64,000 bases of DNA from Acidobacterium sp. (GTDB lineage Bacteria; Acidobacteriota; Vicinamibacteria; Vicinamibacterales; UBA2999): assembly GCA_002737365.1 (NCBI GenBank), contig NSIL01000007.1:1-64000 (forward strand). Reading direction: 5' to 3'. Positions 1 to 64,000 of the stretch are shown one piece after another. The notes below the pieces were generated by a model, which searched no databases, had not been told where the DNA came from, and saw only the letters and a list, made by a program, of their open reading frames with translations. How positions within the stretch are numbered: the first letter of the stretch is position 1; every line of letters begins with the position of its first letter. A program made the translations under genes and the position numbers.

Positions 1-33
1 CTGATTGGATGTCAGGGGATAAGGAAGGGTTGG

Positions 34-51
34 AAGGGGGTTGCCCCCCTT
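34..51 (-). terminator. GC-rich hairpin downstream of lemA
   Basis: A seven-base-pair stem (AAGGGGG pairing with CCCCCTT, loop TTGC) lies just past the lemA stop codon. It could end the three-gene minus-strand transcript, but there is no clear U-tract after it, so factor-independent termination is only a suggestion. Confidence 0.4.
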
Positions 52-55
52 ACCC

Positions 56-631
56 TTACTGAGGCTTGGTGAACTGGACTTTCGGCGCGACTTTCGCCTC
101 GGGCGGCGCCTCGAACAGCTTGTAAGTGTCCTTGAACCCGAAGATGCCGGCCGTGATGTTGGCCGGGAACTGCCGGCGGGCCGTGTTGTAGGCCTGGATG
201 CTCTCGTTGTACCGCATGCGCTCCACGGCAATGCGGTTCTCGGTCCCCGCCAGTTCGTCCATCAGCCGGGCGAATGTCGCGTCGGACTTGAGCACGGGGT
301 AGTTCTCGACGACGACCAGCAGCCTGGCGAGGGCCGATCCCTGCTCGTTGGCGGCGGCCATCTTCTGGTCGGGCGTCGTGGCGCCGGCCAGCTTCGCGCG
401 CGAGTCGGCAATCGCCTGGAAGACACCCTTCTCCTGTTCCGCGAAGCCCTTGGTGGTCTCCACCAGATTGGGAATCAGGTCACTGCGCCGCTGGAGCTGG
501 TTCTCGACCTGCGCCCACTGGGTCTTGATGGCCTCTTCCTGGCTCACAAACGTGTTGTACGAACAGCCAGACGAGGCAACCGCCGTACTGCCAAGGGCCA
601 CCACCACGAGCAATCGCTTCAGACTCTTCAT
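56..631 (-). CDS. lemA: LemA family protein
   Basis: A 191-residue LemA-family protein. The N-terminus has a basic stretch and hydrophobic segment ending in SSGC, so it is either a lipoprotein or a single-pass anchored protein. The helical domain holds the family hallmarks QLQRRSDLIPNLV, YPVLKS, and YNESIQAYN with the terminal FP segment. Start ATG at 631 is chosen because AAAGGTAG precedes it; an upstream in-frame codon would add only seven residues. It follows the TPM-domain gene by about 50 bases, a LemA-TPM pairing common in bacteria. The biochemical role of LemA proteins is unknown; the pair is usually placed in envelope homeostasis. Confidence 0.93.
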   Translation of the reverse strand: MKSLKRLLVVVALGSTAVASSGCSYNTFVSQEEAIKTQWAQVENQLQRRSDLIPNLVETTKGFAEQEKGVFQAIADSRAKLAGATTPDQKMAAANEQGSALARLLVVVENYPVLKSDATFARLMDELAGTENRIAVERMRYNESIQAYNTARRQFPANITAGIFGFKDTYKLFEAPPEAKVAPKVQFTKPQ

Positions 632-682
632 AGCTACCTTTCTACAGATCAAAAGACATACAGGAGATTAGGAGTCAAAGAC

Positions 683-1468
683 TCACCAGCCGGCGCCACC
701 GCCGCCGCCACCTGAGCGGCCACCGCCGAACCCGCCGCCGAACCCGCCACCGCCGCCACCCCAACTGCCGCCGCCACCGAACCCACCGCCCAAAGGCCCC
801 ACGCCGCTCATCCATCGGCTGCCGCGGCGCATGCCCCGACCGCCGCCACCATTCCTGATATTCAGAAAGATGATGATCAGGATGACGATCAACCCGACCG
901 GGAAGTTGCCGCGCCCGCTGCTGCGCCCCTCGGCGCGCGGCGCCTGGATCGGCGCGACCTCGAGATTGACGTTGCGCCCCTGCGCGACGCGCTGCGCCAC
1001 GCTGGTGGCGCCGGCGAGCAGCCCCTGCTCATAGTCGCCGCCGCGAAACAACTTCGTCATGGCACGGCTGGTCTCGCCCGCGAACCCGTCGGTGATGAAG
1101 CCTTCGAGACCGTACCCGGATTCAATCCAGACCTGGCGATCGTCGAGCGCCAGCACGATCAGCACGCCGTTGTCCTGGCCCTTGGCGCCAATGCCCTTGC
1201 CGCCGTTCCCGAACATCTCGACGGCGTACGACTTGAGATCGCCCCACGGTTGAAACGTCTTGACGGTCGCGACCACCATGACGTCGCCCGAGGCCGCCTG
1301 CAGTTGTCGAATCAGCGCAACGATCTGCTGTTCCGATCCGCTGTCGATGATGTCGGCGAAATCGTTCACGGGCGCTGTGAGTTCGGGGAGTGCCGGTTGC
1401 GCCTGGGCCGGCAAGGCCCCTGCGAACAGACACAGTACGAACCACACCGCATGGCGGCGGCTGCTCAC
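683..1468 (-). CDS. TPM domain protein (YgcG/Psb32 family) with Gly-rich tail
   Basis: A 261-residue TPM-fold protein. A signal peptide ends near AQAQ, then comes the TPM domain (PVNDFADIID near the start, then the DNGVLIVLALDDRQVWIESGYG core). A single membrane helix follows around residue 185, and the C-terminal tail is almost entirely Gly/Ser/Trp. The start is a GTG at 1468 whose last two bases overlap the TGA of the upstream gene (GTGA), indicating coupling; longer upstream reading is shadow sequence. Low-complexity Gly tails are typical of this family. It probably sits in the inner membrane with the TPM domain outside the cytoplasm and works with the adjacent LemA protein. Confidence 0.9.
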   Translation of the reverse strand: MSSRRHAVWFVLCLFAGALPAQAQPALPELTAPVNDFADIIDSGSEQQIVALIRQLQAASGDVMVVATVKTFQPWGDLKSYAVEMFGNGGKGIGAKGQDNGVLIVLALDDRQVWIESGYGLEGFITDGFAGETSRAMTKLFRGGDYEQGLLAGATSVAQRVAQGRNVNLEVAPIQAPRAEGRSSGRGNFPVGLIVILIIIFLNIRNGGGGRGMRRGSRWMSGVGPLGGGFGGGGSWGGGGGGFGGGFGGGRSGGGGGGAGW

Positions 1469-2163
1469 GCCAGCGTCCAGGTATCGATGAAGAGCGAGAG
1501 TTGCTCGACGGCCGCAAGATATGCCGGGAACAGGCGCGCCGGGTCGACGCCACCGGATGAAGCGCCCGAGGCCAGCGCGAGAACATCGCCGACCACGCGC
1601 GGGTCGAGCCGCGGCCGTCGCTCGGCGTAGGTGCCCAGGTCGGTGTGGCTGTCGGCCGGGTAGCCGTCGAGGCGCGCCAGCCGACGCAACAACAACCCGA
1701 AGGCCGGCGCTGAGTCGGTAACCAGGGTCGCCACCGCCGAGGGCCGCCCACCGCAATCGACAAAGTTCTCGCGCAGGTGCAACAGGTGGCTCTTGACCTG
1801 GACCTCGCATGCGCGGCGCAGGTCGTCCGGCCGAATCGAGAGGCCGGCAAACGGATCGACGCCGAACAACAACCGATGCGTGTCGATGATTTCGCCGAAC
1901 TCGATCGGAAACGCGTCGCATGACCCCGCGAACTCGTCGCGGGTCAGCAACAGCGGAGTGGCGGAGCCGTCGCGGTGCCAGGCGGTGGCGCGCGCGGCGC
2001 AGGCCGTCAGGTCGTCGCTCGTGAGCGTACGGACCACGGCCACGCTGGGCGCCGGTGACGCGTGTGCGGGGCCGTAGGCCACTAAGGCCTCCAGTCGATC
2101 GCCAAAGATGTGCTGAAGATCGTGCAAGGTGTCGGCGAGTGGTCCGCCGTTCGAACTGTCCAT
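1465..2163 (-). CDS. Nucleotidyltransferase-like protein lacking the GS motif
   Basis: A 232-residue cytoplasmic protein resembling bacterial nucleotidyltransferase-fold proteins: an initial helix, LEALVAYGPA where active members have a G-S motif, the strand VAVVRTLT, then LLLTRDEF, FPIEFGEIIDTHRLLFG, and a helical C-terminal half. The catalytic Gly-Ser and paired Asp residues are not evident, so it may be a non-catalytic relative. Start ATG 2163 is preferred over the longer 2403 start because a -10-like TATTCT (2171-2176) ends seven bases upstream, the spacing seen at many genes here. It is first in the TPM-LemA operon. Family assignment is from memory of its conserved blocks. Confidence 0.72.
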   Translation of the reverse strand: MDSSNGGPLADTLHDLQHIFGDRLEALVAYGPAHASPAPSVAVVRTLTSDDLTACAARATAWHRDGSATPLLLTRDEFAGSCDAFPIEFGEIIDTHRLLFGVDPFAGLSIRPDDLRRACEVQVKSHLLHLRENFVDCGGRPSAVATLVTDSAPAFGLLLRRLARLDGYPADSHTDLGTYAERRPRLDPRVVGDVLALASGASSGGVDPARLFPAYLAAVEQLSLFIDTWTLA

Positions 2164-2247
2164 CGCTTGTAGAATACGACTCTTCCGAGTCAGCTGTTCG
2201 AATATACGCCTTGGCCGCCTCTCCTGTGTCGCCGGTCTTCGCGGGTG

Positions 2248-2403
2248 GGCGAACTCGGCAATGTCAATGGGACCGGACCAGTCGTCCTTGTGCTTGCTCA
2301 ACAGCCAGCTGTTGCCGGCCTTCGTCCGCTTCGGCGCCGCATCTCCGGAAGGCTCGGGCGACTTCGTGAAGTCGCGTTTCTTTCGATAGTCGTCCAGTGC
2401 CAT
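2248..2403 (-). pseudogene. Remnant of DNA ligase D 3'-phosphoesterase domain
   Basis: In frame with and upstream of the nucleotidyltransferase-like gene are about 52 codons matching both ends of a LigD phosphoesterase domain. The start YRKKRDFTKSPEPSG is the typical N-terminus, and NSWLLSKHKDDWSG resembles its C-terminal end (usually NWLLIKH-D). The roughly 100 residues normally between them, including the metal-binding HxHxDxR-type core, are missing. This looks like a gene reduced by internal deletion and then joined to the next reading frame. It is unlikely to be functional. Confidence 0.6.
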
Positions 2404-2432
2404 GCAAATACCGATTGCCGGAGTCGGCGAAG

Positions 2433-2438
2433 TATAAT
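2433..2438 (+). promoter_or_regulatory. -10 element of the DUF5916 gene
   Basis: A perfect TATAAT lies 15 bases before the ATG at 2454. On the opposite strand the same intergenic stretch leads to the LigD remnant. No clear -35 hexamer is seen. Confidence 0.55.
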
Positions 2439-2453
2439 TTGAGCATCCTGAAC

Positions 2454-4802
2454 ATGCCGCTGATACGCATTTCTGTCTCTAATTGTCTTCGTCTCGCGGC
2501 CCGGGCCGCGCTCATCGTCGGACTCGTGTCACTGTTCGCCGGGGCAGCGATGGCGCAGACGCCATCCGCGGCGGCGACCCCGCCGATGGTGCCGGTGCCA
2601 CCGGCCACGATCGTGCGCGATGGACAGGGTCAGGCCACGGTGCGCACCATGCCGCTGCCCGCGCCCCTCACGTTTGATGGCCGACTGGACGAGGCGGTCT
2701 ACCGCGACGTGTCGTCGTTCGGCGACTTCATCCAGCAGGAACCCATCGAAGGCGGCCCACCCACGGACAAGACTGAAGTGTGGGTGTTCTATGACGATGA
2801 CTATCTGTATGTCAGCGCCCGGTTGTGGGAGCTGCATCCGGAGCGCCGCGTCGCCAACGAGATGCGCCGCGATTCGTACAACCTTTACAGCAATGACAAC
2901 TTCCGTATCGCGCTCGACACGTTCAACGATCGCCGTAACGGCTACGGCTTTATCGTCAACGCCCTCGGCGGCATGAGCGACTCACAGGTCATAAACGAGC
3001 AGGCCAATCCCAATTGGAACACTCTGTGGGACGCGCGCACCGCAGAGTTTGATGGTGGCTGGTCCCTGGAGATCCAGATCCCGTTTCGTTCGATCCGCTT
3101 CAAGGAAGGTGGTGATACCTGGGGCGTGAACTTCAGCCGCGCGGTGAGGTGGAACAACGAAACCACGTTTCTGACGGCGATGCCGCGGTCGTGGGGGCGC
3201 CGTGCAATGATGAAGATGTCGTCCGCGGGAACCCTGGTCGGCCTTGCCACACCGCTGAAGCAACGTAACGTCGACGTGAAGGCCTACGGATTGGGTTCGC
3301 TGCTCAGCAATCGGCTCGCGACGCCGCCGATCGACAACGACCTGAACGGCGAGTTTGGTGCCGATGCGAAGTGGGCGATCACCCAGTCGGTGGTCGCCGA
3401 CTTCACCTACAACACCGACTTTGCGCAGGTGGAAGAAGACGAGGCGCAGGTCAATCTGACCAGATTCAGCCTGTTCTTCCCTGAAAAGCGCGAGTTCTTT
3501 CTCGAGGGGCAGGACTACTTCAACTTCGGCGCCTCTGGCGGCGTCGGTGGTGGTGGTGGTGGTGGCGGCGGTGGTGGTGGTGGTGGTGGTAGTGGTGGTG
3601 GTGGTGGTGGTAACAACCCGGCACCGCTGATGTTCTACAGCCGTCGCATTGGACTCTCCAACGGCATGGCCGTGCCCATTCTTGGCGGCGGCCGGCTGCT
3701 CGGCCGTGGCGGCGGTTTCCAGGTGGGCGCGCTGCAGATCCGCACCGAGGATGAGCCTCTCGCCGGTGCGGTGGCCACCGACTTCACCGTGCTGCGCATT
3801 AATCGCGACGTGTTGCAGCGCAGTCGCGTCGGCGTGATTGCCACCCGGCGCGCGCCCGGAGTGGCGACCGGGACCGCGGAGAACTACGCCTACGGTGCCG
3901 ATGCCGCGTTCAACTTCTTCACCGATCTGTCGATGACCGGCTATTGGTCAAAGTCCGACACGCCCGGCCGTGACGGCCGCGATTCCAGCTATCGGGGCGC
4001 GTTCAATTGGAATGCCGATCGCACCGGCCTGCAACTGGAGCATCTGTACGTCGGTGACAACTTCAACCCCGAGGTCGGATTCGTCCGTCGTTCGGCGTTC
4101 AAGCGATCGTACGGGCAGGCGCGCTACAGCCCGCGGCCGACCAGTGTCCGCGGGCTCAGGAAGGTGTTCTTCGAGTCCGGCCTCGACTACTACGAGAGCA
4201 CCGCCGGCCAGGTCGAATCGCGCGAGATCCAGGGCCAGTTCCGCATGGAACTGACGACCAGCGACTATGTCGGCATCGAGTACACCGACGCGTTCGAGCA
4301 TCTGGCCGCCGCGTTCACCGTGGCCCCCGGCGTGACCATCCCGCCTGGTGACTACCAGTTCGGGCAGACCAAGGCGACCTGGTTCATGTCGGCATCGCGC
4401 CGCTTGTCGGGTTTTGCCAGTGTCACCGCGGGCCAGTTCTATGGCGGCACCCTGCGTGAGTTGGCCTGGCGGGGCCGCGTCGAGCTGTCACCGCAACTGT
4501 CGGTCGAGCCGCAAATGTCCCTCAACCACGTCGACACGCCCTACGGGATTGGCGACACCAACGTGGTCGGCGCACGCACCACCTATACGCTGACGCCGCG
4601 CATGTTTGTCAGCGCGTTGCTGCAGTATCAGTCGTCGGTCAAGGCGGTCACCAATAACTTGCGCTTCCGCTGGGAGTATCAGCCCGGCAGCGAGTTGTTC
4701 ATCGTCTACAGCGACGCGCGCGATACCGACAACACCGGCTTTGCGCCGCCGATCTTGAATCGCAGCTTCGTGGTGAAGGTAACCAAGCTGTTCCGACTCT
4801 AG
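2454..4802 (+). CDS. CBM9-like/DUF5916 outer-membrane-type protein
   Basis: A 782-residue secreted protein. A signal peptide ends near AGAAMAQ, and a carbohydrate-binding family 9-like beta-sandwich begins at GRLDEAVYRDV and runs to about residue 220 (EVWVFYDDDYLYVSARL, DNFRIALDTF). The remaining part has the alternating aromatic pattern of the DUF5916 beta-barrel, including FFPEKREFFLEGQDYF, and ends in a terminal Leu-rich strand (FRL). The ATG at 2454 is chosen because it begins the signal peptide and follows TATAAT. A pure polyglycine run interrupts an extracellular-loop position. The family is abundant in Acidobacteriota and Bacteroidota; its substrate is unknown. Confidence 0.88.
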   Translation: MPLIRISVSNCLRLAARAALIVGLVSLFAGAAMAQTPSAAATPPMVPVPPATIVRDGQGQATVRTMPLPAPLTFDGRLDEAVYRDVSSFGDFIQQEPIEGGPPTDKTEVWVFYDDDYLYVSARLWELHPERRVANEMRRDSYNLYSNDNFRIALDTFNDRRNGYGFIVNALGGMSDSQVINEQANPNWNTLWDARTAEFDGGWSLEIQIPFRSIRFKEGGDTWGVNFSRAVRWNNETTFLTAMPRSWGRRAMMKMSSAGTLVGLATPLKQRNVDVKAYGLGSLLSNRLATPPIDNDLNGEFGADAKWAITQSVVADFTYNTDFAQVEEDEAQVNLTRFSLFFPEKREFFLEGQDYFNFGASGGVGGGGGGGGGGGGGGGSGGGGGGNNPAPLMFYSRRIGLSNGMAVPILGGGRLLGRGGGFQVGALQIRTEDEPLAGAVATDFTVLRINRDVLQRSRVGVIATRRAPGVATGTAENYAYGADAAFNFFTDLSMTGYWSKSDTPGRDGRDSSYRGAFNWNADRTGLQLEHLYVGDNFNPEVGFVRRSAFKRSYGQARYSPRPTSVRGLRKVFFESGLDYYESTAGQVESREIQGQFRMELTTSDYVGIEYTDAFEHLAAAFTVAPGVTIPPGDYQFGQTKATWFMSASRRLSGFASVTAGQFYGGTLRELAWRGRVELSPQLSVEPQMSLNHVDTPYGIGDTNVVGARTTYTLTPRMFVSALLQYQSSVKAVTNNLRFRWEYQPGSELFIVYSDARDTDNTGFAPPILNRSFVVKVTKLFRL
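3546..3611 (+). repeat. In-frame GGT/GGC trinucleotide tract
   Basis: Twenty-two consecutive codons, nearly all GGT with two GGC and one AGT, encode polyglycine at about residues 365-386 of the DUF5916 protein. Because the unit is three bases, slippage would change loop length without breaking the frame. Confidence 0.95.
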
Positions 4803-4812
4803 TCTTCGCGGC

Positions 4813-5205
4813 CTACTTGCGCGTTACGGCCGACCAGGTGCCGGTCGCCATGCCACCGAAGTCCGCGGCGCCAGCCATGCCGTCCTTGGTGATCTCGCCG
4901 ACGTAGGTAATGACCATGGGCGAGCCCTCGTACTGGATCGTGATGACCATCGTGATGGCCTGGTCTTTCACTTCGATGCTGTCGTACTTGCGCTCGCCGG
5001 CGGGGCTCTTGCCGAAGGCCACGACCTTGTCGCCCTCCTGACGAATCACCAGCACGGACTTGGTGGTGCTGACGGGCGATTCGGTCGTGAAGTCCCATTC
5101 GCCAATCGCGGTGTTCTGGGCGTAGGCGACGACGCCGGTGGCGACCACGACAAGGGCGAGAACGAGCGCGGCGAGACGAGCATGAACGGTCATGTGCTTC
5201 CTCAT
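4813..5205 (-). CDS. Small secreted beta-rich hypothetical protein
   Basis: A 130-residue protein with a signal peptide (hydrophobic ALVLALVVVATGVV, cleavage near AYAQ) followed by about 100 residues of alternating strands ending GTWSAVTRK. Small secreted proteins of this layout (GEW/GTW start, G-T-W end) are frequent in Acidobacteriota, but no function is known. The start is ATG 5205 or ATG 5193; GAGGAAG lies between them. A TATACT on the minus strand (5245-5240) is a plausible -10. It converges on the DUF5916 gene with only ten bases between stops. Confidence 0.75.
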   Translation of the reverse strand: MRKHMTVHARLAALVLALVVVATGVVAYAQNTAIGEWDFTTESPVSTTKSVLVIRQEGDKVVAFGKSPAGERKYDSIEVKDQAITMVITIQYEGSPMVITYVGEITKDGMAGAADFGGMATGTWSAVTRK

Positions 5206-5282
5206 GAAAGCATTAACGGTGACGACACGGTGATGATGAAGTATACCCGGAAGCCGAATGCCCCCGATGCGGAATTGGAGGG

Positions 5283-5288
5283 TAGAAT
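5283..5288 (+). promoter_or_regulatory. -10 element of the POT transporter gene
   Basis: TAGAAT ends 11 bases before the ATG at 5300, predicting a 5' leader of only a few bases. Confidence 0.5.
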
Positions 5289-5299
5289 ACGCTTCGCAG

Positions 5300-6781
<1,482 letters not shown>

Positions 6782-6782
6782 G

Positions 6783-6823
6783 GTTTGGGGCTTGGGACTT
6801 GGGACTTGGGGCTTGAGACCTGA
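6783..6823 (+). repeat. Short tandem GGGACTTG-type repeat
   Basis: The gap between the transporter and radical SAM genes consists largely of imperfect copies of GGGACTTG/GGGGCTTG. It ends with CTGAGG, which may supply the ribosome binding site for the next gene. Confidence 0.6.
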
Positions 6824-6827
6824 GGCC

Positions 6828-8102
6828 GTGCGCGTGTTACTGATCTCGACCTACGACGTGGGCCGCCAGCCGTTTGGCCTGGCGTCGCCGGCGGCGTGGT
6901 TGAAGCGGGCCGGGTGCGAGGTGACGTGCGTTGACCTGTCGCGCGAGAAGCTCGACGCCGCGGTCATCTCGAGCGCTCAGCTGGCGGCGTTCTATCTGCC
7001 GATGCACACGGCCACCCGGCTGGCCATGCCGGTGATCGGGCGCCTGCGGGCCATCAATTCGTCGCTCACCATCGCGGCGTACGGCCTCTACGCGCCGTTG
7101 AATGAGACCCTGCTGCGCGAGCACGGGGTCAGCGTGGTGTTGGGGCCGGAAGCAGAAGAAGACCTGGTGGCGTGGGCGACAGGCCACCCTGAAGGATTGC
7201 CTCGACACTCGCTGCCGAGGCTCGCATTCATCCGCCCCGACCGGGGCGGATTGCCGGCACTTGACCGTTATGCGAGCCTGCAAATGCCGGATGGCAGCCG
7301 CAAGGTCGTTGGCGCGACCGAGGCGACGCGTGGCTGCAAGCACCGGTGCCGGCATTGCCCGATTGTGCCGGTCTACGATGGACAATTCCGCGTCGTTCCC
7401 GTTGCCGTGGTGCTCGCGGACGTTCGCGCGCAAGTGGCGCAGGGCGCGACGCACATCACGTTTGGCGACCCCGACTTCTTCAATGGCCCAACTCACGCGC
7501 GCAAGCTGATCGAGGCGCTGCACGCCGAGTTCCCGACGCTGACCTACGACGCGATCATCAAAGTCGAGCACTTGCTGCAGCACCGCGAACTGTTGCCGCT
7601 GCTGGTGCGCACCGGCTGCCTGTTCGTCACGAGCGCGGTGGAGTCGGTGGACGACGAGGTGTTGGCGAAGCTCGAGAAGGGCCACACGCGTGCCGACTTC
7701 ATCGCGGCGGCCACCCTGTGCCGTGACGCTGGCCTCACGCTGATCCCGACGTTCGTGGCGTTCACGCCGTGGACGACGCTCGACGGCTATCGCGACTTGC
7801 AGGAAGTGGTCGAAGCACTCGGCCTCACCTCGCACGTCTCGCCCATCCAGTGGGGCATTCGTCTGCTGGTGACCTGGCAATCACGGTTGCTCGAACTGGA
7901 TGACATCAGGAACGTTGTTGGTCCATTCGACCAGAAGACCCTGACGTTCCCATGGCGCCACCCCGATCCGCGCGTCGATGCACTTCAGCAGCAGATGATG
8001 GCGCTGGCATCGGTGCCACGACCCCGCACCGAGGTCCCGTACCTCGACGAGCCTTGGTACTGTTGAGCGGAACCCACCGCAGAGCAGGTCGCTCTGTTAT
8101 GA
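6828..8102 (+). CDS. CUAEP-tail radical SAM selenoprotein with B12-binding domain
   Basis: A 424-residue protein if the TGA at 8064-8066 is read as selenocysteine. Residues 1-120 form a B12-binding-like domain (VRVLLISTYDVGRQPFGLAS start). The radical SAM cluster motif is C170-K-H-R-C174-R-H-C177, followed by a TIM-barrel-like region with FGDPDFFNG. The conventional reading stops at ...EPWYC. Past the TGA, the frame reads A-E-P-T-A-E-Q-V-A-L-L and stops at 8100-8102, overlapping the ATG of the next gene as ATGA. The resulting C-U-A-E-P tail matches my recollection of a family named CUAEP/CCAEP-tail radical SAM (seleno)proteins. Start GTG 6828 fits the family N-terminus (GTG 6834 is possible). 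The reaction is unknown. Confidence 0.88.
8064..8096 (+). promoter_or_regulatory. Sec UGA codon plus bacterial SECIS-like hairpin
   Basis: The TGA at 8064-8066 is followed, after 13 bases, by a perfect six-base-pair hairpin: CAGAGC (8080-8085), loop AGGTC (8086-8090), GCTCTG (8091-8096). The loop begins 20 bases past the codon and has G at its second and third positions. That agrees with the published bacterial SECIS rules (apical loop 16-37 bases downstream, G in the first two loop positions), and AGGTC is also the core of the Escherichia coli fdhF SECIS loop. The element lies inside the recoded tail, just before the next gene's start. Confidence 0.82.
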
Positions 8103-9367
8103 AATGCGTGCTGTTGCTGGCGACGACGACCGGGTACCAGACGCGCATGTTCGCCGAAGCGGCAGCGGCGCTGGGCGTGGAGATCGTCTACGCGACCGAT
8201 CGTTGTGATCATCTGGACGATCCCTGGCGCGATGGTGCCATTCCCGTTCGCTTCCACGAGGAGTGGCGGTCCGTAGATGTAATCCTGAAGGCGCTCGAGT
8301 CGCGCCCGGTCTCTGGCGTGTTGGTGGTTGGGGACCGTCCCACGGTGCTGGCCGCGCACGTCACGCGGTTGCTGGGTCTTGCGGGTCACCCGCCTGAAGC
8401 CGCAGCGGCCGCGCGCGACAAGCGGTTGTCGCGCGAGCGGCTCAGGGCCGCCGGCTTGCCGGTGCCCGAGTTCTTCGCCGTGCCGGCGGTGATCAACCCG
8501 GCGACCATCCTGTCGCGGGTTGTGTTTCCGGTAGTCGTCAAGCCGACGGTGTTGTCGGGCAGCCGCGGCGTGATTCGTGCTGACGATGCACTGAGCTTCG
8601 TGACGGCGTTCGACCGGGTGCGGCGCCTGCTGGCCTCGACTGAGGTGCGCGAGTTGCAGGATGCCGATTTAGACGTGATCCAGGTCGAGTCGTACATCCC
8701 GGGCGAAGAGTATGCGCTCGAGGGCCTACTCGAGCACGGTGAGCTTCGGACGCTGGCGATCTTCGACAAGCCGGATCCCCTCGAGGGGCCGTTCTTCGAG
8801 GAATCGATCTACGTCACGCCGTCGCGGGCCGACGCCGGCAGGCAACGTCAGATCAGGGAAGTGGTTGCGCGCGCCGCGACAGCCATCGGCCTGCAGCACG
8901 GGCCGATTCATGCGGAGTGTCGCGTCAGCGCTCGCGGCGTCTACGTCCTTGAGGTGGCGGCGCGACCGATTGGCGGCCTGTGTGCGAAGGCCTTGCGGTT
9001 CGTGAAGCCAGGCGAGGCGTCAATTGGCCTCGAGCAGTTGCTGCTGCGGCTGGCCCTGGGAGAACCGGTGGGCGAGTGGCAACGCGAGGCCGCGGCGTCG
9101 GCCGTGATGATGATCCCGATCCCACGCAGTGGTGTCTTTCGCGGCGTCACCGGCGTGGCCGAGGCGACGGCAATGGCCGGAATCGACGACGTCTTGATCA
9201 CGGCAAAACCCGACCAGCACCTGATTGCGTTACCGGAAGGCGCCAGCTACCTGGGGTTCATCTTCGCGCACGCGCTGACGCCAGAGGCGGCGGAGCGTGC
9301 CGTGCGGGACGCGCATGCCTGCCTGCGCGTCACGATTGACCCGAGGCTGGAAGTCGTGAGGCAGTAA
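8099..9367 (+). CDS. ATP-grasp domain protein, partner of the radical SAM selenoprotein
   Basis: A 422-residue ATP-grasp enzyme. After an N-terminal Rossmann-like domain (VLLLATTTGYQT) come the ATP-binding strand FPVVVKPTVLSGSRGV, the metal/ATP residues in QVESYIPGEEYALEGLL, and the HAECRVS and VLEVAARPIGG segments, with a C-terminal lid domain. Family members join a carboxylate to an amine or similar nucleophile through an acyl phosphate, so a ligase reaction on the product of the radical SAM enzyme is a reasonable guess. Its ATG overlaps the recoded stop of the upstream gene by four bases, so translation is probably coupled to readthrough. An upstream in-frame start at 7952 lies inside the upstream gene and is rejected. 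Confidence 0.88.
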   Translation: MKCVLLLATTTGYQTRMFAEAAAALGVEIVYATDRCDHLDDPWRDGAIPVRFHEEWRSVDVILKALESRPVSGVLVVGDRPTVLAAHVTRLLGLAGHPPEAAAAARDKRLSRERLRAAGLPVPEFFAVPAVINPATILSRVVFPVVVKPTVLSGSRGVIRADDALSFVTAFDRVRRLLASTEVRELQDADLDVIQVESYIPGEEYALEGLLEHGELRTLAIFDKPDPLEGPFFEESIYVTPSRADAGRQRQIREVVARAATAIGLQHGPIHAECRVSARGVYVLEVAARPIGGLCAKALRFVKPGEASIGLEQLLLRLALGEPVGEWQREAAASAVMMIPIPRSGVFRGVTGVAEATAMAGIDDVLITAKPDQHLIALPEGASYLGFIFAHALTPEAAERAVRDAHACLRVTIDPRLEVVRQ

Positions 9368-9393
9368 ATCTGCGGCTGTACTAAATCCGCGGC

Positions 9394-9723
9394 CTACTTG
9401 GACTGCACCGGCACAAAGTCAGGAGGCAGCGCCGAGCCGGCGCCGAAGAAGAAATCCTCCATGTGCGTGCGGATCACTTCCTGGCCTTCCTTCTGCCAGG
9501 GCATCACGCGGTATTCGTTGAGGATCATCTTCTGGCGATCTTCCCAAAGCTTCCAGGCCTGCGCCGAGACGTTCTCGTAGACGCGCTGGCCAATCTCACC
9601 GGGCCAGGGCGCGGCGTCGAGGCCGGGCAGGTCCTTCTGAAATTTCACGCAGAAGACCTTGCGGCCAGACTGGTTAGTGGTCTCCTGGTTGGGTGGACCG
9701 GACGGTCCTCCGCACATACTCAT
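9394..9723 (-). CDS. yggX: Fe(II)-trafficking/oxidative damage protection protein, YggX family
   Basis: A 109-residue protein whose last 90 residues match YggX: VFCVKFQKDLPGLDAAP with the single conserved Cys, PWPGEIGQRVYENVS, AWKLWEDRQKMILNEYR, and the C-terminal FFFG. YggX proteins help protect or repair iron-sulfur clusters. An 18-20 residue N-terminal extension (MSMCGGPSGPPN) is unusual for the family. Start ATG 9723 is preferred because GGAGG lies about eight bases upstream. It is divergent from a small Cys-rich gene. Confidence 0.87.
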   Translation of the reverse strand: MSMCGGPSGPPNQETTNQSGRKVFCVKFQKDLPGLDAAPWPGEIGQRVYENVSAQAWKLWEDRQKMILNEYRVMPWQKEGQEVIRTHMEDFFFGAGSALPPDFVPVQSK

Positions 9724-9768
9724 CGTTGACGCCTCCGCTGCAATCTTACCCCGGCCCTGCTTCCCGGC

Positions 9769-9774
9769 TATCAT
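9769..9774 (+). promoter_or_regulatory. -10 element of the small Cys-rich gene
   Basis: TATCAT ends seven bases before the GTG at 9782, the spacing that recurs at leaderless-type genes in this window. Confidence 0.5.
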
Positions 9775-9781
9775 CAGCGTT

Positions 9782-10003
9782 GTGGGTCCTGAGCAACGAC
9801 ACTGGAGCTGCTGGTATGGCCGGCGGACGGCCGACCTGCCTGAAGATATTGGTTCGCACACCATCGTGGACGGCGAGCTGGTCTACTGCGCCCACCCCAT
9901 GTACTGGCCCGTCGTTCGCTACGAGTTCGACCTGCGCAACTGCGATGGCTGCGACGTCTTCAAGGCGAAGCGTGCAGACCGGCCGCCAGGCGCCGATTCC
10001 TAG
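9782..10003 (+). CDS. Small Cys-rich putative metal-binding protein
   Basis: A 73-residue protein starting at GTG 9782. It holds one Cys in WSCWYG, then LVYCAHPMY and RNCDGCDVF, giving a candidate C-x(n)-C-x2-C zinc site. No family is recognised. The start is supported by TATCAT seven bases upstream; longer reading at the 5' end runs through the divergent promoter region and is unlikely. Its stop overlaps the end of the FkbM gene on the other strand by four bases. Confidence 0.65.
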   Translation: MGPEQRHWSCWYGRRTADLPEDIGSHTIVDGELVYCAHPMYWPVVRYEFDLRNCDGCDVFKAKRADRPPGADS

Positions 10004-10761
10004 TTCCGCGGCGCGAAGAAGTCGTCCTGCTGGTAGGTGTGGACGCGCCGGTAGCCCCGCGCCTCCAGGAACGCGATGATCGCGGTCCGCTTCGGCTCTT
10101 CTTCGTTGTGTTCGATGGCCATGGCGCCGAATCGATACTGGTCGAACGGAAGACCGCGCAAGGCGTCGAGCTCCGCGCCTTCAATGTCGAGGCTGAGGAA
10201 ATGAATGAAGGCAGGTGCCTTCGCTCGCGCCAGCACCTCGCCCAGTGTGGTCGTCGTCATCTCAACCGCCGGCGCTTTCGACGCTTCGCCCTTCCACTTC
10301 CCGAGAGTGTCGGCAATGCCACCGAGCCCGTCGTGGGTGTGGAACAGCACCTTCCTGCCGGCTTCGTTCGAGACCACGTCCGTGATCATCTGGCAGGTGC
10401 GTCCCGCCATGGCGGTGGGAAAGGGATCGACGCAGATCCCGGTCCAGCCGCGGTCTTCGAGCGCGCGCGTGTTCGACCCGATCTGGCCATGGCCCGAGCC
10501 GACGTCGAGGAACACGCCGTCGTGGACGTCGGGAAAGATGGCCTCGGCCACCCACTTGTCCTGACCAATCTCCGACGGGTACGGCGGCGTGCCGAGCGTC
10601 TCCTGCCAGGCAATGGCGAACGCCCGGGTGAGGGGCAATTGACAGCAGCGTCGATTCTCCTGCAGGTAGCCGGCAAACGCCTGTCCTCGCGGGCTGAAGA
10701 AGGCCGCCGCGCCGACGAGCAAGGCAAGTGCGCCGACGAGCCCCAGCTTCGCTTTGGACAT
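10000..10761 (-). CDS. FkbM family methyltransferase with N-terminal membrane segment
   Basis: A 253-residue protein. An N-terminal hydrophobic segment (LVGALALLVGAAAFF) suggests membrane anchoring. It is followed by a class I methyltransferase core of FkbM type, with the SAM-binding FLDVGSGHGQIGSNT, the acidic ICVDPFP, and the FkbM signature LSLDIEGAELDAL. Substrates of FkbM enzymes are often sugars or other small hydroxylated molecules; none is indicated here. ATG 10761 shares one base with the TGA of the molybdopterin oxidoreductase (TGATG), so the two genes are an operon. Confidence 0.85.
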   Translation of the reverse strand: MSKAKLGLVGALALLVGAAAFFSPRGQAFAGYLQENRRCCQLPLTRAFAIAWQETLGTPPYPSEIGQDKWVAEAIFPDVHDGVFLDVGSGHGQIGSNTRALEDRGWTGICVDPFPTAMAGRTCQMITDVVSNEAGRKVLFHTHDGLGGIADTLGKWKGEASKAPAVEMTTTTLGEVLARAKAPAFIHFLSLDIEGAELDALRGLPFDQYRFGAMAIEHNEEEPKRTAIIAFLEARGYRRVHTYQQDDFFAPRN

Positions 10762-12833
10762 CACTCGATGGTCGTGGGCGGTGGCCGTCGGGATCCCGTG
10801 GGTCGCGCCCCAACGTCGCGTCGTTCCACCTGCACGCGCGCGTCGTTGAAGCACGCGCCGCCGCCGAGATCCGACAACGTATCCGGCGAGAGGGCGTTCG
10901 AGGTGTAGCCGTTGGCGGAATGACGCCGCCACACGCCCTTGGGCATGGCGACCGTGCCCGGCCGCAGCAAGTGGGTGAGGTGGGCCTTGATGTGGACTTC
11001 GCCCAGCGCATTCCACATCCGCAGCGAGTCGCCCTCCTCGATGCCGCGCGCCGCCGCATCGCCAGGATTGATGTCGAGCCTCACTTCCGGCCTGGCCAGC
11101 TCACCGAGGGTCGAACTGATGGTGCGGTCGCTGGCGGGTGAGATCAGCGCCAGCGGAAATTCGGTGGTCGCTGGATCGACCTGGAAGCCATACAACCCGA
11201 GCGGCGCCTCCTGGTCGAGGTGCGACGGGAACAGGTTCACCTTATGGTCGGCCGTCTTCGGAAACACGTCGACGAATTGGACGGGCCGGCCATCGTAGGG
11301 CGGCCTGGCCGTCCAGTTCTCGCGCAAGTCATTTCCGATCTGCTCCGGCAAGTGACCGAGTACGGCGAGCATGGCTTCGAGATCGTCTGCGGGGTCGCCC
11401 TCGACCGACAACTCCAACCGGCGCGACAGTTCCAGGAAGACGTCACTGTTGGGCCGCGATTCGCCGACGGCATCAATCACCGGCTTGCCAAGTTGCAGCG
11501 TGATGGCGCCGTATCCCCGGGCAAAGTCGTAATGCTCCATGAACGTCGTCGCCGGCAGTACCACATCGGCATACATCGCCGAGTCGGTCATCACTTGGTC
11601 AAAGACTACGGTGAAGAGATCTTCGCGCTCGAAGCCGCGGATGACCCGGTGCTGGTCGGGCAGAATCGCCACGGGGTTGCAGTTGTAGACGAACAGCATG
11701 TTGACCGGCGCGCTCTCGGGTTCCGTGAGGAGGCGGCCGACCTTGTTCATGTTGATGGCGCGGGTCGGCGGCTCGGCGTCGGCCAGCCACGTGCGGTCAA
11801 TGTCCCAGCTGGCGGCGTTGCTCATTGAATAGCCGCCGCCACGGACGCCGAACTTGCCGGCGACCGCTGGTAGCGCGAGCACCGCCGCGGCGGCGCTGCC
11901 GCCATTGCGGTTGCGCTCCAGCCCCCAGCCGCACTTCACGAGTGCAGGCGAGGTCTTGGCGTAGCGTTCCGCGAGTCCCCGCAGTTGCCCGGCGTCGAGG
12001 CCGCTGACTTCGGCGGCACGCGCGAAGGTCCATGGCTCAGCCCTCTTGCGCAGGTCGGCCGCGCCCGTGGTGTGCTGATCGAGGAACGCCTGATCGGCGA
12101 GGCCTTCTTCAAACAGATGACGATGAATGGCCAGCGCCACCGGCAGGTCCGCGCCGGGACGCACGGCCAGGTGCAGGTCGGCCTGGCGTGCCACGGTGGT
12201 CGCGCGCGGATCGAGCACCACCACGTAGGCGCCGTGGTCGCGCGCTTCCTTCAGGAACGGCATCAGGTGAATGCCCGACACGCCGGGGTTCACGCCCCAG
12301 ATGATGATCATCTTGGCCGCGGGGTAATCCTCGTAGACGACCGAAGCCATCTTGCCGTAGAGGCCCATGTTGGCGGCGCCGGTCGGCGCGGCGCACACCG
12401 TGCGCAATAGCCGTGACGTGCCGAGTCGCCGGAACAGGATGGCGTCGGCATAGTCCTGCGTCATGAAGCCGTTAGACCCGCCATAGCAGAGAGGCAAGAT
12501 GCTTTCGGCGCCGTCGGTGTCGCGCGTGTGCCGCATCTTCTCGGCGATCAAGTCCAGCGCATCGTCCCAGCTCACGCGCCTGAACTGACCTTTGCCCTTG
12601 GCGCCGCGGCGCACCGCCGGATAGAGCAGGCGATCGTCCCCGTAAATGCGCTCGTGGAAGCCGCGCACCTTGGCGCAGATGTAGCCGCTAGTGATGTGGT
12701 TGTCTTTCGACCCATCGATCTTCGTGATGCGCCCCGAGCGTAACGTCACGTCCAGCGTGCAGGCATCGGGGCAATCCAGCGGACACGCGGTCTGCACGTG
12801 GGACTCAGTGGGAGCGGCACCAGGCTTCGCCAT
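10761..12833 (-). CDS. Molybdopterin-dependent oxidoreductase
   Basis: A 690-residue member of the DMSO reductase/formate dehydrogenase superfamily. The N-terminus has the Mo4Fe4S cluster ligands (CPLDCPDAC and a later Cys in ICAKVRGF). The MGD-binding region includes WDDALDLIAEKM, CYGGSNGF, IIIWGVNPGVSG, and a C-terminal molydopterin-dinucleotide domain from about residue 570. No Tat signal is seen, so it is probably cytoplasmic. The likely metal-ligand region is TVCAAPTGAA, with Cys available; no UGA interrupts it. Start ATG 12833 follows TATTCT by seven bases. The physiological substrate is not evident. moaC elsewhere in the window fits cofactor supply. Confidence 0.9.
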   Translation of the reverse strand: MAKPGAAPTESHVQTACPLDCPDACTLDVTLRSGRITKIDGSKDNHITSGYICAKVRGFHERIYGDDRLLYPAVRRGAKGKGQFRRVSWDDALDLIAEKMRHTRDTDGAESILPLCYGGSNGFMTQDYADAILFRRLGTSRLLRTVCAAPTGAANMGLYGKMASVVYEDYPAAKMIIIWGVNPGVSGIHLMPFLKEARDHGAYVVVLDPRATTVARQADLHLAVRPGADLPVALAIHRHLFEEGLADQAFLDQHTTGAADLRKRAEPWTFARAAEVSGLDAGQLRGLAERYAKTSPALVKCGWGLERNRNGGSAAAAVLALPAVAGKFGVRGGGYSMSNAASWDIDRTWLADAEPPTRAINMNKVGRLLTEPESAPVNMLFVYNCNPVAILPDQHRVIRGFEREDLFTVVFDQVMTDSAMYADVVLPATTFMEHYDFARGYGAITLQLGKPVIDAVGESRPNSDVFLELSRRLELSVEGDPADDLEAMLAVLGHLPEQIGNDLRENWTARPPYDGRPVQFVDVFPKTADHKVNLFPSHLDQEAPLGLYGFQVDPATTEFPLALISPASDRTISSTLGELARPEVRLDINPGDAAARGIEEGDSLRMWNALGEVHIKAHLTHLLRPGTVAMPKGVWRRHSANGYTSNALSPDTLSDLGGGACFNDARVQVERRDVGARPTGSRRPPPTTIE

Positions 12834-12839
12834 AGCCAA

Positions 12840-12846
12840 TAGAATA
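12840..12846. promoter_or_regulatory. Bidirectional -10 element TAGAATA
   Basis: The seven bases read TAGAAT on the plus strand and TATTCT on the minus strand. The minus reading ends seven bases from the oxidoreductase ATG (12833); the plus reading ends seven bases from an ATG at 12853 that opens a small reading frame. Confidence 0.45.
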
Positions 12847-12852
12847 TAGGCG

Positions 12853-13008
12853 ATGGCTCACGTACCCAAGTGGCGATCATCGGTGAGGCGGTCCGGAGCG
12901 AGCCCGGCTAGTCCGCCAGCGGTTGATGCGCGAAGCCCGCGCCGCCGCCGACTGGCGATCTCGAAGATCGTGAGGTCGAGTTCCCCGAAGGGATGTGACC
13001 GTACCTAG
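12853..13008 (+). CDS. Possible small basic peptide (51 aa), weak
   Basis: An open frame of 51 codons rich in Arg and Ser starts seven bases after the plus-strand TAGAAT. It resembles no family, and an alternative frame shows a fragment (RLMREARAAADW) reminiscent of the N-lobe of bacterial Ser/Thr kinases, so the stretch may be a degraded gene. It fills the gap between the oxidoreductase and D-aminoacylase genes, where nothing else is visible. Confidence 0.2.
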   Translation: MAHVPKWRSSVRRSGASPASPPAVDARSPRRRRLAISKIVRSSSPKGCDRT

Positions 13009-14576
13009 CGCCGCTCCGGCCGCAGCACGCGGCCGGCGAGCGCCGCCGTGAACCTGCCATCCCGCCGCACCACTTCGCCGTTGACGATGATGTCGTTCAT
13101 CCCTTCGGCGAGTTGGTGCGGCTTCTCATAGGTGGCCGCATCGTTGACTTTAGCCAGGTCGAAGATCAGCACATCCGCAAACGCGCCGGCGCGCAATTGC
13201 CCGCGATCCTTCAGTCCAAACACGGTCGCAGGCAGCGTCGTCATCGAGCGGACCGCGGCCGCGATGTCGATGGTGTTGCGCTCGCGGACGTAGCGCTTGA
13301 GCTTGCGCGCGAAGGCACCGTAGGCGCGCGGGTGGGGGACGCCGACGCCCATCGGCACCAGGTCGCCGTCGGTGCAGGTCATGGTCCACGGCTGGTGCAT
13401 GATGTCTTCGATGTCGCCTTCAGACATGTTGAACGACACGAGGCTCGCGTCGCCATTCTCCAGCATCTTCAACGCGAACTCTTCGGGCGGCAGCCCGGCC
13501 TTGGCGGCCAGTGCCGACAGCCGCTGGCCTTCGAACGACGGGTCGGCGCGGTAGCGGCTGATCATCAAGGTCTCGGCGCCGCCGCGCCGGGCGATGTTGG
13601 TCTTCACGTCCGCCAGAATCTCGGGTCGAAGTTCGCCGAGCACCCGCTTCATCATCGCCTCGCGACCGCCGACTTGCGCCGAGCGCGGCATCAAAGCGCC
13701 GACGATGCCGGTGCCGCTGGCTTCGTAGGGATACTGATCGGCAAACACCTGCACGCCGCGGGTGCGGGCCGCTTCGATCCGCTCGATCAAGGTCTTTGAC
13801 AGCCCCCAGCTCGCCGGCCCGAGCGCCTTCATGTGCGAGACCACACCGATCACGCCGCCTTGCTCCGCGATGTCGATCACCTCCTGCACTGCGGCGACCA
13901 CGCCGATGGTGTAATCGGCTTCGTCGCGGATGTGACTGGAGTAGACGCCGCCGAACGGCGCAGTCGCCTTGGCCATGGCGATCACTTCCGCGGTCTTCGA
14001 GTAGCTGCCGGGCGCGTAGTAGAGGCCGCTCGACAGGCCGACACCGCCATCAACCATCCCCTGGCGCGACAACTCCACCATGCGCGCGAGCTCGGTCGCA
14101 TTCGGATCGCGATCCGACATCGCCATCACCGCCCGGCGAATCGAGCCGTGCGGCACGAACAGGCCGACGTTGGTGCCAAGGCGCTGCTTCTCGTAGGTGG
14201 CGCGCTGCGCGGCGAGGTCAACGGGACCACCGCCGTCGGGATTGACGAACACCGTGGTCAGTCCCTGCGCCAGCAACGGCTGACCGTGCTTCAACTGCTC
14301 GGTGGCGAGTCCCTCACCGGCGTGGGAGTGGACGTCGATGAATCCCGGCGTGACGAACCGGTCAGCGGCGTCGATCACGGTCTTGGCGGTAGCTCCGGTC
14401 AGCGTGCCCATGGCGCGGATGCGATCGCCGGTGATGCCGAGGTCGGCGCGAGACCACGGGTTGCCGGTGCCATCGAGGACGCGGCCGTTCTTGATCAGGA
14501 GGTCGAACTGCGGGGGAGCCTGGGCCGCGAGTGAGACCAACGAGAGCAACGCTGCCAACGAGATGCGCAAAATCAT
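13005..14576 (-). CDS. N-acyl-D-amino-acid deacylase (D-aminoacylase), exported
   Basis: A 523-residue amidohydrolase-superfamily protein with an N-terminal signal peptide (ISLAALLSLVSLAAQA). Metal-binding and family motifs include TPGFIDVHSHAGEG, SSGLYYAPGSY, GVYSSHIRDEAD, VSHMKALG, and TCTDGDLVP near the C-terminus, then GAFADVLIFD. This is the pattern of D-aminoacylases, which hydrolyse N-acyl-D-amino acids. Export suggests use of D-amino-acid derivatives outside the cytoplasm. Start ATG 14576 follows TAGAAT (14590-14585) by eight bases. It stands alone between two operons. Confidence 0.9.
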   Translation of the reverse strand: MILRISLAALLSLVSLAAQAPPQFDLLIKNGRVLDGTGNPWSRADLGITGDRIRAMGTLTGATAKTVIDAADRFVTPGFIDVHSHAGEGLATEQLKHGQPLLAQGLTTVFVNPDGGGPVDLAAQRATYEKQRLGTNVGLFVPHGSIRRAVMAMSDRDPNATELARMVELSRQGMVDGGVGLSSGLYYAPGSYSKTAEVIAMAKATAPFGGVYSSHIRDEADYTIGVVAAVQEVIDIAEQGGVIGVVSHMKALGPASWGLSKTLIERIEAARTRGVQVFADQYPYEASGTGIVGALMPRSAQVGGREAMMKRVLGELRPEILADVKTNIARRGGAETLMISRYRADPSFEGQRLSALAAKAGLPPEEFALKMLENGDASLVSFNMSEGDIEDIMHQPWTMTCTDGDLVPMGVGVPHPRAYGAFARKLKRYVRERNTIDIAAAVRSMTTLPATVFGLKDRGQLRAGAFADVLIFDLAKVNDAATYEKPHQLAEGMNDIIVNGEVVRRDGRFTAALAGRVLRPERR

Positions 14577-14649
14577 GCTGCCGCATTCTAGACTGTTTTA
14601 CCGGAGGTCAAGAGATCAGGAGAACTCTTTATCTCCCAGCCTCCTGTTT

Positions 14650-15108
14650 TTACTTGAGCGGCAGGAGGTAACGGAGGTATTCGCCGGCGAAGCCGCGGCG
14701 TTCGTAGAAGGCGCGGGCGCGGGCGTTGGTGACCAGGGCGTTCAGCGTCAAATGGTCGGAGCCGCGTTGGCGGGCCCAGGCCTGACAATAGTCGAGCAGG
14801 GCTGAACCCACGCCGCGGCCTTCGGCCGCTGCCGTCACCGCCAGTACCGACAGGTGAGCGTGCGGCCGCTCGGTGAAAAAGTCGACGAGGGTGACCAAGT
14901 AGGCGCAACCCGCTCGGTGCCCGTCGAGTTCGGCAATGAACAGGGCTTCATCGTCCGGCAGGCGGTCAAACCATGCTGCGAGCGCGCGGCGATCGCCGTC
15001 GGCAAATTCCTCTTTCGAGCGGAAAACCGGGACCTCGAACGACACCAGCCGGTCGGCGAGGGCGAGGACGAAATCGCGGTCGGCGGGTTGCGCGGGGCGA
15101 ATGGTCAT
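14650..15108 (-). CDS. GNAT family N-acetyltransferase
   Basis: A 152-residue GNAT acetyltransferase. It has the N-terminal [12 protein letters not shown] strand-helix, the acetyl-CoA-binding motif A ([21 protein letters not shown]/RxxGxG/A form), and the C-terminal [13 protein letters not shown] block. It transfers acetyl groups from acetyl-CoA to an amine; the substrate is unknown. ATG 15108 overlaps the ispG stop as ATGA, making it the last gene of a five-gene operon. The longer upstream frame reads through ispG in another frame and is not real. Confidence 0.9.
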
Positions 15109-16352
15109 CCGGCGACCGGCACGGCTTTCTTTGGATACTTGCGCTCGACGTAGTCGTCCAGCAACTGGTGGAAGGCGAGGGCCAGCTCCTCGTAGGTGCC
15201 CTTGAGCGTGGTCGCGTGGACGCCGTCGATGAACACCGGGCAGTTGGGCGCTTCGCCCGTGCCGGGCAGCGAGATGCCGATGTTGGCGGCCTTCGATTCG
15301 CCAGGGCCATTCACAACGCAGCCCATGACGGCCAGCGTCAGCGACTCCACGCCCTCGTAGGTCTTCTTCCAGGCGGGCATTTGTTCGCGGATGTAGGCCT
15401 GCACGGCTTCGGCCAATTCCTGGAACGTCGAGCTCGTCGTCCGGCCACAGCCGGGGCAAGCGGTGACGCTGGGCGCGAAGGTGCGCAGGCCCAGCGACTG
15501 CAGCAACTCGCACGCCGCATACACTTCTTCGCGGCGATCGCCGCCAGGCTTGGGGGTGAGCGACACGCGGATGGTGTCGCCAATGCCCTCGGCCAACAGC
15601 ACGCCCATGGCCGCCGACGACCACACCAGGCCCTTGGTGCCCATGCCGGCTTCAGTCAGTCCCAGGTGCAGCGGTTGCGTGGTCTGTTTCGCAAGGGCGC
15701 GATAAACCTCGATCAGGTGGCGCGGCCGTGACAGCTTGCACGAGATGATGATCTGATCCGGTCGCAGCCCGGTCTCGATGGCGAGCTCGGTGGATTGCAC
15801 CGCCGACAGCACCATGCACTCGCTGATGATGTCGTCCGACTCCTTGCCAAGATTGTGGTCGGTGTTCTCCTGCATCTTGGCCATGACCAGCTCCTGATTG
15901 AGGGAGCCGCCGTTGACGCCGATGCGCACGGGCTTGCCGTGTTCGATCGCCACTTGGCAAATGGTGGCGAACTGCTCGTCGCGCCTCTTGCCGGTGCCGA
16001 CGTTGCCGGGATTGATGCGGTACTTGTCGAGCGCACGTGCGGCGTCGGGATAGCGCCTGAGCAGCAGGTGGCCGTTGTAGTGGAAGTCGCCGATCAACGG
16101 CGCGGTGCAGCCGGCGTCGAGCATGCGCTGCTTGATCTCGGGGACCGCGGCCGCGGCGTCAGGCACGTTGACGGTGACTCGCACCATCTCCGACCCCGCC
16201 TGCCACAGCTCAAGGCACTGCTGCGCCGTGCCCTTGGCGTCGGCGGTGTCGGTCATGGTCATGGACTGCACCACCACGGGGGCGCCGCCGCCCACCATGA
16301 CGTGGCCGACCTTCACGCCGACCGTCCGATGCCGCTTGTCGATACTCAACAT
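15105..16352 (-). CDS. ispG: 4-hydroxy-3-methylbut-2-enyl-diphosphate synthase
   Basis: A 415-residue IspG (GcpE) of the MEP isoprenoid pathway, which converts methylerythritol cyclodiphosphate to HMBPP with a [4Fe-4S] cluster. The N-terminal TIM barrel shows [28 protein letters not shown] and RINPGNVG. The C-terminal cluster domain has [10 protein letters not shown] and [13 protein letters not shown], which supply the Cys and Glu ligands. The length is that of the short bacterial form. It sits seven bases after a small unknown gene and overlaps the GNAT gene by four bases. Confidence 0.98.
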
Positions 16353-16359
16353 GCCGTGC

Positions 16360-16578
16360 TTAGTCCTCGTGCCAACCGTCGGCGGTCAGCGACTGCTTGA
16401 TCCCGTCCGCGCGAAAGATTGCCATGTCGATCGCGTCAAAGTTCTCGACCCGGTCCAGCTGGTCGTTGGCAAAGAAGGCCAGAGTGTAGGGCGGCCCGCC
16501 CGGCAGCATCACCGCGTGGGCATGTTCTCTGCCGACCTTCAACAGGCGCCACAGCACCGTCGGAGCCGCCGTCTCCAC
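16360..16578 (-). CDS. Small conserved-looking hypothetical protein
   Basis: A 72-residue protein starting with a GTG immediately after the TAG of the upstream oxidoreductase gene and ending seven bases before ispG. The tight packing supports it being real. It contains two short hydrophobic strands ([16 protein letters not shown]) and an acidic C-terminus, with no recognised motif. It might be a small regulatory or accessory protein for a neighbour, but nothing in the sequence shows this. Confidence 0.65.
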
Positions 16579-17556
16579 CTAGTCAGGATACATCGCCGCC
16601 GTGTCCCGCGCCGAGTCGAGCAGCGCCGACATGGTGGCGGCGGCATACCGGCTGTCCGCATGGGTCACGACCGACGGCGCACCGTCGAGGACCGAGGCTT
16701 CGAAGTGCTCGGCCTGCCGCACGAATAACTCGGGTGACCCGGCGACCTCGATGGTCTCGATGCGGCCGTCGCGCTCCAGTTCCAGAATCTCGCGAATGCC
16801 CGGCTTGAAGGGATTGGGCACCGTCAGCGAACCGTCGCTACCGATCACCTCGAGCCACGTGCGCAGGGCGGCGCGGAAGCCGCAATAGACGGTGGCGGTC
16901 GTGCCGCCAGGAAAGCGCAGCATCCCCATGAACTCCTCGTCCACACCTGACGCATGCCAGTGCGCCGAGCCAAACACCATCTTGGGATCGCGACCCGTCA
17001 GCAGGCGCGCGTAGGTCACCGGATAGCAGCCGACATCCCACAGCGACCCGCCGCCGAGCGCCGGGTCGAGACGCGAGTTGCCGGCCTCGGTGAGCGCGAA
17101 CGTGAAGCCAGAGACGATGGCGCAGACCGTGCCGAGCGCGCCGCCGTGCACCAGTTCCATCACCTTCGCTGTCAACGGCTCATGACGGTACATGAAGCCT
17201 TCTTCGACGACCAGTTTCGCCGCGGTTGAGGCGGCGTGAATGCGATCGATGTCGGCGGCGTGCAGTGCCATCGGCTTCTCGCACAGCACGTGCTTGCCGG
17301 CGGCGATGGCCGCCAGGGTCCACGGCACATGCAGGCTGTTGGGCAGTGAGATGTAGACCGCGTCGATCGCCGGGCTGTCCAGCAGCGCCTGGTAGCCTTC
17401 GAAGGCGCGCGGGATCTGCCATTCGGCGGCGTAGGCGTCGGCCCTGGCGCGCGTTCGGCTGGCCACCGCCGCCAACTCACTTCTCGGCGCAACCCGAATC
17501 GCCGGAATGAGACGACGATTGATCCGCGCCGTGCCGAGAATGCCCCAGCGCAACAT
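16579..17556 (-). CDS. Gfo/Idh/MocA family oxidoreductase
   Basis: A 325-residue NAD(P)-dependent oxidoreductase. The N-terminal Rossmann fold starts RWGILGTARI, with the conserved VYISLPNSLH and the catalytic-region CEKPMAL, followed by EGFMYRHEP. The C-terminal half is the alpha/beta dimerisation domain (GGGSLWDVGCYPV). Family members oxidise or reduce sugars and related polyols; the substrate cannot be read from sequence. ATG 17556 shares a base with the TGA of the DUF1572 gene upstream. Confidence 0.92.
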   Translation of the reverse strand: MLRWGILGTARINRRLIPAIRVAPRSELAAVASRTRARADAYAAEWQIPRAFEGYQALLDSPAIDAVYISLPNSLHVPWTLAAIAAGKHVLCEKPMALHAADIDRIHAASTAAKLVVEEGFMYRHEPLTAKVMELVHGGALGTVCAIVSGFTFALTEAGNSRLDPALGGGSLWDVGCYPVTYARLLTGRDPKMVFGSAHWHASGVDEEFMGMLRFPGGTTATVYCGFRAALRTWLEVIGSDGSLTVPNPFKPGIREILELERDGRIETIEVAGSPELFVRQAEHFEASVLDGAPSVVTHADSRYAAATMSALLDSARDTAAMYPD

Positions 17557-18098
17557 CAGCCTTCAGTCCTGAGTCTGGCGAGCATGCGGCGGTTGAACTC
17601 TTCGGACTGGCCGCGCGGAATCGACAGGGTCTTCCAGCCCGGGCCCAGCAGGTGCTTGGCCAGGAACAGGATCTGGTACGCATGGCCCGCATAGTGGGCC
17701 ACCTGCCGGCTGATGGCCTGGTAGACCGAGTGGGGTTCGCCGCGGATGACCACCGTGCGCTGCAGGTCGGCGTCGGTCAGCGGCGTCAGCGCGTCAAACA
17801 CGTACTGCCACCCGTGCTCCCACTCGGCGATGAGCTCGGCACGGGACTGGGTGGGAGCGGCAAACTCCTGGTCGCGCATCCGGCTCGGTTTCTCGCCGTC
17901 ACTGGTCATGAAGTCGACCCAGCGCGATCGCATGTTCCCGGCCATGTGGCGCATGATCACCGCGGCGCTGTTGGCCTCGGCATCGACCGTGACGTGCAGC
18001 TGTTCATCCGACAGTTGTTCGATCGCCTTGTCGGCGAGCTTCTTGATCTTCTGGAACTCGTCAATGGCGGCGGTGAGGATGGGGGAATCAGTGGACAT
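17556..18098 (-). CDS. DUF1572/DinB-like four-helix protein
   Basis: A 180-residue protein of the DinB/DUF1572 four-helix-bundle superfamily. It shows SAAVIMRHMAGNMRSRW with a His in helix 2, WEHGWQYVFDAL, and SRQVAHYAGHAYQIL with two His in the C-terminal helix, giving the three-His metal site typical of the fold. Many family members are thiol-dependent transferases, but the function here is unknown. ATG 18098 is preferred over a start seven codons upstream. First clear gene of the operon leading to ispG. Confidence 0.85.
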   Translation of the reverse strand: MSTDSPILTAAIDEFQKIKKLADKAIEQLSDEQLHVTVDAEANSAAVIMRHMAGNMRSRWVDFMTSDGEKPSRMRDQEFAAPTQSRAELIAEWEHGWQYVFDALTPLTDADLQRTVVIRGEPHSVYQAISRQVAHYAGHAYQILFLAKHLLGPGWKTLSIPRGQSEEFNRRMLARLRTEG

Positions 18099-18192
18099 GT
18101 TCGGTGACCAGCCGCGCACTGGACACGGCGACCAGCGCCCACAGAATACCTTGCGTCACGGCGAGCGTCCCGGAAATCAGGATGGCCGGCAC
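18088..18192 (-). CDS. Possible 34-residue membrane peptide upstream of DUF1572 gene
   Basis: A GTG at 18192 is preceded by GGAGG at seven bases and opens a 34-codon frame with a single hydrophobic span (LISGTLAVTQGILWALVAV). Its TGA at 18090-18088 overlaps the start of the DUF1572 gene. It could be a leader peptide or a small membrane protein, or chance. No homologue is known to me. Confidence 0.25.
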   Translation of the reverse strand: MPAILISGTLAVTQGILWALVAVSSARLVTEHVH

Positions 18193-18229
18193 CCGGTTGC
18201 CTCCGCGGCGCATTCGGCTTGTGCTTCTA

Positions 18230-18258
18230 GGCCGCAGATTTAACGCAGATTACGTGGA
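18230..18258. repeat. Imperfect direct repeat GCAGATT
   Basis: The AT-richer stretch between the small ORF and the ispG operon contains GCAGATTTAAC and GCAGATTACG in tandem. This resembles dispersed intergenic repeats seen in many GC-rich genomes, though a single copy here proves nothing. Confidence 0.3.
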
Positions 18259-18263
18259 TTGAA

Positions 18264-18386
18264 CTAGAACGAGAGGGCGAACAGGCCTGCGATACCCTGC
18301 TGCGCGGCGGTGTTCACCACCCGCGAGACGTAGGCGAGGCTGACCTCACCGGCGAACGAGAAGTTGACCTCCTCGCGCTTCGGCAT
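18264..18386 (-). CDS. Small 40-residue ORF following the RRM gene
   Basis: A 40-codon frame starts at ATG 18386, seven bases after the RRM gene's stop. The bases AAGGAG, which overlap that stop, form a strong ribosome binding site nine bases upstream. The peptide is VNFSFAGEVSLAY...GLFALSF, ending in Phe. The spacing and Shine-Dalgarno favour translation; the aromatic-ended strands could also be a fragment of an outer-membrane barrel. Function unknown. Confidence 0.45.
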   Translation of the reverse strand: MPKREEVNFSFAGEVSLAYVSRVVNTAAQQGIAGLFALSF

Positions 18387-18392
18387 GACTCG

Positions 18393-19070
18393 TTACTCCT
18401 TGTTGTCTCCGCCTGCGGGCTCGTCGCCGCCTTCGGACTCGCCGCCGTCGGTGTCCGGCGTCGCGTCGACGGCGGTTTCGGCTGCGGCGTCCAGGTCCGG
18501 GACGTCGGGCTTCATGAAATCGGGCAGCGCGTCGATGGCGTCTTCTTCCGAGTCATCCAGGTCGTACATGCGACCGGTGAACTTGGTCGGAATGGGGCCA
18601 CGCGGCTTGTCGTCCTTCTTCGTGAAGGGCTTCTTCTTGTCCTTCGGCGGAGCCGGCGGACCGAAGTTCTTGGCGCCACCGGTGGCCTCGCCGCCGCCGT
18701 AGCCGCCGGGCCGCGGACCGCTAAACCCACCGCCACCACCACTGAAGCCGCCGCCGCTGAAGCCCCCCGGTCGCGGGGGGCCACCAAAGCCACCGCTCGG
18801 CCGCGGTGGTCCGCCAGCTTCGCGAGCGCGGGCTTCGCTGACCGCCAGCGGGCGGCCCATGAACAACTGGCCGTCGAACTTCTTGATGGCTTCTTCCGCA
18901 GGGGCGCGCTCCGCGTACTCGATAAATGCAAATCCGCGGGCGCGGCCGGTTTCCCGGTCGAGCGGACGCACAATCTGAGTGGGTGGCGCAACCTGTGCAA
19001 AATGGTTGCGCAAATCGTCTTCGGTCGCCTGGTAGGGCAAGTTGCCCACGAACAATCGGACTGGTGGCAC
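18393..19070 (-). CDS. RNA recognition motif (RRM) protein
   Basis: A 225-residue protein. Residues 1-82 are a single RRM with RNP2 (LFVGNLPY) and RNP1 (RGFAFIEY), so it binds single-stranded RNA. A long Gly/Pro/Arg-rich low-complexity region follows, then a short Lys-rich patch (KDKKKPFTKKDDK) and an acidic C-terminus. The RRM-plus-disordered-tail layout is like cyanobacterial Rbp proteins, though the tail is longer and more structured by charge. Start is GTG 19070. About 120 bases of untranslated sequence precede it, which may allow post-transcriptional control. Confidence 0.9.
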   Translation of the reverse strand: MPPVRLFVGNLPYQATEDDLRNHFAQVAPPTQIVRPLDRETGRARGFAFIEYAERAPAEEAIKKFDGQLFMGRPLAVSEARAREAGGPPRPSGGFGGPPRPGGFSGGGFSGGGGGFSGPRPGGYGGGEATGGAKNFGPPAPPKDKKKPFTKKDDKPRGPIPTKFTGRMYDLDDSEEDAIDALPDFMKPDVPDLDAAAETAVDATPDTDGGESEGGDEPAGGDNKE

Positions 19071-19191
19071 TGGTGAACTCTAACGGGTGACGGCTGAAGG
19101 CAATGGGGTGTTCTTGTTCAAATCCAACGTGGATGTGGAATGTTGGTTTGGCTTTGGCTTGGGCAGGTAGCTTAGCAAATCTACCCTACAC

Positions 19192-19428
19192 TCACAAGTC
19201 TTTCAGTTGGGCCTGAATCGCCTCGAGGCGCAATTTCAGCATTTCCCGGTGGACCGGCCGGCAAGCGGCGCCCATTTGGGTCTGGGTCTCGGCCAGCGCC
19301 AGTTGCAGCCCGGCCTTGTGCTGCAGGCTGACCCGCTGGACCGGCGTCAGGTCACGGCCGCCCATGGGCTTGCGTCCGGCCTCGTCTTGCTGCGACTCAA
19401 TCGACTTGCTTTCCCACCCGCGCGCCAT
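19192..19428 (-). CDS. Small hypothetical protein (MARGWESKS type)
   Basis: A 78-residue hydrophilic, helical protein beginning MARGWESKSIESQQ. The predicted coiled-coil-like second half (ALAETQTQMGAACRPVHREMLKLRLEAI broken here as ALAETQTQ and MLKLRLEAIQ) has one Cys. ATG 19428 is chosen over 19440 because TATGCT ends seven bases upstream, as at other genes here. Similar short proteins with this N-terminus occur in other acidobacteria as far as I recall; function unknown. Confidence 0.65.
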   Translation of the reverse strand: MARGWESKSIESQQDEAGRKPMGGRDLTPVQRVSLQHKAGLQLALAETQTQMGAACRPVHREMLKLRLEAIQAQLKDL

Positions 19429-19573
19429 CTCCCGCAGCATAGCAGCAAAACCAGGGGGAATTAGGGCACCATAACCACCTGAAGAACTTCATGTTTGTCT
19501 CCGTCACCCCCAACCTCAGCACCGATCCAGGCCGACACGTGATCGCGTTGGCCGAACGCGTGTCGGGCACCTG

Positions 19574-20161
19574 ATGCTGCTGTCGGCACTCGTGGCCATG
19601 CAACTGGCGATGACGCCGGTCGCGACGTGCCTGCAGCCTGGCCGCACTGGCGAGTTGCGGTCGGAATGGATGGTGTCGGCCGGTGCTGCGCGCAGCGTGG
19701 CGTTGTTTCAATCCGCCGCCGATCGCACCTACGGTGTGCAAACGGTGTCGTGGGGCCGGTCGTTGACCCGGCCCCATGGCCCGGGCTGGCTGCGTGGTTG
19801 TTTCGTGTGGGCGGTCGAAGGCACACCGCTCCTGGTACAATTCGCGCCGAGGCAAATCTACGGTGTCGGGATTGCGCCGGTCGTGTGGCGGTGGAACTTC
19901 CTGCCGCTGCGGCGGTGGTCGGTGTTCGGCGAGATGTCGATGGGCGGGTTGTGGACCACCGACCCGCTCCCCGAGGACACTAAGCCAGTGAACTTCACCG
20001 CGCACTGGGGTGGGGGCGTGCGGTGGCACACTTCACCGCGAGACAATGTCGTGTTCTCATACCGCTTTCAGCACTTCTCGAATGGTAACCAGTTGTTCAC
20101 CAATCCAGGCGTCAACAGCCACGTGCTGCTGGCGGGCTGGTCCCGCCGGTCGTCGCGATAA
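19574..20161 (+). CDS. Lipid A 3-O-deacylase (PagL-like acyloxyacyl hydrolase)
   Basis: A 195-residue outer-membrane beta-barrel of the PagL family. It has a weak N-terminal signal (MLLSALVAMQLAMTPVA), amphipathic strands with aromatic girdles, and the catalytic motif FQHFSNGN near residue 168, matching the His-Ser pair of PagL. The enzyme removes the 3-O acyl chain from lipid A, altering outer-membrane properties, which supports a diderm host. There is no upstream alternative start before an in-frame stop. A REP-like palindrome follows its stop. Confidence 0.83.
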   Translation: MLLSALVAMQLAMTPVATCLQPGRTGELRSEWMVSAGAARSVALFQSAADRTYGVQTVSWGRSLTRPHGPGWLRGCFVWAVEGTPLLVQFAPRQIYGVGIAPVVWRWNFLPLRRWSVFGEMSMGGLWTTDPLPEDTKPVNFTAHWGGGVRWHTSPRDNVVFSYRFQHFSNGNQLFTNPGVNSHVLLAGWSRRSSR

Positions 20162-20163
20162 CG

Positions 20164-20181
20164 GTCCGGCGAAAGCCGGAC
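20164..20181. repeat. REP-like palindrome GTCCGGC-GAAA-GCCGGAC
   Basis: A perfect seven-base-pair hairpin with a GAAA tetraloop directly after the PagL gene. A close relative lies inside the PIG-V gene at 47391-47408. It may also act as a terminator or mRNA-stabilising hairpin. Confidence 0.7.
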
Positions 20182-20225
20182 ACCACCCCTCATCGGCTAC
20201 TTTGCTGCTATCCTCCCAGCAACCG

Positions 20226-20810
20226 ATGCAGTTGGATTTGCCATTACGCATGGCCCCGACGGTGTTCGTTCGTCATCGCTGGGCTCGCCGCTACATTCTC
20301 CGGGTGCTCGACGATGGCACGTTGCGGGTGACGTTGCCGCGGTGGGGCTCGCAGCGGGAAGCGCTGGCGTTTGTCGAGACGAGCCAGGCGTGGATTGACC
20401 GCCAACGCCAGGTGCGGAGCGCACGGCCCGCAGTGGTGCACCCCGACGAACCGGCCCTGCGCCAGCGGGCTCTGAAGACCCTGCCGCCCACGCTGAAGGC
20501 CCTGGCCAGTAGGCATGGCATCACGGTGACGCGGATTTCGATCCGCAACCAAAGATCGCGGTGGGGCGCCTGTTCGGCGGCCGGCGCCATCACGCTCAAC
20601 TGGCGGCTGATCCTGGTGCCCGACTTTGTGCGCGAGTATGTGATGCTGCACGAACTGATGCACCGGCGCGAGTTGAACCACTCCGAGCGGTTCTGGCGGC
20701 ACCTGCGCGCCGTGTGCCCCAGGCACGTCGAGGCGCGGCAGTGGCTGGTGACGGAAGGGCAGCGGTTGTTCACCGGCGCCGCCGTGAACGAGTGTGAGGA
20801 GCAGCGATGA
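20226..20810 (+). CDS. YgjP-like (UTP pyrophosphatase/SprT-type) metallopeptidase
   Basis: A 194-residue protein of the YgjP-like metallopeptidase domain family (M48-related). The C-terminal half contains IRNQRSRWGACSA, ITLNWRLILVP and the zinc site LHELMHRRELNHSERFW, where HELMH and the following NH provide ligands. The N-terminal half is the usual beta-rich domain (VTLPRWGSQREALAFV). Start ATG 20226 follows TATCCT by 11 bases. Its stop overlaps the next small ORF as ATGA. Confidence 0.88.
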   Translation: MQLDLPLRMAPTVFVRHRWARRYILRVLDDGTLRVTLPRWGSQREALAFVETSQAWIDRQRQVRSARPAVVHPDEPALRQRALKTLPPTLKALASRHGITVTRISIRNQRSRWGACSAAGAITLNWRLILVPDFVREYVMLHELMHRRELNHSERFWRHLRAVCPRHVEARQWLVTEGQRLFTGAAVNECEEQR

Positions 20811-20938
20811 AGCGGATGTGCGTGGTGGCATTGTGTGTGGTGGGCCTGCTGTCGGCCGCCCCGCGGGCCGAAGCCCAGGCGATGGGCGTGTGCAAGGGGG
20901 GCCTCACCGGCGCGGCTGGCCTCGGGGCGCGTGTCTGA
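20807..20938 (+). CDS. Small 43-residue ORF with signal peptide
   Basis: ATG 20807 overlaps the metallopeptidase stop (ATGA), and the frame encodes MKRMCVVALCVVGLLSAA then RAEAQ, a convincing signal peptide, followed by only about 19 mature residues (AMGVCKGGLTGAAG). The stop lies inside the start region of the kinase gene. It may be a tiny secreted peptide or the front end of a truncated gene, with downstream sequence replaced by the kinase. Confidence 0.4.
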   Translation: MKRMCVVALCVVGLLSAAPRAEAQAMGVCKGGLTGAAGLGARV

Positions 20939-22001
20939 GGATGTGCGGCCGGTCCGGGCGGGCGAAGAGCTCAACTGGGCCCGCGTGGCCGCCTACCTTC
21001 GCGATCAGCTGGCACCCCATCGCATCCCCGGCCTCGACCTGTCACGTGAGCCGGTCGTCGAGCAGTTTCACGGCGGTCATTCCAACCTGACCTATCTGCT
21101 GCGATACCAAGATGCCGAACTCGTGCTGCGGCGTCCGCCTCTCGGTCCGTTGCCGCCCACGGCTCACAACATGGCCCGCGAGCATCGGTGGCTCGATGCG
21201 ATTCATCCGCTGTTTCCATTGGCGCCCCGCACGTTTCTGCTCTGCGAGGATCCAGAGGTGGCCGGTGCACCGTTCTATGTCATGGAACGCCGGCACGGCC
21301 TCGTGGTGCGCACCGACGAACCGCCGGCGTTGGCTGATCGGCCGGCCGCGCGCCACCGCCTGAGCCAGGCGCTAGTCGAGACCCTGGCCGATCTGCATGC
21401 CATTGCGATTGAGGCCAACGGCCTGTCGCATCTTGGCAAGCCCGTCGGCTTCGTCGAACGCCAGGTTCGCGGCTGGACGGAGCGTTGGCATCGCTCGAAG
21501 ACTGACGAGATTCCCGAGATGGCGGCGCTCGCGACCTGGCTGGCGGCGCATCTGCCGCCCAACGCCGATCCTCCGGCCATTGTGCACGGTGACTTCAAGC
21601 TTGATAACGTGATGCTCGATCCGCACGACGTTGGCCGGTTGGTCGCGGTCTTCGACTGGGAGATGACGGCCCTTGGTGACCCTCTGGTCGATCTCGGGAT
21701 TTTCCTGGCGTACTGGTCGCAGGGAGCGAAGTTGGCGCCCCACGACGCGCTGGCGTCGGTGACCAATCGGCCGGGCTGGTTCAGCCGCGCTGAAGTGATC
21801 GAGTGCTACGCCGCGCGCAGCGGGCGAGACCTCTCACGGCTGGCGTTCTACGAGGCCTTCGCGCTCTTCAAGATCGCCGTCGTGATTCAGCAGATCTACT
21901 TCCGCTACCAGAACGGGCAGACCCGCGACGAACGTTTCGCGCAGTTCGACGTCCGCGTGCTTCAACTGGCTCGTCAGGGAGCTGCGGCCGCGGCCGGGTA
22001 G
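20931..22001 (+). CDS. APH-family phosphotransferase (ACAD10/11 kinase-type)
   Basis: A 356-residue protein with an aminoglycoside-phosphotransferase fold. The N-lobe has FHGGHSNLTYLLRY and a Lys/Arg-containing strand ELVLRRPP. The C-lobe has the catalytic loop IVHGDFKLDNVM and the metal-binding VAVFDWEMTALGDPLVDLG. This variant matches the kinase domain of ACAD10/11 and LvaA-type kinases, which phosphorylate 4-hydroxyacyl-CoA, better than antibiotic kinases. Start GTG 20931 is chosen because upstream residues are out of keeping with the family. The neighbouring acyl-CoA dehydrogenase of ACAD10/11 type supports this role. Confidence 0.85.
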   Translation: MSEDVRPVRAGEELNWARVAAYLRDQLAPHRIPGLDLSREPVVEQFHGGHSNLTYLLRYQDAELVLRRPPLGPLPPTAHNMAREHRWLDAIHPLFPLAPRTFLLCEDPEVAGAPFYVMERRHGLVVRTDEPPALADRPAARHRLSQALVETLADLHAIAIEANGLSHLGKPVGFVERQVRGWTERWHRSKTDEIPEMAALATWLAAHLPPNADPPAIVHGDFKLDNVMLDPHDVGRLVAVFDWEMTALGDPLVDLGIFLAYWSQGAKLAPHDALASVTNRPGWFSRAEVIECYAARSGRDLSRLAFYEAFALFKIAVVIQQIYFRYQNGQTRDERFAQFDVRVLQLARQGAAAAAG

Positions 22002-22447
22002 TAGCGGACCTTCCAGTCGAACACCACGCTCGGCTTGTCGTGGCCGTCACGTTCGATCACGACACCCCAGGTGACCTGCAGGCTGTCGCCCTTGTCCTCA
22101 ACGGTCGCGAGGGTGAATCGGCCGCGCACCTGCGAGCCGGCCGGTACCGCGGAAACGAAGCGGACGCGATCGCAGCCGTAGTTGATGATCATTCGCGCTT
22201 CGTCCACGGCGACGGTCTTGGCCAGCAGCGTCGTCGCGAGCGACAGCGTGAGAAACCCGTGCGCGATGGTGGTGCCGTACGGAGATTCAAGAGCCGCGCG
22301 GACGGCGTCCCGATGGATCCACTGCTGATCGCCGGTGGCCTCCGCGAACTGATCGATGCGGGCCTGCGACACGACCAGCCAGTCGCTGACGCCAATTTCC
22401 TCGCCGGTCCGGCCAGCCAGGCTGCTGAGGGGCAGGTGCACTATCAT
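21974..22447 (-). CDS. MaoC-like acyl dehydratase
   Basis: A 157-residue hot-dog-fold hydratase. It carries the catalytic R-hydratase block WIHRDAVRA (Asp/His pair) and [17 protein letters not shown], typical of (R)-specific enoyl-CoA hydratases of the MaoC/nodulation protein N group. It overlaps the end of the kinase gene by 28 bases tail-to-tail. Possible starts are ATG 22456, ATG 22447 and GTG 22441; 22447 is chosen because TAAAGT on the minus strand ends ten bases upstream and 22456 would have no room for a promoter. It is divergent from the acyl-CoA dehydrogenase gene. Confidence 0.87.
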
Positions 22448-22463
22448 TCCGCGCATGACTTTA
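22442..22463. promoter_or_regulatory. Face-to-face overlapping start regions of maoC-like and ACAD genes
   Basis: Plus-strand TATCAT (22442-22447) ends seven bases before the dehydrogenase ATG (22455). Minus-strand TAAAGT (22463-22458) lies inside the dehydrogenase coding start and ends ten bases before the hydratase ATG (22447). The two transcripts would overlap at their 5' ends. Confidence 0.45.
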
Positions 22464-23624
22464 CCTCACCGGCTCGCGGCGTTCATGGCCGCGCAGGTCT
22501 ATCCGAACGAAGCGACGTTCCATCGCCAGGTCACCGAGGGCGACCGCTGGCAGCCGACGCCCATTGTCGAGGAGCTGAAGGCCAAGGCCCGCGCGGCGGG
22601 CCTGTGGAACCTGTTCCTGCCCGCCAGCGAGTACGGCGCCGGCCTGACCAACCTGGAGTACGCGCCGCTATGCGAGATCATGGGCCGCTCGATTCCGATC
22701 GGTCCCGAGGTCTTCAACTGTTCGGCGCCCGACACCGGCAACATGGAGGTGCTGGTTCGCTACGGCACGCCCGAACAGCGCCGGCGCTGGCTCGAGCCGC
22801 TGCTGGCCGGTGAGATCCGCTCGTGCTTTGCCATGACCGAACCCGGCGTCGCCTCCTCGGACGCCACCAACATCCGGTCAGCGATCGTTCGCGACGGCGA
22901 CCACTACGTGATCAACGGTCACAAGTGGTGGATCTCGGGGGCTGGCGATCCGCGCTGCAAGGTCGCGATCTTCATGGGCCAGACCAGTCCAGCTGCCGCC
23001 GCGCATCAACAGCAGTCCATGATCCTGGTGCCGATGGATACCCCGGGCATCGAGAAACGCCGCATGCTGCCGGTGTTTGGTTTTGACGACGCGCCGCATG
23101 GGCATGCGGAATTGGTGTTCACGAACGTGCGCGTGCCGGCGGCGAACCTGCTGCTCGGTGAAGGGCGAGGCTTCGAGATTGCGCAGGGGCGCCTCGGACC
23201 TGGCCGCATCCACCATTGCCTGCGGTTGATCGGCTGCGCCGAGCGGGCCCTCGAAGCGATGAGCGCACGCGTCAAGTCACGCGTGGCGTTCGGCAAGCCG
23301 TTGGCGGAGCAGGGGACCATTCGCGCGGCCCTGGCCGAATCGCGAATCGAGATCGAGCAGGCGCGGTTGTTGACGATGAAGGCGGCGGAATTGATGGACA
23401 CCGTCGGCAACAAGGCGGCCCGCCGTGAGATTGCCATGATCAAGGTGGTGGTGCCGCGCATGGCGGCCCGCGTGATCGATCGCGCCATCCAGGCGCACGG
23501 CGCGGGCGGCGTGTCGAATGACTTCGGCCTGGCGGCCGCGTGGGCGTACGCCCGCACCATCCGGCTGGCTGACGGCCCCGATGAAGTTCACATCGAAGCC
23601 ATCGCGAAGATGGAACTTAAGTAA
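22455..23624 (+). CDS. Acyl-CoA dehydrogenase, ACAD10/11 type
   Basis: A 389-residue flavoprotein. Conserved blocks include [16 protein letters not shown] (FAD/substrate site), the [17 protein letters not shown] strand, [54 protein letters not shown], and the C-terminal DGPDEVH. These are signature sequences of the ACAD10/11 subfamily, which in mammals and in bacterial levulinate degradation acts on phosphorylated 4-hydroxyacyl-CoA. The adjacent kinase, hydratase and SDR genes fit such a route. ATG 22455 follows TATCAT by seven bases. The 3' end overlaps the SDR gene by eight bases. Confidence 0.93.
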
Positions 23625-24390
23625 TCGACCAGCCGCCATCGACGACGAGCGACTGGCCGGTCATGTAGTTCGAGGCGTCGGCGGCCAGAAACACGACCAC
23701 GCCCTTCAGTTCGCCTTCGGCCCCGACCCGGCCCAGGGGGCTGTTCGCCTTGAGCTCGGGCTCGACGAGCGCGATGGCGCCGTCGGCCAGTCGCGAGTGG
23801 AAGTAGCCGGGCGCGATCGCGTTGACCCGAATCCCCTGGCGGCCCCACGACGCGGCCAGCTCGCGCGTCAGTCCCATCAGGCCGGCCTTGCTGGCGGCAT
23901 ACGCCGCGTAGTGCGGCCCGTTCACGGATGCGATCACCCCGGCAATGGAGGCCACGTTGATAATCCGGCCGTACTGCACCTTCAGCATCTGCCGCGCCGC
24001 CGCCTGTGAAAACAGGAACGCGCCGGTCAGGTTGGTGTCGATCACCTTCAGCCATCGCTCGACTGGCATGTCTTCGGGCGGTGCCGCCCACGTGATGCCT
24101 GCATTGTTCACCAGGATGTCGAGGCGTCCATAGACCGCGATGGTCTGGTCGACGACCGCCTGGACTTCGGCGGGGTTCGCGACATCGCAGGTCATCCCCT
24201 CGACTTTGAATCCGCGTTCGCGCAGATCGGCGATGGCTGGCGTGAGCCATTCCTCGCGCCGCGCGCACAGCATCAGGGCCGCGCCCGCTTCGGCGAGGCC
24301 CTCGGCCATTTCCAGGCCCAGTCCGCGTGAGCCTCCGGTCACGATCGCGACGCGGCCGGCGAGTGTGAAGAGGGCAGGGAGAGTGGGCAC
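23617..24390 (-). CDS. SDR family oxidoreductase
   Basis: A 257-residue short-chain dehydrogenase/reductase. It has the nucleotide motif [17 protein letters not shown], the NNAG motif, the catalytic Ser in INVASIAGV, the [10 protein letters not shown] motif with Tyr and Lys, and the C-terminal VVDGGW. An Arg after the second strand (CARREEW) suggests NADP(H) preference, though this is not certain. It likely oxidises a hydroxyacyl intermediate or reduces a keto group. Start is GTG 24390. Convergent with the ACAD gene, so it needs its own promoter; TAGTCT sits five bases upstream. Confidence 0.92.
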
Positions 24391-24398
24391 GCCAGAGA

Positions 24399-24599
24399 CT
24401 AGATCAGATGGGCGGCTGAGGGAAGTAGTAGCGCGCCGGCCATGAAAAATTCAACTTCGACCTTGCGGCCCACGCCGAGCGCGGACGCCTCGGCCTTGGT
24501 CTTGCCGTCGAGCACTTCGGACGTGATGGGCTTGGCCTGGGCTGCGAACGCGGATGGGGCGATGACCAGTGCGCAAGCGAGGATCAACAACTTCTTGAT
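24399..24599 (-). CDS. Small secreted hypothetical protein with unclear start
   Basis: A frame of 66 residues begins I/M-KKLLILACALVIAPSAFAAQ, a strong signal peptide, followed by KPITSEVLDGKTKAEASALGVGRKV and a hydrophobic end (EFFMAGALLLPSA). The only codon giving the full peptide is ATC at 24599, with GGAGA about nine bases upstream; TTG codons two triplets later would remove both lysines. Either a rare ATC start is used or a base change has damaged the start. No family recognised. Confidence 0.45.
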   Translation of the reverse strand: MKKLLILACALVIAPSAFAAQAKPITSEVLDGKTKAEASALGVGRKVEVEFFMAGALLLPSAAHLI

Positions 24600-24784
24600 G
24601 TTCGACTGTCTCCATGTGGCGCACGGTGGCGCGGTGAATCGACGTGTTGGTCTATTAGGCAATCGAACGACCGGCGAGGGGCGCGCGGGCACAACAAATT
24701 ACGTCGTGATGACGATCGCAGACATGGATTATGGGTGCCGCTCACGAGGAGCATTCAGCGGCGCGATTGTGGGCTTGCCCAGCC

Positions 24785-24800
24785 GAAGCTCCCGAGCTTC
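24785..24800 (-). terminator. Hairpin after tRNA-Leu
   Basis: GAAGCT and AGCTTC form a six-base-pair stem with a four-base loop 13 bases past the tRNA 3' end. It may end the tRNA transcript, though no T-run follows. Confidence 0.4.
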
Positions 24801-24813
24801 AGGGAGCGAAGGT

Positions 24814-24900
24814 TGGTGCCGGAGGAGGGGGTCGAACCCACACACAGTTGCCTGTACGGGATTTTGAGTCCCGCGCGTCTGCCAGTTCCGCCACTCCGGC
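24814..24900 (-). tRNA. tRNA-Leu (anticodon CAA)
   Basis: An 87-base class II tRNA. The acceptor stem GCCGGAG pairs with CTCCGGC, followed by discriminator A and an encoded CCA. The anticodon stem CGGGA/TCCCG holds loop CTCAAAA, giving anticodon CAA for the leucine codon UUG. A long variable arm (TACAGGCAACTGT region) and the GGTTCGA T-loop are present. It stands alone. Confidence 0.95.
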
Positions 24901-24911
24901 GCGAACTGTGA

Positions 24912-24947
24912 ATTATACGCTACGGCGCGATTATCCGAAGCTTCGGA
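24912..24947 (-). promoter_or_regulatory. tRNA-Leu promoter with upstream palindrome
   Basis: On the minus strand TATAAT (24917-24912) ends 11 bases before the tRNA 5' end. A perfect 14-base palindrome TCCGAAGCTTCGGA (24934-24947) covers the expected -35 position, with no recognisable -35 hexamer. Confidence 0.5.
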
Positions 24948-25048
24948 AAGTAATGACGATAGCGCGGACGACGAACTCCTCCGGTAGGTGCTGATTCATG
25001 GCATCGTACGAATCAAACCCGGTAAGAGTTTTACCATCGTCCTGGCCT

Positions 25049-25069
25049 CCCCCCCCCCATAAAGGGGGG
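25049..25069. repeat. C10 tract with G6 hairpin
   Basis: Ten consecutive C residues are followed by ATAAA and six G residues, forming a strong hairpin. It lies between the methyltransferase stop and tRNA-Leu. A small GGTAA/TTACC hairpin sits just before it (25020-25034). The run length may vary between clones or reads. Confidence 0.6.
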
Positions 25070-25112
25070 CCCAAGTCGATGCCACAGGTAGAACAGGCCG
25101 AGCTTCTCGATG

Positions 25113-25137
25113 CTTGCGCTGAGCGAAGTCGAAGGGT
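25113..25137. repeat. Candidate dispersed repeat (GCGCTGAGCGAAGTCGAAGG)
   Basis: This intergenic motif beside the methyltransferase stop resembles a short repeat found in many GC-rich bacterial genomes next to stop codons. Only one copy is seen here, so its repeat status is from recollection. Confidence 0.3.
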
Positions 25138-25140
25138 CGG

Positions 25141-25719
25141 TCACTGGCGGACCTGTCCGTCGGCGCGATAGAGAAACAGCATGCGGGTGCGGCCTTCGGC
25201 GTCGGCAAACGAGTCGACCTTCTCCGGCGTCCAGTCGCCCATGCCGAACGAGTGCGCCACAATCCGCGAGCCGGGTCTGAGTTGCGCGGTCAAGAGCGGC
25301 CGCAGTTTCAGATTCGAGGCCGACAGCAGATAGGTGGTCACGACCGAGGCGCCGGACACGTCGGTCTTCATCGCATCCTGCAGCTTGAAGGTCACCAGGT
25401 GTTCGACCCCCGCCACTTTGGCGTTCGCGTTCGCCTCGGCGATGCGCTGCGGATCGATGTCGACCCCGATGCCGCGCGCTCCATACTGCTTCGCCGCGGC
25501 GATGGGAATGCGTCCGTCACCGCAGCCCAGATCAATGACGACGTCAGCTTTGGTGACACCGGCCAGCACCAACATGCGGTCGACGACCTCGTGCGGGGTC
25601 GGGACATAGGGTGCGAGCTGGGGTGCATCGGGCCGTTTGGCGGCCGGCACCTGGCCCGCCAACACGCTGCCAGAGGTCACGAGGACGGCCAGGCTCAACG
25701 GCAGTGCAAATCGGAACAT
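25141..25719 (-). CDS. Exported class I SAM-dependent methyltransferase-like protein
   Basis: A 192-residue protein with a signal peptide (FALPLSLAVLVTSGSVLAG) and then a compact methyltransferase core: VDRMLVLAGV, DVVIDLGCGDGRIPI (SAM motif I), GIGVDIDPQRIAEA, and VVTTYLLSASNLKLRP. Proteins of this group often have export signals although SAM is cytosolic, so the segment may be an anchor. Start ATG 25719 is chosen because TATGCT (25732-25727) ends seven bases upstream; the longer ATG at 25731 overlaps that box. Substrate unknown. Confidence 0.85.
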   Translation of the reverse strand: MFRFALPLSLAVLVTSGSVLAGQVPAAKRPDAPQLAPYVPTPHEVVDRMLVLAGVTKADVVIDLGCGDGRIPIAAAKQYGARGIGVDIDPQRIAEANANAKVAGVEHLVTFKLQDAMKTDVSGASVVTTYLLSASNLKLRPLLTAQLRPGSRIVAHSFGMGDWTPEKVDSFADAEGRTRMLFLYRADGQVRQ

Positions 25720-25850
25720 GTCCGAGAGCATATCAAGGCGCCAAATCAAGGGGGCAAAAGGCCTCTAACCGTCGGTCGAATCAGGGGTTACTCGGGGCCG
25801 GAGCGGTTGCGCGAAATCCACGGAAACGTGCCATTTTCGGCCTATTTCCG

Positions 25851-25879
25851 TTGATTTTACCCCCTGTCTCGGCTATACT
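25851..25879 (+). promoter_or_regulatory. Near-consensus sigma-70 promoter of carD
   Basis: TTGATT (25851-25856), a 17-base spacer, and TATACT (25874-25879) precede the carD GTG by 60 bases, giving a leader of about 54 bases. This is the clearest -35/-10 pair in the window. Confidence 0.75.
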
Positions 25880-25939
25880 GCGAAGAACTGATAGCGCACT
25901 CATTCCTGCCAGTTATCACCATCTCGAAACGAGGGGCAC

Positions 25940-26548
25940 GTGGGATTTAAGATCGGTGACAAGGTCATTTACCCGAATCATGGGCTCGGGGTCGTCGAGA
26001 AGGTCGAAGAGAAGACCATTCTCGGAACCACGTGTGGATTTTTTCACCTTCGGATTCTTTCGAACGAAACGACCGTCCTGGTTCCAGTAGCCAACGTCGA
26101 TAACGTTGGCCTGCGCCGAGCTATTACGGACGAGGAAGTTGAACGACTGTTCCAACTGCTGGGCGACGGCAAAATCGACAACCACCAGAACTGGAAAGGC
26201 CGTTTCAAGGACAACTCCGACAAGATGCGCACCGGCTCCATTTATGACATGGCCGATGTGCTGAAGAGCCTGACGTTCCTGGCCAAGTCGAAGAGCCTGT
26301 CGTTCCGCGAAAAACGCATGCTCGACCGCGCCAAGGCCCTGATTGTCTCGGAGATTTCCGAGGTCATGCGGACCACCGCGGCCGACATCGACGAGCGGGT
26401 CAACACCGCCCTCGAGAAGTGTTTCGTCCAGAAGGCCCGGACGGCTCAGCGGGCTGCCACCCGTGCGATCAAGGCGGCTCCGGCGAAAGCCGTGGCACGC
26501 GTGACGCCCGTGGCGGCTCCGGCTCGCCGCCAGGCTCGCGCCTCCTAA
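25940..26548 (+). CDS. carD: CarD family transcriptional regulator
   Basis: A 202-residue CarD/CdnL protein. Residues 1-60 form the RNA polymerase-interacting domain (FKIGDKVIYPNHGLGVVEKVEE, then HLRILSNETTVLVPVANVDNVGLR). The helical C-terminal domain contains WKGRFKDN, the promoter-contact region, and LSFREKRMLDRAKALI. An extra Ala/Arg/Lys-rich tail of about 45 residues is added. CarD binds the polymerase beta subunit and stabilises open complexes, especially at ribosomal promoters. GTG 25940 has GAGGGG upstream and the gene has its own strong promoter. Confidence 0.96.
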   Translation: MGFKIGDKVIYPNHGLGVVEKVEEKTILGTTCGFFHLRILSNETTVLVPVANVDNVGLRRAITDEEVERLFQLLGDGKIDNHQNWKGRFKDNSDKMRTGSIYDMADVLKSLTFLAKSKSLSFREKRMLDRAKALIVSEISEVMRTTAADIDERVNTALEKCFVQKARTAQRAATRAIKAAPAKAVARVTPVAAPARRQARAS

Positions 26549-26593
26549 CTCTGAAGGCCGCCGGGTTCATTTTTCCTTGAGCCGAGGGAAGAA

Positions 26594-27319
26594 ATGAGCC
26601 CGGCGTCTGTGATCGCGGCCGTCAGGTCGGTCCTGACCTACGTGGTCGTCTCTCTTTACGTCCTCATTGCCGGCCCGATCGGCCTCGGCATCGCGATTCC
26701 GTTCAAACTCAAAGGCGTGCTCTACGAGCTGGGTCACATTGGCGTCGGCCTGGCCTTGGGCATGGCCGGCATTCGCTATCGGGTGACCGGTGCGGAGAAA
26801 GTGCCGGCCGGTCGCGCCGTCGTGTTTTGCTCGAACCACGAGAGCAACGTCGATCCGCCGGTACTGTTCCAGGCGCTGCATCGCCGGCTGCATGTGCTGT
26901 TCAAAGCCGAGCTCAAGAAGCTGCCGATCCTGGGCAAGGTCATGTTGGCCGGCGGCTTCGTCGCGGTGGAACGCGAACGGAAAGAGGCCTCGATGGCGTC
27001 GATCGAACGAGCCGCCGGCTCCATTCGCGCGGGCAACTCGTTCTTGATTTTCCCCGAAGGCACCCGCAGCCGCACGTCGGAGCTGCTGCCCTTCAAGAAG
27101 GGTGGCTTCATCATGGCCATCAAGGCGCAGGCGCCGATCGTGCCGGTGGCGATTTCGGGCGGCCGCGATGCCATGCGGAAGGGCAGCTGGTTCGTGCGGC
27201 CCGTGATGTGCCGCATTCGCATTGGCGAGCCGGTCGAGACGAAGGGCCTGAATGTCGACGATCGCGACGAGCTGATCGAGACGGTCCGCGCGCGAATTGA
27301 GGCCCTGGTGCGCACGTAA
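26594..27319 (+). CDS. plsC: 1-acyl-sn-glycerol-3-phosphate acyltransferase
   Basis: A 241-residue membrane-associated acyltransferase that makes phosphatidic acid from lysophosphatidic acid. An N-terminal membrane helix is followed by the catalytic motif CSNHESNVDPP (HxxxxD), the FKAELKKLPILG motif, FPEGTRSRT, and the VPVAISG block. Start ATG 26594 has AGGGA upstream. It is 45 bases after carD and could be read from the carD promoter. One other lysophospholipid or glycolipid acyltransferase function is possible, but the motif set is standard. Confidence 0.93.
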   Translation: MSPASVIAAVRSVLTYVVVSLYVLIAGPIGLGIAIPFKLKGVLYELGHIGVGLALGMAGIRYRVTGAEKVPAGRAVVFCSNHESNVDPPVLFQALHRRLHVLFKAELKKLPILGKVMLAGGFVAVERERKEASMASIERAAGSIRAGNSFLIFPEGTRSRTSELLPFKKGGFIMAIKAQAPIVPVAISGGRDAMRKGSWFVRPVMCRIRIGEPVETKGLNVDDRDELIETVRARIEALVRT

Positions 27320-27362
27320 TGCGGCCGCCCGGGTCCTGCATTCCGAGACGGGGAAAGCGCGG

Positions 27363-27368
27363 TAAAGT
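27363..27368 (+). promoter_or_regulatory. -10 element of the VWFA-related gene
   Basis: TAAAGT ends six bases before the ATG at 27375, predicting a leaderless mRNA. Confidence 0.45.
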
Positions 27369-27374
27369 GGCGAG

Positions 27375-29450
27375 ATGCGGATCCGGCTGACCGCCATCGG
27401 CGTCGCCGCTGCCACCATGGCGTTGGCGGCCCAGCCGCCAGAGGCACAACTACCTCGCTTTCGCGCCGGTGCCAACCTGGTGCGGGTCGACACATACGTA
27501 TCGGTGAAGGGCGTGGCGCTCACCGACCTGAAGCCGGAAGAGGTGGAGGTCTTCGAGGATGACCGGCCACAGACGCTCGAAAGTCTCGAGTTGATGACCG
27601 CGCGCGGATCCGGATCTCAGGCGGCACGCAGCGAACCGACCACCCTGGCCGAGATGCGAGATGCGGCCGCCGATGCGGCCCGCTTGTTCACGGTGTTCTT
27701 TGATCGCTTCCACGTCTCGGTGGCCGGCTCCTACCGCGCCAACAAGCCGATCGTCGAGGCACTCGACAAAATTATTGGCGCCGACGACATGGTCGGCGTG
27801 ATGACGCCCGAGATGTCGCCGACGGCGATCACCTACAGCCGTCGCACCTCGAGCATCGAGCGGATGATCACCGACAACTGGGCATGGGGCATCAAGGATC
27901 AAGTGGCCCAGCGGTCGCCGCGTGAGAGTGGCTTTGAGCAGTGCTATCCGCCGACGCTGCATCCGGGCATTGCCGCCAAGATGATTGCGAGGCTGCGCGA
28001 GCAGCAGACGCTCGCGGCCCTCGCTGGCCTGGTGACGCGACTAGGCGAGCTGCGACCCGAGCGCAAGTTCGTGATGCTGTTCACCGAAGGGTGGGCGCTC
28101 TATCAACGTGACGAGCAGCTGGGCGGTCCACTCGACGGCCAGGCGCCGCGCCAGGATCCGCTCGGCAGCGAGCCGTCCACCGGTGGCATCCGCCGGCCAG
28201 GCGCTTCCGACCCGCAGCGTGGCATCGCGCAGGGGATGGAGTCCTGCGAGCGTGAGCGGGTGATGCTGGCGTTTATCGATCACGAGGTCGAGTTCCGCCA
28301 GTTGCTGCAGCGTGCCAACCGCGCCAATGTCAGCTTCTACCCGATTGATGCGCGCGGGCTGATCGTGTTCGATCAACCGACACGGTTCGACTTGCCGATG
28401 GGGGTCGATAACGCCTGGCTGCGCGATCGCCATGACGACCTGAAGATGATGGCTGACCAGACCGATGGCGTGGCCGTGCTGAACCACACCAACGACCTCG
28501 GCGGCGCCATGCAGAAGATGTTCGCTGACGTCGGTTCGTACTACCTGGCCAGCTACTATTCGTCGAACCCCAAGCTCGATGGCCGTTTCCGTCGCATCCG
28601 CGTCGAGGTCAAGCGCGAGCACGCCGAGGTGCGCGCTCGTCCCGGCTACCTGGCGCCGACCGAATCTGAAGCGCGCGCGGCCGGCATGGCGCCCGAGCGT
28701 CCAGCGGGCAGTCGCCCGGCACCGTCGCCGTCGGTCACTCGCGCCCTCGACGCCATTGCCCCCAGCCGTGGCAATTTGCCCGTTCGCATTCAGGCAGCCG
28801 GTGGTCGCGGACTGATTCGCGCCGTCGTCGAGCTCGATGCCGCGACTGCAAAGCAGCCGGAGTGGCTGTCGGGCGGCACCTTGCGGTTGACCGTGGAGCC
28901 CGAACGCGCGAGCGCATCGGCGAAGTCGGCGCCGGCGCAAACCGTCACCCTGGCGCTCGAACCCGGCCAGCGCAGCATCACGGCGAGCGGCACCAACGCG
29001 CCGGTGGCTCCTGGCCGCTACCTGGTTCGTGCCGAGATCACGCCACGGGCCGGACGCATCCCGCTGCAGGTGAGTACGTTTGTGACGGTGCCTGCCGACA
29101 CGGCGGTCATCGGCTCGGCCGCGCTCGCACTGCGTCGTGGTCCAAGCACCGGGTTGGCCTATATCGCGACCGCTGACCCACGTTTCCGCCGCACCGAGCG
29201 CCTGCGCATTGAGGTGCCGCTGGCCGCGCCCGCGACCGAAGCGACCGGCCGCATGCTGACGCGGGAGGGGCAACCCATGCCATTGATCGTGACCTACTCG
29301 AGCCGCGTCGATGAAGCCACGCAGCTCAGGCTGGGTGTGGCCGACGTCACTTTGTCGGCGCTTGCGGCCGGTGAGTACGTCCTGGAGTTCACCATCAAGA
29401 CGGGCAGCCAGACCGAAGTCATCACCTACGGCTTCCGGCTGATTCCGTAG
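27375..29450 (+). CDS. VWFA-related domain protein (acidobacterial type), exported
   Basis: A 691-residue secreted protein with a short signal peptide (AAATMALAAQPPEAQ). The N-terminal beta domain (LVRVDTYVSVKGVALTDLKPEEVEVFEDD) and the following VWA-like domain (VFFDRFHVS, GADDMVGVM, RKFVMLFTEGW, YPIDARGL) match the VWFA-related domain typical of Acidobacteriota. The first metal-binding motif is degenerate (FFDRFHVS). After LASYYSSNPKLDGRFRRIRV the C-terminal third is Ig-like and Pro/Ala rich. The function is unknown; such proteins are abundant in this phylum and support the taxonomic call. Confidence 0.9.
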   Translation: MRIRLTAIGVAAATMALAAQPPEAQLPRFRAGANLVRVDTYVSVKGVALTDLKPEEVEVFEDDRPQTLESLELMTARGSGSQAARSEPTTLAEMRDAAADAARLFTVFFDRFHVSVAGSYRANKPIVEALDKIIGADDMVGVMTPEMSPTAITYSRRTSSIERMITDNWAWGIKDQVAQRSPRESGFEQCYPPTLHPGIAAKMIARLREQQTLAALAGLVTRLGELRPERKFVMLFTEGWALYQRDEQLGGPLDGQAPRQDPLGSEPSTGGIRRPGASDPQRGIAQGMESCERERVMLAFIDHEVEFRQLLQRANRANVSFYPIDARGLIVFDQPTRFDLPMGVDNAWLRDRHDDLKMMADQTDGVAVLNHTNDLGGAMQKMFADVGSYYLASYYSSNPKLDGRFRRIRVEVKREHAEVRARPGYLAPTESEARAAGMAPERPAGSRPAPSPSVTRALDAIAPSRGNLPVRIQAAGGRGLIRAVVELDAATAKQPEWLSGGTLRLTVEPERASASAKSAPAQTVTLALEPGQRSITASGTNAPVAPGRYLVRAEITPRAGRIPLQVSTFVTVPADTAVIGSAALALRRGPSTGLAYIATADPRFRRTERLRIEVPLAAPATEATGRMLTREGQPMPLIVTYSSRVDEATQLRLGVADVTLSALAAGEYVLEFTIKTGSQTEVITYGFRLIP

Positions 29451-30563
29451 CTACGATCCGCCGGTCGTGAAGGTTAGCGTGAATGGCGCGAGTGCGCCGC
29501 CGTCGGTGCCTTTGATGCCTTCCAGAAACTCAATCTTCACCAGCCGGAACGGTTCGAACGGCTCGGTCATTCTGATCTCGAGGGCGCGGTTCTCTTTGGT
29601 GTAGTTGGCCGCGAAGGCCAGGGGCTCTGTCGACGTGGCCTTGGCGTACGTGATGCGGACGCGTTGCTTGAGTGAGGCAGGATCGAGATCGCGCGACAGC
29701 TGCAGCCGCACGCGCTCCACCAGCCGGACGTCGGTCTCGCCTTCGGTCGGCGCGCTGAACAACACGTCGACCGGCAGGGCAGGCGGGGCAGCGATTGCCA
29801 CGTCGGTGGCCGCCTCGGCCGGCGCGGTCGCCAACGCGATCGACGTTCCCTCCAGCCAGGTCAGTCCCTTCGCGGTGCGCACGGTGCCCTGCACCTTGAC
29901 CCAGCGGCCGGCGTCAAGGCGCTTGGTGGGATCGAAGTTGAAGGTCTTGCCCTTCGGCTGCACGTTCATCACCCACAGCGCCGTGTCGGACGAGCGCAAC
30001 ACGAATTGAAACTTGGCCGGCACCGGCGCTTCAGGAAGGTCGCCGAAGAGGTTGCGGCCACGGAACTGGCCGAGAATGGTCAGGCGCTGGCCTTCGAAGC
30101 GCGCCGGCTCGAGCGCGACAGTGCGCAGGGGCGGCGCCGCCGCATCGGCCGGCGGTGGCGGGGGCAACGTGCCGGACAGCATCAGCACCAGCTCCTCGCC
30201 GGGCCGCGGCCAGCGCTCGGGATACTTCGTGCGAACGCGATCGACCAGGTTGAACGGGATTAGCCGAGGATCCTCTGGCGACATGCGGCCGATGTCGAGG
30301 AACTGGCCGCGGGCCTCAAGCTTGCCGTCGCGCGGCAGCTCGCGGGCGACCAGGCTGATGGTGGCTTCGTCACTCGCCAGCAGGGCCGTCTCGACCCGGT
30401 CACCCTTCACGGCGCCAATCACCGACACGGTTTGCTGATGAAAAAAGCCGGGATAGCTTCGCAAGGCCGCGATCGTCGTCGCCCGTCGCGCCGCCGGCTG
30501 GGCACCGGCGTGCGCGACCATCAGGTTACAGGCAATAACAAGCGCGAGAACAGGCCGTCGCAT
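29451..30563 (-). CDS. Exported protein with C-terminal Ig-like (SbsA/Big_5) domain
   Basis: A 370-residue protein with a signal peptide (PVLALVIACNLMVAHAGAQ). The first part contains two OB-like segments (TVSVIGAVKGDRVETALL and LTILGQFRGRNLFGDL) ending at WLEGTSIAL. The last 110 residues have the Big_5/SbsA-type Ig fold (VLFSAPTEGETDVRLVERVRLQLSRDLDPASL). ATG 30563 follows TAGCAT by nine bases. It converges on the VWFA gene with the stop codons adjoining. Function unknown; possibly envelope-associated. Confidence 0.75.
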   Translation of the reverse strand: MRRPVLALVIACNLMVAHAGAQPAARRATTIAALRSYPGFFHQQTVSVIGAVKGDRVETALLASDEATISLVARELPRDGKLEARGQFLDIGRMSPEDPRLIPFNLVDRVRTKYPERWPRPGEELVLMLSGTLPPPPPADAAAPPLRTVALEPARFEGQRLTILGQFRGRNLFGDLPEAPVPAKFQFVLRSSDTALWVMNVQPKGKTFNFDPTKRLDAGRWVKVQGTVRTAKGLTWLEGTSIALATAPAEAATDVAIAAPPALPVDVLFSAPTEGETDVRLVERVRLQLSRDLDPASLKQRVRITYAKATSTEPLAFAANYTKENRALEIRMTEPFEPFRLVKIEFLEGIKGTDGGALAPFTLTFTTGGS

Positions 30564-30595
30564 GGTCAGTCCATGCTAGCTCACTCCGTGCTGGC

Positions 30596-32533
30596 TCACA
30601 CCTTGCGCTGCGCGAACCTCGCCAGGACGACGGCCAGCACCAGGAACAGCAACCCGCCGGCCACCTGGCCAGACGCCTCTTCGCCCCTGAGCGCCGGAAT
30701 CATTTCGCCCACCACCTGGAATGGCCGCAGCCAGTCGGCGCCCACGAGAATGGCGTAGAGAATGCCCGCGAGCGAGCCACCGGCGATCAGGCCTGAGCTG
30801 AACAGCGTACCCGCACTCAGATCTGAATCGCTCTTCTCGCCGGTCTTGCGTTCCACCCACCACCGCACGACGCCGCCCGCAAAGATCGGCGCGGTGGTCG
30901 CAATCGGCAGGTAGGCGCCGACCGCAAACGACAGCGAGTGAATGCCACACAGCTCAAGCGTCACGGCAACAAACACGCCGACCAGCACCAGGCCCCACGG
31001 CAGGTTCTGCGACAACAGGCCCTTGATCAGCGTGGCCATCAGGGTGGCCTGCGGTGCCGGTACAGCAGCCGAGCCGATGCCGAACACCTGGTGCATGTAG
31101 AGCACGGTCATGCCAATGATGAAGGCCGACGTGACCACGCCAATCGCCAGACCCATCTGCTGATACTTGGGCGTGGCGCCGACGAGATAGCCGGTCTTGA
31201 GGTCCTGCGAGGTGTTGCCGGCATTGGCTGCCGCGATGCAGACGATCGCACCAACCGAGAGGGCAATCGGCCCGTAGGCATCGCCGGTCCAGCCGAGTGC
31301 CACGAAGATGATGCAGGTGATGATCAAGGTGGCGATCGTCATCCCGGAAATCGGATTGGACGATGACCCGATCAGCCCCGTGATGCGCGATGACACGGTG
31401 GCAAAGAAGAAGCCGAACAGGATGGTCAGGAGGGCGGCAAGGATGTTGCCCTGCGTCGGCAGGCCCGGCATGACGGCCAGGAACACGGCCAGCAACAGCG
31501 AGCCCACCACCACGGTCATCATCGGCAGGTCGCGATCAGTGCGCGCCACCGAGCCCTCCGCACCGCCGCCCATGCTGCGGAACCCTTCGCGCGCTGACGC
31601 GACGATGGTCGGCAGCGTGCGACTGAGCGTGATCAAGCCGGCGGCCAGCACCGCGCCGGCACCGATGTAGCGAATGTAGCCGCTCCAAATCTGGATCGGC
31701 GACATCTGCGAGATCAGCAACAACTGCCCCGTGGCATCGGTGGCCGTTGCCGGCGGCACGTGGTTGGTGATCGCGGCGCCGAAGATGGAGACCAGCGGCA
31801 GCAGCACCAGCCACGACAGCACGCCGCCGGCGAACATGGTGCCGGCAATGCGCGGGCCGATCACGTAGCCCACACCCATGTACTCGGGCGAGATGTCGAC
31901 GCTCAGCGTGGCGTTTGGGAACTGGCTGGTGCGCGCCAGCGAATGGCCAATCTCCTGCCTGAAGAGGTTGAAGGTCCACGACAGCGATTTCCAGAGCGCG
32001 CCAATGCCGAGGCCGCTGAACACCAGCGTGGCTAACTGACCGCCACGCTCGCCCGCGACCAGCACTTCCGCGCAGGCCGTGCCCTCGGGGTAGGGCAGCA
32101 CGCCGTGTTCCTTGACGATCAGCGCGCGCCGCAGCGGCACCATCATCAGCACGCCCAGAATGCCGCCGGCAAACGCCAGCATGGTGATTTGCGTATAGCT
32201 GAAGTACTTGGGACCGTCCGGCAGCAGGAAGATCAGCGCGGGAATGGTGAACACCACGCCGCCCGCCACTGATTCACCGGCCGAGCCGATGGTCTGGACG
32301 ATGTTGTTTTCGAGAATCGTCGAGCCGCCCAGTCTCTTGAGCACCGAAATGGCGAGCACGGCGATGGGGATCGAGGCGCTGACCGTCAGGCCGGCACGCA
32401 AGCCCAGGTAGACGGTTGAGGCGCCGAACAACAAGCCGAACAGCACGCCCAGCACGATCGCTTTGGCGGTGAATTCGGCCGGGGACTGCGATGCCGGGAT
32501 GTAGGGCTGAAAACTTTTCGAGGGGTCGGCCAT
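30596..32533 (-). CDS. OPT family oligopeptide transporter
   Basis: A 645-residue inner-membrane protein with about 15-16 hydrophobic helices. OPT-family features include the N-terminal TVYLGLRAGLTVSASIPIAVL, LPYPEGTACAEVL, and the loop GSSSNPISGMT. Bacterial members are proposed to import oligopeptides or metal chelates. Start ATG 32533 follows TATCAT (32546-32541) by seven bases. It is divergent from rex, so transcription of the two could be linked through the shared 54-base gap. Confidence 0.94.
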   Translation of the reverse strand: MADPSKSFQPYIPASQSPAEFTAKAIVLGVLFGLLFGASTVYLGLRAGLTVSASIPIAVLAISVLKRLGGSTILENNIVQTIGSAGESVAGGVVFTIPALIFLLPDGPKYFSYTQITMLAFAGGILGVLMMVPLRRALIVKEHGVLPYPEGTACAEVLVAGERGGQLATLVFSGLGIGALWKSLSWTFNLFRQEIGHSLARTSQFPNATLSVDISPEYMGVGYVIGPRIAGTMFAGGVLSWLVLLPLVSIFGAAITNHVPPATATDATGQLLLISQMSPIQIWSGYIRYIGAGAVLAAGLITLSRTLPTIVASAREGFRSMGGGAEGSVARTDRDLPMMTVVVGSLLLAVFLAVMPGLPTQGNILAALLTILFGFFFATVSSRITGLIGSSSNPISGMTIATLIITCIIFVALGWTGDAYGPIALSVGAIVCIAAANAGNTSQDLKTGYLVGATPKYQQMGLAIGVVTSAFIIGMTVLYMHQVFGIGSAAVPAPQATLMATLIKGLLSQNLPWGLVLVGVFVAVTLELCGIHSLSFAVGAYLPIATTAPIFAGGVVRWWVERKTGEKSDSDLSAGTLFSSGLIAGGSLAGILYAILVGADWLRPFQVVGEMIPALRGEEASGQVAGGLLFLVLAVVLARFAQRKV

Positions 32534-32587
32534 GGGCCGGATGATACTCGCTTCGACTCGTGGATTGCGGTATTCTGCACCCTGCTT

Positions 32588-33256
32588 GTGAATTCTCCGA
32601 ACAAGCGGAGGCTGGCCGCCGAGCCCGTGTCCGAGTTGACTACCAATCGGCTGTCGGTCTACCTCCGCTGCCTCAGCCAGCTCGAGTCAGATGGGGTCGA
32701 GACGATTTCGTCTCAGGCGCTGGCCGAGCAGTTCCACTTGAACGCCGCCCAGATTCGCAAGGACCTCGCCTACTTCGGTGAATTCGGCGTGCGAGGCGTC
32801 GGCTATTACGTCAAGGATCTCAAGCGCAACCTGCGCCAGATTCTTGGCCTCGACCGCAAACTGCGGGTCGCCGTGATGGGCGCCGGCAACCTTGGCCTGG
32901 CGCTGGCCGATTACCCCGGTTTCAGGCGCGAGGGCTTCGAGATTGTGACGATGTTCGACGTGGCCGATGCCAAGATCGGCGACCAGTCGCGCAGTGGCGT
33001 GCCGATCCACGATCTCAAGGACCTGAAGAAAGTCGTCCGCAAGGAACACATCGATATCGCGGTGATCGCCGTGCCCGCCGAATCGGCGCAACAGGTCCTC
33101 GACCAGGTCGTGGCTGCCGGCATCAAGGCGGTGCTCAACTTCTCGCCGGGCTCGCTCAAGGTACCGGCCGATGTCAAGATCAAGGGCGTGGACCTGACCG
33201 TCTCGCTCGAAAGCCTGTCGTTCTACCTGGCGCAGGACAGCGATGCCCAGAAATAG
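32588..33256 (+). CDS. rex: Redox-sensing transcriptional repressor Rex
   Basis: A 222-residue Rex protein that senses NADH/NAD+. The N-terminal winged helix contains NRLSVYLRCLSQLESDG, LAEQFHLNAAQIRKDLAYFGEFG with the conserved recognition helix and RGVGYYV. The Rossmann domain has VAVMGAGNLGLALADY and IAVIAVPAESAQQV, and the C-terminal helix VDLTVSLESLSFYL domain-swaps in the dimer. Start GTG 32588 follows TATTCT by 11 bases. It overlaps moaC by 14 bases. Its targets are likely respiratory and fermentative genes elsewhere. Confidence 0.97.
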   Translation: MNSPNKRRLAAEPVSELTTNRLSVYLRCLSQLESDGVETISSQALAEQFHLNAAQIRKDLAYFGEFGVRGVGYYVKDLKRNLRQILGLDRKLRVAVMGAGNLGLALADYPGFRREGFEIVTMFDVADAKIGDQSRSGVPIHDLKDLKKVVRKEHIDIAVIAVPAESAQQVLDQVVAAGIKAVLNFSPGSLKVPADVKIKGVDLTVSLESLSFYLAQDSDAQK

Positions 33257-33725
33257 ATTGAGCCACGTCGATGCGAAGGGCCGCATCCGGATGGTCGACG
33301 TCGGCGCCAAGCCGGTCACCGATCGCGAAGCGGTGGCGCGCGGCACGATGGCCATGTCGGCGGCCGCCCGGAAGCAGATCCGCGCCGGCGCCGTGAAGAA
33401 GGGTGACCCGCTGCAGGCGGCGCGCCTGGCCGGCATCATGGCGGCGAAGAAAACCAGCGAGCTGATTCCGCTGTGCCATCCCCTGGTCTTGACGCACGTG
33501 TCGGTGGAGCTGACCGCGACCCGCACCGGTTACGCCATCGAAGCCCGGGTGCGCACGTCTGGCCAGACCGGCGTCGAAATGGAAGCCCTGACGGCCGTGG
33601 CGGTCGCCGCACTGACCCTGTATGACATGGTCAAGGCGGTCGACAAGACCATGACCATCAGCGACATCGAATTAGTGGAGAAGAAGGGCGGCCGGTCCGG
33701 TCACTACGTTCGGGGACCACGATAG
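33243..33725 (+). CDS. moaC: Cyclic pyranopterin monophosphate synthase
   Basis: A 160-residue MoaC, which with MoaA converts GTP-derived 3',8-cyclo-H2GTP to cyclic pyranopterin monophosphate in molybdenum cofactor synthesis. Conserved blocks are RMVDVGAKPVTDREAVARG, AGIMAAKKTSELIPLCHPL, TSGQTGVEMEALTAV and YDMVKAVDK. The length is normal. It overlaps rex, and the rest of the pathway is not in the window. The product supports the molybdopterin enzyme at 10.8-12.8 kb. Confidence 0.97.
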   Translation: MPRNRLSHVDAKGRIRMVDVGAKPVTDREAVARGTMAMSAAARKQIRAGAVKKGDPLQAARLAGIMAAKKTSELIPLCHPLVLTHVSVELTATRTGYAIEARVRTSGQTGVEMEALTAVAVAALTLYDMVKAVDKTMTISDIELVEKKGGRSGHYVRGPR

Positions 33726-33766
33726 GGCGCACGGCGTTCAGTTAGACCTGCCACCTGACAACGCCG

Positions 33767-34750
33767 ATGAAAATTCTCATCTCGCTCGAGCACCGGGTGG
33801 CGCAGTGGCAGATTCCTGCCGACGGCGTCGCCACCCTGCGGGCGCGGTTCCCTCACATCAAATTCATCCATGCGACCTCAGACGAGGAACGCGCGCGTGG
33901 GCTGGCCGATTGCGACGTGGCATACACCTGGATCCTGAAGGCCGACGAATTCGCGACGGCCCCGACGCTGCGCTGGCTTCACACCTCCGCGGTCGCCGTC
34001 GAAACGCTGTGCCTGCCTGAATTGTTTGCCCGAGGCGTCGTCGTCAGCAACACCAGGGGGGTGCAGGCCGTGCCGATTGCCGAGCACACGCTGGCCGTGG
34101 TCCTGGCCCTGTCGAAACAATTGCCGATGGTGCTCGACCATCAGCGGCATGCGCACTGGGCCCAGAACCTGTTCATGGGTGAGCGGCTGCCGTGGTTATT
34201 GCGCGGCCGGACCCTTGGTCTCATTGGCGTCGGCACCATTGGGTCGGAGATCGCCTCTCGCGCCCGCGCCTTTGGCATGCGTGTGGTCGCGTTGCGACGT
34301 CGGAACAACCAGGCGACGGTGGCCGCCGTGGACCAGGCGTACGGGCCTGGCCAACTCGATCAGTTCCTGAAGCAGACCCACGTGCTGGTGATCGCCGCGC
34401 CGCTGACGCCGCAGACGCTGGGACTGATCGGGGCAGCGCAAATTGCCACCTTGCCGAAGGGGGCGGTGATCGTCAACGTCGGCCGCGCGAAGATTCTCGA
34501 CACCGATGCGCTGATCGCCGCCTTGCATGCCGGACATCTCGGCGGCGCCTCGCTCGACGTCTATCCGCAGGAGCCGCTGCCGCCCGGGCATCCGCTGTGG
34601 ACCTGCCCGAACGTGATTCTCACGCCCCACACCTCTGGCTTTCGGCAGGGTCACTGGGAAGAAGTCGTGGCTCTGTTCGCGGAGAATCTCGAGCGGTTCG
34701 AGAGGGGCGAGGCGTTGCGGTTTCGGGTGGAGCCGGACCTCGGGTACTAA
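33767..34750 (+). CDS. D-2-hydroxyacid dehydrogenase
   Basis: A 327-residue NAD-dependent dehydrogenase. The Rossmann motif is GLIGVGTIGSEIASRA; catalytic positions are Arg in NVGRAKILD, Glu in YPQEPLPPGHPLW, and His in TPHTSGF. The last resembles GhrA/SerA-type members. It reduces 2-keto acids such as glyoxylate or hydroxypyruvate, though substrate choice is not readable. It follows moaC after 41 bases. Confidence 0.92.
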   Translation: MKILISLEHRVAQWQIPADGVATLRARFPHIKFIHATSDEERARGLADCDVAYTWILKADEFATAPTLRWLHTSAVAVETLCLPELFARGVVVSNTRGVQAVPIAEHTLAVVLALSKQLPMVLDHQRHAHWAQNLFMGERLPWLLRGRTLGLIGVGTIGSEIASRARAFGMRVVALRRRNNQATVAAVDQAYGPGQLDQFLKQTHVLVIAAPLTPQTLGLIGAAQIATLPKGAVIVNVGRAKILDTDALIAALHAGHLGGASLDVYPQEPLPPGHPLWTCPNVILTPHTSGFRQGHWEEVVALFAENLERFERGEALRFRVEPDLGY

Positions 34751-34792
34751 GGGGTCAGACCCTTCGCGGCCAATTACTCGGGGTCAGACCCC
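34751..34792. repeat. Two copies of GGGGTCAGACCC
   Basis: GGGGTCAGACCC (34751-34762) and GGGGTCAGACCCC (34780-34792) are direct repeats of a near-palindrome, separated by 17 bases. The second overlaps the 3' end of the CDF pseudogene. A related pair is at 43476-43519. Confidence 0.7.
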
Positions 34793-35354
34793 GGACCGTT
34801 CTCGCGTGGCGGCGGTTCAATGTGGATGATCGCGTCCTTGATTTGCGGAAAGCGCGCCATCAACCGGTCCTTCACCACGTGCGATAGCCGGTGCGCTTGG
34901 TCCAGGCGCATGTCGCGATCCATCCACAGGTGCAGGTCGAGAAAGATGAAGTCGTTCGAGCCGCGCGTGCGGATGTGATGGCAGCCCAGCACCTCGGGCA
35001 CGCTGCGCACGACCTCGCGGATCGCCTCTTCTGGAATCACGAAGCGCTCGGCGAGGCGAACGTCAGCCACGTGATGGTCGGCCGGCCACCCGACTGCAGG
35101 CGCGCCACCGCTGCCATGGTCTCGAACTTGCGGTGACCATACGGATGGTCATCGTCCGGGGGCTGGCTGGCGATGCGCACGCCGACCAGCGCGACGATGC
35201 TCGAGGCGGTGTCGGTGAGGGAGTGGAAGCCGTCGGAGAGAATGCTGACCGCGCCCGAGGTCAAGCCCAGCACGATCTTGGCGGTGGCGACGATCAGGTT
35301 GAGGAAGAAGACCCGCCAGAGAACCGGCGAGACCTGGGCGTAGCGCGCCTTCAA
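34774..35354 (-). pseudogene. Cation diffusion facilitator transporter with internal deletion
   Basis: The 5' part (35354 to about 35090) encodes a CDF N-terminus: FLNLIVATAKIVLGL, SGAVSILSDGFHSLTDTAS with the metal-site Asp, and HPYGHRKFETMAA. The 3' part, in another frame, encodes an intact CDF C-terminal cytoplasmic domain (FVIPEEAIREVVRSVPEVLGC, HLWMDRDM, AHRLSHVVKDRL, HIEPPP). Helices 3-6, roughly 100 residues including the second HxxxD metal site, are absent and the frame shifts at the join. The gene cannot make a working Zn/Mn exporter. Confidence 0.85.
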
Positions 35355-36007
35355 AACACCCGGGCGTGCGGGACCGGCCACCAGCGAATCGAAACCTTGC
35401 CGATGATGTACTTCTTCGGCACGAAGCCCCAGTGGCGGCTGTCGGAGCTGCCGTTGCGGTGGTCGCCCATCACGAAGTAGTAACCCTCGGGAATGACCTG
35501 CGGGCCCCAGTCGTCGTGGCTGCGATACTCGGCCGAGACGAAGTCATCGCGCATGGGCACGTCGTTGACGTAGACGCGGCCGTCTACCACGCGCACCGCG
35601 TCGCCGGCTTCGGCGATCACGCGCTTGACGTACGACTTGTCGGGGTCGAGTGGGTAGTAGAGCATCACGATGTCGCCACGCTGAGGGGCACCCAGTTGGT
35701 AGCTCAGCTTGTTGACGATCAAGCGATCCTGGTCGGCCAGGGTCGGCGCCATGCTCTGGCCCTCGACTCGGGCGACTTGCACGCCAAACGTCACCACCAG
35801 CGTGGCATAGACCGTGGCCTGCGCGAGCGTGCTGGCCCAAACCACAAACTCTGCCCACCAGGCCGTCAGACGCTGGCGAGGTTCAACCGCCGGAGTGGCG
35901 ACCGCCATGGCAATCGGTTCCGGCGCGATCACCGCATCGGCGACGAGACTCGTGTCCGCCGTGGCTTCCGTCTGCGCACGCTCAAACTCAGGCAGTTCTG
36001 GCGGCAT
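35351..36007 (-). CDS. lepB: Signal peptidase I (second tandem copy)
   Basis: A 218-residue type I signal peptidase. One N-terminal membrane helix (VYATLVVTFGVQVARV) leads to the catalytic Ser in VEGQSMAPTL, the catalytic Lys in SYVKRVIAEAGD, and the box-E motif GDHRNGSSDSRHWG. It cleaves signal peptides from exported proteins. The N-terminal 60 residues are acidic and variable. Start ATG 36007 is assumed. It is strongly similar to the copy just upstream, from VTFG to the C-terminal ARVF, indicating recent duplication. Its stop overlaps the CDF pseudogene start. Confidence 0.92.
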   Translation of the reverse strand: MPPELPEFERAQTEATADTSLVADAVIAPEPIAMAVATPAVEPRQRLTAWWAEFVVWASTLAQATVYATLVVTFGVQVARVEGQSMAPTLADQDRLIVNKLSYQLGAPQRGDIVMLYYPLDPDKSYVKRVIAEAGDAVRVVDGRVYVNDVPMRDDFVSAEYRSHDDWGPQVIPEGYYFVMGDHRNGSSDSRHWGFVPKKYIIGKVSIRWWPVPHARVF

Positions 36008-36030
36008 CGGCTCGATCGGGATGCCGCGAC

Positions 36031-36588
36031 CTAAAAGACCCGTGCGGTCGGCACCGGCCACCAGCGAATCTGCACTTTGCCGATGATGTATTTCTTGGGC
36101 ACGAAGCCCCAGTGCCGGCTGTCGAGGCTGTTGTTCCGGTGATCGCCCATCACGAAGTAGTAGCCCTCGGGAATCACTTGCGGGCCCCAGTCGTCGTGGC
36201 TGCGGTACTCGGCCGGGACGAAGTCGTCGCGCATCGGCACGTCGTTGACGTAGACGCGGCCGTCCACCACACGCACCGTGTCGCCGTCTTCGGCGATCAC
36301 GCGCTTGACGAACGACTTGTTGGGGTCGACGGGGTAATAGAGCATCACGATGTCGCCGCGTTGCGGCGCGTGCAGGCGGTATTCCAGCTTGTTGACGATT
36401 AGGCGATCCTGATCGGCCAGCGTCGGCGCCATGCTCAGGCCCTCGACGCGCGCCACCTGGAAGCCGAACGTGACGATCAGGGTGGCGTACACGGCAGCAG
36501 AGGCCAGCGTGCGGACCCAGGCGAAGAATTCGTCGCGCCACACTGCCAGCCGGCGGATCACCTGCGTCGAGTCTTGATCGATGGACAA
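36031..36588 (-). CDS. lepB: Signal peptidase I (first tandem copy)
   Basis: A type I signal peptidase with the same motifs as its neighbour: VEGLSMAPTL (Ser), SFVKRVIAEDGD (Lys), GDHRNNSLDSRHWG. The start is uncertain. The frame is open back into the LytTR gene, but no ATG or GTG occurs between 36731 and TTG 36588; the next choice is GTG 36561. With the TTG start the protein has 185 residues and one membrane helix. It follows the response-regulator gene closely, so all four genes are likely one transcript. Confidence 0.88.
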   Translation of the reverse strand: MSIDQDSTQVIRRLAVWRDEFFAWVRTLASAAVYATLIVTFGFQVARVEGLSMAPTLADQDRLIVNKLEYRLHAPQRGDIVMLYYPVDPNKSFVKRVIAEDGDTVRVVDGRVYVNDVPMRDDFVPAEYRSHDDWGPQVIPEGYYFVMGDHRNNSLDSRHWGFVPKKYIIGKVQIRWWPVPTARVF

Positions 36589-36671
36589 CGGCAGCGGCGT
36601 CTCGAGCTGGAGCGCGTTGTCGGCCGCGACGGCAGGCGGCGTGGTCTCGTCGCCGGGATCGGCGACCGCCG

Positions 36672-37454
36672 CTACAGTTTCAGGTAATCCCGAAGACGGC
36701 GCGTCTGCGTTCGGCTGACCGGGATCTCGGTCGCGTTCGCGTCTGTCATCCTCAGGATGTAGTTCCGGCTGAACCAAGGGACGATCTCCTTGACCTTGTT
36801 GATGTTTACCAAGTGCGAACGATGAACCCGCCAAAACACGTCCGGGTCGAGCCTGCCGTGCAGCTCATCCAGCGTGCGATCGTTGGATGTTCCCGAGATC
36901 TGGCTGGTCACAATGTTAATCGAATCTTCGACCAGCGACGCATGGATGATGTCGTCGGCCTGAACCAGCACAAACCGGTCGCCGAGTTTGACGGCCACCT
37001 GGTTCCGGCGGCCTTTCTGGCCCGCCATCATCTTGGCCAACCGATCCAACTGGCCGACCAGCGGCTCGGCTCGTCCCCGCCGGTCGCGAATCCGGTCCAT
37101 CGCCGTCTCCAGGCGTTGCACGTTGACCGGCTTTAGCAGGTAGTCGACTGCATTCACTTCAAACGCCTCGATCGCCCGCTGGTCATAAGCTGTGACGAAG
37201 ATCACCCCCGATCCGGTACCTTGCGCGAGCAGCCGGCGCGCCACCTCAAAACCGGTCAGCCCTGGCATTTGCACGTCGAGAAACGCCACGTCCGGCGCGT
37301 GGCGGGCAATTTCGTCCAGGGCTTCTATGCCGTTCGACGCCTTGCCGACGATCTCGACCGTGCCGAGTTGGGTGAGCAGAAAGCACAACTCGTCACGTGC
37401 CAACTGCTCGTCGTCGGCCACCACCGCGGTCAGGTTCGGCGCCGGTGGTGTCAT
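36672..37454 (-). CDS. LytTR-family response regulator
   Basis: A 260-residue response regulator. The receiver domain (residues 8-125) has the acidic pocket VVADDEQLAR, phospho-acceptor Asp in VAFLDVQMPG, and Lys in DYLLKPVN. The LytTR DNA-binding domain occupies the last 100 residues (VQADDIIHASLVEDS, FWRVHRSHLVNINKVKEI, IPVSRTQTRRLRDYL). It overlaps the kinase gene as ATGA, forming a LytS/LytR-type pair. The genes directly downstream, two signal peptidases, are candidate targets. Confidence 0.95.
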   Translation of the reverse strand: MTPPAPNLTAVVADDEQLARDELCFLLTQLGTVEIVGKASNGIEALDEIARHAPDVAFLDVQMPGLTGFEVARRLLAQGTGSGVIFVTAYDQRAIEAFEVNAVDYLLKPVNVQRLETAMDRIRDRRGRAEPLVGQLDRLAKMMAGQKGRRNQVAVKLGDRFVLVQADDIIHASLVEDSINIVTSQISGTSNDRTLDELHGRLDPDVFWRVHRSHLVNINKVKEIVPWFSRNYILRMTDANATEIPVSRTQTRRLRDYLKL

Positions 37455-38698
37455 GCGGTAATTCTCTCGGCGGCGAGATCGAGTGGAATCTCAACCCGTG
37501 CGCAGGCGCCGCGGCCGGGTGAACCGGTTAGCACCAGGCGGCCGGTCGCGCCGTACAACACCCGCAAGCGCTCGTTGACGTTGCTCAAGCCGATGCCACT
37601 CGACAGCGCCTGCGGCAGCCGCTCGGGCGAAATGCCCAGCCCATCATCGGTCACCTCGATGATGGCGTTGGCGCCTTCGCGCCAACTGCGCAGGGTGATC
37701 GTCCCGGGGCCGACCTTGCGGGCGAAGCCGTGCTTGATGCAGTTTTCGACCAGTGGCTGCAGCAGCAGGCTGGGAATGACGATGTCCAGCGTGTCAGGGG
37801 CGATCGACTTACGTATTGAGAGGCGCGGGCCGAAACGGATCACTTCAATGTCGAGGTACTCGTCGATGGCGGCCAGTTCCTCGCGCAACGTGACGAACTG
37901 CACCTGGTTGGCCATCAGCTTGCGGAGCAGGCCCGACAGCTTCTGGAGCACTTCGCGCGCGGTGTCGGGTTGCAGCCGGATCAGCGATGACACCGACGTC
38001 AGCGTGTTGAACAGGAAGTGCGGGTTGATCTGGCTCTTGAGGGCCTCGACCTTGGCCGCCAGCAGCAGCTTCTCCTGCTCCTGCAGCCGATGCTCGAAGC
38101 GCGCGTTGTTCCAGATCTTGATGGGCGTCGAGACCGTGACGATGGTGGCGAGGTAGACCACGAGCGTGATCCAGGCCGAGGGACTCGACAGGTGGAACAG
38201 CCGCGTGTCGAAGCGGAAGCCGACGGACTGGCGGACCATTTCGAGTCCGATGATCGCCAGTAACAACACCACCGGCCAGTTCACTTCGAACCGGCGAATC
38301 ATGCGCCAGACAAAGTGCGGCATGCTGAGCAAGACAAACGGCGAGAAGCCCCAGATCTCTTCTTTGGGGCAGGCTTCGCGCAGGCCGCCCCCGGCAAAGC
38401 CGCAGCCAATGGCGAAGAAGGGGGCGCCGTATTCGCCGGCCGCCAGGGCCGGCAGGGCAATGGCCAGGCCGACCAGCGCGCCGGTGTAGGAGCCGGCGAG
38501 CAGGCCCGCCAGAAAGGCGCCTTCGAGCATCAGATCGGCGGCGTCGTAGTTAAGCAGGATGCGCGCGGCGACTCCGGCCGTGAGTGGCACCCCGAGACCC
38601 AGGGCAAAGACCAGCCGGTAGGGCCAGTTGCGCTGTTCGAAGATCAGAATGTGACGAAACCGCCGGTAGCGGGCGAGCATGGTCGCCAACGCGGCCAT
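37451..38698 (-). CDS. LytS-type sensor histidine kinase
   Basis: A 415-residue membrane kinase. The N-terminal 200 residues hold 5-6 membrane helices of the 5TM-LYT type. The His_kinase domain has the phospho-acceptor in KSQINPHFLFNTLTS, and the HATPase domain has LQPLVENCIKHGF and DDGLGI. The longer family N-terminus (LLQEPKFLSATQFLLTTLVVKL) is encoded in frame upstream, but it could begin only at CTG 38770 or 38767. TACCAT on the minus strand ends six bases before that CTG, so a CTG start is possible; ATG 38698 is the conservative choice. Confidence 0.93.
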   Translation of the reverse strand: MAALATMLARYRRFRHILIFEQRNWPYRLVFALGLGVPLTAGVAARILLNYDAADLMLEGAFLAGLLAGSYTGALVGLAIALPALAAGEYGAPFFAIGCGFAGGGLREACPKEEIWGFSPFVLLSMPHFVWRMIRRFEVNWPVVLLLAIIGLEMVRQSVGFRFDTRLFHLSSPSAWITLVVYLATIVTVSTPIKIWNNARFEHRLQEQEKLLLAAKVEALKSQINPHFLFNTLTSVSSLIRLQPDTAREVLQKLSGLLRKLMANQVQFVTLREELAAIDEYLDIEVIRFGPRLSIRKSIAPDTLDIVIPSLLLQPLVENCIKHGFARKVGPGTITLRSWREGANAIIEVTDDGLGISPERLPQALSSGIGLSNVNERLRVLYGATGRLVLTGSPGRGACARVEIPLDLAAERITA

Positions 38699-38776
38699 GG
38701 CTGCGAGTTTGACGACCAGGGTCGTCAGCAGAAATTGCGTGGCGGAGAGGAACTTGGGTTCTTGCAGCAGGCGGAA

Positions 38777-38786
38777 ATGGTATCAT
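38777..38786. promoter_or_regulatory. Overlapping divergent -10 elements (kinase / nuoI)
   Basis: Plus-strand TATCAT (38781-38786) ends eight bases before the nuoI ATG (38795). Minus-strand TACCAT (38782-38777) shares two bases with it and points into the kinase gene. Confidence 0.45.
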
Positions 38787-38794
38787 TTCCTGCC

Positions 38795-39241
38795 ATGATT
38801 GGTCCGCTCGCGAAAGGCTTTGCGCTCACCTTCAAGCACCTGTTCCGCCGTCCTATTACGGTGAACTACCCCGACCAGAAGGTGCCGATGTTTCCGCGTT
38901 ATCGCGGCAAGCAGGTGCTGATGCGCGATGAGGCGGGGCTGGAGAAGTGCGTGGCCTGCGGCCTGTGCGCGGTGGCGTGCCCGGCCGACGCGATCTATTT
39001 GGAGGCGGCCGAGAACGACGGCACGGTGATGGCCGGTCCGCGCTACGCGTCGACCTACCAGATTCATAAGACTCGCTGCATCTTCTGCGGCTATTGCGAG
39101 GAAGCGTGCCCGGTCGCGGCGATCTTCATGGGCAAGGACTACGAGCTGGCGGTCTACAGTAAAGACGATTTTATCTGGGACAAGACCGAACTGCTGGTGC
39201 CGGCGGCGGCGGATCAACAGGCGCCCAGGCCGGTGCGCTAG
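38795..39241 (+). CDS. nuoI: NuoI-type 2[4Fe-4S] ferredoxin subunit
   Basis: A 148-residue protein with an N-terminal amphipathic segment (GFALTFKHLFRRPITVNYP) and two ferredoxin motifs, CVACGLCAVACP and CIFCGYCEEACP, as in NADH-quinone oxidoreductase subunit I. It would bind clusters N6a/N6b in the complex I connecting arm. No other nuo gene is nearby, so it may complete a complex encoded elsewhere or serve another membrane oxidoreductase. ATG 38795 follows TATCAT by eight bases. Confidence 0.93.
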   Translation: MIGPLAKGFALTFKHLFRRPITVNYPDQKVPMFPRYRGKQVLMRDEAGLEKCVACGLCAVACPADAIYLEAAENDGTVMAGPRYASTYQIHKTRCIFCGYCEEACPVAAIFMGKDYELAVYSKDDFIWDKTELLVPAAADQQAPRPVR

Positions 39242-39308
39242 ACGGCCCAGCCGGCAGGCGGTGTGAACCCGTGCCGGGTGATGGCCGTCGGTATCAGGGT
39301 TACCTACA
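39241..39308 (+). promoter_or_regulatory. Structured leader with predicted pseudoknot
   Basis: The 67 bases before the homocysteine methyltransferase start fold into two stacked stems: GACGGCC (39241-39247) with GGCCGTC (39283-39289), and inside it CCGGCA (39251-39256) with TGCCGG (39272-39277). The 15-base loop GGCGGTGTGAACCCG contains AACCC (39266-39270), complementary to GGGTT (39297-39301). The latter overlaps AGGG, the only Shine-Dalgarno-like sequence before GTG 39309. Loop pairing would therefore hide the ribosome binding site. Confidence 0.5.
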
Positions 39309-41156
39309 GTGAAGCCCTTCCTCGCTGCGTTGGATGATCGTGTGCTGGTGTGCGACGGCGCCATGGGCACCATGCTGTACGCGAAGGGCGTCTTCATCAA
39401 CCGCTGCTTCGAGTCGCTCAACCAGACGCAGCCCGACCTGGTGGTGGCTGTTCACGGCGACTACCTGAAGGCCGGTGCCGACGTCATCGAGACCAATACG
39501 TTCGGCGCCAATCGCATGAAGTTGCGCGGCTTTGGCCTGGGCGACCAGGTGCGCGATATCAACCTCGCCGGCGCCACGCTGGCGCGACGCGCGGTCGAGA
39601 AGTCGGGCCAGCCGGCCTACGTCGCCGGCGCCATCGGCCCGCTCGGCGTGCGCATCGAGCCGTGGGGCAAGACCGGCATCGACGAAGCCGAGGCGATGTT
39701 CCGCGAGCAGGCGCAGGCGCTGGTAGACGGACAGGTCGATCTGTTCATCCTCGAGACCTTTCGCGACCTGAACGAGATTGGCGCGGCGATCGCCGCGGTG
39801 CGCAGCGTGTGCGACCTGCCGATCGTCGCGCAGATGACTACCGAAGAAGATGGCGCCAGCCTGGACGGCGCGCCGCCCGAGCAGTTTGCTCCCGACCTGA
39901 TCGCGCGTGGCGCGAGCATTGTCGGCGTCAACTGCAGCGTCGGACCGGCGCCGATGCTCGAAACCATCGAGCGCATCAGCGAAGTGACTAACGGGTGGCT
40001 GTCGGCGCAGCCCAACGCCGGCAAGCCCCGCGACATCGAGGGCCGCAACCTGTACTTGTGCTCGCCGGAATACATGGCGTCGTACGCACGGCGGTTCATC
40101 GCCTCCGGGGTGCGTCTCGTCGGCGGTTGTTGCGGTACGACGCCGGAACACATTCGCCAGATGGCGCTCGCCGCAAAGTCGCTGGCCCCAGGTTTGGCCC
40201 GTCATGCCGGCACCGCCGAGGTGCGCACGCCGGTGGCCAGCCAGCCCAACGCCCGTCCCTCGCTGCCGCGCGAGGCGAAGTCGAGCATGGGCCGCAAGCT
40301 GGCCAACGGCAGCTTCGTCCGCGCCATCGAGCTGGTGCCACCGCGCGGACATTCGGCCAGCGCGGCGCTCGCTGATGCCAGCCGCCTCGTCCAGCGCGGC
40401 GTCGACGTGGTCACGATTCCTGATGGCCCGCGCTCCGGCGCGCGCATGAGCGCGCTGTCGCTGGCGGTCCTCGTGCAACAGCATGCCGCCGTCGAAGTGT
40501 TGTTGCAGTACTCCTGCCGCGATCGCAACCTGCTGGGCATCCAGTCGGATCTGCTCGGCGCGCATGCCATGGGCGTGCGCAACCTGCTCGGCATCACCGG
40601 CGACGTCCGCAAGCTCGGCGACATTCCCGACGCCACCGCGGTGTTCGACGTCGACTCGATTGGACTGACCAACGTGATCACGCGCCTGAACCATGGCCTG
40701 GACATCAGCGGCCAGTCGATTGGTGAGCCGACGTCGTTTCACACCGGTGTGATGGTCAATCCGTCGCGCGATCTCGACCAGGAACTGCGGCGGCTCGAAT
40801 TCAAGATCGAGGCGGGCGCTGAATTTGCCGTCACCAGGCCGGTCTTCGATGTGCCCACGTTTGAACGCTTCCTCGAACGGGTCTCGCCCCTGGGGGTCCC
40901 GATCATCGTCGGCATCTGGCCGTTCGAGAGCGCGCTCAACGCCGAGTTTATGGCGAACGAAGTACCGGGTGTGACCGTGCCCGAGGCGATTGTCGAACGC
41001 ATGCGGCGCACCACCAGCGCCGAGGCCGCGGCGGCCGAAGGCGTCGCCGTGGCGCGAGAACTGGTGGCCGCCATCAAGGGCATGGCTGCGGGTGTGCAGA
41101 TCTCAACGCCGTCGGGCCGGCTCGACGCCGCCCTCGACGTGCTTGACGTGGTATAG
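39309..41156 (+). CDS. Bifunctional homocysteine S-methyltransferase / methylenetetrahydrofolate reductase
   Basis: A 615-residue fusion. Residues 1-300 form the homocysteine methyltransferase barrel (VCDGAMGTML, ETNTFGANR) with zinc ligands in GVNCS and GGCCGTTPEHI. Residues about 335-610 form a MetF-like methylenetetrahydrofolate reductase (AIELVPPRGHSAS, LLQYSCRDRNLLG, NLLGITGDVRK, AEFAVTRPVFD). The fusion can supply methyl groups from folate and place them on homocysteine, or act as a scavenging route with S-methylmethionine. No cobalamin-binding domain is present. Start GTG 39309 follows a structured leader. Confidence 0.96.
   Translation: MKPFLAALDDRVLVCDGAMGTMLYAKGVFINRCFESLNQTQPDLVVAVHGDYLKAGADVIETNTFGANRMKLRGFGLGDQVRDINLAGATLARRAVEKSGQPAYVAGAIGPLGVRIEPWGKTGIDEAEAMFREQAQALVDGQVDLFILETFRDLNEIGAAIAAVRSVCDLPIVAQMTTEEDGASLDGAPPEQFAPDLIARGASIVGVNCSVGPAPMLETIERISEVTNGWLSAQPNAGKPRDIEGRNLYLCSPEYMASYARRFIASGVRLVGGCCGTTPEHIRQMALAAKSLAPGLARHAGTAEVRTPVASQPNARPSLPREAKSSMGRKLANGSFVRAIELVPPRGHSASAALADASRLVQRGVDVVTIPDGPRSGARMSALSLAVLVQQHAAVEVLLQYSCRDRNLLGIQSDLLGAHAMGVRNLLGITGDVRKLGDIPDATAVFDVDSIGLTNVITRLNHGLDISGQSIGEPTSFHTGVMVNPSRDLDQELRRLEFKIEAGAEFAVTRPVFDVPTFERFLERVSPLGVPIIVGIWPFESALNAEFMANEVPGVTVPEAIVERMRRTTSAEAAAAEGVAVARELVAAIKGMAAGVQISTPSGRLDAALDVLDVV
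41151..41156 (+). promoter_or_regulatory. Possible -10 element of the methyltransferase gene
   Basis: TATAGT coincides with the stop of the fusion gene and lies 29 bases before the methyltransferase ATG. Confidence 0.35.
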
Positions 41157-41185
41157 TCCGGTTCGGTTGCGGGGATCGTTGAAAA

Positions 41186-41869
41186 ATGGCCTTATTTGAC
41201 GCAAAAACACGGCGATCAGGTGACGCGGCCACCAGGGCGCTGTCGGTCACGACGGTCGAGATTGACTTCGTCGAGAAGGTCTACCAGGGCATTGCCAACG
41301 TCTACGACTACACCTACGGCCCCACGCTCCACCCCGGCCGTCTCGAGGCAATCGAGAAGATGGCGCTCAGGGCGGGCACCCACGTGCTTGAAGTCGGCGT
41401 CGGCACCGGCATCAATCTCGGGTTGTATCCGAACAATTGCCGGATCACCGGCATCGACCTGTCCAGCAAGATGCTCGCGAAGGCGCAGGGCCGCATCGAC
41501 TCGAAGGGCCTGCAGAACTGCGATCTCGTCGAGATGGATGCGACCAAGCTCACGTTCGCCGACAACTCGTTTGATGTCGTCTATGCGCCCTACGTGATCA
41601 GCGTCGTGCCCGAGCCCGTGAGAGTGGCGCGCGAGATGTACCGGGTGTGCCGTCCCGGCGGCCGCGTTATTATCCTCAATCACTTCAAGAGTAGCAATCG
41701 CGTGATGGGCTGGATCGAACGCGCGATTTCACCGGCGACGGTGCACATCGGCTTCACCGCCGACCTCGACCTGCAGGGATTCCTCGCGCAGGCCGGGCTG
41801 CGGCCGGTGTCGCTTGAAAAAGTCAACGTCCTGAAAATGTGGACGCTGATCACGGTCGTCAAAGACTAA
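41186..41869 (+). CDS. Class I methyltransferase, phospholipid N-methyltransferase-like
   Basis: A 227-residue soluble methyltransferase. It shows YGPTLHPGR, the SAM motif VLEVGVGTGINLGLYP, GIDLSSKMLAKAQ, DNSFDVVYAPYVISVVPEP and NHFKSSN, a set typical of PmtA-type phosphatidylethanolamine N-methyltransferases (and UbiE relatives). The family would methylate phosphatidylethanolamine toward phosphatidylcholine. The first 20 residues are poorly conserved, so the start may be later than ATG 41186. It lies just downstream of the methyl-donor enzyme. Confidence 0.85.
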   Translation: MALFDAKTRRSGDAATRALSVTTVEIDFVEKVYQGIANVYDYTYGPTLHPGRLEAIEKMALRAGTHVLEVGVGTGINLGLYPNNCRITGIDLSSKMLAKAQGRIDSKGLQNCDLVEMDATKLTFADNSFDVVYAPYVISVVPEPVRVAREMYRVCRPGGRVIILNHFKSSNRVMGWIERAISPATVHIGFTADLDLQGFLAQAGLRPVSLEKVNVLKMWTLITVVKD

Positions 41870-41877
41870 GCACCGCG

Positions 41878-42345
41878 TTGCCCGTACCGCCTGCGACACC
41901 TGAACCCGGCTGGACGCCCGTCCAGCCGTTTCTGTCTCTGGACTCCCACTCGTTTCTCGTCGCCAACCCGTCGGGCGAAAGCGTGCGCATTGCCTACTTC
42001 CGCGGACCAGCAGCCGGCGCGCTCTACGCCAAGGCGTGGTTTGGGCGCGAGACGCAGGGACCGCCGGGCCATGTCCATGGCGGCGCCATGGCGGCGGTGC
42101 TCGATGAAGCCATGGGCGGCGCCTCCTGGATGAATGGTTACCGCTCGGTGGCCGCGAAGATTTCGGTCTCGTTCATCGCCATGCTGAAGCTCGAGTCCGA
42201 AACGATCGTGGCGTCGCGGGTCGAGCGAGTGGATGGCCGCAAGGTCTACCTGCGCGCGACGTTGTCGGACCTGGGCGGCAGCGCCATTGCTGAATCCGAC
42301 GGCTTGTTCATCGTGCTGCGCGACGAGGCTCTCAAGAACACCTGA
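41878..42345 (+). CDS. PaaI-type hot-dog thioesterase
   Basis: A 155-residue thioesterase of the PaaI/4HBT superfamily. Key segments are GPPGHVHGGAMAAVLDEAMGG (the HGG loop and catalytic-region Glu) and AKISVSFIAMLKLE, followed by VDGRKVYLRATL. It hydrolyses acyl-CoA thioesters; substrate unknown. The start is taken as TTG 41878, eight bases after the previous stop; a GTG at 41839 would overlap the methyltransferase by 31 bases. Confidence 0.85.
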   Translation: MPVPPATPEPGWTPVQPFLSLDSHSFLVANPSGESVRIAYFRGPAAGALYAKAWFGRETQGPPGHVHGGAMAAVLDEAMGGASWMNGYRSVAAKISVSFIAMLKLESETIVASRVERVDGRKVYLRATLSDLGGSAIAESDGLFIVLRDEALKNT

Positions 42346-42360
42346 CCGCGCGCGGCAAGC

Positions 42361-42366
42361 TACAAT
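42361..42366 (+). promoter_or_regulatory. -10 element of the zinc-ribbon gene
   Basis: TACAAT ends six bases before the GTG at 42373, a leaderless-type arrangement. Confidence 0.45.
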
Positions 42367-42372
42367 AGGGCC

Positions 42373-42774
42373 GTGAGCTTCGACGAACGCGCCTTCTTCT
42401 CCGAGAAGCCGGAATCTCGGCCGGCCAAGTACCCCTGCCCCCGCTGCAAGCGGATCAACGAGTACACCATCCGGTGGATGCGTCGCACCAGGAGGGGCGC
42501 GCCGCAGAACGCCGAGGACCGCAAGAAGTTCGACAAGCTGCGCGATCACCTGCTGCGCCTGGACGATGAGGTGACGTGCAAGACCTGTGGCAAGAAGTTT
42601 GAGATTCCGTCGCTGAACTCGATGATGTTCCTCGATCAGCTGGACGGCCTGCCGAAGGACGTGGAGACGGACGAGACCGACGCTGCCGAGGCGCCGGGCA
42701 AGCCCATGGATGCGACCACGCGCGCGGCCTTGCCGGCCAGGTTCACCAGGCCGACCAAAGGCTGGCGCGGCTAA
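42373..42774 (+). CDS. Zinc-ribbon hypothetical protein
   Basis: A 133-residue soluble protein with two CxxC pairs, YPCPRCKR and VTCKTCGKKFEIP, separated by about 45 mostly helical, basic residues. Together they likely form one zinc site. The C-terminus is acidic then basic. No enzyme motif is present; RNA or protein binding is possible. It converges on the membrane methyltransferase gene with no gap between stop codons. Confidence 0.75.
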   Translation: MSFDERAFFSEKPESRPAKYPCPRCKRINEYTIRWMRRTRRGAPQNAEDRKKFDKLRDHLLRLDDEVTCKTCGKKFEIPSLNSMMFLDQLDGLPKDVETDETDAAEAPGKPMDATTRAALPARFTRPTKGWRG

Positions 42775-43464
42775 CTACCAGATACCCGGCAACAGGCGCG
42801 ATCGCACTTGCCGCTGGTAGGCGCGATACTTCTCGCCGTGCGCCGCCATCAGTGAGGCTTCCTCCCACGGTATCGCCACGATCAAATACGCGGTGCTGAT
42901 CGCCGCGAACAGCAGCCGGCTGTGGGTCATGTGGGCGACACTGAACACCATCAGGATCCAGGCCAGGTAGATGGGATGCCGGACGAAGCCGAACAGTCCG
43001 GTGGCCGTGAACTCGACCAGACGAGCGGGAGGCGCGACGCGAACGCCTGCCAGCTCCCACACTCCGATCGCGGCCGCGGCGCGGCCCGTCATTGAGATAC
43101 CGGTCACGACCAGGATCCGCGACACCCAGAGCCATGGTCCGTCGAGGGTCCAGGCCACGCCGGGCAACGGTTGCCAGAGCCAGCACACGGCGAGGAACAG
43201 CAGGCTGGCGATCCACACGTAGAGGCTTCGCGCCAACTCGGCCGGAACCGTTCTGGTGAGCCACGCCTTGGCGCCAGTCCTGGCCATCAGGCTGTGGTGC
43301 AGGGCGAACACGGTGAAGAGCACCACGTTGAAGCCGATGATGGGCCACGCCGGTTCGACGGTGGCCGGCGCGGGCGTGTCGAGGCGGATGCCAAACACCA
43401 GCGCAAACGATCCGAGTGACAGGGCGAAGACCACGGCGCCGATCCAGACGAAGGCGGTGCGCAC
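42775..43464 (-). CDS. NnrU/isoprenylcysteine methyltransferase-like membrane protein
   Basis: A 229-residue protein with about six membrane helices. The C-terminal half has GLFGFVRHPIYLAWILM and PWEEASLMAAHGEKYRAYQ, the SAM-binding RHPxY and E-x-x-L signature of the ICMT/PEMT/NnrU superfamily. The N-terminal half (NVVLFTVFALHHSLMAR) resembles NnrU and MddA methanethiol methyltransferases. The substrate is uncertain. Start GTG 43464 follows TATAAT (43475-43470) by five bases. Confidence 0.85.
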   Translation of the reverse strand: MRTAFVWIGAVVFALSLGSFALVFGIRLDTPAPATVEPAWPIIGFNVVLFTVFALHHSLMARTGAKAWLTRTVPAELARSLYVWIASLLFLAVCWLWQPLPGVAWTLDGPWLWVSRILVVTGISMTGRAAAAIGVWELAGVRVAPPARLVEFTATGLFGFVRHPIYLAWILMVFSVAHMTHSRLLFAAISTAYLIVAIPWEEASLMAAHGEKYRAYQRQVRSRLLPGIW

Positions 43465-43475
43465 GAACTATTATA

Positions 43476-43519
43476 GGGTTCAGACCCCGGCCCGCACATC
43501 CGCCGGGGTCTGACCCCTG
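43476..43519. repeat. Inverted repeat of the GGGGTCAGACCC family
   Basis: CAGACCCCGG (43481-43490) and CCGGGGTCTG (43503-43512) form a ten-base-pair hairpin with a 12-base loop. They sit in the divergent promoter gap between the membrane methyltransferase and ketosynthase genes. The unit is the same as at 34751-34792. Confidence 0.75.
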
Positions 43520-43526
43520 AGACCCT

Positions 43527-44792
43527 GTGACCCAACCAATCGCCATCACCGGCATCGGCGTCGTCTCCGCTTTTGGCGTCGGGCGCGAGGTCTATTGGGA
43601 CGCCATTCGCCGCGGTCAGAGCGGGACGCGCGCCATCACCGAATTTGACGTCTCGACCTACCCCTGCAAGGTGGCCGCACCGGTGCCGCCCGTCGACATC
43701 ACGGCGGCCATGCCCCTCGCGGGTGAATTAAGCGCCCGCGACTCGCACGCCGATCCCAGGCGCTACTCCCGGGCGGCGTTGTTCGGCGTGATCGCCGCGC
43801 GTGAGGCCTGGAACGACGCCGGCCTGACCTTCGGCCAGGCCAACGCCGGCGTCATCATCGGCAGTGGCGGTGGCGGCATCGACGTCGGCGAACGACAGTA
43901 CCAGGACTTCTTCACCACCGGCGGCAAGCACGTGACGCCGTACGCCATCGCCCTCGGAATCTGCGGCATGGTCTCGAGCGAGATCTCGATCGCGCTGGGC
44001 GTGCGCGGCATCAGCCACGTGATGTCGACCGGCTGCACCAGCTCCACCGACGCGCTGGGGTACGCCTGCATGCTGCTGCGCGCGGGCGAGTGCGACGTGC
44101 TGCTGTCGGGTGGCGCCGATGGCTGCGTGCTGCCGGGCATGATTTTCGGCTTCTCACGCATGCGCGCGGTCTCGACCCACTACAACGATCGCGGCGCCGA
44201 GGCGTCACGCCCGTTCGATCGCGGCCGCGATGGCTTCGTGCTGGGCGAGGGCGCGTGGATGCTGGCGCTGGAGCTGGAGAGCCGGGCGCGCGCGCGCGGC
44301 GCCGCTATCTACGCCACCATCGATGGCTACGCCTCGACCTGCGATGCCTATCACCGTGTGCAGATGGATCCCGACGGCGAACAGATCGTGCGCTGCATGC
44401 AGACGGCGATGGCGCGGGCGGGACGCGCGCCTGAGGAAATTGGTTACATCAACTACCACGGCACCTCGACGCAGTTGAACGATGCGATCGAGGCGCGTTG
44501 CACGCGCTTGGCCTTCGGCGCGCTGGCCGATGGCATTCCCGGGTCGTCCACCAAGTCGATGATCGGGCACCCGCAGGGTGCCAGCGGTGCGGCCGGGGTC
44601 GTCGCCACCGCGCTCGGGATGTCGCGCGGCTTCTTGCCGCCGACCATCAACCTGACCGATCCCGATCCCAACTGCGACCTCGACTTCATTCCCAACCAGG
44701 GTCGTGCCGCCCAGCCGGAGGCGGCGCTCTGCAATTGCCTGGGGTTCGGCTCGAAGAACAGTGCCGTGGTGCTCGGCCGCTCGCATGGATGA
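43527..44792 (+). CDS. Beta-ketoacyl-[acyl-carrier-protein] synthase family protein
   Basis: A 421-residue FabF-like condensing enzyme. The catalytic triad residues are the Cys in MSTGCTSSTDALG, His in NYHGTSTQLND, and His in TKSMIGHPQGASG; the C-terminal GFGSKNSAVVLG is also conserved. It joins malonyl-ACP to an acyl primer. The unusual QLND (rather than TxxND) and its position before an FAD-dependent reductase and an ICMT suggest a specialised lipid or polyketide role rather than housekeeping fatty acid synthesis. Start GTG 43527. Confidence 0.92.
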   Translation: MTQPIAITGIGVVSAFGVGREVYWDAIRRGQSGTRAITEFDVSTYPCKVAAPVPPVDITAAMPLAGELSARDSHADPRRYSRAALFGVIAAREAWNDAGLTFGQANAGVIIGSGGGGIDVGERQYQDFFTTGGKHVTPYAIALGICGMVSSEISIALGVRGISHVMSTGCTSSTDALGYACMLLRAGECDVLLSGGADGCVLPGMIFGFSRMRAVSTHYNDRGAEASRPFDRGRDGFVLGEGAWMLALELESRARARGAAIYATIDGYASTCDAYHRVQMDPDGEQIVRCMQTAMARAGRAPEEIGYINYHGTSTQLNDAIEARCTRLAFGALADGIPGSSTKSMIGHPQGASGAAGVVATALGMSRGFLPPTINLTDPDPNCDLDFIPNQGRAAQPEAALCNCLGFGSKNSAVVLGRSHG

Positions 44793-45990
44793 TGTCGTCA
44801 TTGCCGGCGGCGGGCCGGCCGGCGCGTTGGCGGCGCTCATTCTGGCGCGCGCCGGCGCGAGGGTCCGGGTGTTCGAGCGCGCGCGTTTCCCCCGTCACAA
44901 GCTGTGCGGCGACACGCTGAATCCCGGAGCGCTCGCGGTGCTCTCGCGGCACCTCGACACCGCTGATTTGCTCGCCAGCAGCGACGACATCCACGGCATG
45001 CTGATCACCGGCCCCGGCGGCGTTGCCGTGCGGGCGACCTATGGCGCTGGCATGACCGGCCGCGCCGTCACGCGCCGCGTGCTCGATGCGTGGCTGCTGC
45101 GGCAGACGTGCGAGGCGGGTGCGCAGGTGGAAGAGGGTGTCGCGGTGAAAGGCGCGCAGGTGGCATCAGGACGCATCCACGGCATCACGGTGGCACGGCG
45201 CGGTGGTGGGGACGCGAGGCATGACAGCCGCCTGGTCATTGCGGCCGATGGCCGGCGGTCAACGCTGGCGTTCGCGCGCGGCCTGGCGCATCAGCCGGTC
45301 CGGCCACGGCGCTGGGCGATCGGCGGATACTTCACCGGCGTCGCCGGCTGCGGAGCCGTTGGCGAAATGCACGTCCGTAAGGGCCACTACATTGGCATCG
45401 CGCCCGTGCCCGGCGGCCTGACGAATGTCTGCGTGGTGATGCCCCATGCCGCCGGCGATCAGCCGTTTGGCGCGCCGAGAGACCTGATGCGCCGGCGGCT
45501 CGATGCCGATCCTGCGCTCCGCGACCGGTTCACCAACGCGCGCGCCGAAGGCGAACCGGTCATGCTGGGACCGATGGCGGTCGACAGCACGGCCGCCGGT
45601 GAGCCGGGCCTGTTGCTGGCCGGGGATGCGGCGGGCTTCATCGATCCCATGACCGGTGATGGCTTGCGCCTGGCGCTGGCTGGCGCGGAACTGGCGGCCG
45701 CCGTGGCGCTGGAAGTGCTGGCGGGTCGCCTCTCGCCTGAGACCGCGCACCTCGAACTGACGCGGCGCCGGCAGGCGGCATTCGCCGCCAAGTGGCGCTT
45801 CAACCGCACGTTGCGATCGCTTGTGACCTCACCGCAGGGCGTGTCCGCCGCCGCGGTCGCGGCTCGCGTGGTGCCGTCGCTGTTCGAGGCGGTCATCCGC
45901 TACGCCGGAGACTGTGGGCAGGTTCCGGCTGACCATCTCCGCCGAGGCTACGGCGGTCAAGACGCCGAACGTGGCAGCCGCGGGGTATGA
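44785..45990 (+). CDS. Geranylgeranyl reductase-type FAD-dependent oxidoreductase
   Basis: A 401-residue flavoprotein. The N-terminal FAD motif is VVIAGGGPAGALAALILARAG broken as GGGPAG plus downstream VRVFERARFPRHKLCGD, which is the RxxxPxxKxCGD signature of the geranylgeranyl reductase group. The second FAD motif is LLLAGDAAGFIDPMTGDGLRLAL. Members reduce isoprenoid double bonds or hydroxylate and epoxidise aromatic substrates. ATG 44785 overlaps the ketosynthase stop by eight bases, and the 3' end overlaps the ICMT start as ATGA. Confidence 0.9.
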   Translation: MDDVVIAGGGPAGALAALILARAGARVRVFERARFPRHKLCGDTLNPGALAVLSRHLDTADLLASSDDIHGMLITGPGGVAVRATYGAGMTGRAVTRRVLDAWLLRQTCEAGAQVEEGVAVKGAQVASGRIHGITVARRGGGDARHDSRLVIAADGRRSTLAFARGLAHQPVRPRRWAIGGYFTGVAGCGAVGEMHVRKGHYIGIAPVPGGLTNVCVVMPHAAGDQPFGAPRDLMRRRLDADPALRDRFTNARAEGEPVMLGPMAVDSTAAGEPGLLLAGDAAGFIDPMTGDGLRLALAGAELAAAVALEVLAGRLSPETAHLELTRRRQAAFAAKWRFNRTLRSLVTSPQGVSAAAVAARVVPSLFEAVIRYAGDCGQVPADHLRRGYGGQDAERGSRGV

Positions 45991-46508
45991 CGAATCAGGC
46001 GCTGGCGATTGCCGTGCTCACCGTGGTCGCCGCCCTGCTCATGATGGCGGGCGAGCTGGTCCTGTCGCAGTTCAACGAGCGGCAACTGCGCACCAAGGGG
46101 GCGATTGAGCCGCCGGGCGACGTCATCGGCATCATGCGCTGGGCCTATCCCGTGTCGTTCATCGCCATGGCGGTCGAAGGCGCGTGGTCGGGACCATCGC
46201 CCGGTACCATCCTGGCGGGAGGCCTGATCCTGTTCGGCCTGGCGAAGGCGCTGAAGGTCTGGGCCATCGGCTCGCTCGGTTCGCGCTGGAGCTACCGCGT
46301 ACTGATTCTGCCTGGCATGCCGTTGGTGACTTCGGGCCCCTATCGCTTCATCGCGCATCCCAACTACCTCTCGGTGATCGGCGAGTTGGTCAGCGTTGCG
46401 ATGGTCGTCGCGGCGCCGATCACCGGACTGGTGGCGGTCTTCGGCTTCGGCCTGCTGATGCGCGCGCGGATCCGCGTCGAAGATCGGGCGCTTGGGCGAG
46501 TAGAATGA
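45987..46508 (+). CDS. Isoprenylcysteine carboxyl methyltransferase family protein
   Basis: A 173-residue membrane methyltransferase with about five helices. The C-terminal signature GPYRFIAHPNYLSVIGEL and RARIRVEDRAL is that of the ICMT family, whose bacterial members O-methylate lipid phenols or carboxylates. In type III polyketide clusters an ICMT homologue methylates alkylresorcinols; a similar tailoring step after the ketosynthase and flavoprotein is possible. It overlaps neighbours on both sides by four bases. Confidence 0.9.
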   Translation: MTNQALAIAVLTVVAALLMMAGELVLSQFNERQLRTKGAIEPPGDVIGIMRWAYPVSFIAMAVEGAWSGPSPGTILAGGLILFGLAKALKVWAIGSLGSRWSYRVLILPGMPLVTSGPYRFIAHPNYLSVIGELVSVAMVVAAPITGLVAVFGFGLLMRARIRVEDRALGRVE

Positions 46509-47941
46509 CGCCCGTGAAGCTGCCCAAATGGGCGACGGCGCTCGATTTCGTGGCCGTCGTGATGGCGATCGTCGCCCTGTCGGTGCTCGTCGCCGGCGGT
46601 TTCCGCCTGATGATCTTCGGGAGCCGCCTGTCGGTCACCGACTGGTGGCGGCCGGCGCTGTGGAGCGTGGCTGCGATGATTGTCCGCCACGCCATTGTGC
46701 GGCAGCATCCACTGCCGCAGCGGGTGGTGCAGTCGGTGCGGCGCTGGTGGCGCGATCCGGTGACCAGGACGGTGTTGCCGATTCACCTCGCGACGCGTGG
46801 CGGCGTGCTGGCGGTCGGCTTTCTCGCCGTGATCCTGATCGGCTTTCCGCCGGAAGCCACCTCGCGCTGGCGGATCTATTCGAACGACTTCCTCGATCTG
46901 CCGGCGCGATGGGACACCGGGTGGTATCTCGGCATCGCCATGGAGGGCTACAAGTTCGACTCCAATGCGCGGGCCGACTACCAGCAGAACATCGCGTTCT
47001 TTCCGGCCTTCCCGATGACGGTGCGGTACCTGTCAACCGTCCTCGGCCGTCAGCCGTTGTGGACGGGTGTGGGGGTGTCGCTGGTGGCGTTCTTCCTGGC
47101 GCTCAGCTACTTCCTTCGGCTTGCCCGCGACGAATTGAAGGACGAGGAGCAGGCCGTGACGGCGGTGATGTTACTGGCCGCCTATCCATTTGCCGTGTTC
47201 TTTAGTGCGGCCTACACGGAGGGCCTGTTCCTGCTGACCATGGTGGCTGCGGTCTACCATTTCCGCCATGAGCAGTGGTGGCGCGCCGCGGCCTGGGGAT
47301 TTCTCTGCGGGCTGACGCGGCCCAATGGCAGTTTCCTGTCGCTCGCGCTCGGCTTGATGGCGATGGCACCCCTGTGGGGGAGCGTGTGGCGTCCGGCTTC
47401 AGCCGGACCAGGCCACCCAGTCGGAGCCACCGGCTGGCCGACTCTGGGCAAGTGCCTGCTGGCAGCCTCGGCTCCGGGGTTCGGCATGCTGACGTTCTCG
47501 GCCTACATCTACGGGCTGACCGGTCATCCGTTCAAGTGGACCGAGCAGAACGTGGCGTGGGGCCGGGTGTATCGCAGCCTCGACTCGCTGGTCTCGGATC
47601 GCGTCGATTTCATCGCCACCAACGGCGTCTACAATTACGCCTCGACGCAAACGATTGACTTTTTCTACCTGCTCGCAGTGCTGTTCATGCTGGCGGCCGT
47701 GTGGCCGGTGTATCGCCGCTTCGGCCTGCCCTATGCCGTGCTGTTGCTGGTCAACCTGCTGCCGCCGATGGCCGCGGGTGGCATGCTCTCGATGGGGCGT
47801 GTCACGTCCGTGTTGTTCCCAGCGTTCTTGTGGATGGGCGGCGCCATTCCCACGCGCCATCGCACCGCGTGGATCGCGTGCTTCGCCTGCCTGCAGGGCT
47901 TCGTCGCGGTGATGTTCTTTACCTGGCGCCCGCTGTTTTAG
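46505..47941 (+). CDS. PIG-V-like mannosyltransferase family membrane protein
   Basis: A 478-residue polytopic membrane protein with about ten helices. A periplasmic loop with RWDTGWYLGIAMEGYKF and NIAFFPAFPMTVRYLS matches the RWDxxWY and FFPxxP motifs of PIG-V and related GT-C mannosyltransferases, with the Asp as likely catalytic base. The donor would be a lipid-linked sugar. ATG 46505 overlaps the ICMT stop as ATGA; a GTG at 46514 is an alternative with TAGAAT seven bases upstream. A palindromic repeat encodes an extra RPASAGP segment within a loop. Confidence 0.87.
   Translation: MTPVKLPKWATALDFVAVVMAIVALSVLVAGGFRLMIFGSRLSVTDWWRPALWSVAAMIVRHAIVRQHPLPQRVVQSVRRWWRDPVTRTVLPIHLATRGGVLAVGFLAVILIGFPPEATSRWRIYSNDFLDLPARWDTGWYLGIAMEGYKFDSNARADYQQNIAFFPAFPMTVRYLSTVLGRQPLWTGVGVSLVAFFLALSYFLRLARDELKDEEQAVTAVMLLAAYPFAVFFSAAYTEGLFLLTMVAAVYHFRHEQWWRAAAWGFLCGLTRPNGSFLSLALGLMAMAPLWGSVWRPASAGPGHPVGATGWPTLGKCLLAASAPGFGMLTFSAYIYGLTGHPFKWTEQNVAWGRVYRSLDSLVSDRVDFIATNGVYNYASTQTIDFFYLLAVLFMLAAVWPVYRRFGLPYAVLLLVNLLPPMAAGGMLSMGRVTSVLFPAFLWMGGAIPTRHRTAWIACFACLQGFVAVMFFTWRPLF
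47391..47408. repeat. REP-like palindrome GTCCGGCTTCAGCCGGAC inside a gene
   Basis: An 18-base near-perfect palindrome related to the intergenic copy at 20164-20181. Here it lies within the PIG-V-like gene and is translated in frame. Confidence 0.75.
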
Positions 47942-47958
47942 ATCTAGAGCGCGGCGAT

Positions 47959-48183
47959 TCACTGGCGCCCGATCGCCTGGACGGCCGCTTCGTGGCCCGT
48001 CACATCGTCGATGCCCGCAAAGTTCATTTGCGCCAGGTCCTTCGCCAGCCACTTCAGCAGTCTCCACGGATCTTCTAGTTGGAACGCCGGTCGCTCCTGC
48101 ACCTTCGCTCCCAGGTGCAGGACGAGACCAATGCCGTCCTGGTCGCGCAGTTGCGTGGTGGCGAAATATTCGGGCGGCGTCAC
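47959..48183 (-). CDS. Small hypothetical protein
   Basis: A 74-residue soluble protein beginning MTPPEYFATTQLRDQDGIGLV, with DPWRLLKWLAKDLAQM and a conserved-looking GIDDVTGHEA. No family is recognised. The start is taken as GTG 48183 because TAGGAT (48196-48191) ends seven bases upstream; ATG 48192 lies inside that box. It converges on the PIG-V-like gene and is divergent from the large operon. Confidence 0.65.
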   Translation of the reverse strand: MTPPEYFATTQLRDQDGIGLVLHLGAKVQERPAFQLEDPWRLLKWLAKDLAQMNFAGIDDVTGHEAAVQAIGRQ

Positions 48184-48241
48184 GGCCACCATCCTAAAGC
48201 CTGCGCGCTGGTTCTAGCGTCCAAAGCATATGCCCGGAGGC

Positions 48242-48247
48242 TATACT
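48242..48247 (+). promoter_or_regulatory. -10 element of the MoxR/DUF58 operon
   Basis: TATACT ends nine bases before ATG 48257, the first gene of the eight-gene operon. Confidence 0.5.
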
Positions 48248-48256
48248 CGACGCACG

Positions 48257-50758
48257 ATGTCTCGCCGCGTCTGGCTGCTCCTGGCTTCAGTCGTGCTCAC
48301 CATCGGCCTGACGCCGTTCGTCACGGCCGGCCAGTCGCCGGCGGTGGCGGCGGTCCGCGTCAACGCCGAGAAGTCGTGGCGGGGCGGCCGCCTCGACGAA
48401 GTCGACAAGTTCGCCGACGCGTTTCCCAAGGACGAGATACTAGCGGTGCTACGTGCCAGGGCCAGCTCGGCCCGCGGCGACTACGCCCGCGCCGAATCGG
48501 TGCTGCAGCCGTTTGCCGCCATCAACCCGTCGGGTGAGGCCGCGCTCGAGGTCGGCCTGCTGCATCAGTTGGTCGGGCGCCGGGTTGAGGCGCGCCGGAG
48601 CCTGCAGTTGGTGATGCTGGGCGAGCAGCGTAATCCCACGGCTCGCGATTACCTGCGCGCCGCGCGTGCGGCTCGCGCCCTGGGCCGGTTTGACGATGCC
48701 AACGCGTTCTTCCGCGATGCCGATCGCCTGGCGCCGAACGATCCGGCGATCAACAGCGAATGGGGCGACCTGTTCGTTGAGAAGTACAACAACAAGGACG
48801 CGGCGCGTTCGTTCCAGGAAGCGCTGAAGGCGGATCCGGACTACGGTCCGGCCCTGCTTGGCATGGCGCGCTCGGTGGCCGACCAGAATCCCGCCCAGGC
48901 CGTGGGCCTGGCACAGCAGGCCCTGACCCACAACCCGATCGACTTCGGTGCGCACCTGTTTGTCGCCGAGATGGCGATCTACCAGGACAAGAAAAAGGAC
49001 GCGGTCGAGTCGATTGAGAAGGTGCTGGCGATCAACCCGATGCACCTCGCAGCGTTGTCGATGCAGGCGGCGCTGGCCTACGTCGAAGGGCGCACGGCGG
49101 ATCACGACGCGGCAGTCGCGGCCGCCCTCAAGATTCATCCCACCTATGGTGAGATTCACCGCGTCGTCGGTGCCATCACCGCGCACTATTATCGCTTTGA
49201 CGAAGCCGTTGAGCACGTGCGCAAGGGCATCGCCCTCGATCAGACCAACACCAAGGCCTATGCCGACCTCGGCACTCACCTGATGCGGACCGGTGACGAG
49301 CGCAACGCGCGTCGCGCTTTTGAGACGGCGTTCAAGACCGACCCGTGGAACGTCGTCACTTTCAATTCGCTGGACCTGCTCGATCGTCTCGATACGTTCG
49401 ACACCATTCGCGAAGGCGACATGGTGATTCGGCTGCATCCGGACGAAAAGGACGTGCTGCGGCAGTACGTGCCGCAGCTCGCCAGGGAATCGCTCGAGGC
49501 ACTGAGCAAACGATGGGAGTTCACGCCCACGGGTCCGATCCTGATCGAGATGTTTCCGAATCATGACGACTTCGCGGTGCGGACGCTGGGCCTGCCCGGC
49601 ATGATCGGGGCGCTCGGCGCGTGTTTCGGCCGCGTCGTCACCGTCGATTCGCCCAAGGCCCGCGAGCCCGGCAGCTTCAACTGGGGCGAGACGCTGTGGC
49701 ACGAGATGGCCCACGTCATCACCCTGCAGCTGTCGAACAACCGGCTGCCGCGGTGGTTGAGCGAGGGCGCGTCGGTCTACGAAGAGCGGCGGGCGCGCCC
49801 GCAATGGGGCCGCGAGATGGACGTGCCATTCGCGCGCCACCTGGAGCGCGGCAAGCTGATCAGCCTGCGCGACCTCAACTCCGGGTTCAGCAACCCGGAG
49901 CAGATCTCGTACTCCTATTACCAAGCGTCACTGGTCGTCGAGCACATTGTCGACCTCTATGGCCAGCCCAGGCTGCGCGCGCTGGTCGCGGCCTACGCCG
50001 ACGGCACCGACACCGAGACGGCTATTCGTCAGGCGCTCGGTGTCGACATCGACGCGTTGCAGAAGTCCTTCGATGCCTTCCTCGAGACGCGCTACGCCGG
50101 CATGCGCCGGGCCCTTGCGGCACCCGAGGGGTTGAAACCCGAGATGCCGGCCGAACAGATCAGGGCGATCGCTTCGGCGAATCCCGGCAGCTTTGCCGCG
50201 CAGATGGCGCTCGGTGAGGCACTGATGGCGAGCAATCCCGACGGCGCCATGGCCGCCTTCGAGCGCGCCGCGCAGCTCGTCCCGAACGTCACTGGTGACG
50301 GGAGCCCCAATGCGCTGATCGCGGCGGTCGCCGTGAAGAAAGGCGACCAGGCGCGGGCGGCCAGCGCACTGGAGAGCATGGTCGCTCGAAGTAACACCGA
50401 TCTCGCATCGGCGCGCCAGCTCGCCAGCTTGCTGGATCCCGCGCGCGAGCGCAGCCGGCTGCAGCTGGCCCTGAAGAGCGTCGTGGCCGTGGACCCGTTC
50501 GATGGCGCGGCCCATGCCACGCTCGGCCGGCTCGACCTCGAGGCCAGGAAGCTGGACGATGCGATCCGCAGCTTCCGTGTCGCGCTGGCCACCAAGCCGC
50601 TCGATCGGGCGAGCGCGCATGCCGACCTGGCCGAAGCACTGGCCGAAGCCGGCCAGCGTGATGAGGCGAAGAGAGAAGCCTTGGCGGCACTCGAGATCGC
50701 GCCCACCTTTACGCGGGCCCAGGACCTGCTGCTCAAGCTGGCGCAAGGGAGTCGCTGA
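48257..50758 (+). CDS. Exported TPR protein with MA-type metallopeptidase domain
   Basis: An 833-residue protein with a signal peptide (LLLASVVLTIGLTPFVTAG). Residues 30-390 are tetratricopeptide repeats. A gluzincin-type peptidase domain follows, with zinc ligands in WHEMAHVITLQ and a downstream Glu in LPRWLSEGASVYEE. More TPRs fill residues 640-833. Such TPR/peptidase-MA proteins are secreted or periplasmic, and the operon context suggests action on envelope proteins. ATG 48257 is preferred to 48230. Its stop overlaps the DUF4159 start. Confidence 0.9.
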   Translation: MSRRVWLLLASVVLTIGLTPFVTAGQSPAVAAVRVNAEKSWRGGRLDEVDKFADAFPKDEILAVLRARASSARGDYARAESVLQPFAAINPSGEAALEVGLLHQLVGRRVEARRSLQLVMLGEQRNPTARDYLRAARAARALGRFDDANAFFRDADRLAPNDPAINSEWGDLFVEKYNNKDAARSFQEALKADPDYGPALLGMARSVADQNPAQAVGLAQQALTHNPIDFGAHLFVAEMAIYQDKKKDAVESIEKVLAINPMHLAALSMQAALAYVEGRTADHDAAVAAALKIHPTYGEIHRVVGAITAHYYRFDEAVEHVRKGIALDQTNTKAYADLGTHLMRTGDERNARRAFETAFKTDPWNVVTFNSLDLLDRLDTFDTIREGDMVIRLHPDEKDVLRQYVPQLARESLEALSKRWEFTPTGPILIEMFPNHDDFAVRTLGLPGMIGALGACFGRVVTVDSPKAREPGSFNWGETLWHEMAHVITLQLSNNRLPRWLSEGASVYEERRARPQWGREMDVPFARHLERGKLISLRDLNSGFSNPEQISYSYYQASLVVEHIVDLYGQPRLRALVAAYADGTDTETAIRQALGVDIDALQKSFDAFLETRYAGMRRALAAPEGLKPEMPAEQIRAIASANPGSFAAQMALGEALMASNPDGAMAAFERAAQLVPNVTGDGSPNALIAAVAVKKGDQARAASALESMVARSNTDLASARQLASLLDPARERSRLQLALKSVVAVDPFDGAAHATLGRLDLEARKLDDAIRSFRVALATKPLDRASAHADLAEALAEAGQRDEAKREALAALEIAPTFTRAQDLLLKLAQGSR

Positions 50759-51558
50759 TGCGCCAGCCACGTTGGGTCGCCGCCATCTCCTTGCTCGTGG
50801 CTGTGGTCTGGCTCGCGTCAGAGGTGAGCGCGCAGATCCCGGTCGTTGGCGGCGACAAGTTCCAGGGCCTGAAGTGGACCTTCGTGCGGATCAAGTACGG
50901 CTCGTATTCCGGCGAGGGCACTGGCAACGGCGGCAATTCGCAGTTGGCCTATTGGGACGATCCCTGGGCCATTGACGCCCCGGCGGCCGAACAGAACCTG
51001 TCGCGCCGCATCAAGTCAGTCACGGCCATCGAAGTGGGCGAGCCGCAGGTGCTCAACCTCGAGGACGAGCAGCTCTTTCAATATCCGTGGCTCTACATTG
51101 TCGAGCCCAGCAACCTGGTCTTGAGCGAGAAAGAAGTCACGATCCTGCGCGAGTTCCTGCTGCGCGGCGGCACCCTGACAATGGACGATTTTCATGGTCC
51201 CTACGAGTGGGACCTGACGGTCCGCCAATTGCAGCGGGTGTTTCCGGATCGGCAGATTGTCGAGATCGCGCCACCGCATCCCATCTACACCTGTTTCTAC
51301 CGCCTCGAGAAATACCCGCAGATTCCCGGCCTCGGCTCGTTTTTGAGCGGCCGCACTTGGGAAAAGGGCGGCTTCGTCGCGCGGCTGCGCGGCATTCTTG
51401 ACGACGCCGGCCGGCCGATGGTGCTGATCAACTGGAACACCGACATGGGCGACGGCGTGGAGTGGTCGAACGCGCAGGAATACCCGGGCTACATCAAGTG
51501 GACGGCGCAGGCCTACCAGATGCTGATCAACGAAGTGATCTATACGCTGACACACTGA
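50758..51558 (+). CDS. DUF4159 domain protein
   Basis: A 266-residue exported protein (signal peptide ISLLVAVVWLASEVSAQ). The DUF4159 domain has the start FVRIKYGSY, EPQVLNLEDEQLFQYPWLYIVEP, LREFLLRGGTLTMDDFHG, PDRQIVEIAPPHPIYTCFY, and the C-terminal INWNTDMGDG. It resembles a glutamine-amidotransferase-like fold without a catalytic Cys. DUF4159 proteins usually accompany MoxR/DUF58/BatA operons, as here. Function unknown. ATG 50758 shares a base with the preceding TGA. Confidence 0.92.
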   Translation: MRQPRWVAAISLLVAVVWLASEVSAQIPVVGGDKFQGLKWTFVRIKYGSYSGEGTGNGGNSQLAYWDDPWAIDAPAAEQNLSRRIKSVTAIEVGEPQVLNLEDEQLFQYPWLYIVEPSNLVLSEKEVTILREFLLRGGTLTMDDFHGPYEWDLTVRQLQRVFPDRQIVEIAPPHPIYTCFYRLEKYPQIPGLGSFLSGRTWEKGGFVARLRGILDDAGRPMVLINWNTDMGDGVEWSNAQEYPGYIKWTAQAYQMLINEVIYTLTH

Positions 51559-51564
51559 GGTTTC

Positions 51565-52575
<1,011 letters not shown>

Positions 52576-52578
52576 GCC

Positions 52579-53472
52579 ATGGCTGGCGAGGCGCGCTACC
52601 TCGACCCGGCGATCGTCGCGCGGCTCGCAACGATCGACCTGAAGGCGCGGACGATCGTTGAGGGATTCCTGACGGGACTGCATCGCAGCCCGTACAAGGG
52701 ATTCAGCGTCGAGTTCGCGGAGTATCGCCAGTACCTGCCCGGCGATGACCTGGCCACGCTCGACTGGAAGGTCTATGCGCGGTCGGATCGTCACTTCGTC
52801 AAGAAACACGAAGAGGACACCAATCTCACCTGCCACCTGCTGCTCGACGTCAGCGGTTCGATGGGCTACGGTTCGGGGCCGATCACCAAGCTGCAATACG
52901 GGTCATACCTGGCCGGTGCGCTCGCCTACCTGATGAACCGGCAGCGCGATGCCTTTGGCCTGATCGCCTTCGACAATCGCATTGTCTCTCTGGTGCCGGC
53001 GAGCGCGCGCACGGGTCACCTGCGCGCCGTGCTGCTGGCTCTCGAGCGGTTAAAGATCGGCGCGGGCACGAATGTCGCCAAGCCGCTGCGCGACCTGGCC
53101 GCCGCGGTCCGCAAGCGCGGTCTCGTGGTGCTGGTGTCGGACTTGCTGGACGAGCCGCAGTCCGTGCTCGATGGCCTGAAGCACTTTCGCTATCGCGGCA
53201 CCGACGTCGTGGTGTTTCACGTGATCGATCCCTACGAGTTGACGTTTCCGTTCGAGCAGTCGGCCCGCTTTCGGGACATCGAGACCGCACAGGAAGTCAT
53301 GGCGGTGCCGAGCGCGGTCCGCCAGGACTACGTCGAGCGGATGCAGGCGCGAATCGCGCACTACAAGCGGGAACTCGGCCTGGCCGGAATCGACTACTGC
53401 CTGCTTGATACCTCGCAGCCGCTCGAACTCGGGCTGATGGCGTACTTGATGACGCGCCGGCGCGTGCTGTGA
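52579..53472 (+). CDS. DUF58 / VWA-like protein
   Basis: A 297-residue cytosolic protein. The DUF58 block (GFSVEFAEYRQYLPGDDLATLDWKVYAR) precedes a VWA-like domain with the metal-binding DVSGSM motif. It is thought to partner with MoxR, the VWA site coordinating Mg2+ for adhesion to targets. The stop codon overlaps the next gene's ATG (TGATG). Confidence 0.95.
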   Translation: MAGEARYLDPAIVARLATIDLKARTIVEGFLTGLHRSPYKGFSVEFAEYRQYLPGDDLATLDWKVYARSDRHFVKKHEEDTNLTCHLLLDVSGSMGYGSGPITKLQYGSYLAGALAYLMNRQRDAFGLIAFDNRIVSLVPASARTGHLRAVLLALERLKIGAGTNVAKPLRDLAAAVRKRGLVVLVSDLLDEPQSVLDGLKHFRYRGTDVVVFHVIDPYELTFPFEQSARFRDIETAQEVMAVPSAVRQDYVERMQARIAHYKRELGLAGIDYCLLDTSQPLELGLMAYLMTRRRVL

Positions 53473-55352
53473 TGTTTGGCATCTCGTTTCTCTCCCCGTT
53501 GTTTCTGATCGGCGCGCTGGCCGCGGCCGTGCCGATTCTGCTGCACCTGTTTCATCGCAAGACCGACGTCGTGATCGACTTTCCCGCGGTCAGCCTGCTG
53601 ACGAGGGCGCCGGTGCCGCACCGTCGCCGCCGGCAATTGCGCGAACTGATCCTGCTGGCGTTGCGGATCGCGGCGCTCGTGCTGCTGGCGGTCTCGTTCG
53701 CGCGGCCCTACCTCGCGGGCGCGGCGGCGCCGGCCTCGGCGCCCGTCACGGTGGTGGTGCTCGACACGTCGATGAGCCTGTCGGCGCCGGGCCAGTTTGC
53801 CAGGGCGCAACAGGCGGCCTGGCAGGCCGTGGCGTCCGCGCCGGCCGCCGATGCGGTGGCGTTGATCACGTTTTCGGACGCGGCGACGGTGGTCGTGCCG
53901 CCGACCTCGGATCGCAACGCTGTCCGGTCGGCGGTGTCGGCCGCAACTGCCGGTGCCGGTGGCACGCGGTATCGCACGGCCTTGGCGAGCGCCAGCGAGG
54001 TGATCGGCGTGCGCGCCGGCCGCGTCGTGATCATCACCGACCTGCAGCAAGCCGGGTGGGAGGCCAACGACGCCGGTGGTCTGCTCGACGGCGTGGCGGT
54101 ACGGGTCGTGGCCGTGGCCGGACCCACGGGTAATCTTGCGGTCACTTCGGCGATGCGTCGCGACCGCTCCGTGATGGCGACGGTCCAGAACTACGGCCCC
54201 GACGAGGCGCGGTCGCTGGTGACGCTGATGGTCGATGGCCAGCAGGCGGAGCAGGCCACCGCGACCATGGCGCCGTTCTCGGCGAGTGGTGTCGAACTCA
54301 GAGGCACGTTCGGTGACGCGGGTGCGGCGCAGGTGGTTATCGAGGACACCAACGGCTATCAGCCAGACAACGTGCGGTTCCTCGCGCTCGATCCGTCGCC
54401 AGCCGTGGCCATCACCGCGGTGGTGGCCGATCCGACCGGCGCGGTGGGTGGAATTTACGTTGAGCGCGCACTGGCCGTGGCCGGCGGCGGAGGCGAGTTT
54501 GTAGTGACCGTGGTCGACGGCCGGGTACTCTCGAAGTGGACCGCCTCGGAGCTGTCGCGCCAGGCGGCGGTGGTGATTCTCGGGACGCGCACGCTCGATC
54601 GCCACGGCCGCGAGCTGCTGAAGACTTATTTGGTGGGTGGTGGCCAGGTGCTGCTGACGCTGGGACCCGATGTCGACCCCGGCACGCTGACGGATGTGAT
54701 TGGCATCGATGCCGGCGTGATGCCTGCGCCGGTGCGCTCAACCGATGCCACCCTGGTGGCCACCGATAGCCGTCATCCCATCTTTCGGCCATTCCTTCTC
54801 CCGTCGGGCGCGCTCGGCGACGTCCAGGTGGACCAGCACCGGCGTCTAAGAGACCAGGCCGGACGCGTGGTACTGGCCCGGCTGTCGGGTGGTGACGCGG
54901 CGCTGACCGAACAGGCTGTGGGCCAGGGCCGGTTGCTGGTGTTTACCTCGGATTTCGACAATCAATGGAGCCGATTTCCGCTGCAGCCCTCATTTGTGCC
55001 GTTTGCGGTCGAGACCGCGCGCTACTTGACGCGAGGCCGGCAGCAGCGCCGGGACTTCACGCTGCCAGACGTGCCGGCCGGAGTGCCGGCCGCTCCGGGT
55101 ACTGTGAGCAGCGGAGAAGGAGTCACGGCGCGGCGAGTCGTCGTGAATGTCGATGTGCGTGAGTCGAGCTTGTCGGCGACGAGCGTGGATGAGTTCACGA
55201 ATAACATCACGCGCACCAACCGAGCCGGCGACCGGGCGGTCGTGGACGGGGCCCGTGTCGCGGAAGAGCGACAGCGCTGGTGGCAGGTCGGCCTGCTGAT
55301 GATGTTGGTCGCGCTGGTGGGCGAGGCACTGGTGGGCCGCCGTGCGGCGTAA
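53472..55352 (+). CDS. BatA-like membrane protein with VWA domain
   Basis: A 626-residue protein with the N-terminal BatA double-helix domain (FLSPLFLIGALAAAVPILLHLFHRK, then a second span AALVLLAVSFARPYL). The VWA domain has VVVLDTSMSLSA (DxSxS) and VIITDLQQAGW, and a C-terminal membrane helix (VGLLMMLVALVGEALVG). The middle part resembles a glutamine-amidotransferase-like domain (GRELLKTYLVGGGQVLL). ATG 53472 is preferred to GTG 53469. This is the membrane arm of the MoxR/DUF58 system. Confidence 0.92.
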   Translation: MFGISFLSPLFLIGALAAAVPILLHLFHRKTDVVIDFPAVSLLTRAPVPHRRRRQLRELILLALRIAALVLLAVSFARPYLAGAAAPASAPVTVVVLDTSMSLSAPGQFARAQQAAWQAVASAPAADAVALITFSDAATVVVPPTSDRNAVRSAVSAATAGAGGTRYRTALASASEVIGVRAGRVVIITDLQQAGWEANDAGGLLDGVAVRVVAVAGPTGNLAVTSAMRRDRSVMATVQNYGPDEARSLVTLMVDGQQAEQATATMAPFSASGVELRGTFGDAGAAQVVIEDTNGYQPDNVRFLALDPSPAVAITAVVADPTGAVGGIYVERALAVAGGGGEFVVTVVDGRVLSKWTASELSRQAAVVILGTRTLDRHGRELLKTYLVGGGQVLLTLGPDVDPGTLTDVIGIDAGVMPAPVRSTDATLVATDSRHPIFRPFLLPSGALGDVQVDQHRRLRDQAGRVVLARLSGGDAALTEQAVGQGRLLVFTSDFDNQWSRFPLQPSFVPFAVETARYLTRGRQQRRDFTLPDVPAGVPAAPGTVSSGEGVTARRVVVNVDVRESSLSATSVDEFTNNITRTNRAGDRAVVDGARVAEERQRWWQVGLLMMLVALVGEALVGRRAA

Positions 55353-55376
55353 GCTAGCATTGAGGCCATCATCAAC

Positions 55377-58300
55377 ATGAGCAACCGGTTCGCCGAGCTT
55401 CGGGCCATTCTCGCGGATGTCAGGGCGCGCTGGATGCGCCGGGCGTTCCTGCGCGCGTGGGCGCTCGGCGCCGCGACCGCCGCCGCCATGCTGCTGGTGG
55501 GGCTGCTCGCGGTGTGGCTGATCGCGCGGGAAGGCGTGCCGCTCGTGCTCGCCGTGCTGGCGGCCGTCGCCGTCGCCATCACCTCGCTGGTGTTCGCCCT
55601 GCTGCCCCTGCGTCAGCCACCCACCGACCAGCAGGTCGCGCGCTTCATCGAGGAACAGGCCGGCGGCCTGGACGATGTGCTGGTGACGGCCGTGGAGAAG
55701 GGCCGCGCGGGTCCGTCGCCCATGACGGAGCAGTTGGTGGCCAATGCCATCAAGTCGGCGCGTTCGCTTCAAGGTGACGCCATCATCAGTCCGGACACGC
55801 GGAAGCGGGCACTGGCCGGGGCTACGCTCGGCAGCCTGGCGCTGGTCGTCTCGGCCGGCTTCTTTGCTCCCTCGGCGGGCCGCGCGGCCGATGTCGTCGG
55901 CGCCTATCTCTTCCCCAAGCGCTACGTCATCGAGGTGGTGCCCGGTTCAGTGAAGGTGCGCGCGGGCCGGCCCTTGACGGTGGTGGCGCGCATTCCCGGC
56001 CTCGACGGCGGCCTGACGCCCGGCATCACGGTCGGCGTGGGCGAGGCGGCTCGCTCCGCGGCCATGACGCCGGCCGCCACCTCGGGCGAGTTCACCATCA
56101 CGCTCAACAACATTGAGACCTCGTTCCCTTACCTGATCTCACTCGGGTCCGCGCGGTCGGGCCAGTTCCAGGTGGAAGTGATCCGCCCGGTCCGCGTGGC
56201 GCGGGTCGACGTCCGCTACCAGTATCCGGCGGCTGTTGGCTTGCCGGATCAGACCGAGCAGGACACCGGCGACCTCTACGCGCCGGCCGGCACGACGGCG
56301 CATCTCACCATCACCACCGACAAGGCGATCAAGCAAGGGCAGATCACCCGGTCCGATGGCCACAAGGTGGCACTCGCCGGCAGTGACAAGGTGTTGTCGG
56401 CGGCACTCAACATCGCGACCGACGGCTCCTATCGCATCGCACTCAACGACATCGATGACCTTGCCAGCGAGAGCGCCGAGTATTTCATCCGGATGCTGAA
56501 CGACCGGCCACCCGACGTCCGCATCCTGCGTCCGGCCGGCGACAAGCACGTCTCGCCGCTCGAAGAAGTGGCCATCGAAGCGCGCGCCGATGACGACTAC
56601 GGCGTGCAAGCGCTCGAACTGGTGGTCAAGACGGCGGGTGGCAAGGAAACCGTGGTGCCTCTTGGTCACCCGGTCAGTGGCTCAGTGGCAACCGGCGCGC
56701 ACACCGTCTACCTTGAGGAGCTGCAGGTCACGCCGGGCGACTTCGTGACCTACTACGCGCGTGCTCGTGACGTGGGCCGCGGCCGCCGTGGCACTGAGGC
56801 ACGCAGCGACATCTTCTTCCTGGAAGTGAAGCCCTACGAAGAAGAGTTCACCGCCTCGGAGAGCCAGGCGATGGGTGGCGGACAGGCAGAGCAGAGTGGC
56901 CTGGAGGAGCTGATCGCGCAGCAGAAAGATGTGATGGCGGCGACGTGGAAGCTCGACGCCCGCTCGCGGCGCGCCCGCGAGGCGCGGTCCGAGCGCGACA
57001 TCAAGGCGATCTCGGCGGCGCAGTCAGGCGTGCGGGACAAGGCCGAAGAGATTGCCGCCGAGATGGCGGCCGCGGCGTTTACGCAGCGGCGCAGGCGGAG
57101 CGCGCAGCCCGGGCTATCGCGGGCCGACACCGAGGATTCCGTGACCCAGGCCATCAAGGCCATGGGGCAGGCGATCGCCGAACTCGATCGCCTCAGTCCG
57201 ACCAAGGCGCTGCCGTTCGAAGAAGCGGCGCTCGGACATCTCTTGAAGGCGCAAGCCGAGATTCGTCGTCGCCAGGTGGCCATGCAGCAGGCCCGAGGTG
57301 GCGGTGGCAATGGCAACCGACAGTCGCTCGACCTGTCCACCCTGTTTGAGCAGGAGCTTCGCAAGCGGCAGCAGACCAACTACGAAACGCCGTCCACCAG
57401 CGAGGCGCGCGCCGACGAGTCTGAGAAGGACGAGGATCCGCTCGCGGGCATTCGCGAGCTGGCCCGCCGGCAAGAAGCGTTGGCGCAGCAACAGCGCGAG
57501 TTGGCCAGGGACCAGGCGGGCCTGACCGCGGCGGAGCTCAAGCGGCAACTCGAACGCCTGACGCGTGATCAGAACGAACTGCGCAAGCAGGCGGAGGAGC
57601 TGGCGAAACAGGGACAGCAGGGTGGCCAGGGGTCGCCTGCCGAGAGCCAGCAACTGCGCTCGGCGTCTGAGGCAATGCGAAACGCTGAGAGCGATCTACG
57701 GCGGCAGGATCCCGGGCAAGCGAGTGCCAGTGGTGACCTGGCGTCCCAGCAACTGCGGAGACTCGAACAGCAGATGCAGGGCTCGCGTCCCGAGGAGCGT
57801 CGTCGCGCCATTGGCGACTTGCAGATGGAGGCGCGGCAGTTGGCCGAGGCTGAACGCCGGTTGGGAAACGAAGCGAGCCGGACCAACGCCGGCGGCGCCG
57901 GCGAGGAGGCGCGCCGTCGCCTGGCCACGGAGCAGGAGCGGCTGGCCGACCGCACCGACCGCCTGGCCGAGTCCGCGCGGCAGATGGCGGCGACGCCGGG
58001 CGACACGGATGCCAGGGCGGGGCAGGCGCTGTCCGACGCCGCTCGCGAATTACAGCAGCAGAAGCTGGGCGCGCGGATGCGCGCCTCGGCGCAGGCCATT
58101 CGACAGCCGGACGGCGCCAATGCCGCGGCTCTCGATCCCAACGAGTTCGCGCGCGCGCTCGACAAGACAGCTGAGCGGCTGGGGGCGGCCAAAGGCGAGC
58201 GGGACAGCGACACGTCCCGGCTGTCGGAACAGTTGTCCCGCACGCAAGAGTTGCGCGACCGCCTGAGCAAGCTGCAGCGGACGATGGATGAACTGGCGGG

Positions 58301-58748
58301 GCAGAAGCCTGGTCAGGAGCAGACGCCGGGTGGCCAATCGGGGGCGAATGGCCCGCCGGGCAGCGCGGACGGTGGCCGTGCCGAATCCGTGGCGCGGTTG
58401 CAGCGCGAGGCCGACCGCCAGATGCGCGAGGCGCAGAAGCTGGCGGAAGGTGTGCAGCGCGAGAACCCGCAAATGCCCGGAGGGACGACTCCCGAGCAGT
58501 GGCAGCGCAGCGTGTCGGCGCCTGGTACCGAAGCGTTCAAGCAGGACTTTGCCAACTGGGAATCGTTGAAGAAGAACCTGCTGGTGGCGCTCGATCGCAC
58601 CGAGTTGCAACTGTCCGGGCAGTTGCGCACGCGCGAGAATCGCGAGCGGCTGAACGCCGGCCGGCACGACGCCGTGTCGGAGACCTATCGGGAGTTGGTG
58701 GACCGTTATTACCAATCGCTGGCCGTGCCACGAAAGCCGAGCCGCTAG
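55377..58748 (+). CDS. DUF4175 family membrane protein
   Basis: A 1123-residue protein with two or three N-terminal membrane helices (LVGLLAVWLIAR, LVLAVLAAVAVAITSLVFALL split by a short loop, then one near residue 145). A periplasmic beta-rich region includes RPPDVRILRP, YGVQALELVVKT and YYARARDV. The C-terminal 550 residues are Gln/Arg/Glu-rich coiled coil. DUF4175 proteins occupy this place in MoxR operons of several phyla and may form a long periplasmic scaffold. Their activity is unknown. Confidence 0.9.
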   Translation: MSNRFAELRAILADVRARWMRRAFLRAWALGAATAAAMLLVGLLAVWLIAREGVPLVLAVLAAVAVAITSLVFALLPLRQPPTDQQVARFIEEQAGGLDDVLVTAVEKGRAGPSPMTEQLVANAIKSARSLQGDAIISPDTRKRALAGATLGSLALVVSAGFFAPSAGRAADVVGAYLFPKRYVIEVVPGSVKVRAGRPLTVVARIPGLDGGLTPGITVGVGEAARSAAMTPAATSGEFTITLNNIETSFPYLISLGSARSGQFQVEVIRPVRVARVDVRYQYPAAVGLPDQTEQDTGDLYAPAGTTAHLTITTDKAIKQGQITRSDGHKVALAGSDKVLSAALNIATDGSYRIALNDIDDLASESAEYFIRMLNDRPPDVRILRPAGDKHVSPLEEVAIEARADDDYGVQALELVVKTAGGKETVVPLGHPVSGSVATGAHTVYLEELQVTPGDFVTYYARARDVGRGRRGTEARSDIFFLEVKPYEEEFTASESQAMGGGQAEQSGLEELIAQQKDVMAATWKLDARSRRAREARSERDIKAISAAQSGVRDKAEEIAAEMAAAAFTQRRRRSAQPGLSRADTEDSVTQAIKAMGQAIAELDRLSPTKALPFEEAALGHLLKAQAEIRRRQVAMQQARGGGGNGNRQSLDLSTLFEQELRKRQQTNYETPSTSEARADESEKDEDPLAGIRELARRQEALAQQQRELARDQAGLTAAELKRQLERLTRDQNELRKQAEELAKQGQQGGQGSPAESQQLRSASEAMRNAESDLRRQDPGQASASGDLASQQLRRLEQQMQGSRPEERRRAIGDLQMEARQLAEAERRLGNEASRTNAGGAGEEARRRLATEQERLADRTDRLAESARQMAATPGDTDARAGQALSDAARELQQQKLGARMRASAQAIRQPDGANAAALDPNEFARALDKTAERLGAAKGERDSDTSRLSEQLSRTQELRDRLSKLQRTMDELAGQKPGQEQTPGGQSGANGPPGSADGGRAESVARLQREADRQMREAQKLAEGVQRENPQMPGGTTPEQWQRSVSAPGTEAFKQDFANWESLKKNLLVALDRTELQLSGQLRTRENRERLNAGRHDAVSETYRELVDRYYQSLAVPRKPSR

Positions 58749-58771
58749 GCGGTCAGAGCCGTGATGCGCCC

Positions 58772-60988
58772 ATGAAGTTTGCGGTTGTCCTTCCCTGGTG
58801 GGGTTATGCGCTGGTCTTTGGCAGCGCGGTGGTGCTGGCGTGGCTGGCCTACGCGCGGGTGCCGATTCCCCTCACGCGTGCCGCTCGTGGCTGGCTGACG
58901 GCACTACGGGCGGCGACGCTGATCCTGTTGATCGCCATCCTGCTGCGGCCGGTCGTTCTCGTGCCGCCGGCGGCCGCTCACAACAGCCTGTTGCCGGTGC
59001 TCGTCGACGTCTCGCGCAGCATGCGGCTGACCGATGGCGATGGTCCCTCGCGTCTCGATCGAGCGAGGGAGATGGTGCGCGAGCTGCAGGCGCGTCTTGC
59101 CAACGAATACACCATCGAGCTGCTGACCTTCGGTGAGGCGCTGGCGCCCGGCCAGGTCGACCGGTTGGCGGCGACGGCACGCCGCAGTGATCTCAGCGGG
59201 GCGCTCGCGGACCTGGCCGATCGCTACCGGGGCGATCGCGTCGCCGGCGTCATTGTCTTGTCCGACGGCGGCGATACCGCGCCGGAGGAGGGCGCCGCCA
59301 CTCGTCGACTCGATGCGCCGGTGCTGGCCGTCGGCATTGGCCGCACCGATGCGGCTCGTGACCGCGAGGTCCTGAACCTGACGACCGGTGAGCCGCTGCT
59401 CGCCGGTGCCTCGGTGGACTTGAGCGTCTCGGCGACGAGTGCCGGCTTCGGCACCGAGCCGGTGGAGCTTCGCCTCAGCGCCAACGGCCGGCCGCTCGAA
59501 GTACGACGCGTGGCGCCACCCGCGGATGGCGCGCCGATCCACGAAGTGTTCACGGTGTCGCCGTCACCAGATACCGCAACGGTCTACTCCGTCGAGATTC
59601 CCGTGGCTGACGGTGAGCTGGCGGCCGAGAACAACACCCGCAGCGTCCTGGTGCCGGCACAATCCGGTCGACGCAAGATCCTTATGATCGAGGGCGCGCC
59701 AGGTTACGAACACACGTTTCTCAAGCGGGCGCTGGCGGCGGACTCGGGCCTTGAGGTCGATGCCGTCGTGCGCAAGGGGCAAAATGACGATGGCCGGGAC
59801 ACGTTTTATGTGCAGGCGGCATCGAGCCGCGTCGCGGCCCTCGCGAGTGGGTATCCGTCGAAGCGGTCAGAGCTGTTCGTCTACGACGCCATCATCTTCG
59901 GCAACATCGAGGCAGCCTTCTTCACGCGTGAGCAGTTGGATTTGACGGCGGCTTTCGTGGCCGAACGCGGCGGCGGACTGCTGGTGCTCGGCGCGCGATC
60001 GTTCGAGCGGCAGGGTTTATCAGGCACACCGCTCGCGCAAGTGTTGCCGATTGATTTCACCGATCGGCGCGCCGCGGTCGCGCTGACATCGAGCCCGCTC
60101 GACCGCCGCACTCCTAACTCGCCGGTCCTGACGCCTGACGGCGCGTTGCATCCGGCCACCCGGCTGGCGGTGACGCTCGACGACAGCCGCCAGCGATGGG
60201 CGCAGCTGCCGCCGCTCGGGTCGGTGGCGCCGATTGGCGGGCCGCGTCCGGGTGCGCAGGTGCTGGTGGTGGCCACGGCCAGTGGCGAAGCGCGTCCGCT
60301 GATTGCGGCGCAGCGCTATGGCCAGGGCCGTGCCCTCGTGTTCGCGGGCGAAGCCTCGTGGCGCTGGCGGATGATGCGGCCGGCCACCGACTTGAGCTAC
60401 GAGACGATCTGGCGACAGCTCGCGCGCTGGACCACCGCCGGATCGGCATCGCCCGTCAGCATCGCCCCAATGACACCGTCAGTGCCGGGTGTCACCGAGC
60501 GGGTCTCGATCACCGTACGCAATGAGGATTTTGGGTCCGTGGCCAACGCGGCAGTGGCGCTGGCGGTGACGGCGCCGAACGGCGAGGTGCGCTCGCTGAC
60601 GCCGGCGCTGTCGAGCCCGCAAGATGGACGCTATGTCGTGGCCGCGCGGTTTGATCAACCCGGCGTCTATCGCCTTGATGCGACCGCGACCCGTGGCGGC
60701 GTTCGCCTTGGCACGGCCTCGCGGCCGGTGCTGGTTGGCGGTGCCGATCTCGAGATGGCACAGCCGCGCCTGGACGAGGCCGTGTTGCAGCGGCTGGCCA
60801 GCGCCACCAAGGGACGCTACTTGCGGGCCGAACAAGCGGGGGAGTTGCCCGCCCTGCTGCGCGAATCGCGAGTGGCCGCTGGCGAGCCCGAACCGCGCGA
60901 CCTCTGGCAGAATGGGTGGAGCTTGGTCGCACTCGTCGCCTTGCTTGCCGCCGAATGGCTTCTGCGGCGGCGCGCGGGACTGGCGTAG
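58772..60988 (+). CDS. VWA domain membrane protein (amidotransferase-like)
   Basis: A 738-residue protein with two N-terminal membrane helices (WGYALVFGSAVVLAWLAY, LTALRAATLILLIAILLRPVV), a VWA domain with LVDVSRSM and VIVLSDGGDT, then a Ig-like stretch and a GATase1-like domain (KILMIEGAPGYEHTFLKRAL, AFVAERGGGLLVLGARSF, YGQGRALVFAGEASW). A C-terminal helix (LVALVALLAAEWLLRRR) completes the topology. ATG 58772 begins the first helix; an upstream start at 58499 lies inside DUF4175 in a shadow frame. Confidence 0.9.
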   Translation: MKFAVVLPWWGYALVFGSAVVLAWLAYARVPIPLTRAARGWLTALRAATLILLIAILLRPVVLVPPAAAHNSLLPVLVDVSRSMRLTDGDGPSRLDRAREMVRELQARLANEYTIELLTFGEALAPGQVDRLAATARRSDLSGALADLADRYRGDRVAGVIVLSDGGDTAPEEGAATRRLDAPVLAVGIGRTDAARDREVLNLTTGEPLLAGASVDLSVSATSAGFGTEPVELRLSANGRPLEVRRVAPPADGAPIHEVFTVSPSPDTATVYSVEIPVADGELAAENNTRSVLVPAQSGRRKILMIEGAPGYEHTFLKRALAADSGLEVDAVVRKGQNDDGRDTFYVQAASSRVAALASGYPSKRSELFVYDAIIFGNIEAAFFTREQLDLTAAFVAERGGGLLVLGARSFERQGLSGTPLAQVLPIDFTDRRAAVALTSSPLDRRTPNSPVLTPDGALHPATRLAVTLDDSRQRWAQLPPLGSVAPIGGPRPGAQVLVVATASGEARPLIAAQRYGQGRALVFAGEASWRWRMMRPATDLSYETIWRQLARWTTAGSASPVSIAPMTPSVPGVTERVSITVRNEDFGSVANAAVALAVTAPNGEVRSLTPALSSPQDGRYVVAARFDQPGVYRLDATATRGGVRLGTASRPVLVGGADLEMAQPRLDEAVLQRLASATKGRYLRAEQAGELPALLRESRVAAGEPEPRDLWQNGWSLVALVALLAAEWLLRRRAGLA

Positions 60989-61034
60989 ATGAGCTCGTGC
61001 TGTGGTGCTCTGGCGATTGGGTGATGTGGTGACG

Positions 61035-61997
61035 ATGATGAAAAACGTTGCGGCGCTTGTGCTCGCCTTGCTCGCACTTTCACCGGCGCCAGCTGCGGCC
61101 GAGACGCGGTGGGCCGTCATCATTTCTGGCGCCTCGGGTGGCGAGAAATACGCCGAGCAGATGCGCGGCTGGCGTGACAGTCTGCGGTCGGCGATGGTCG
61201 ATCGCTACGGGTTCAAGGCTGAACATGTGCGGCTGCTGGTTGACGAATCGGTCACGACGGGCGAGAAGGGCTCGGCCGACAACGTTCGCACGATCTTCAC
61301 CGAGATCAAGAAGTCCGGAACCAGGGACGACTTCGTCCTGGTGGTGCTGCTTGGTCATGGCACCTACGACGGTGAGGTCGCCAAGTTCAACCTCGTTGGC
61401 CCCGATCTCACGGCCAAGGACTGGACCGACCTGCTGGCCGGCGTGCCAGGCCGCCTCGCGCTGGTCAATACCACCGAGGCCAGCTTTCCGTTTCTCGAAT
61501 CGCTCGCGGCCAAGGGCCGGGTCGTTATCACTGCCACCGATTCGGCAGCGCAGAAGTACGCGACGGTGTTTCCCGAGTACTTCGTCAAAGCGATTCGTGA
61601 AGCGTCAACGGACCTGGACAAGAACGGCCGCACGTCGCTGTACGAAGTGTTTACCGCGGCCAGTGCCGCCGTGAAGCAGCACTACGAGCAGAACGGCCAG
61701 CTGGCCACCGAGCGCGCCGTGCTCGACGATAACGGCGATGGCAAGGGACGGGAGGCCACCGCGGAGGGCCCCGATGGCGGCGTCGCCCGCCTGTCCTATC
61801 TTGATGCCGAAAGCGCCGCGGAGAGCGCCAACCCGGAAATCGCCGTACTCGCCAAGCGCCGCCGCACGCTCGAGATGCAGGCCGAAGCGCACAAGCAGTT
61901 GAAGGGCGTCATGCCCGAGGCGGAGTGGAGCGCGACGTTCGAGAAATTGATGATCGAGCTGGCGCAGGTCTCCGCCGAGATCAGGAAGAAGTCTTAA
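61035..61997 (+). CDS. Exported caspase-like protein lacking catalytic Cys
   Basis: A 320-residue protein with a signal peptide (NVAALVLALLALSPAPAAAE). The fold resembles C13/C14 peptidases: RWAVIISGASGG, FVLVVLLGHGTYDGE with the catalytic-type His, and LALVNTTEASFPFLESL. At the last segment the caspase Cys is absent (Asn-Thr-Thr-Glu-Ala-Ser), so it is either inactive or uses another residue. An EF-hand-like DDNGDGKGREA and DLDKNGRTS occur. ATG 61035 or 61038 starts it. Last gene of the large operon. Confidence 0.8.
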   Translation: MMKNVAALVLALLALSPAPAAAETRWAVIISGASGGEKYAEQMRGWRDSLRSAMVDRYGFKAEHVRLLVDESVTTGEKGSADNVRTIFTEIKKSGTRDDFVLVVLLGHGTYDGEVAKFNLVGPDLTAKDWTDLLAGVPGRLALVNTTEASFPFLESLAAKGRVVITATDSAAQKYATVFPEYFVKAIREASTDLDKNGRTSLYEVFTAASAAVKQHYEQNGQLATERAVLDDNGDGKGREATAEGPDGGVARLSYLDAESAAESANPEIAVLAKRRRTLEMQAEAHKQLKGVMPEAEWSATFEKLMIELAQVSAEIRKKS

Positions 61998-62658
61998 CGT
62001 CCCACCAGTCGACGTCGAGGCGCTCCTTCCGGCGCATGGGGATCACCAGTGCGAGGCCGCCGGCGAACCCGGCGACATGCGCCCAGAACGCGACCCCACC
62101 CGAGATCGTCCCGCCCTGGAAGACCGGCAGCGTGCCGATGCCGCTCAGGAACTGCATGAAGAACCAGAACCCGAGAAAGAACACCGCCGGCAGCTCGAAC
62201 AAGATCGGCGGGAACGGGAAGAGCACCAACACGCGTGAGTGTGGATACAGCACGAGGTAGGCGCCCATCACGCCGGCAATCGCGCCGCTCGCACCCACCA
62301 TCGGGATGAGGGAGTCGGGCACCAGGGCGGTTTGCGCGATGGCGGCGACGTAGCCGCAGATGACATAGAACAGCGCGAACCGGCCGTGGCCCAGCCGGTC
62401 TTCCACGTTGTCACCAAAGATCCACAGGAACAGCAGGTTGCCTGCGAGATGCGCAATGCCGGCATGCACGAACAGCGACGTGAAGACGTCAACCAGCGAG
62501 AAGTGCGCCGGGACCACGGCGAAGGCGTACAGGAAGCGCTCGGCGGTGGTCTCGGACAGCGTCGCCTGGAATAGGAACACCACCACGTTGACCGCGATCA
62601 GGCCAATCGTGACGCCCGGACGGGTGCGAGAGGGGATGACGTCGCGCAGCGGAATCAT
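61981..62658 (-). CDS. Rhomboid family intramembrane serine protease
   Basis: A 225-residue protein with six or seven helices. Rhomboid motifs include HAGIAHLAGNLLFLWIFGDNVED (the H-x3-H-x4-N region), catalytic Ser in MVGASGAIAGVMGAY, and catalytic His in FWAHVAGFAGG. It cleaves membrane-protein segments. The C-terminal Trp-Trp-Asp tail is cytoplasmic. ATG 62658 follows TATTCT by 11 bases. It overlaps the caspase-like gene's 3' end by 17 bases on the opposite strand. Confidence 0.95.
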   Translation of the reverse strand: MIPLRDVIPSRTRPGVTIGLIAVNVVVFLFQATLSETTAERFLYAFAVVPAHFSLVDVFTSLFVHAGIAHLAGNLLFLWIFGDNVEDRLGHGRFALFYVICGYVAAIAQTALVPDSLIPMVGASGAIAGVMGAYLVLYPHSRVLVLFPFPPILFELPAVFFLGFWFFMQFLSGIGTLPVFQGGTISGGVAFWAHVAGFAGGLALVIPMRRKERLDVDWWDVKTSS

Positions 62659-62668
62659 GAGGCTTTGC

Positions 62669-62675
62669 TAGAATA
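62669..62675. promoter_or_regulatory. Bidirectional -10 element TAGAATA (rhomboid / zinc ribbon)
   Basis: TAGAAT on the plus strand and TATTCT on the minus strand overlap by five bases. Each ends exactly 11 bases before an ATG (62686 plus, 62658 minus). Confidence 0.55.
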
Positions 62676-62685
62676 GCGAATAACA

Positions 62686-62886
62686 ATGAAATGTCGCTCG
62701 TGCAGTGCCGGGATCGCGGTCAACGCGCTGATTTGCTACAAGTGCGGCACCGCCACCGCGGAGCCGAGAATTACTCCGCCGTCGGCGCGGCCCAGGCGCT
62801 CGCGACTGCCCCTCGCCGGGTTGGTGCTGCTTGGCCTCGTCCTGGCGGCCGTCGCGCGGCAGGTGGCCTGCGGAAGCCTGTTATGA
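62686..62886 (+). CDS. Small zinc-ribbon membrane protein
   Basis: A 66-residue protein. The N-terminal MKCRSCSAG and LICYKCGTA form a CxxC-x(n)-CxxC zinc ribbon. A basic linker (RPRRSRLP) leads to one membrane helix (LAGLVLLGLVLAAVA). This zinc-ribbon-plus-helix layout is typical of small membrane-tethered regulators. Function unknown. It sits immediately before the phosphatase gene and may be co-transcribed with it. Confidence 0.75.
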   Translation: MKCRSCSAGIAVNALICYKCGTATAEPRITPPSARPRRSRLPLAGLVLLGLVLAAVARQVACGSLL

Positions 62887-62926
62887 TAAGGAGTCCGGAC
62901 GGTCGTAGCGCCGCCCGCCCTTCCTT

Positions 62927-64000
62927 ATGGCAAACGCGCATCTCGAAGTAAACGACGGCCTCGGCCAGCGAATCGTCCCGATCACCAAGGCCCAGATCAT
63001 GATCGGGCGGCGCGCCGAGAGCGATCTGTGCCTGGTGGGCAGCGACGTCTCGCGCGAGCATGCCGAGATGGTCGAAGTGGACGGCGAATGGATCCTGCGC
63101 GACAAGCAATCGCGCTACGGCACCTACGTCAACGGCGAACCGATTACCGAACACACGCTGGCGCACGGCGACCAGGTGCGATTCGGCCGGTCCAGTGGTA
63201 CCGACGTGGTGTTCCTGACCGGCGAAGCGCCCGTGCATACCGAGCGCCCGCACGCCAGTGCGGTCAACGACCTGCGTCAGCTGGCCGCGCTGCTCGAAAG
63301 CCTGCGCGCGCTCGGCTCGGGCCGCGTGCTCGACGAAGTGCTGGCCTTGGTGCTTGACACCGCCATCGACGTGACCGGCGCCGAACGCGGCTTCATCATG
63401 CTGGCCGCCACCGGCCAGCCGCTGGAAATGAAGCTGGCGCGCGCCAAGGGCCGGATCACCCTGCCGCCGACCGGGTTCAACACCAGCCGCAAGATTCCTG
63501 AAGAAGTGTTTGCCACCGGCGAGTTGCAGATCGTCGCCGACCTGCTCGACGGCGACCTCGCCAACGCGCACATGGGCACCGTCGCCCTTGGCATTCGTCA
63601 CGTCGCCTGCATCCCGCTGCGGATGGTCCGCTACCTGGACCGCGCCGACATGGCGAGCGAGACCAGGAACATCGGTGTGCTCTATCTCGATAGCCGCGAG
63701 AAGGGCAGCCTGCTGGCGCCGCACACGCGCACGGCGCTCGACACTCTCGCCAACGAGGCCGGCGTCGCGATTGAGAACGCGCGGCTCTATCGCGAGACGC
63801 TCGACAAGGCTCGGCTCGAGCACGAGCTCAGGATCGCCGCTGAAATTCAGCGCGCGCTGCTGCCCGAGGGCACGCACAGCGGCAAGTTCTTCGCAGCGGC
63901 GGGGACCTCGCTGCAGGCGCGGGCGATCGGCGGCGACTTCTTCGACCTGATCGATACGCCCGACGGCATGTTCGGCTTTCTGGTTGGCGACGTCGCCGGC
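62927..64000 (+). CDS. FHA-GAF-SpoIIE (RsbU-type) phosphatase, truncated by window end
   Basis: An open frame of 358 codons runs off the window end. An FHA domain at about residues 5-100 shows IGRRAESD, DVSREHAEM and YGTYVNGEP, which bind phosphothreonine. A GAF domain at about 120-285 follows (LALVLDTAIDVTGAERGFI, IGVLYLDSR, LANEAGVAIENARLY). The PP2C-type SpoIIE domain then begins (RIAAEIQRALLPE, AIGGDFFDL, FLVGDVAG). The protein should dephosphorylate an anti-anti-sigma factor or similar target in response to a GAF-bound signal. ATG 62927 is the start; TATGAT at 62882-62887 is a possible -10. Confidence 0.9.
   Translation, partial: MANAHLEVNDGLGQRIVPITKAQIMIGRRAESDLCLVGSDVSREHAEMVEVDGEWILRDKQSRYGTYVNGEPITEHTLAHGDQVRFGRSSGTDVVFLTGEAPVHTERPHASAVNDLRQLAALLESLRALGSGRVLDEVLALVLDTAIDVTGAERGFIMLAATGQPLEMKLARAKGRITLPPTGFNTSRKIPEEVFATGELQIVADLLDGDLANAHMGTVALGIRHVACIPLRMVRYLDRADMASETRNIGVLYLDSREKGSLLAPHTRTALDTLANEAGVAIENARLYRETLDKARLEHELRIAAEIQRALLPEGTHSGKFFAAAGTSLQARAIGGDFFDLIDTPDGMFGFLVGDVAG

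Follow-up and report, generated by a model that had tools for sequence, protein, structure and literature searches.

In the window, i.e., the whole stretch of 64,000 nucleotides of DNA that was analysed, the reading frame of a radical SAM protein meets a TGA codon (8064-8066) directly 3' of a cysteine codon (TGT, 8061-8063; Cys412). Past this TGA the frame continues as A-E-P-T-A-E-Q-V-A-L-L to another TGA at 8100-8102. This raises the question of whether the first TGA ends the protein or is read as selenocysteine (Sec) and, if it is Sec, what a Cys-Sec pair near the C-terminus of a radical SAM enzyme might do.

The radical SAM gene and its family

Reading the frame again with TGA as Sec (U) gave a CUAEP-tail radical SAM selenoprotein gene at 6828..8102 on the plus strand, with a GTG start, Sec at 8064, a stop at 8100-8102 and 424 residues; an alternative start of this frame is a TTG at 6792. 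The coordinates given in the earlier note were all exact. As that note had pointed out, the ATG of the following ATP-grasp gene at 8099 overlaps the end of the extended frame in an ATGA (8099-8102), and without read-through the protein would be 12 residues shorter (Sec included) and a gap of 32 bases (8067-8098) would lie between the two genes. The ATGA overlap is not common to the family, the distance between the radical SAM and ATP-grasp genes differing among loci.

The radical SAM [4Fe-4S] cluster motif CxxxCxxC (C170, C174 and C177; 7335..7358, plus strand) is invariant in a family alignment of 27 rows and is shared by three ArsL-family rows. The C-terminal tail, EPWYC-U-AEP (8049..8075, plus strand), comes after a linker of variable length. 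In the 27-row alignment, A2, the tail residues E408, P409, W410, Y411, C412, U/C413, E415 and P416 are invariant; the residues that precede them show little conservation and differ in number.

A search with the 6828-8102 protein against the CUAEP/CCAEP-tail radical SAM family, which the earlier note had named for comparison, gave 575.5 bits with the tail and 556.0 bits without it, above the curated cut-off of 500 of NCBIfam NF040546. The sole Pfam family given for the protein was PF04055 (Radical_SAM, 52.1 bits). Because the CUAEP/CCAEP-tail radical SAM (seleno)protein family is already named in NCBIfam and RefSeq, the protein is of a known kind and the window gene is an added member. The proposal of a selenoprotein in the earlier note is supported by the comparative tests. 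The family is apparently uncharacterised, and none of the papers searched uses either "CUAEP" or "NF040546". A 2026 inventory (PMC13188914) has 119 families in its Table 1 according to its text, and neither NF040546 nor a CUAEP protein is listed in that table.

NF040546 was over its cut-off in 90 of the 193 genomes searched from the window's class. A scan of genome contigs gave at least 560 relatives, and the 80 best loci among these were taken further. In the sample examined, the CUAEP members are mostly acidobacterial.

Reading of the in-frame TGA

The tail pattern E[PA]W[YF]C-X-[AS]E[PA] was looked for in the window and in 110 loci, and it was readable in 107 of these 111 sequences; no tail was obtained from L022, which the pattern missed, or from L062, L089 and L100, which are cut or masked before the tail. 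After identical 75-nt stretches had been merged (79 TGA rows to 66 and 28 Cys rows to 23), the codon at X was TGA in 66 distinct tails and TGC or TGT in 23. Conservation of the C[U/C]AEP sequence, with Cys instead of Sec in some relatives, was seen in 87 of the 89 distinct tails, the remaining two being CUAEA and CUSEP. The codon aligned with the second TGA of the window is likewise TGA in 34 of the 66 TGA forms and TAA or TAG in 26; in the other 6 the frame continues. The TAA or TAG codons in these 26 relatives indicate that TGA 8100 acts as a stop.

A tree was made of 79 members plus two ArsL-family rows. The members were the window, Thermomicrobium roseum, whose state was set to Sec from its DNA, and those 77 of the 80 loci L050-L129 whose tail could be read; L020-L049 were left out. 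With 58 TGA and 21 Cys members, the tree has 11 Sec/Cys changes, at least 5 of which are forced by strongly supported branches. The first-branching member is T. roseum, a TGA form. Its RefSeq CUAEP/CCAEP-tail protein (NC_011961.1, L130:7935-9371) ends in ...ESWFC, and the codons after WFC are TGA GCG GAG CCG, i.e., U-A-E-P. The RefSeq protein stops at the TGA and thus lacks the end of the tail for which it is named, a case in which annotation has removed a conserved tail. The loci L054, L073 and L105, whose titles name Cyanobacteria, Bifidobacterium breve and Acidimicrobiia, respectively, sit among acidobacterial rows in the tree and are perhaps misassigned MAGs.

Past the TGA lies a bacterial SECIS-like hairpin on the plus strand, an exact inverted repeat with arms at 8080-8085 (CAGAGC) and 8091-8096 (GCTCTG) and the loop AGGTC at 8086-8090, as the earlier note had described it. 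The two G's of the loop are 21 and 22 nt past the TGA. The 42 nt from 8061 to 8102 have a folding energy of -12.4 kcal/mol (z = -0.87), which is equalled or bettered by 34 of 200 shuffles. Rfam gave nothing above noise at the hairpin; its two matches (E 1.9 and 9.8) were far below gathering scores, and neither covered the hairpin. Considering that the hairpin of the window is no better than shuffles, it could not settle the matter alone, and its support is comparative.

At a fixed, ungapped spacing from the TGA, all six pairs are present in 54 of the 66 TGA tails and in none of the 23 Cys tails, some of which finish 5' of the hairpin stretch. Five or more pairs are present in 60 of the TGA tails, and 12 lack one or more. 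The stem changes in the TGA forms are compensatory (GAGC/GCTC to GCGC/GCGC, GGGC/GCCC and others), and the element is not kept in this way in the Cys forms, in agreement with the SECIS-like role suggested earlier. In alignment A1, both sides changed in four of the six pairs, and the covariation was 0.443 compared with 0.163 when shuffled, a value of 0.443 being reached in none of 500 shuffles; these figures lean upward, because the 32 rows of A1 were hand-picked from the 66 TGA tails for different variants. Among 64 unique 42-nt TGA rows, 95.6% of the cells are paired in register compared with 40-53% when slid, and the corresponding values for the Cys rows are 44.2% and 30-39%. The 64 TGA rows have 5.73 pairs per row, compared with a mean of 3.73 and a maximum of 3.98 in 500 synonymous recodings. 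In 52 of the 64 rows the Ala of the stem is encoded by GCT, which accounts for only 6.1% of the Ala codons in the gene bodies. The loop reads AGGTN in 51 of the 66 tails and AGTTN in 12. In the Cys forms L085 and L096, five pairs out of six remain and the second loop G is changed to C, and L085 lies inside a TGA clade; we read their hairpins as putative decayed SECIS elements left after a Sec-to-Cys change.

The genome of the window was searched for selA, selB, selC (tRNA-Sec) and selD, as the earlier note had advised, and all four are present. The tRNA-Sec scored 63.6 bits (cut-off 47) and was called SeC (tca) by ARAGORN; a second match to the tRNA-Sec profile, at 49.4 bits, is a tRNA-Ser according to ARAGORN. 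SelA scored 522.2 bits (cut-off 267.9), SelB 315.2 bits, or 342.8 bits with a second piece (cut-off 242.25), and SelD 343.9 bits (cut-off 125). The selD gene (G000:C23:154201-155127; L018 around 1531) has one in-frame TGA, in CAG-U-ASK, which we take to be the active-site position. SelD is thus selenoprotein-like itself, and Sec seems to be used by a second gene in this genome. The UXX-star selenoprotein (NF041114) was not found in the window's own genome. Two findings that the earlier note had named as refuting its proposal, the absence of selB and selC and the loss of CxAEP in homologues, were therefore not seen.

Among genomes with near full-length NF040546 matches reaching profile position 463 or beyond, tallied by eye, SelA was over its cut-off in 59 of the 62 with a TGA form and in 9 of the 20 with a Cys form (Fisher p = 3.0e-6); with partial matches reaching 463 included, the counts were 63 of 68 and 12 of 23, respectively (p = 5.9e-5). 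These counts treat related genomes as independent, which they are not, and leave out matches ending before the tail, namely those of the window's own genome, G035, G061, G113 and G114. SelB was searched in 25 genomes, comprising the 20 Cys-form genomes, the 3 TGA-form genomes without SelA, and G129 and G142 with partial Cys forms. It was found in all three TGA-form genomes without SelA and in 9 of the 20 Cys-form genomes, the same nine that have SelA.

Could the UGA be an ordinary stop, with the downstream codons and the hairpin arising by chance, or with the hairpin acting as a terminator or as a translational coupler to the ATP-grasp gene? The hairpin taken alone would suit this explanation, being not above shuffles and sitting just 5' of the ATP-grasp start. 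However, C-X-[AS]E[PA] stays in frame across the UGA in 66 tails, and Cys occupies X in 23. Moreover, the six-pair hairpin is missing in the Cys forms although 15 of 19 of them have an ATP-grasp neighbour, and it is retained in the TGA-form loci L095, L106 and L112, which have no such neighbour. The TGA/Cys tails, the pairing data and the neighbour counts thus contradict a stop, terminator or coupler, and we regard this explanation as very improbable. A changed genetic code, with UGA read as Trp or Cys, would also make the in-frame UGA a sense codon, but the genome has the complete Sec machinery, the next UGA (8100) acts as a stop where 26 of the 66 relatives have TAA or TAG, and a single TGA lies inside SelD at the presumed active-site position. 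On these grounds a changed code is ruled out, and we give it practically no weight.

The family match, the Sec machinery, the Sec/Cys tails, the covarying hairpin and the at least five exchanges together make it very probable, from sequence comparison, that UGA 8064-8066 (plus strand) encodes selenocysteine, Sec413, in a member of NF040546. SelB and Sec-tRNA(Sec) would read this UGA under the guidance of the hairpin at 8080-8096. Several comparative tests thus agree that a named, apparently unstudied radical SAM family uses Sec.

Neighbouring genes and predicted fold

The adjoining gene (8099..9367, plus strand) is an ATP-grasp, L-amino-acid-ligase-like gene (PF13535, 106.2 bits; PF18603 LAL_C2, 56 bits). 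An ATP-grasp homologue on the same strand was found in 62 of 81 loci, at any distance inside the fetched DNA and with genes cut by contig ends included; 59 of these loci have it downstream, and the other 3, from Methylomirabilota/NC10, have it upstream. Within 4.5 kb, an ATP-grasp neighbour is present in 56 and missing in 13 of the 69 loci with room downstream, a number that excludes 12 of the 81 loci with less than 1.3 kb downstream or an unreadable tail. T. roseum has no ATP-grasp gene beside its CUAEP gene. In the Methylomirabilota locus L087, where the ATP-grasp gene is upstream, a small ORF lies between the two genes (7320-7916) and looks, by eye on its sequence, like an A-type Fe-S carrier.

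Upstream of the radical SAM gene is a POT/PTR2-type transporter gene (5258..6781, plus strand; PF00854, 214.6 bits). Transporter homologues are near the radical SAM gene in some loci only and in either orientation, and the transporter is possibly linked to it. Two genes on the minus strand come after the ATP-grasp gene in the window. One, at 9394-9864, encodes a bacterial Fe(2+) trafficking protein (PF04362, 103.5 bits), and a cluster of ORFs of PF04362-like sequence occurs in 45 of the 81 loci in mixed orientation. The other, at 10761-12839, encodes a molybdopterin oxidoreductase (PF00384, 157 bits); an ORF cluster matched to it on length and place alone occurs in 18 of the 81 loci.

An AlphaFold2 model made with the 27-row alignment had a mean pLDDT of 91.7 and a pTM of 0.90, with values of 63-81 per ten-residue block in the linker and tail. 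The nearest solved structures were AprD4 (Z 29.3), MgmA (28.1), OxsB (27.8) and TsrM (26.9), and the same four lead in Foldseek. All four are two-domain radical SAM enzymes with a cobalamin-type fold. By sequence, AprD4 (6fd2) alone was matched in the PDB, with an E of 0.001. The model suggests that the window protein has a two-domain cobalamin-type fold followed by a variable linker and a near-invariant tail. Pfam gave no B12-binding domain for the window protein. Since the dehydratase AprD4 and the methylthiotransferase MiaB both have this fold, the reaction is not deducible from it.

Possible chemistry and comparison with known systems

The second-best family for the window protein was that of ArsL (NF040542; 260.5 bits), which, with about 32% sequence identity, is the nearest characterised relative found. 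The window protein is not an ArsL itself, an identity that we rejected on a score below the cut-off of 450, the lack of an RCCLKC tail and the lack of an arsM neighbour. Among the 90 columns invariant in the 27 CUAEP rows, 47 have the same residue in three ArsL-family rows as well. The tail pair is among these 47, its match falling in a gapped stretch of the alignment. ArsL-family proteins with RCCLKC tails were found for Alicyclobacillus and Priestia plasmids, the Alicyclobacillus one scoring 705 bits for NF040542. The Alicyclobacillus arsL cluster has an ATP-grasp gene together with arsM and arsN1, and the Priestia cluster has an ATP-grasp gene together with an ArsR regulator and arsN1. In 16 kb around Pseudomonas amygdali arsL no annotated ATP-grasp gene was found. 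The ATP-grasp proteins of the ArsL clusters have 24-25% identity with that of the window, and the two groups could be separate recruitments. Near the CUAEP loci, a search for ArsM and ArsN1 among ORFs of at least 100 aa, a size range above that of ArsR, found no homologue except weak ArsM-like matches in 2 of 81 loci, and the window, over its first 17.5 kb, has no ORF like the Alicyclobacillus ArsM. None of the papers searched joins arsinothricin with ATP-grasp.

ArsL has been expressed in E. coli BL21 (PMC8552651). ArsL alone suffices for the formation of hydroxyarsinothricin from As(III), and it is predicted to transfer the 3-amino-3-carboxypropyl group of SAM to As(III). Considering that the nearest characterised relative found has a vicinal Cys pair and this predicted transfer, we propose a mechanism in which the tail of the window protein would move as an arm with Cys and Sec side by side. 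This pair may hold a soft element, either a metalloid resembling arsenic or some other thiophilic atom. The held element would receive the 3-amino-3-carboxypropyl group of SAM in an ArsL-like manner, and the adjoining ATP-grasp ligase could couple the amino acid so formed to a small molecule or to a second amino acid. As a whole, the mechanism is offered tentatively; arsenic as the substrate is something that we only infer.

Thioredoxin reductase has a C-terminal Gly-Cys-Sec-Gly arm that serves as a redox device. The Cys-Sec arm of the window protein might likewise be a redox device, a selenylsulfide/dithiol serving to reduce a substrate or to protect the cluster, with Sec present but a radical chemistry unrelated to that of ArsL. 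The vicinal Cys-Sec or Cys-Cys pair, the variable linker and the C-terminal place would suit a swinging redox arm equally, and the scarcity of ArsM and ArsN1 homologues nearby also fits. However, no reductase domain was detected in the window protein, and ArsL, the nearest characterised relative found, has a terminal vicinal Cys pair too; we treat a redox arm as possible, with reserve. Alternatively, the protein could act on a carbon centre as a methyltransferase or mutase of the cobalamin-type radical SAM enzymes, whose tail clamps the substrate and whose product is ligated by the ATP-grasp enzyme. The cobalamin-type fold of the top structural matches, AprD4, MgmA, OxsB and TsrM, speaks for such an enzyme, but Pfam gave only PF04055 and no B12-binding domain, the dehydratase AprD4 and the methylthiotransferase MiaB have the same fold, and the closest characterised relative by sequence is ArsL. 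We consider this explanation unlikely.

The proposal of an element held by Cys-Sec can be extended to the family. The CUAEP enzymes would then be a widespread, often selenium-dependent version of ArsL, in which Cys-Sec captures As or another soft element such as Se, Te or Sb, the enzyme alkylates this element with the 3-amino-3-carboxypropyl group from SAM, and the ATP-grasp enzyme builds an as yet unknown organo-element natural product of peptide type. This extension is doubtful and leans towards the unlikely. If true, it would make many acidobacteria producers of organo-element amino acids of an unknown class. The recurrent ATP-grasp ligase and the link to ArsL turn "function unknown" into a testable question of whether a metalloid binds to the Cys-Sec arm and receives the 3-amino-3-carboxypropyl group.

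Compared with known systems, the window protein is most clearly a member of NF040546 (rSAM_CUAEP), with a score over the cut-off, the C-U-AEP tail and TGA or Cys at one site. It differs, together with its nearest relative at locus L050, in being without about 40 linker residues before the tail, and the family name carries no function. TIGR04167 (GxxU) and TrsS (NF045646) are also radical SAM proteins and predicted selenoproteins in the 2026 inventory (PMC13188914), but they are different families. The best structural match, the radical SAM diol dehydratase AprD4 (6fd2), aligns with a Z of 29.3 over 383 residues and an rmsd of 3.1, but with 20% identity and only up to model residue 399, short of the tail. 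The ArsL family has 32.5-32.8% identity over 412 columns (residues 1-391), the same CxxxCxxC motif and likewise a vicinal Cys pair at the C-terminus (RCCLKC), and an ATP-grasp gene is present in two of the three fetched clusters, both from Bacillota. In contrast to the WYCUAEP of the window protein, however, the tail of ArsL is RCCLKC, with Cys where the window protein would have Sec.
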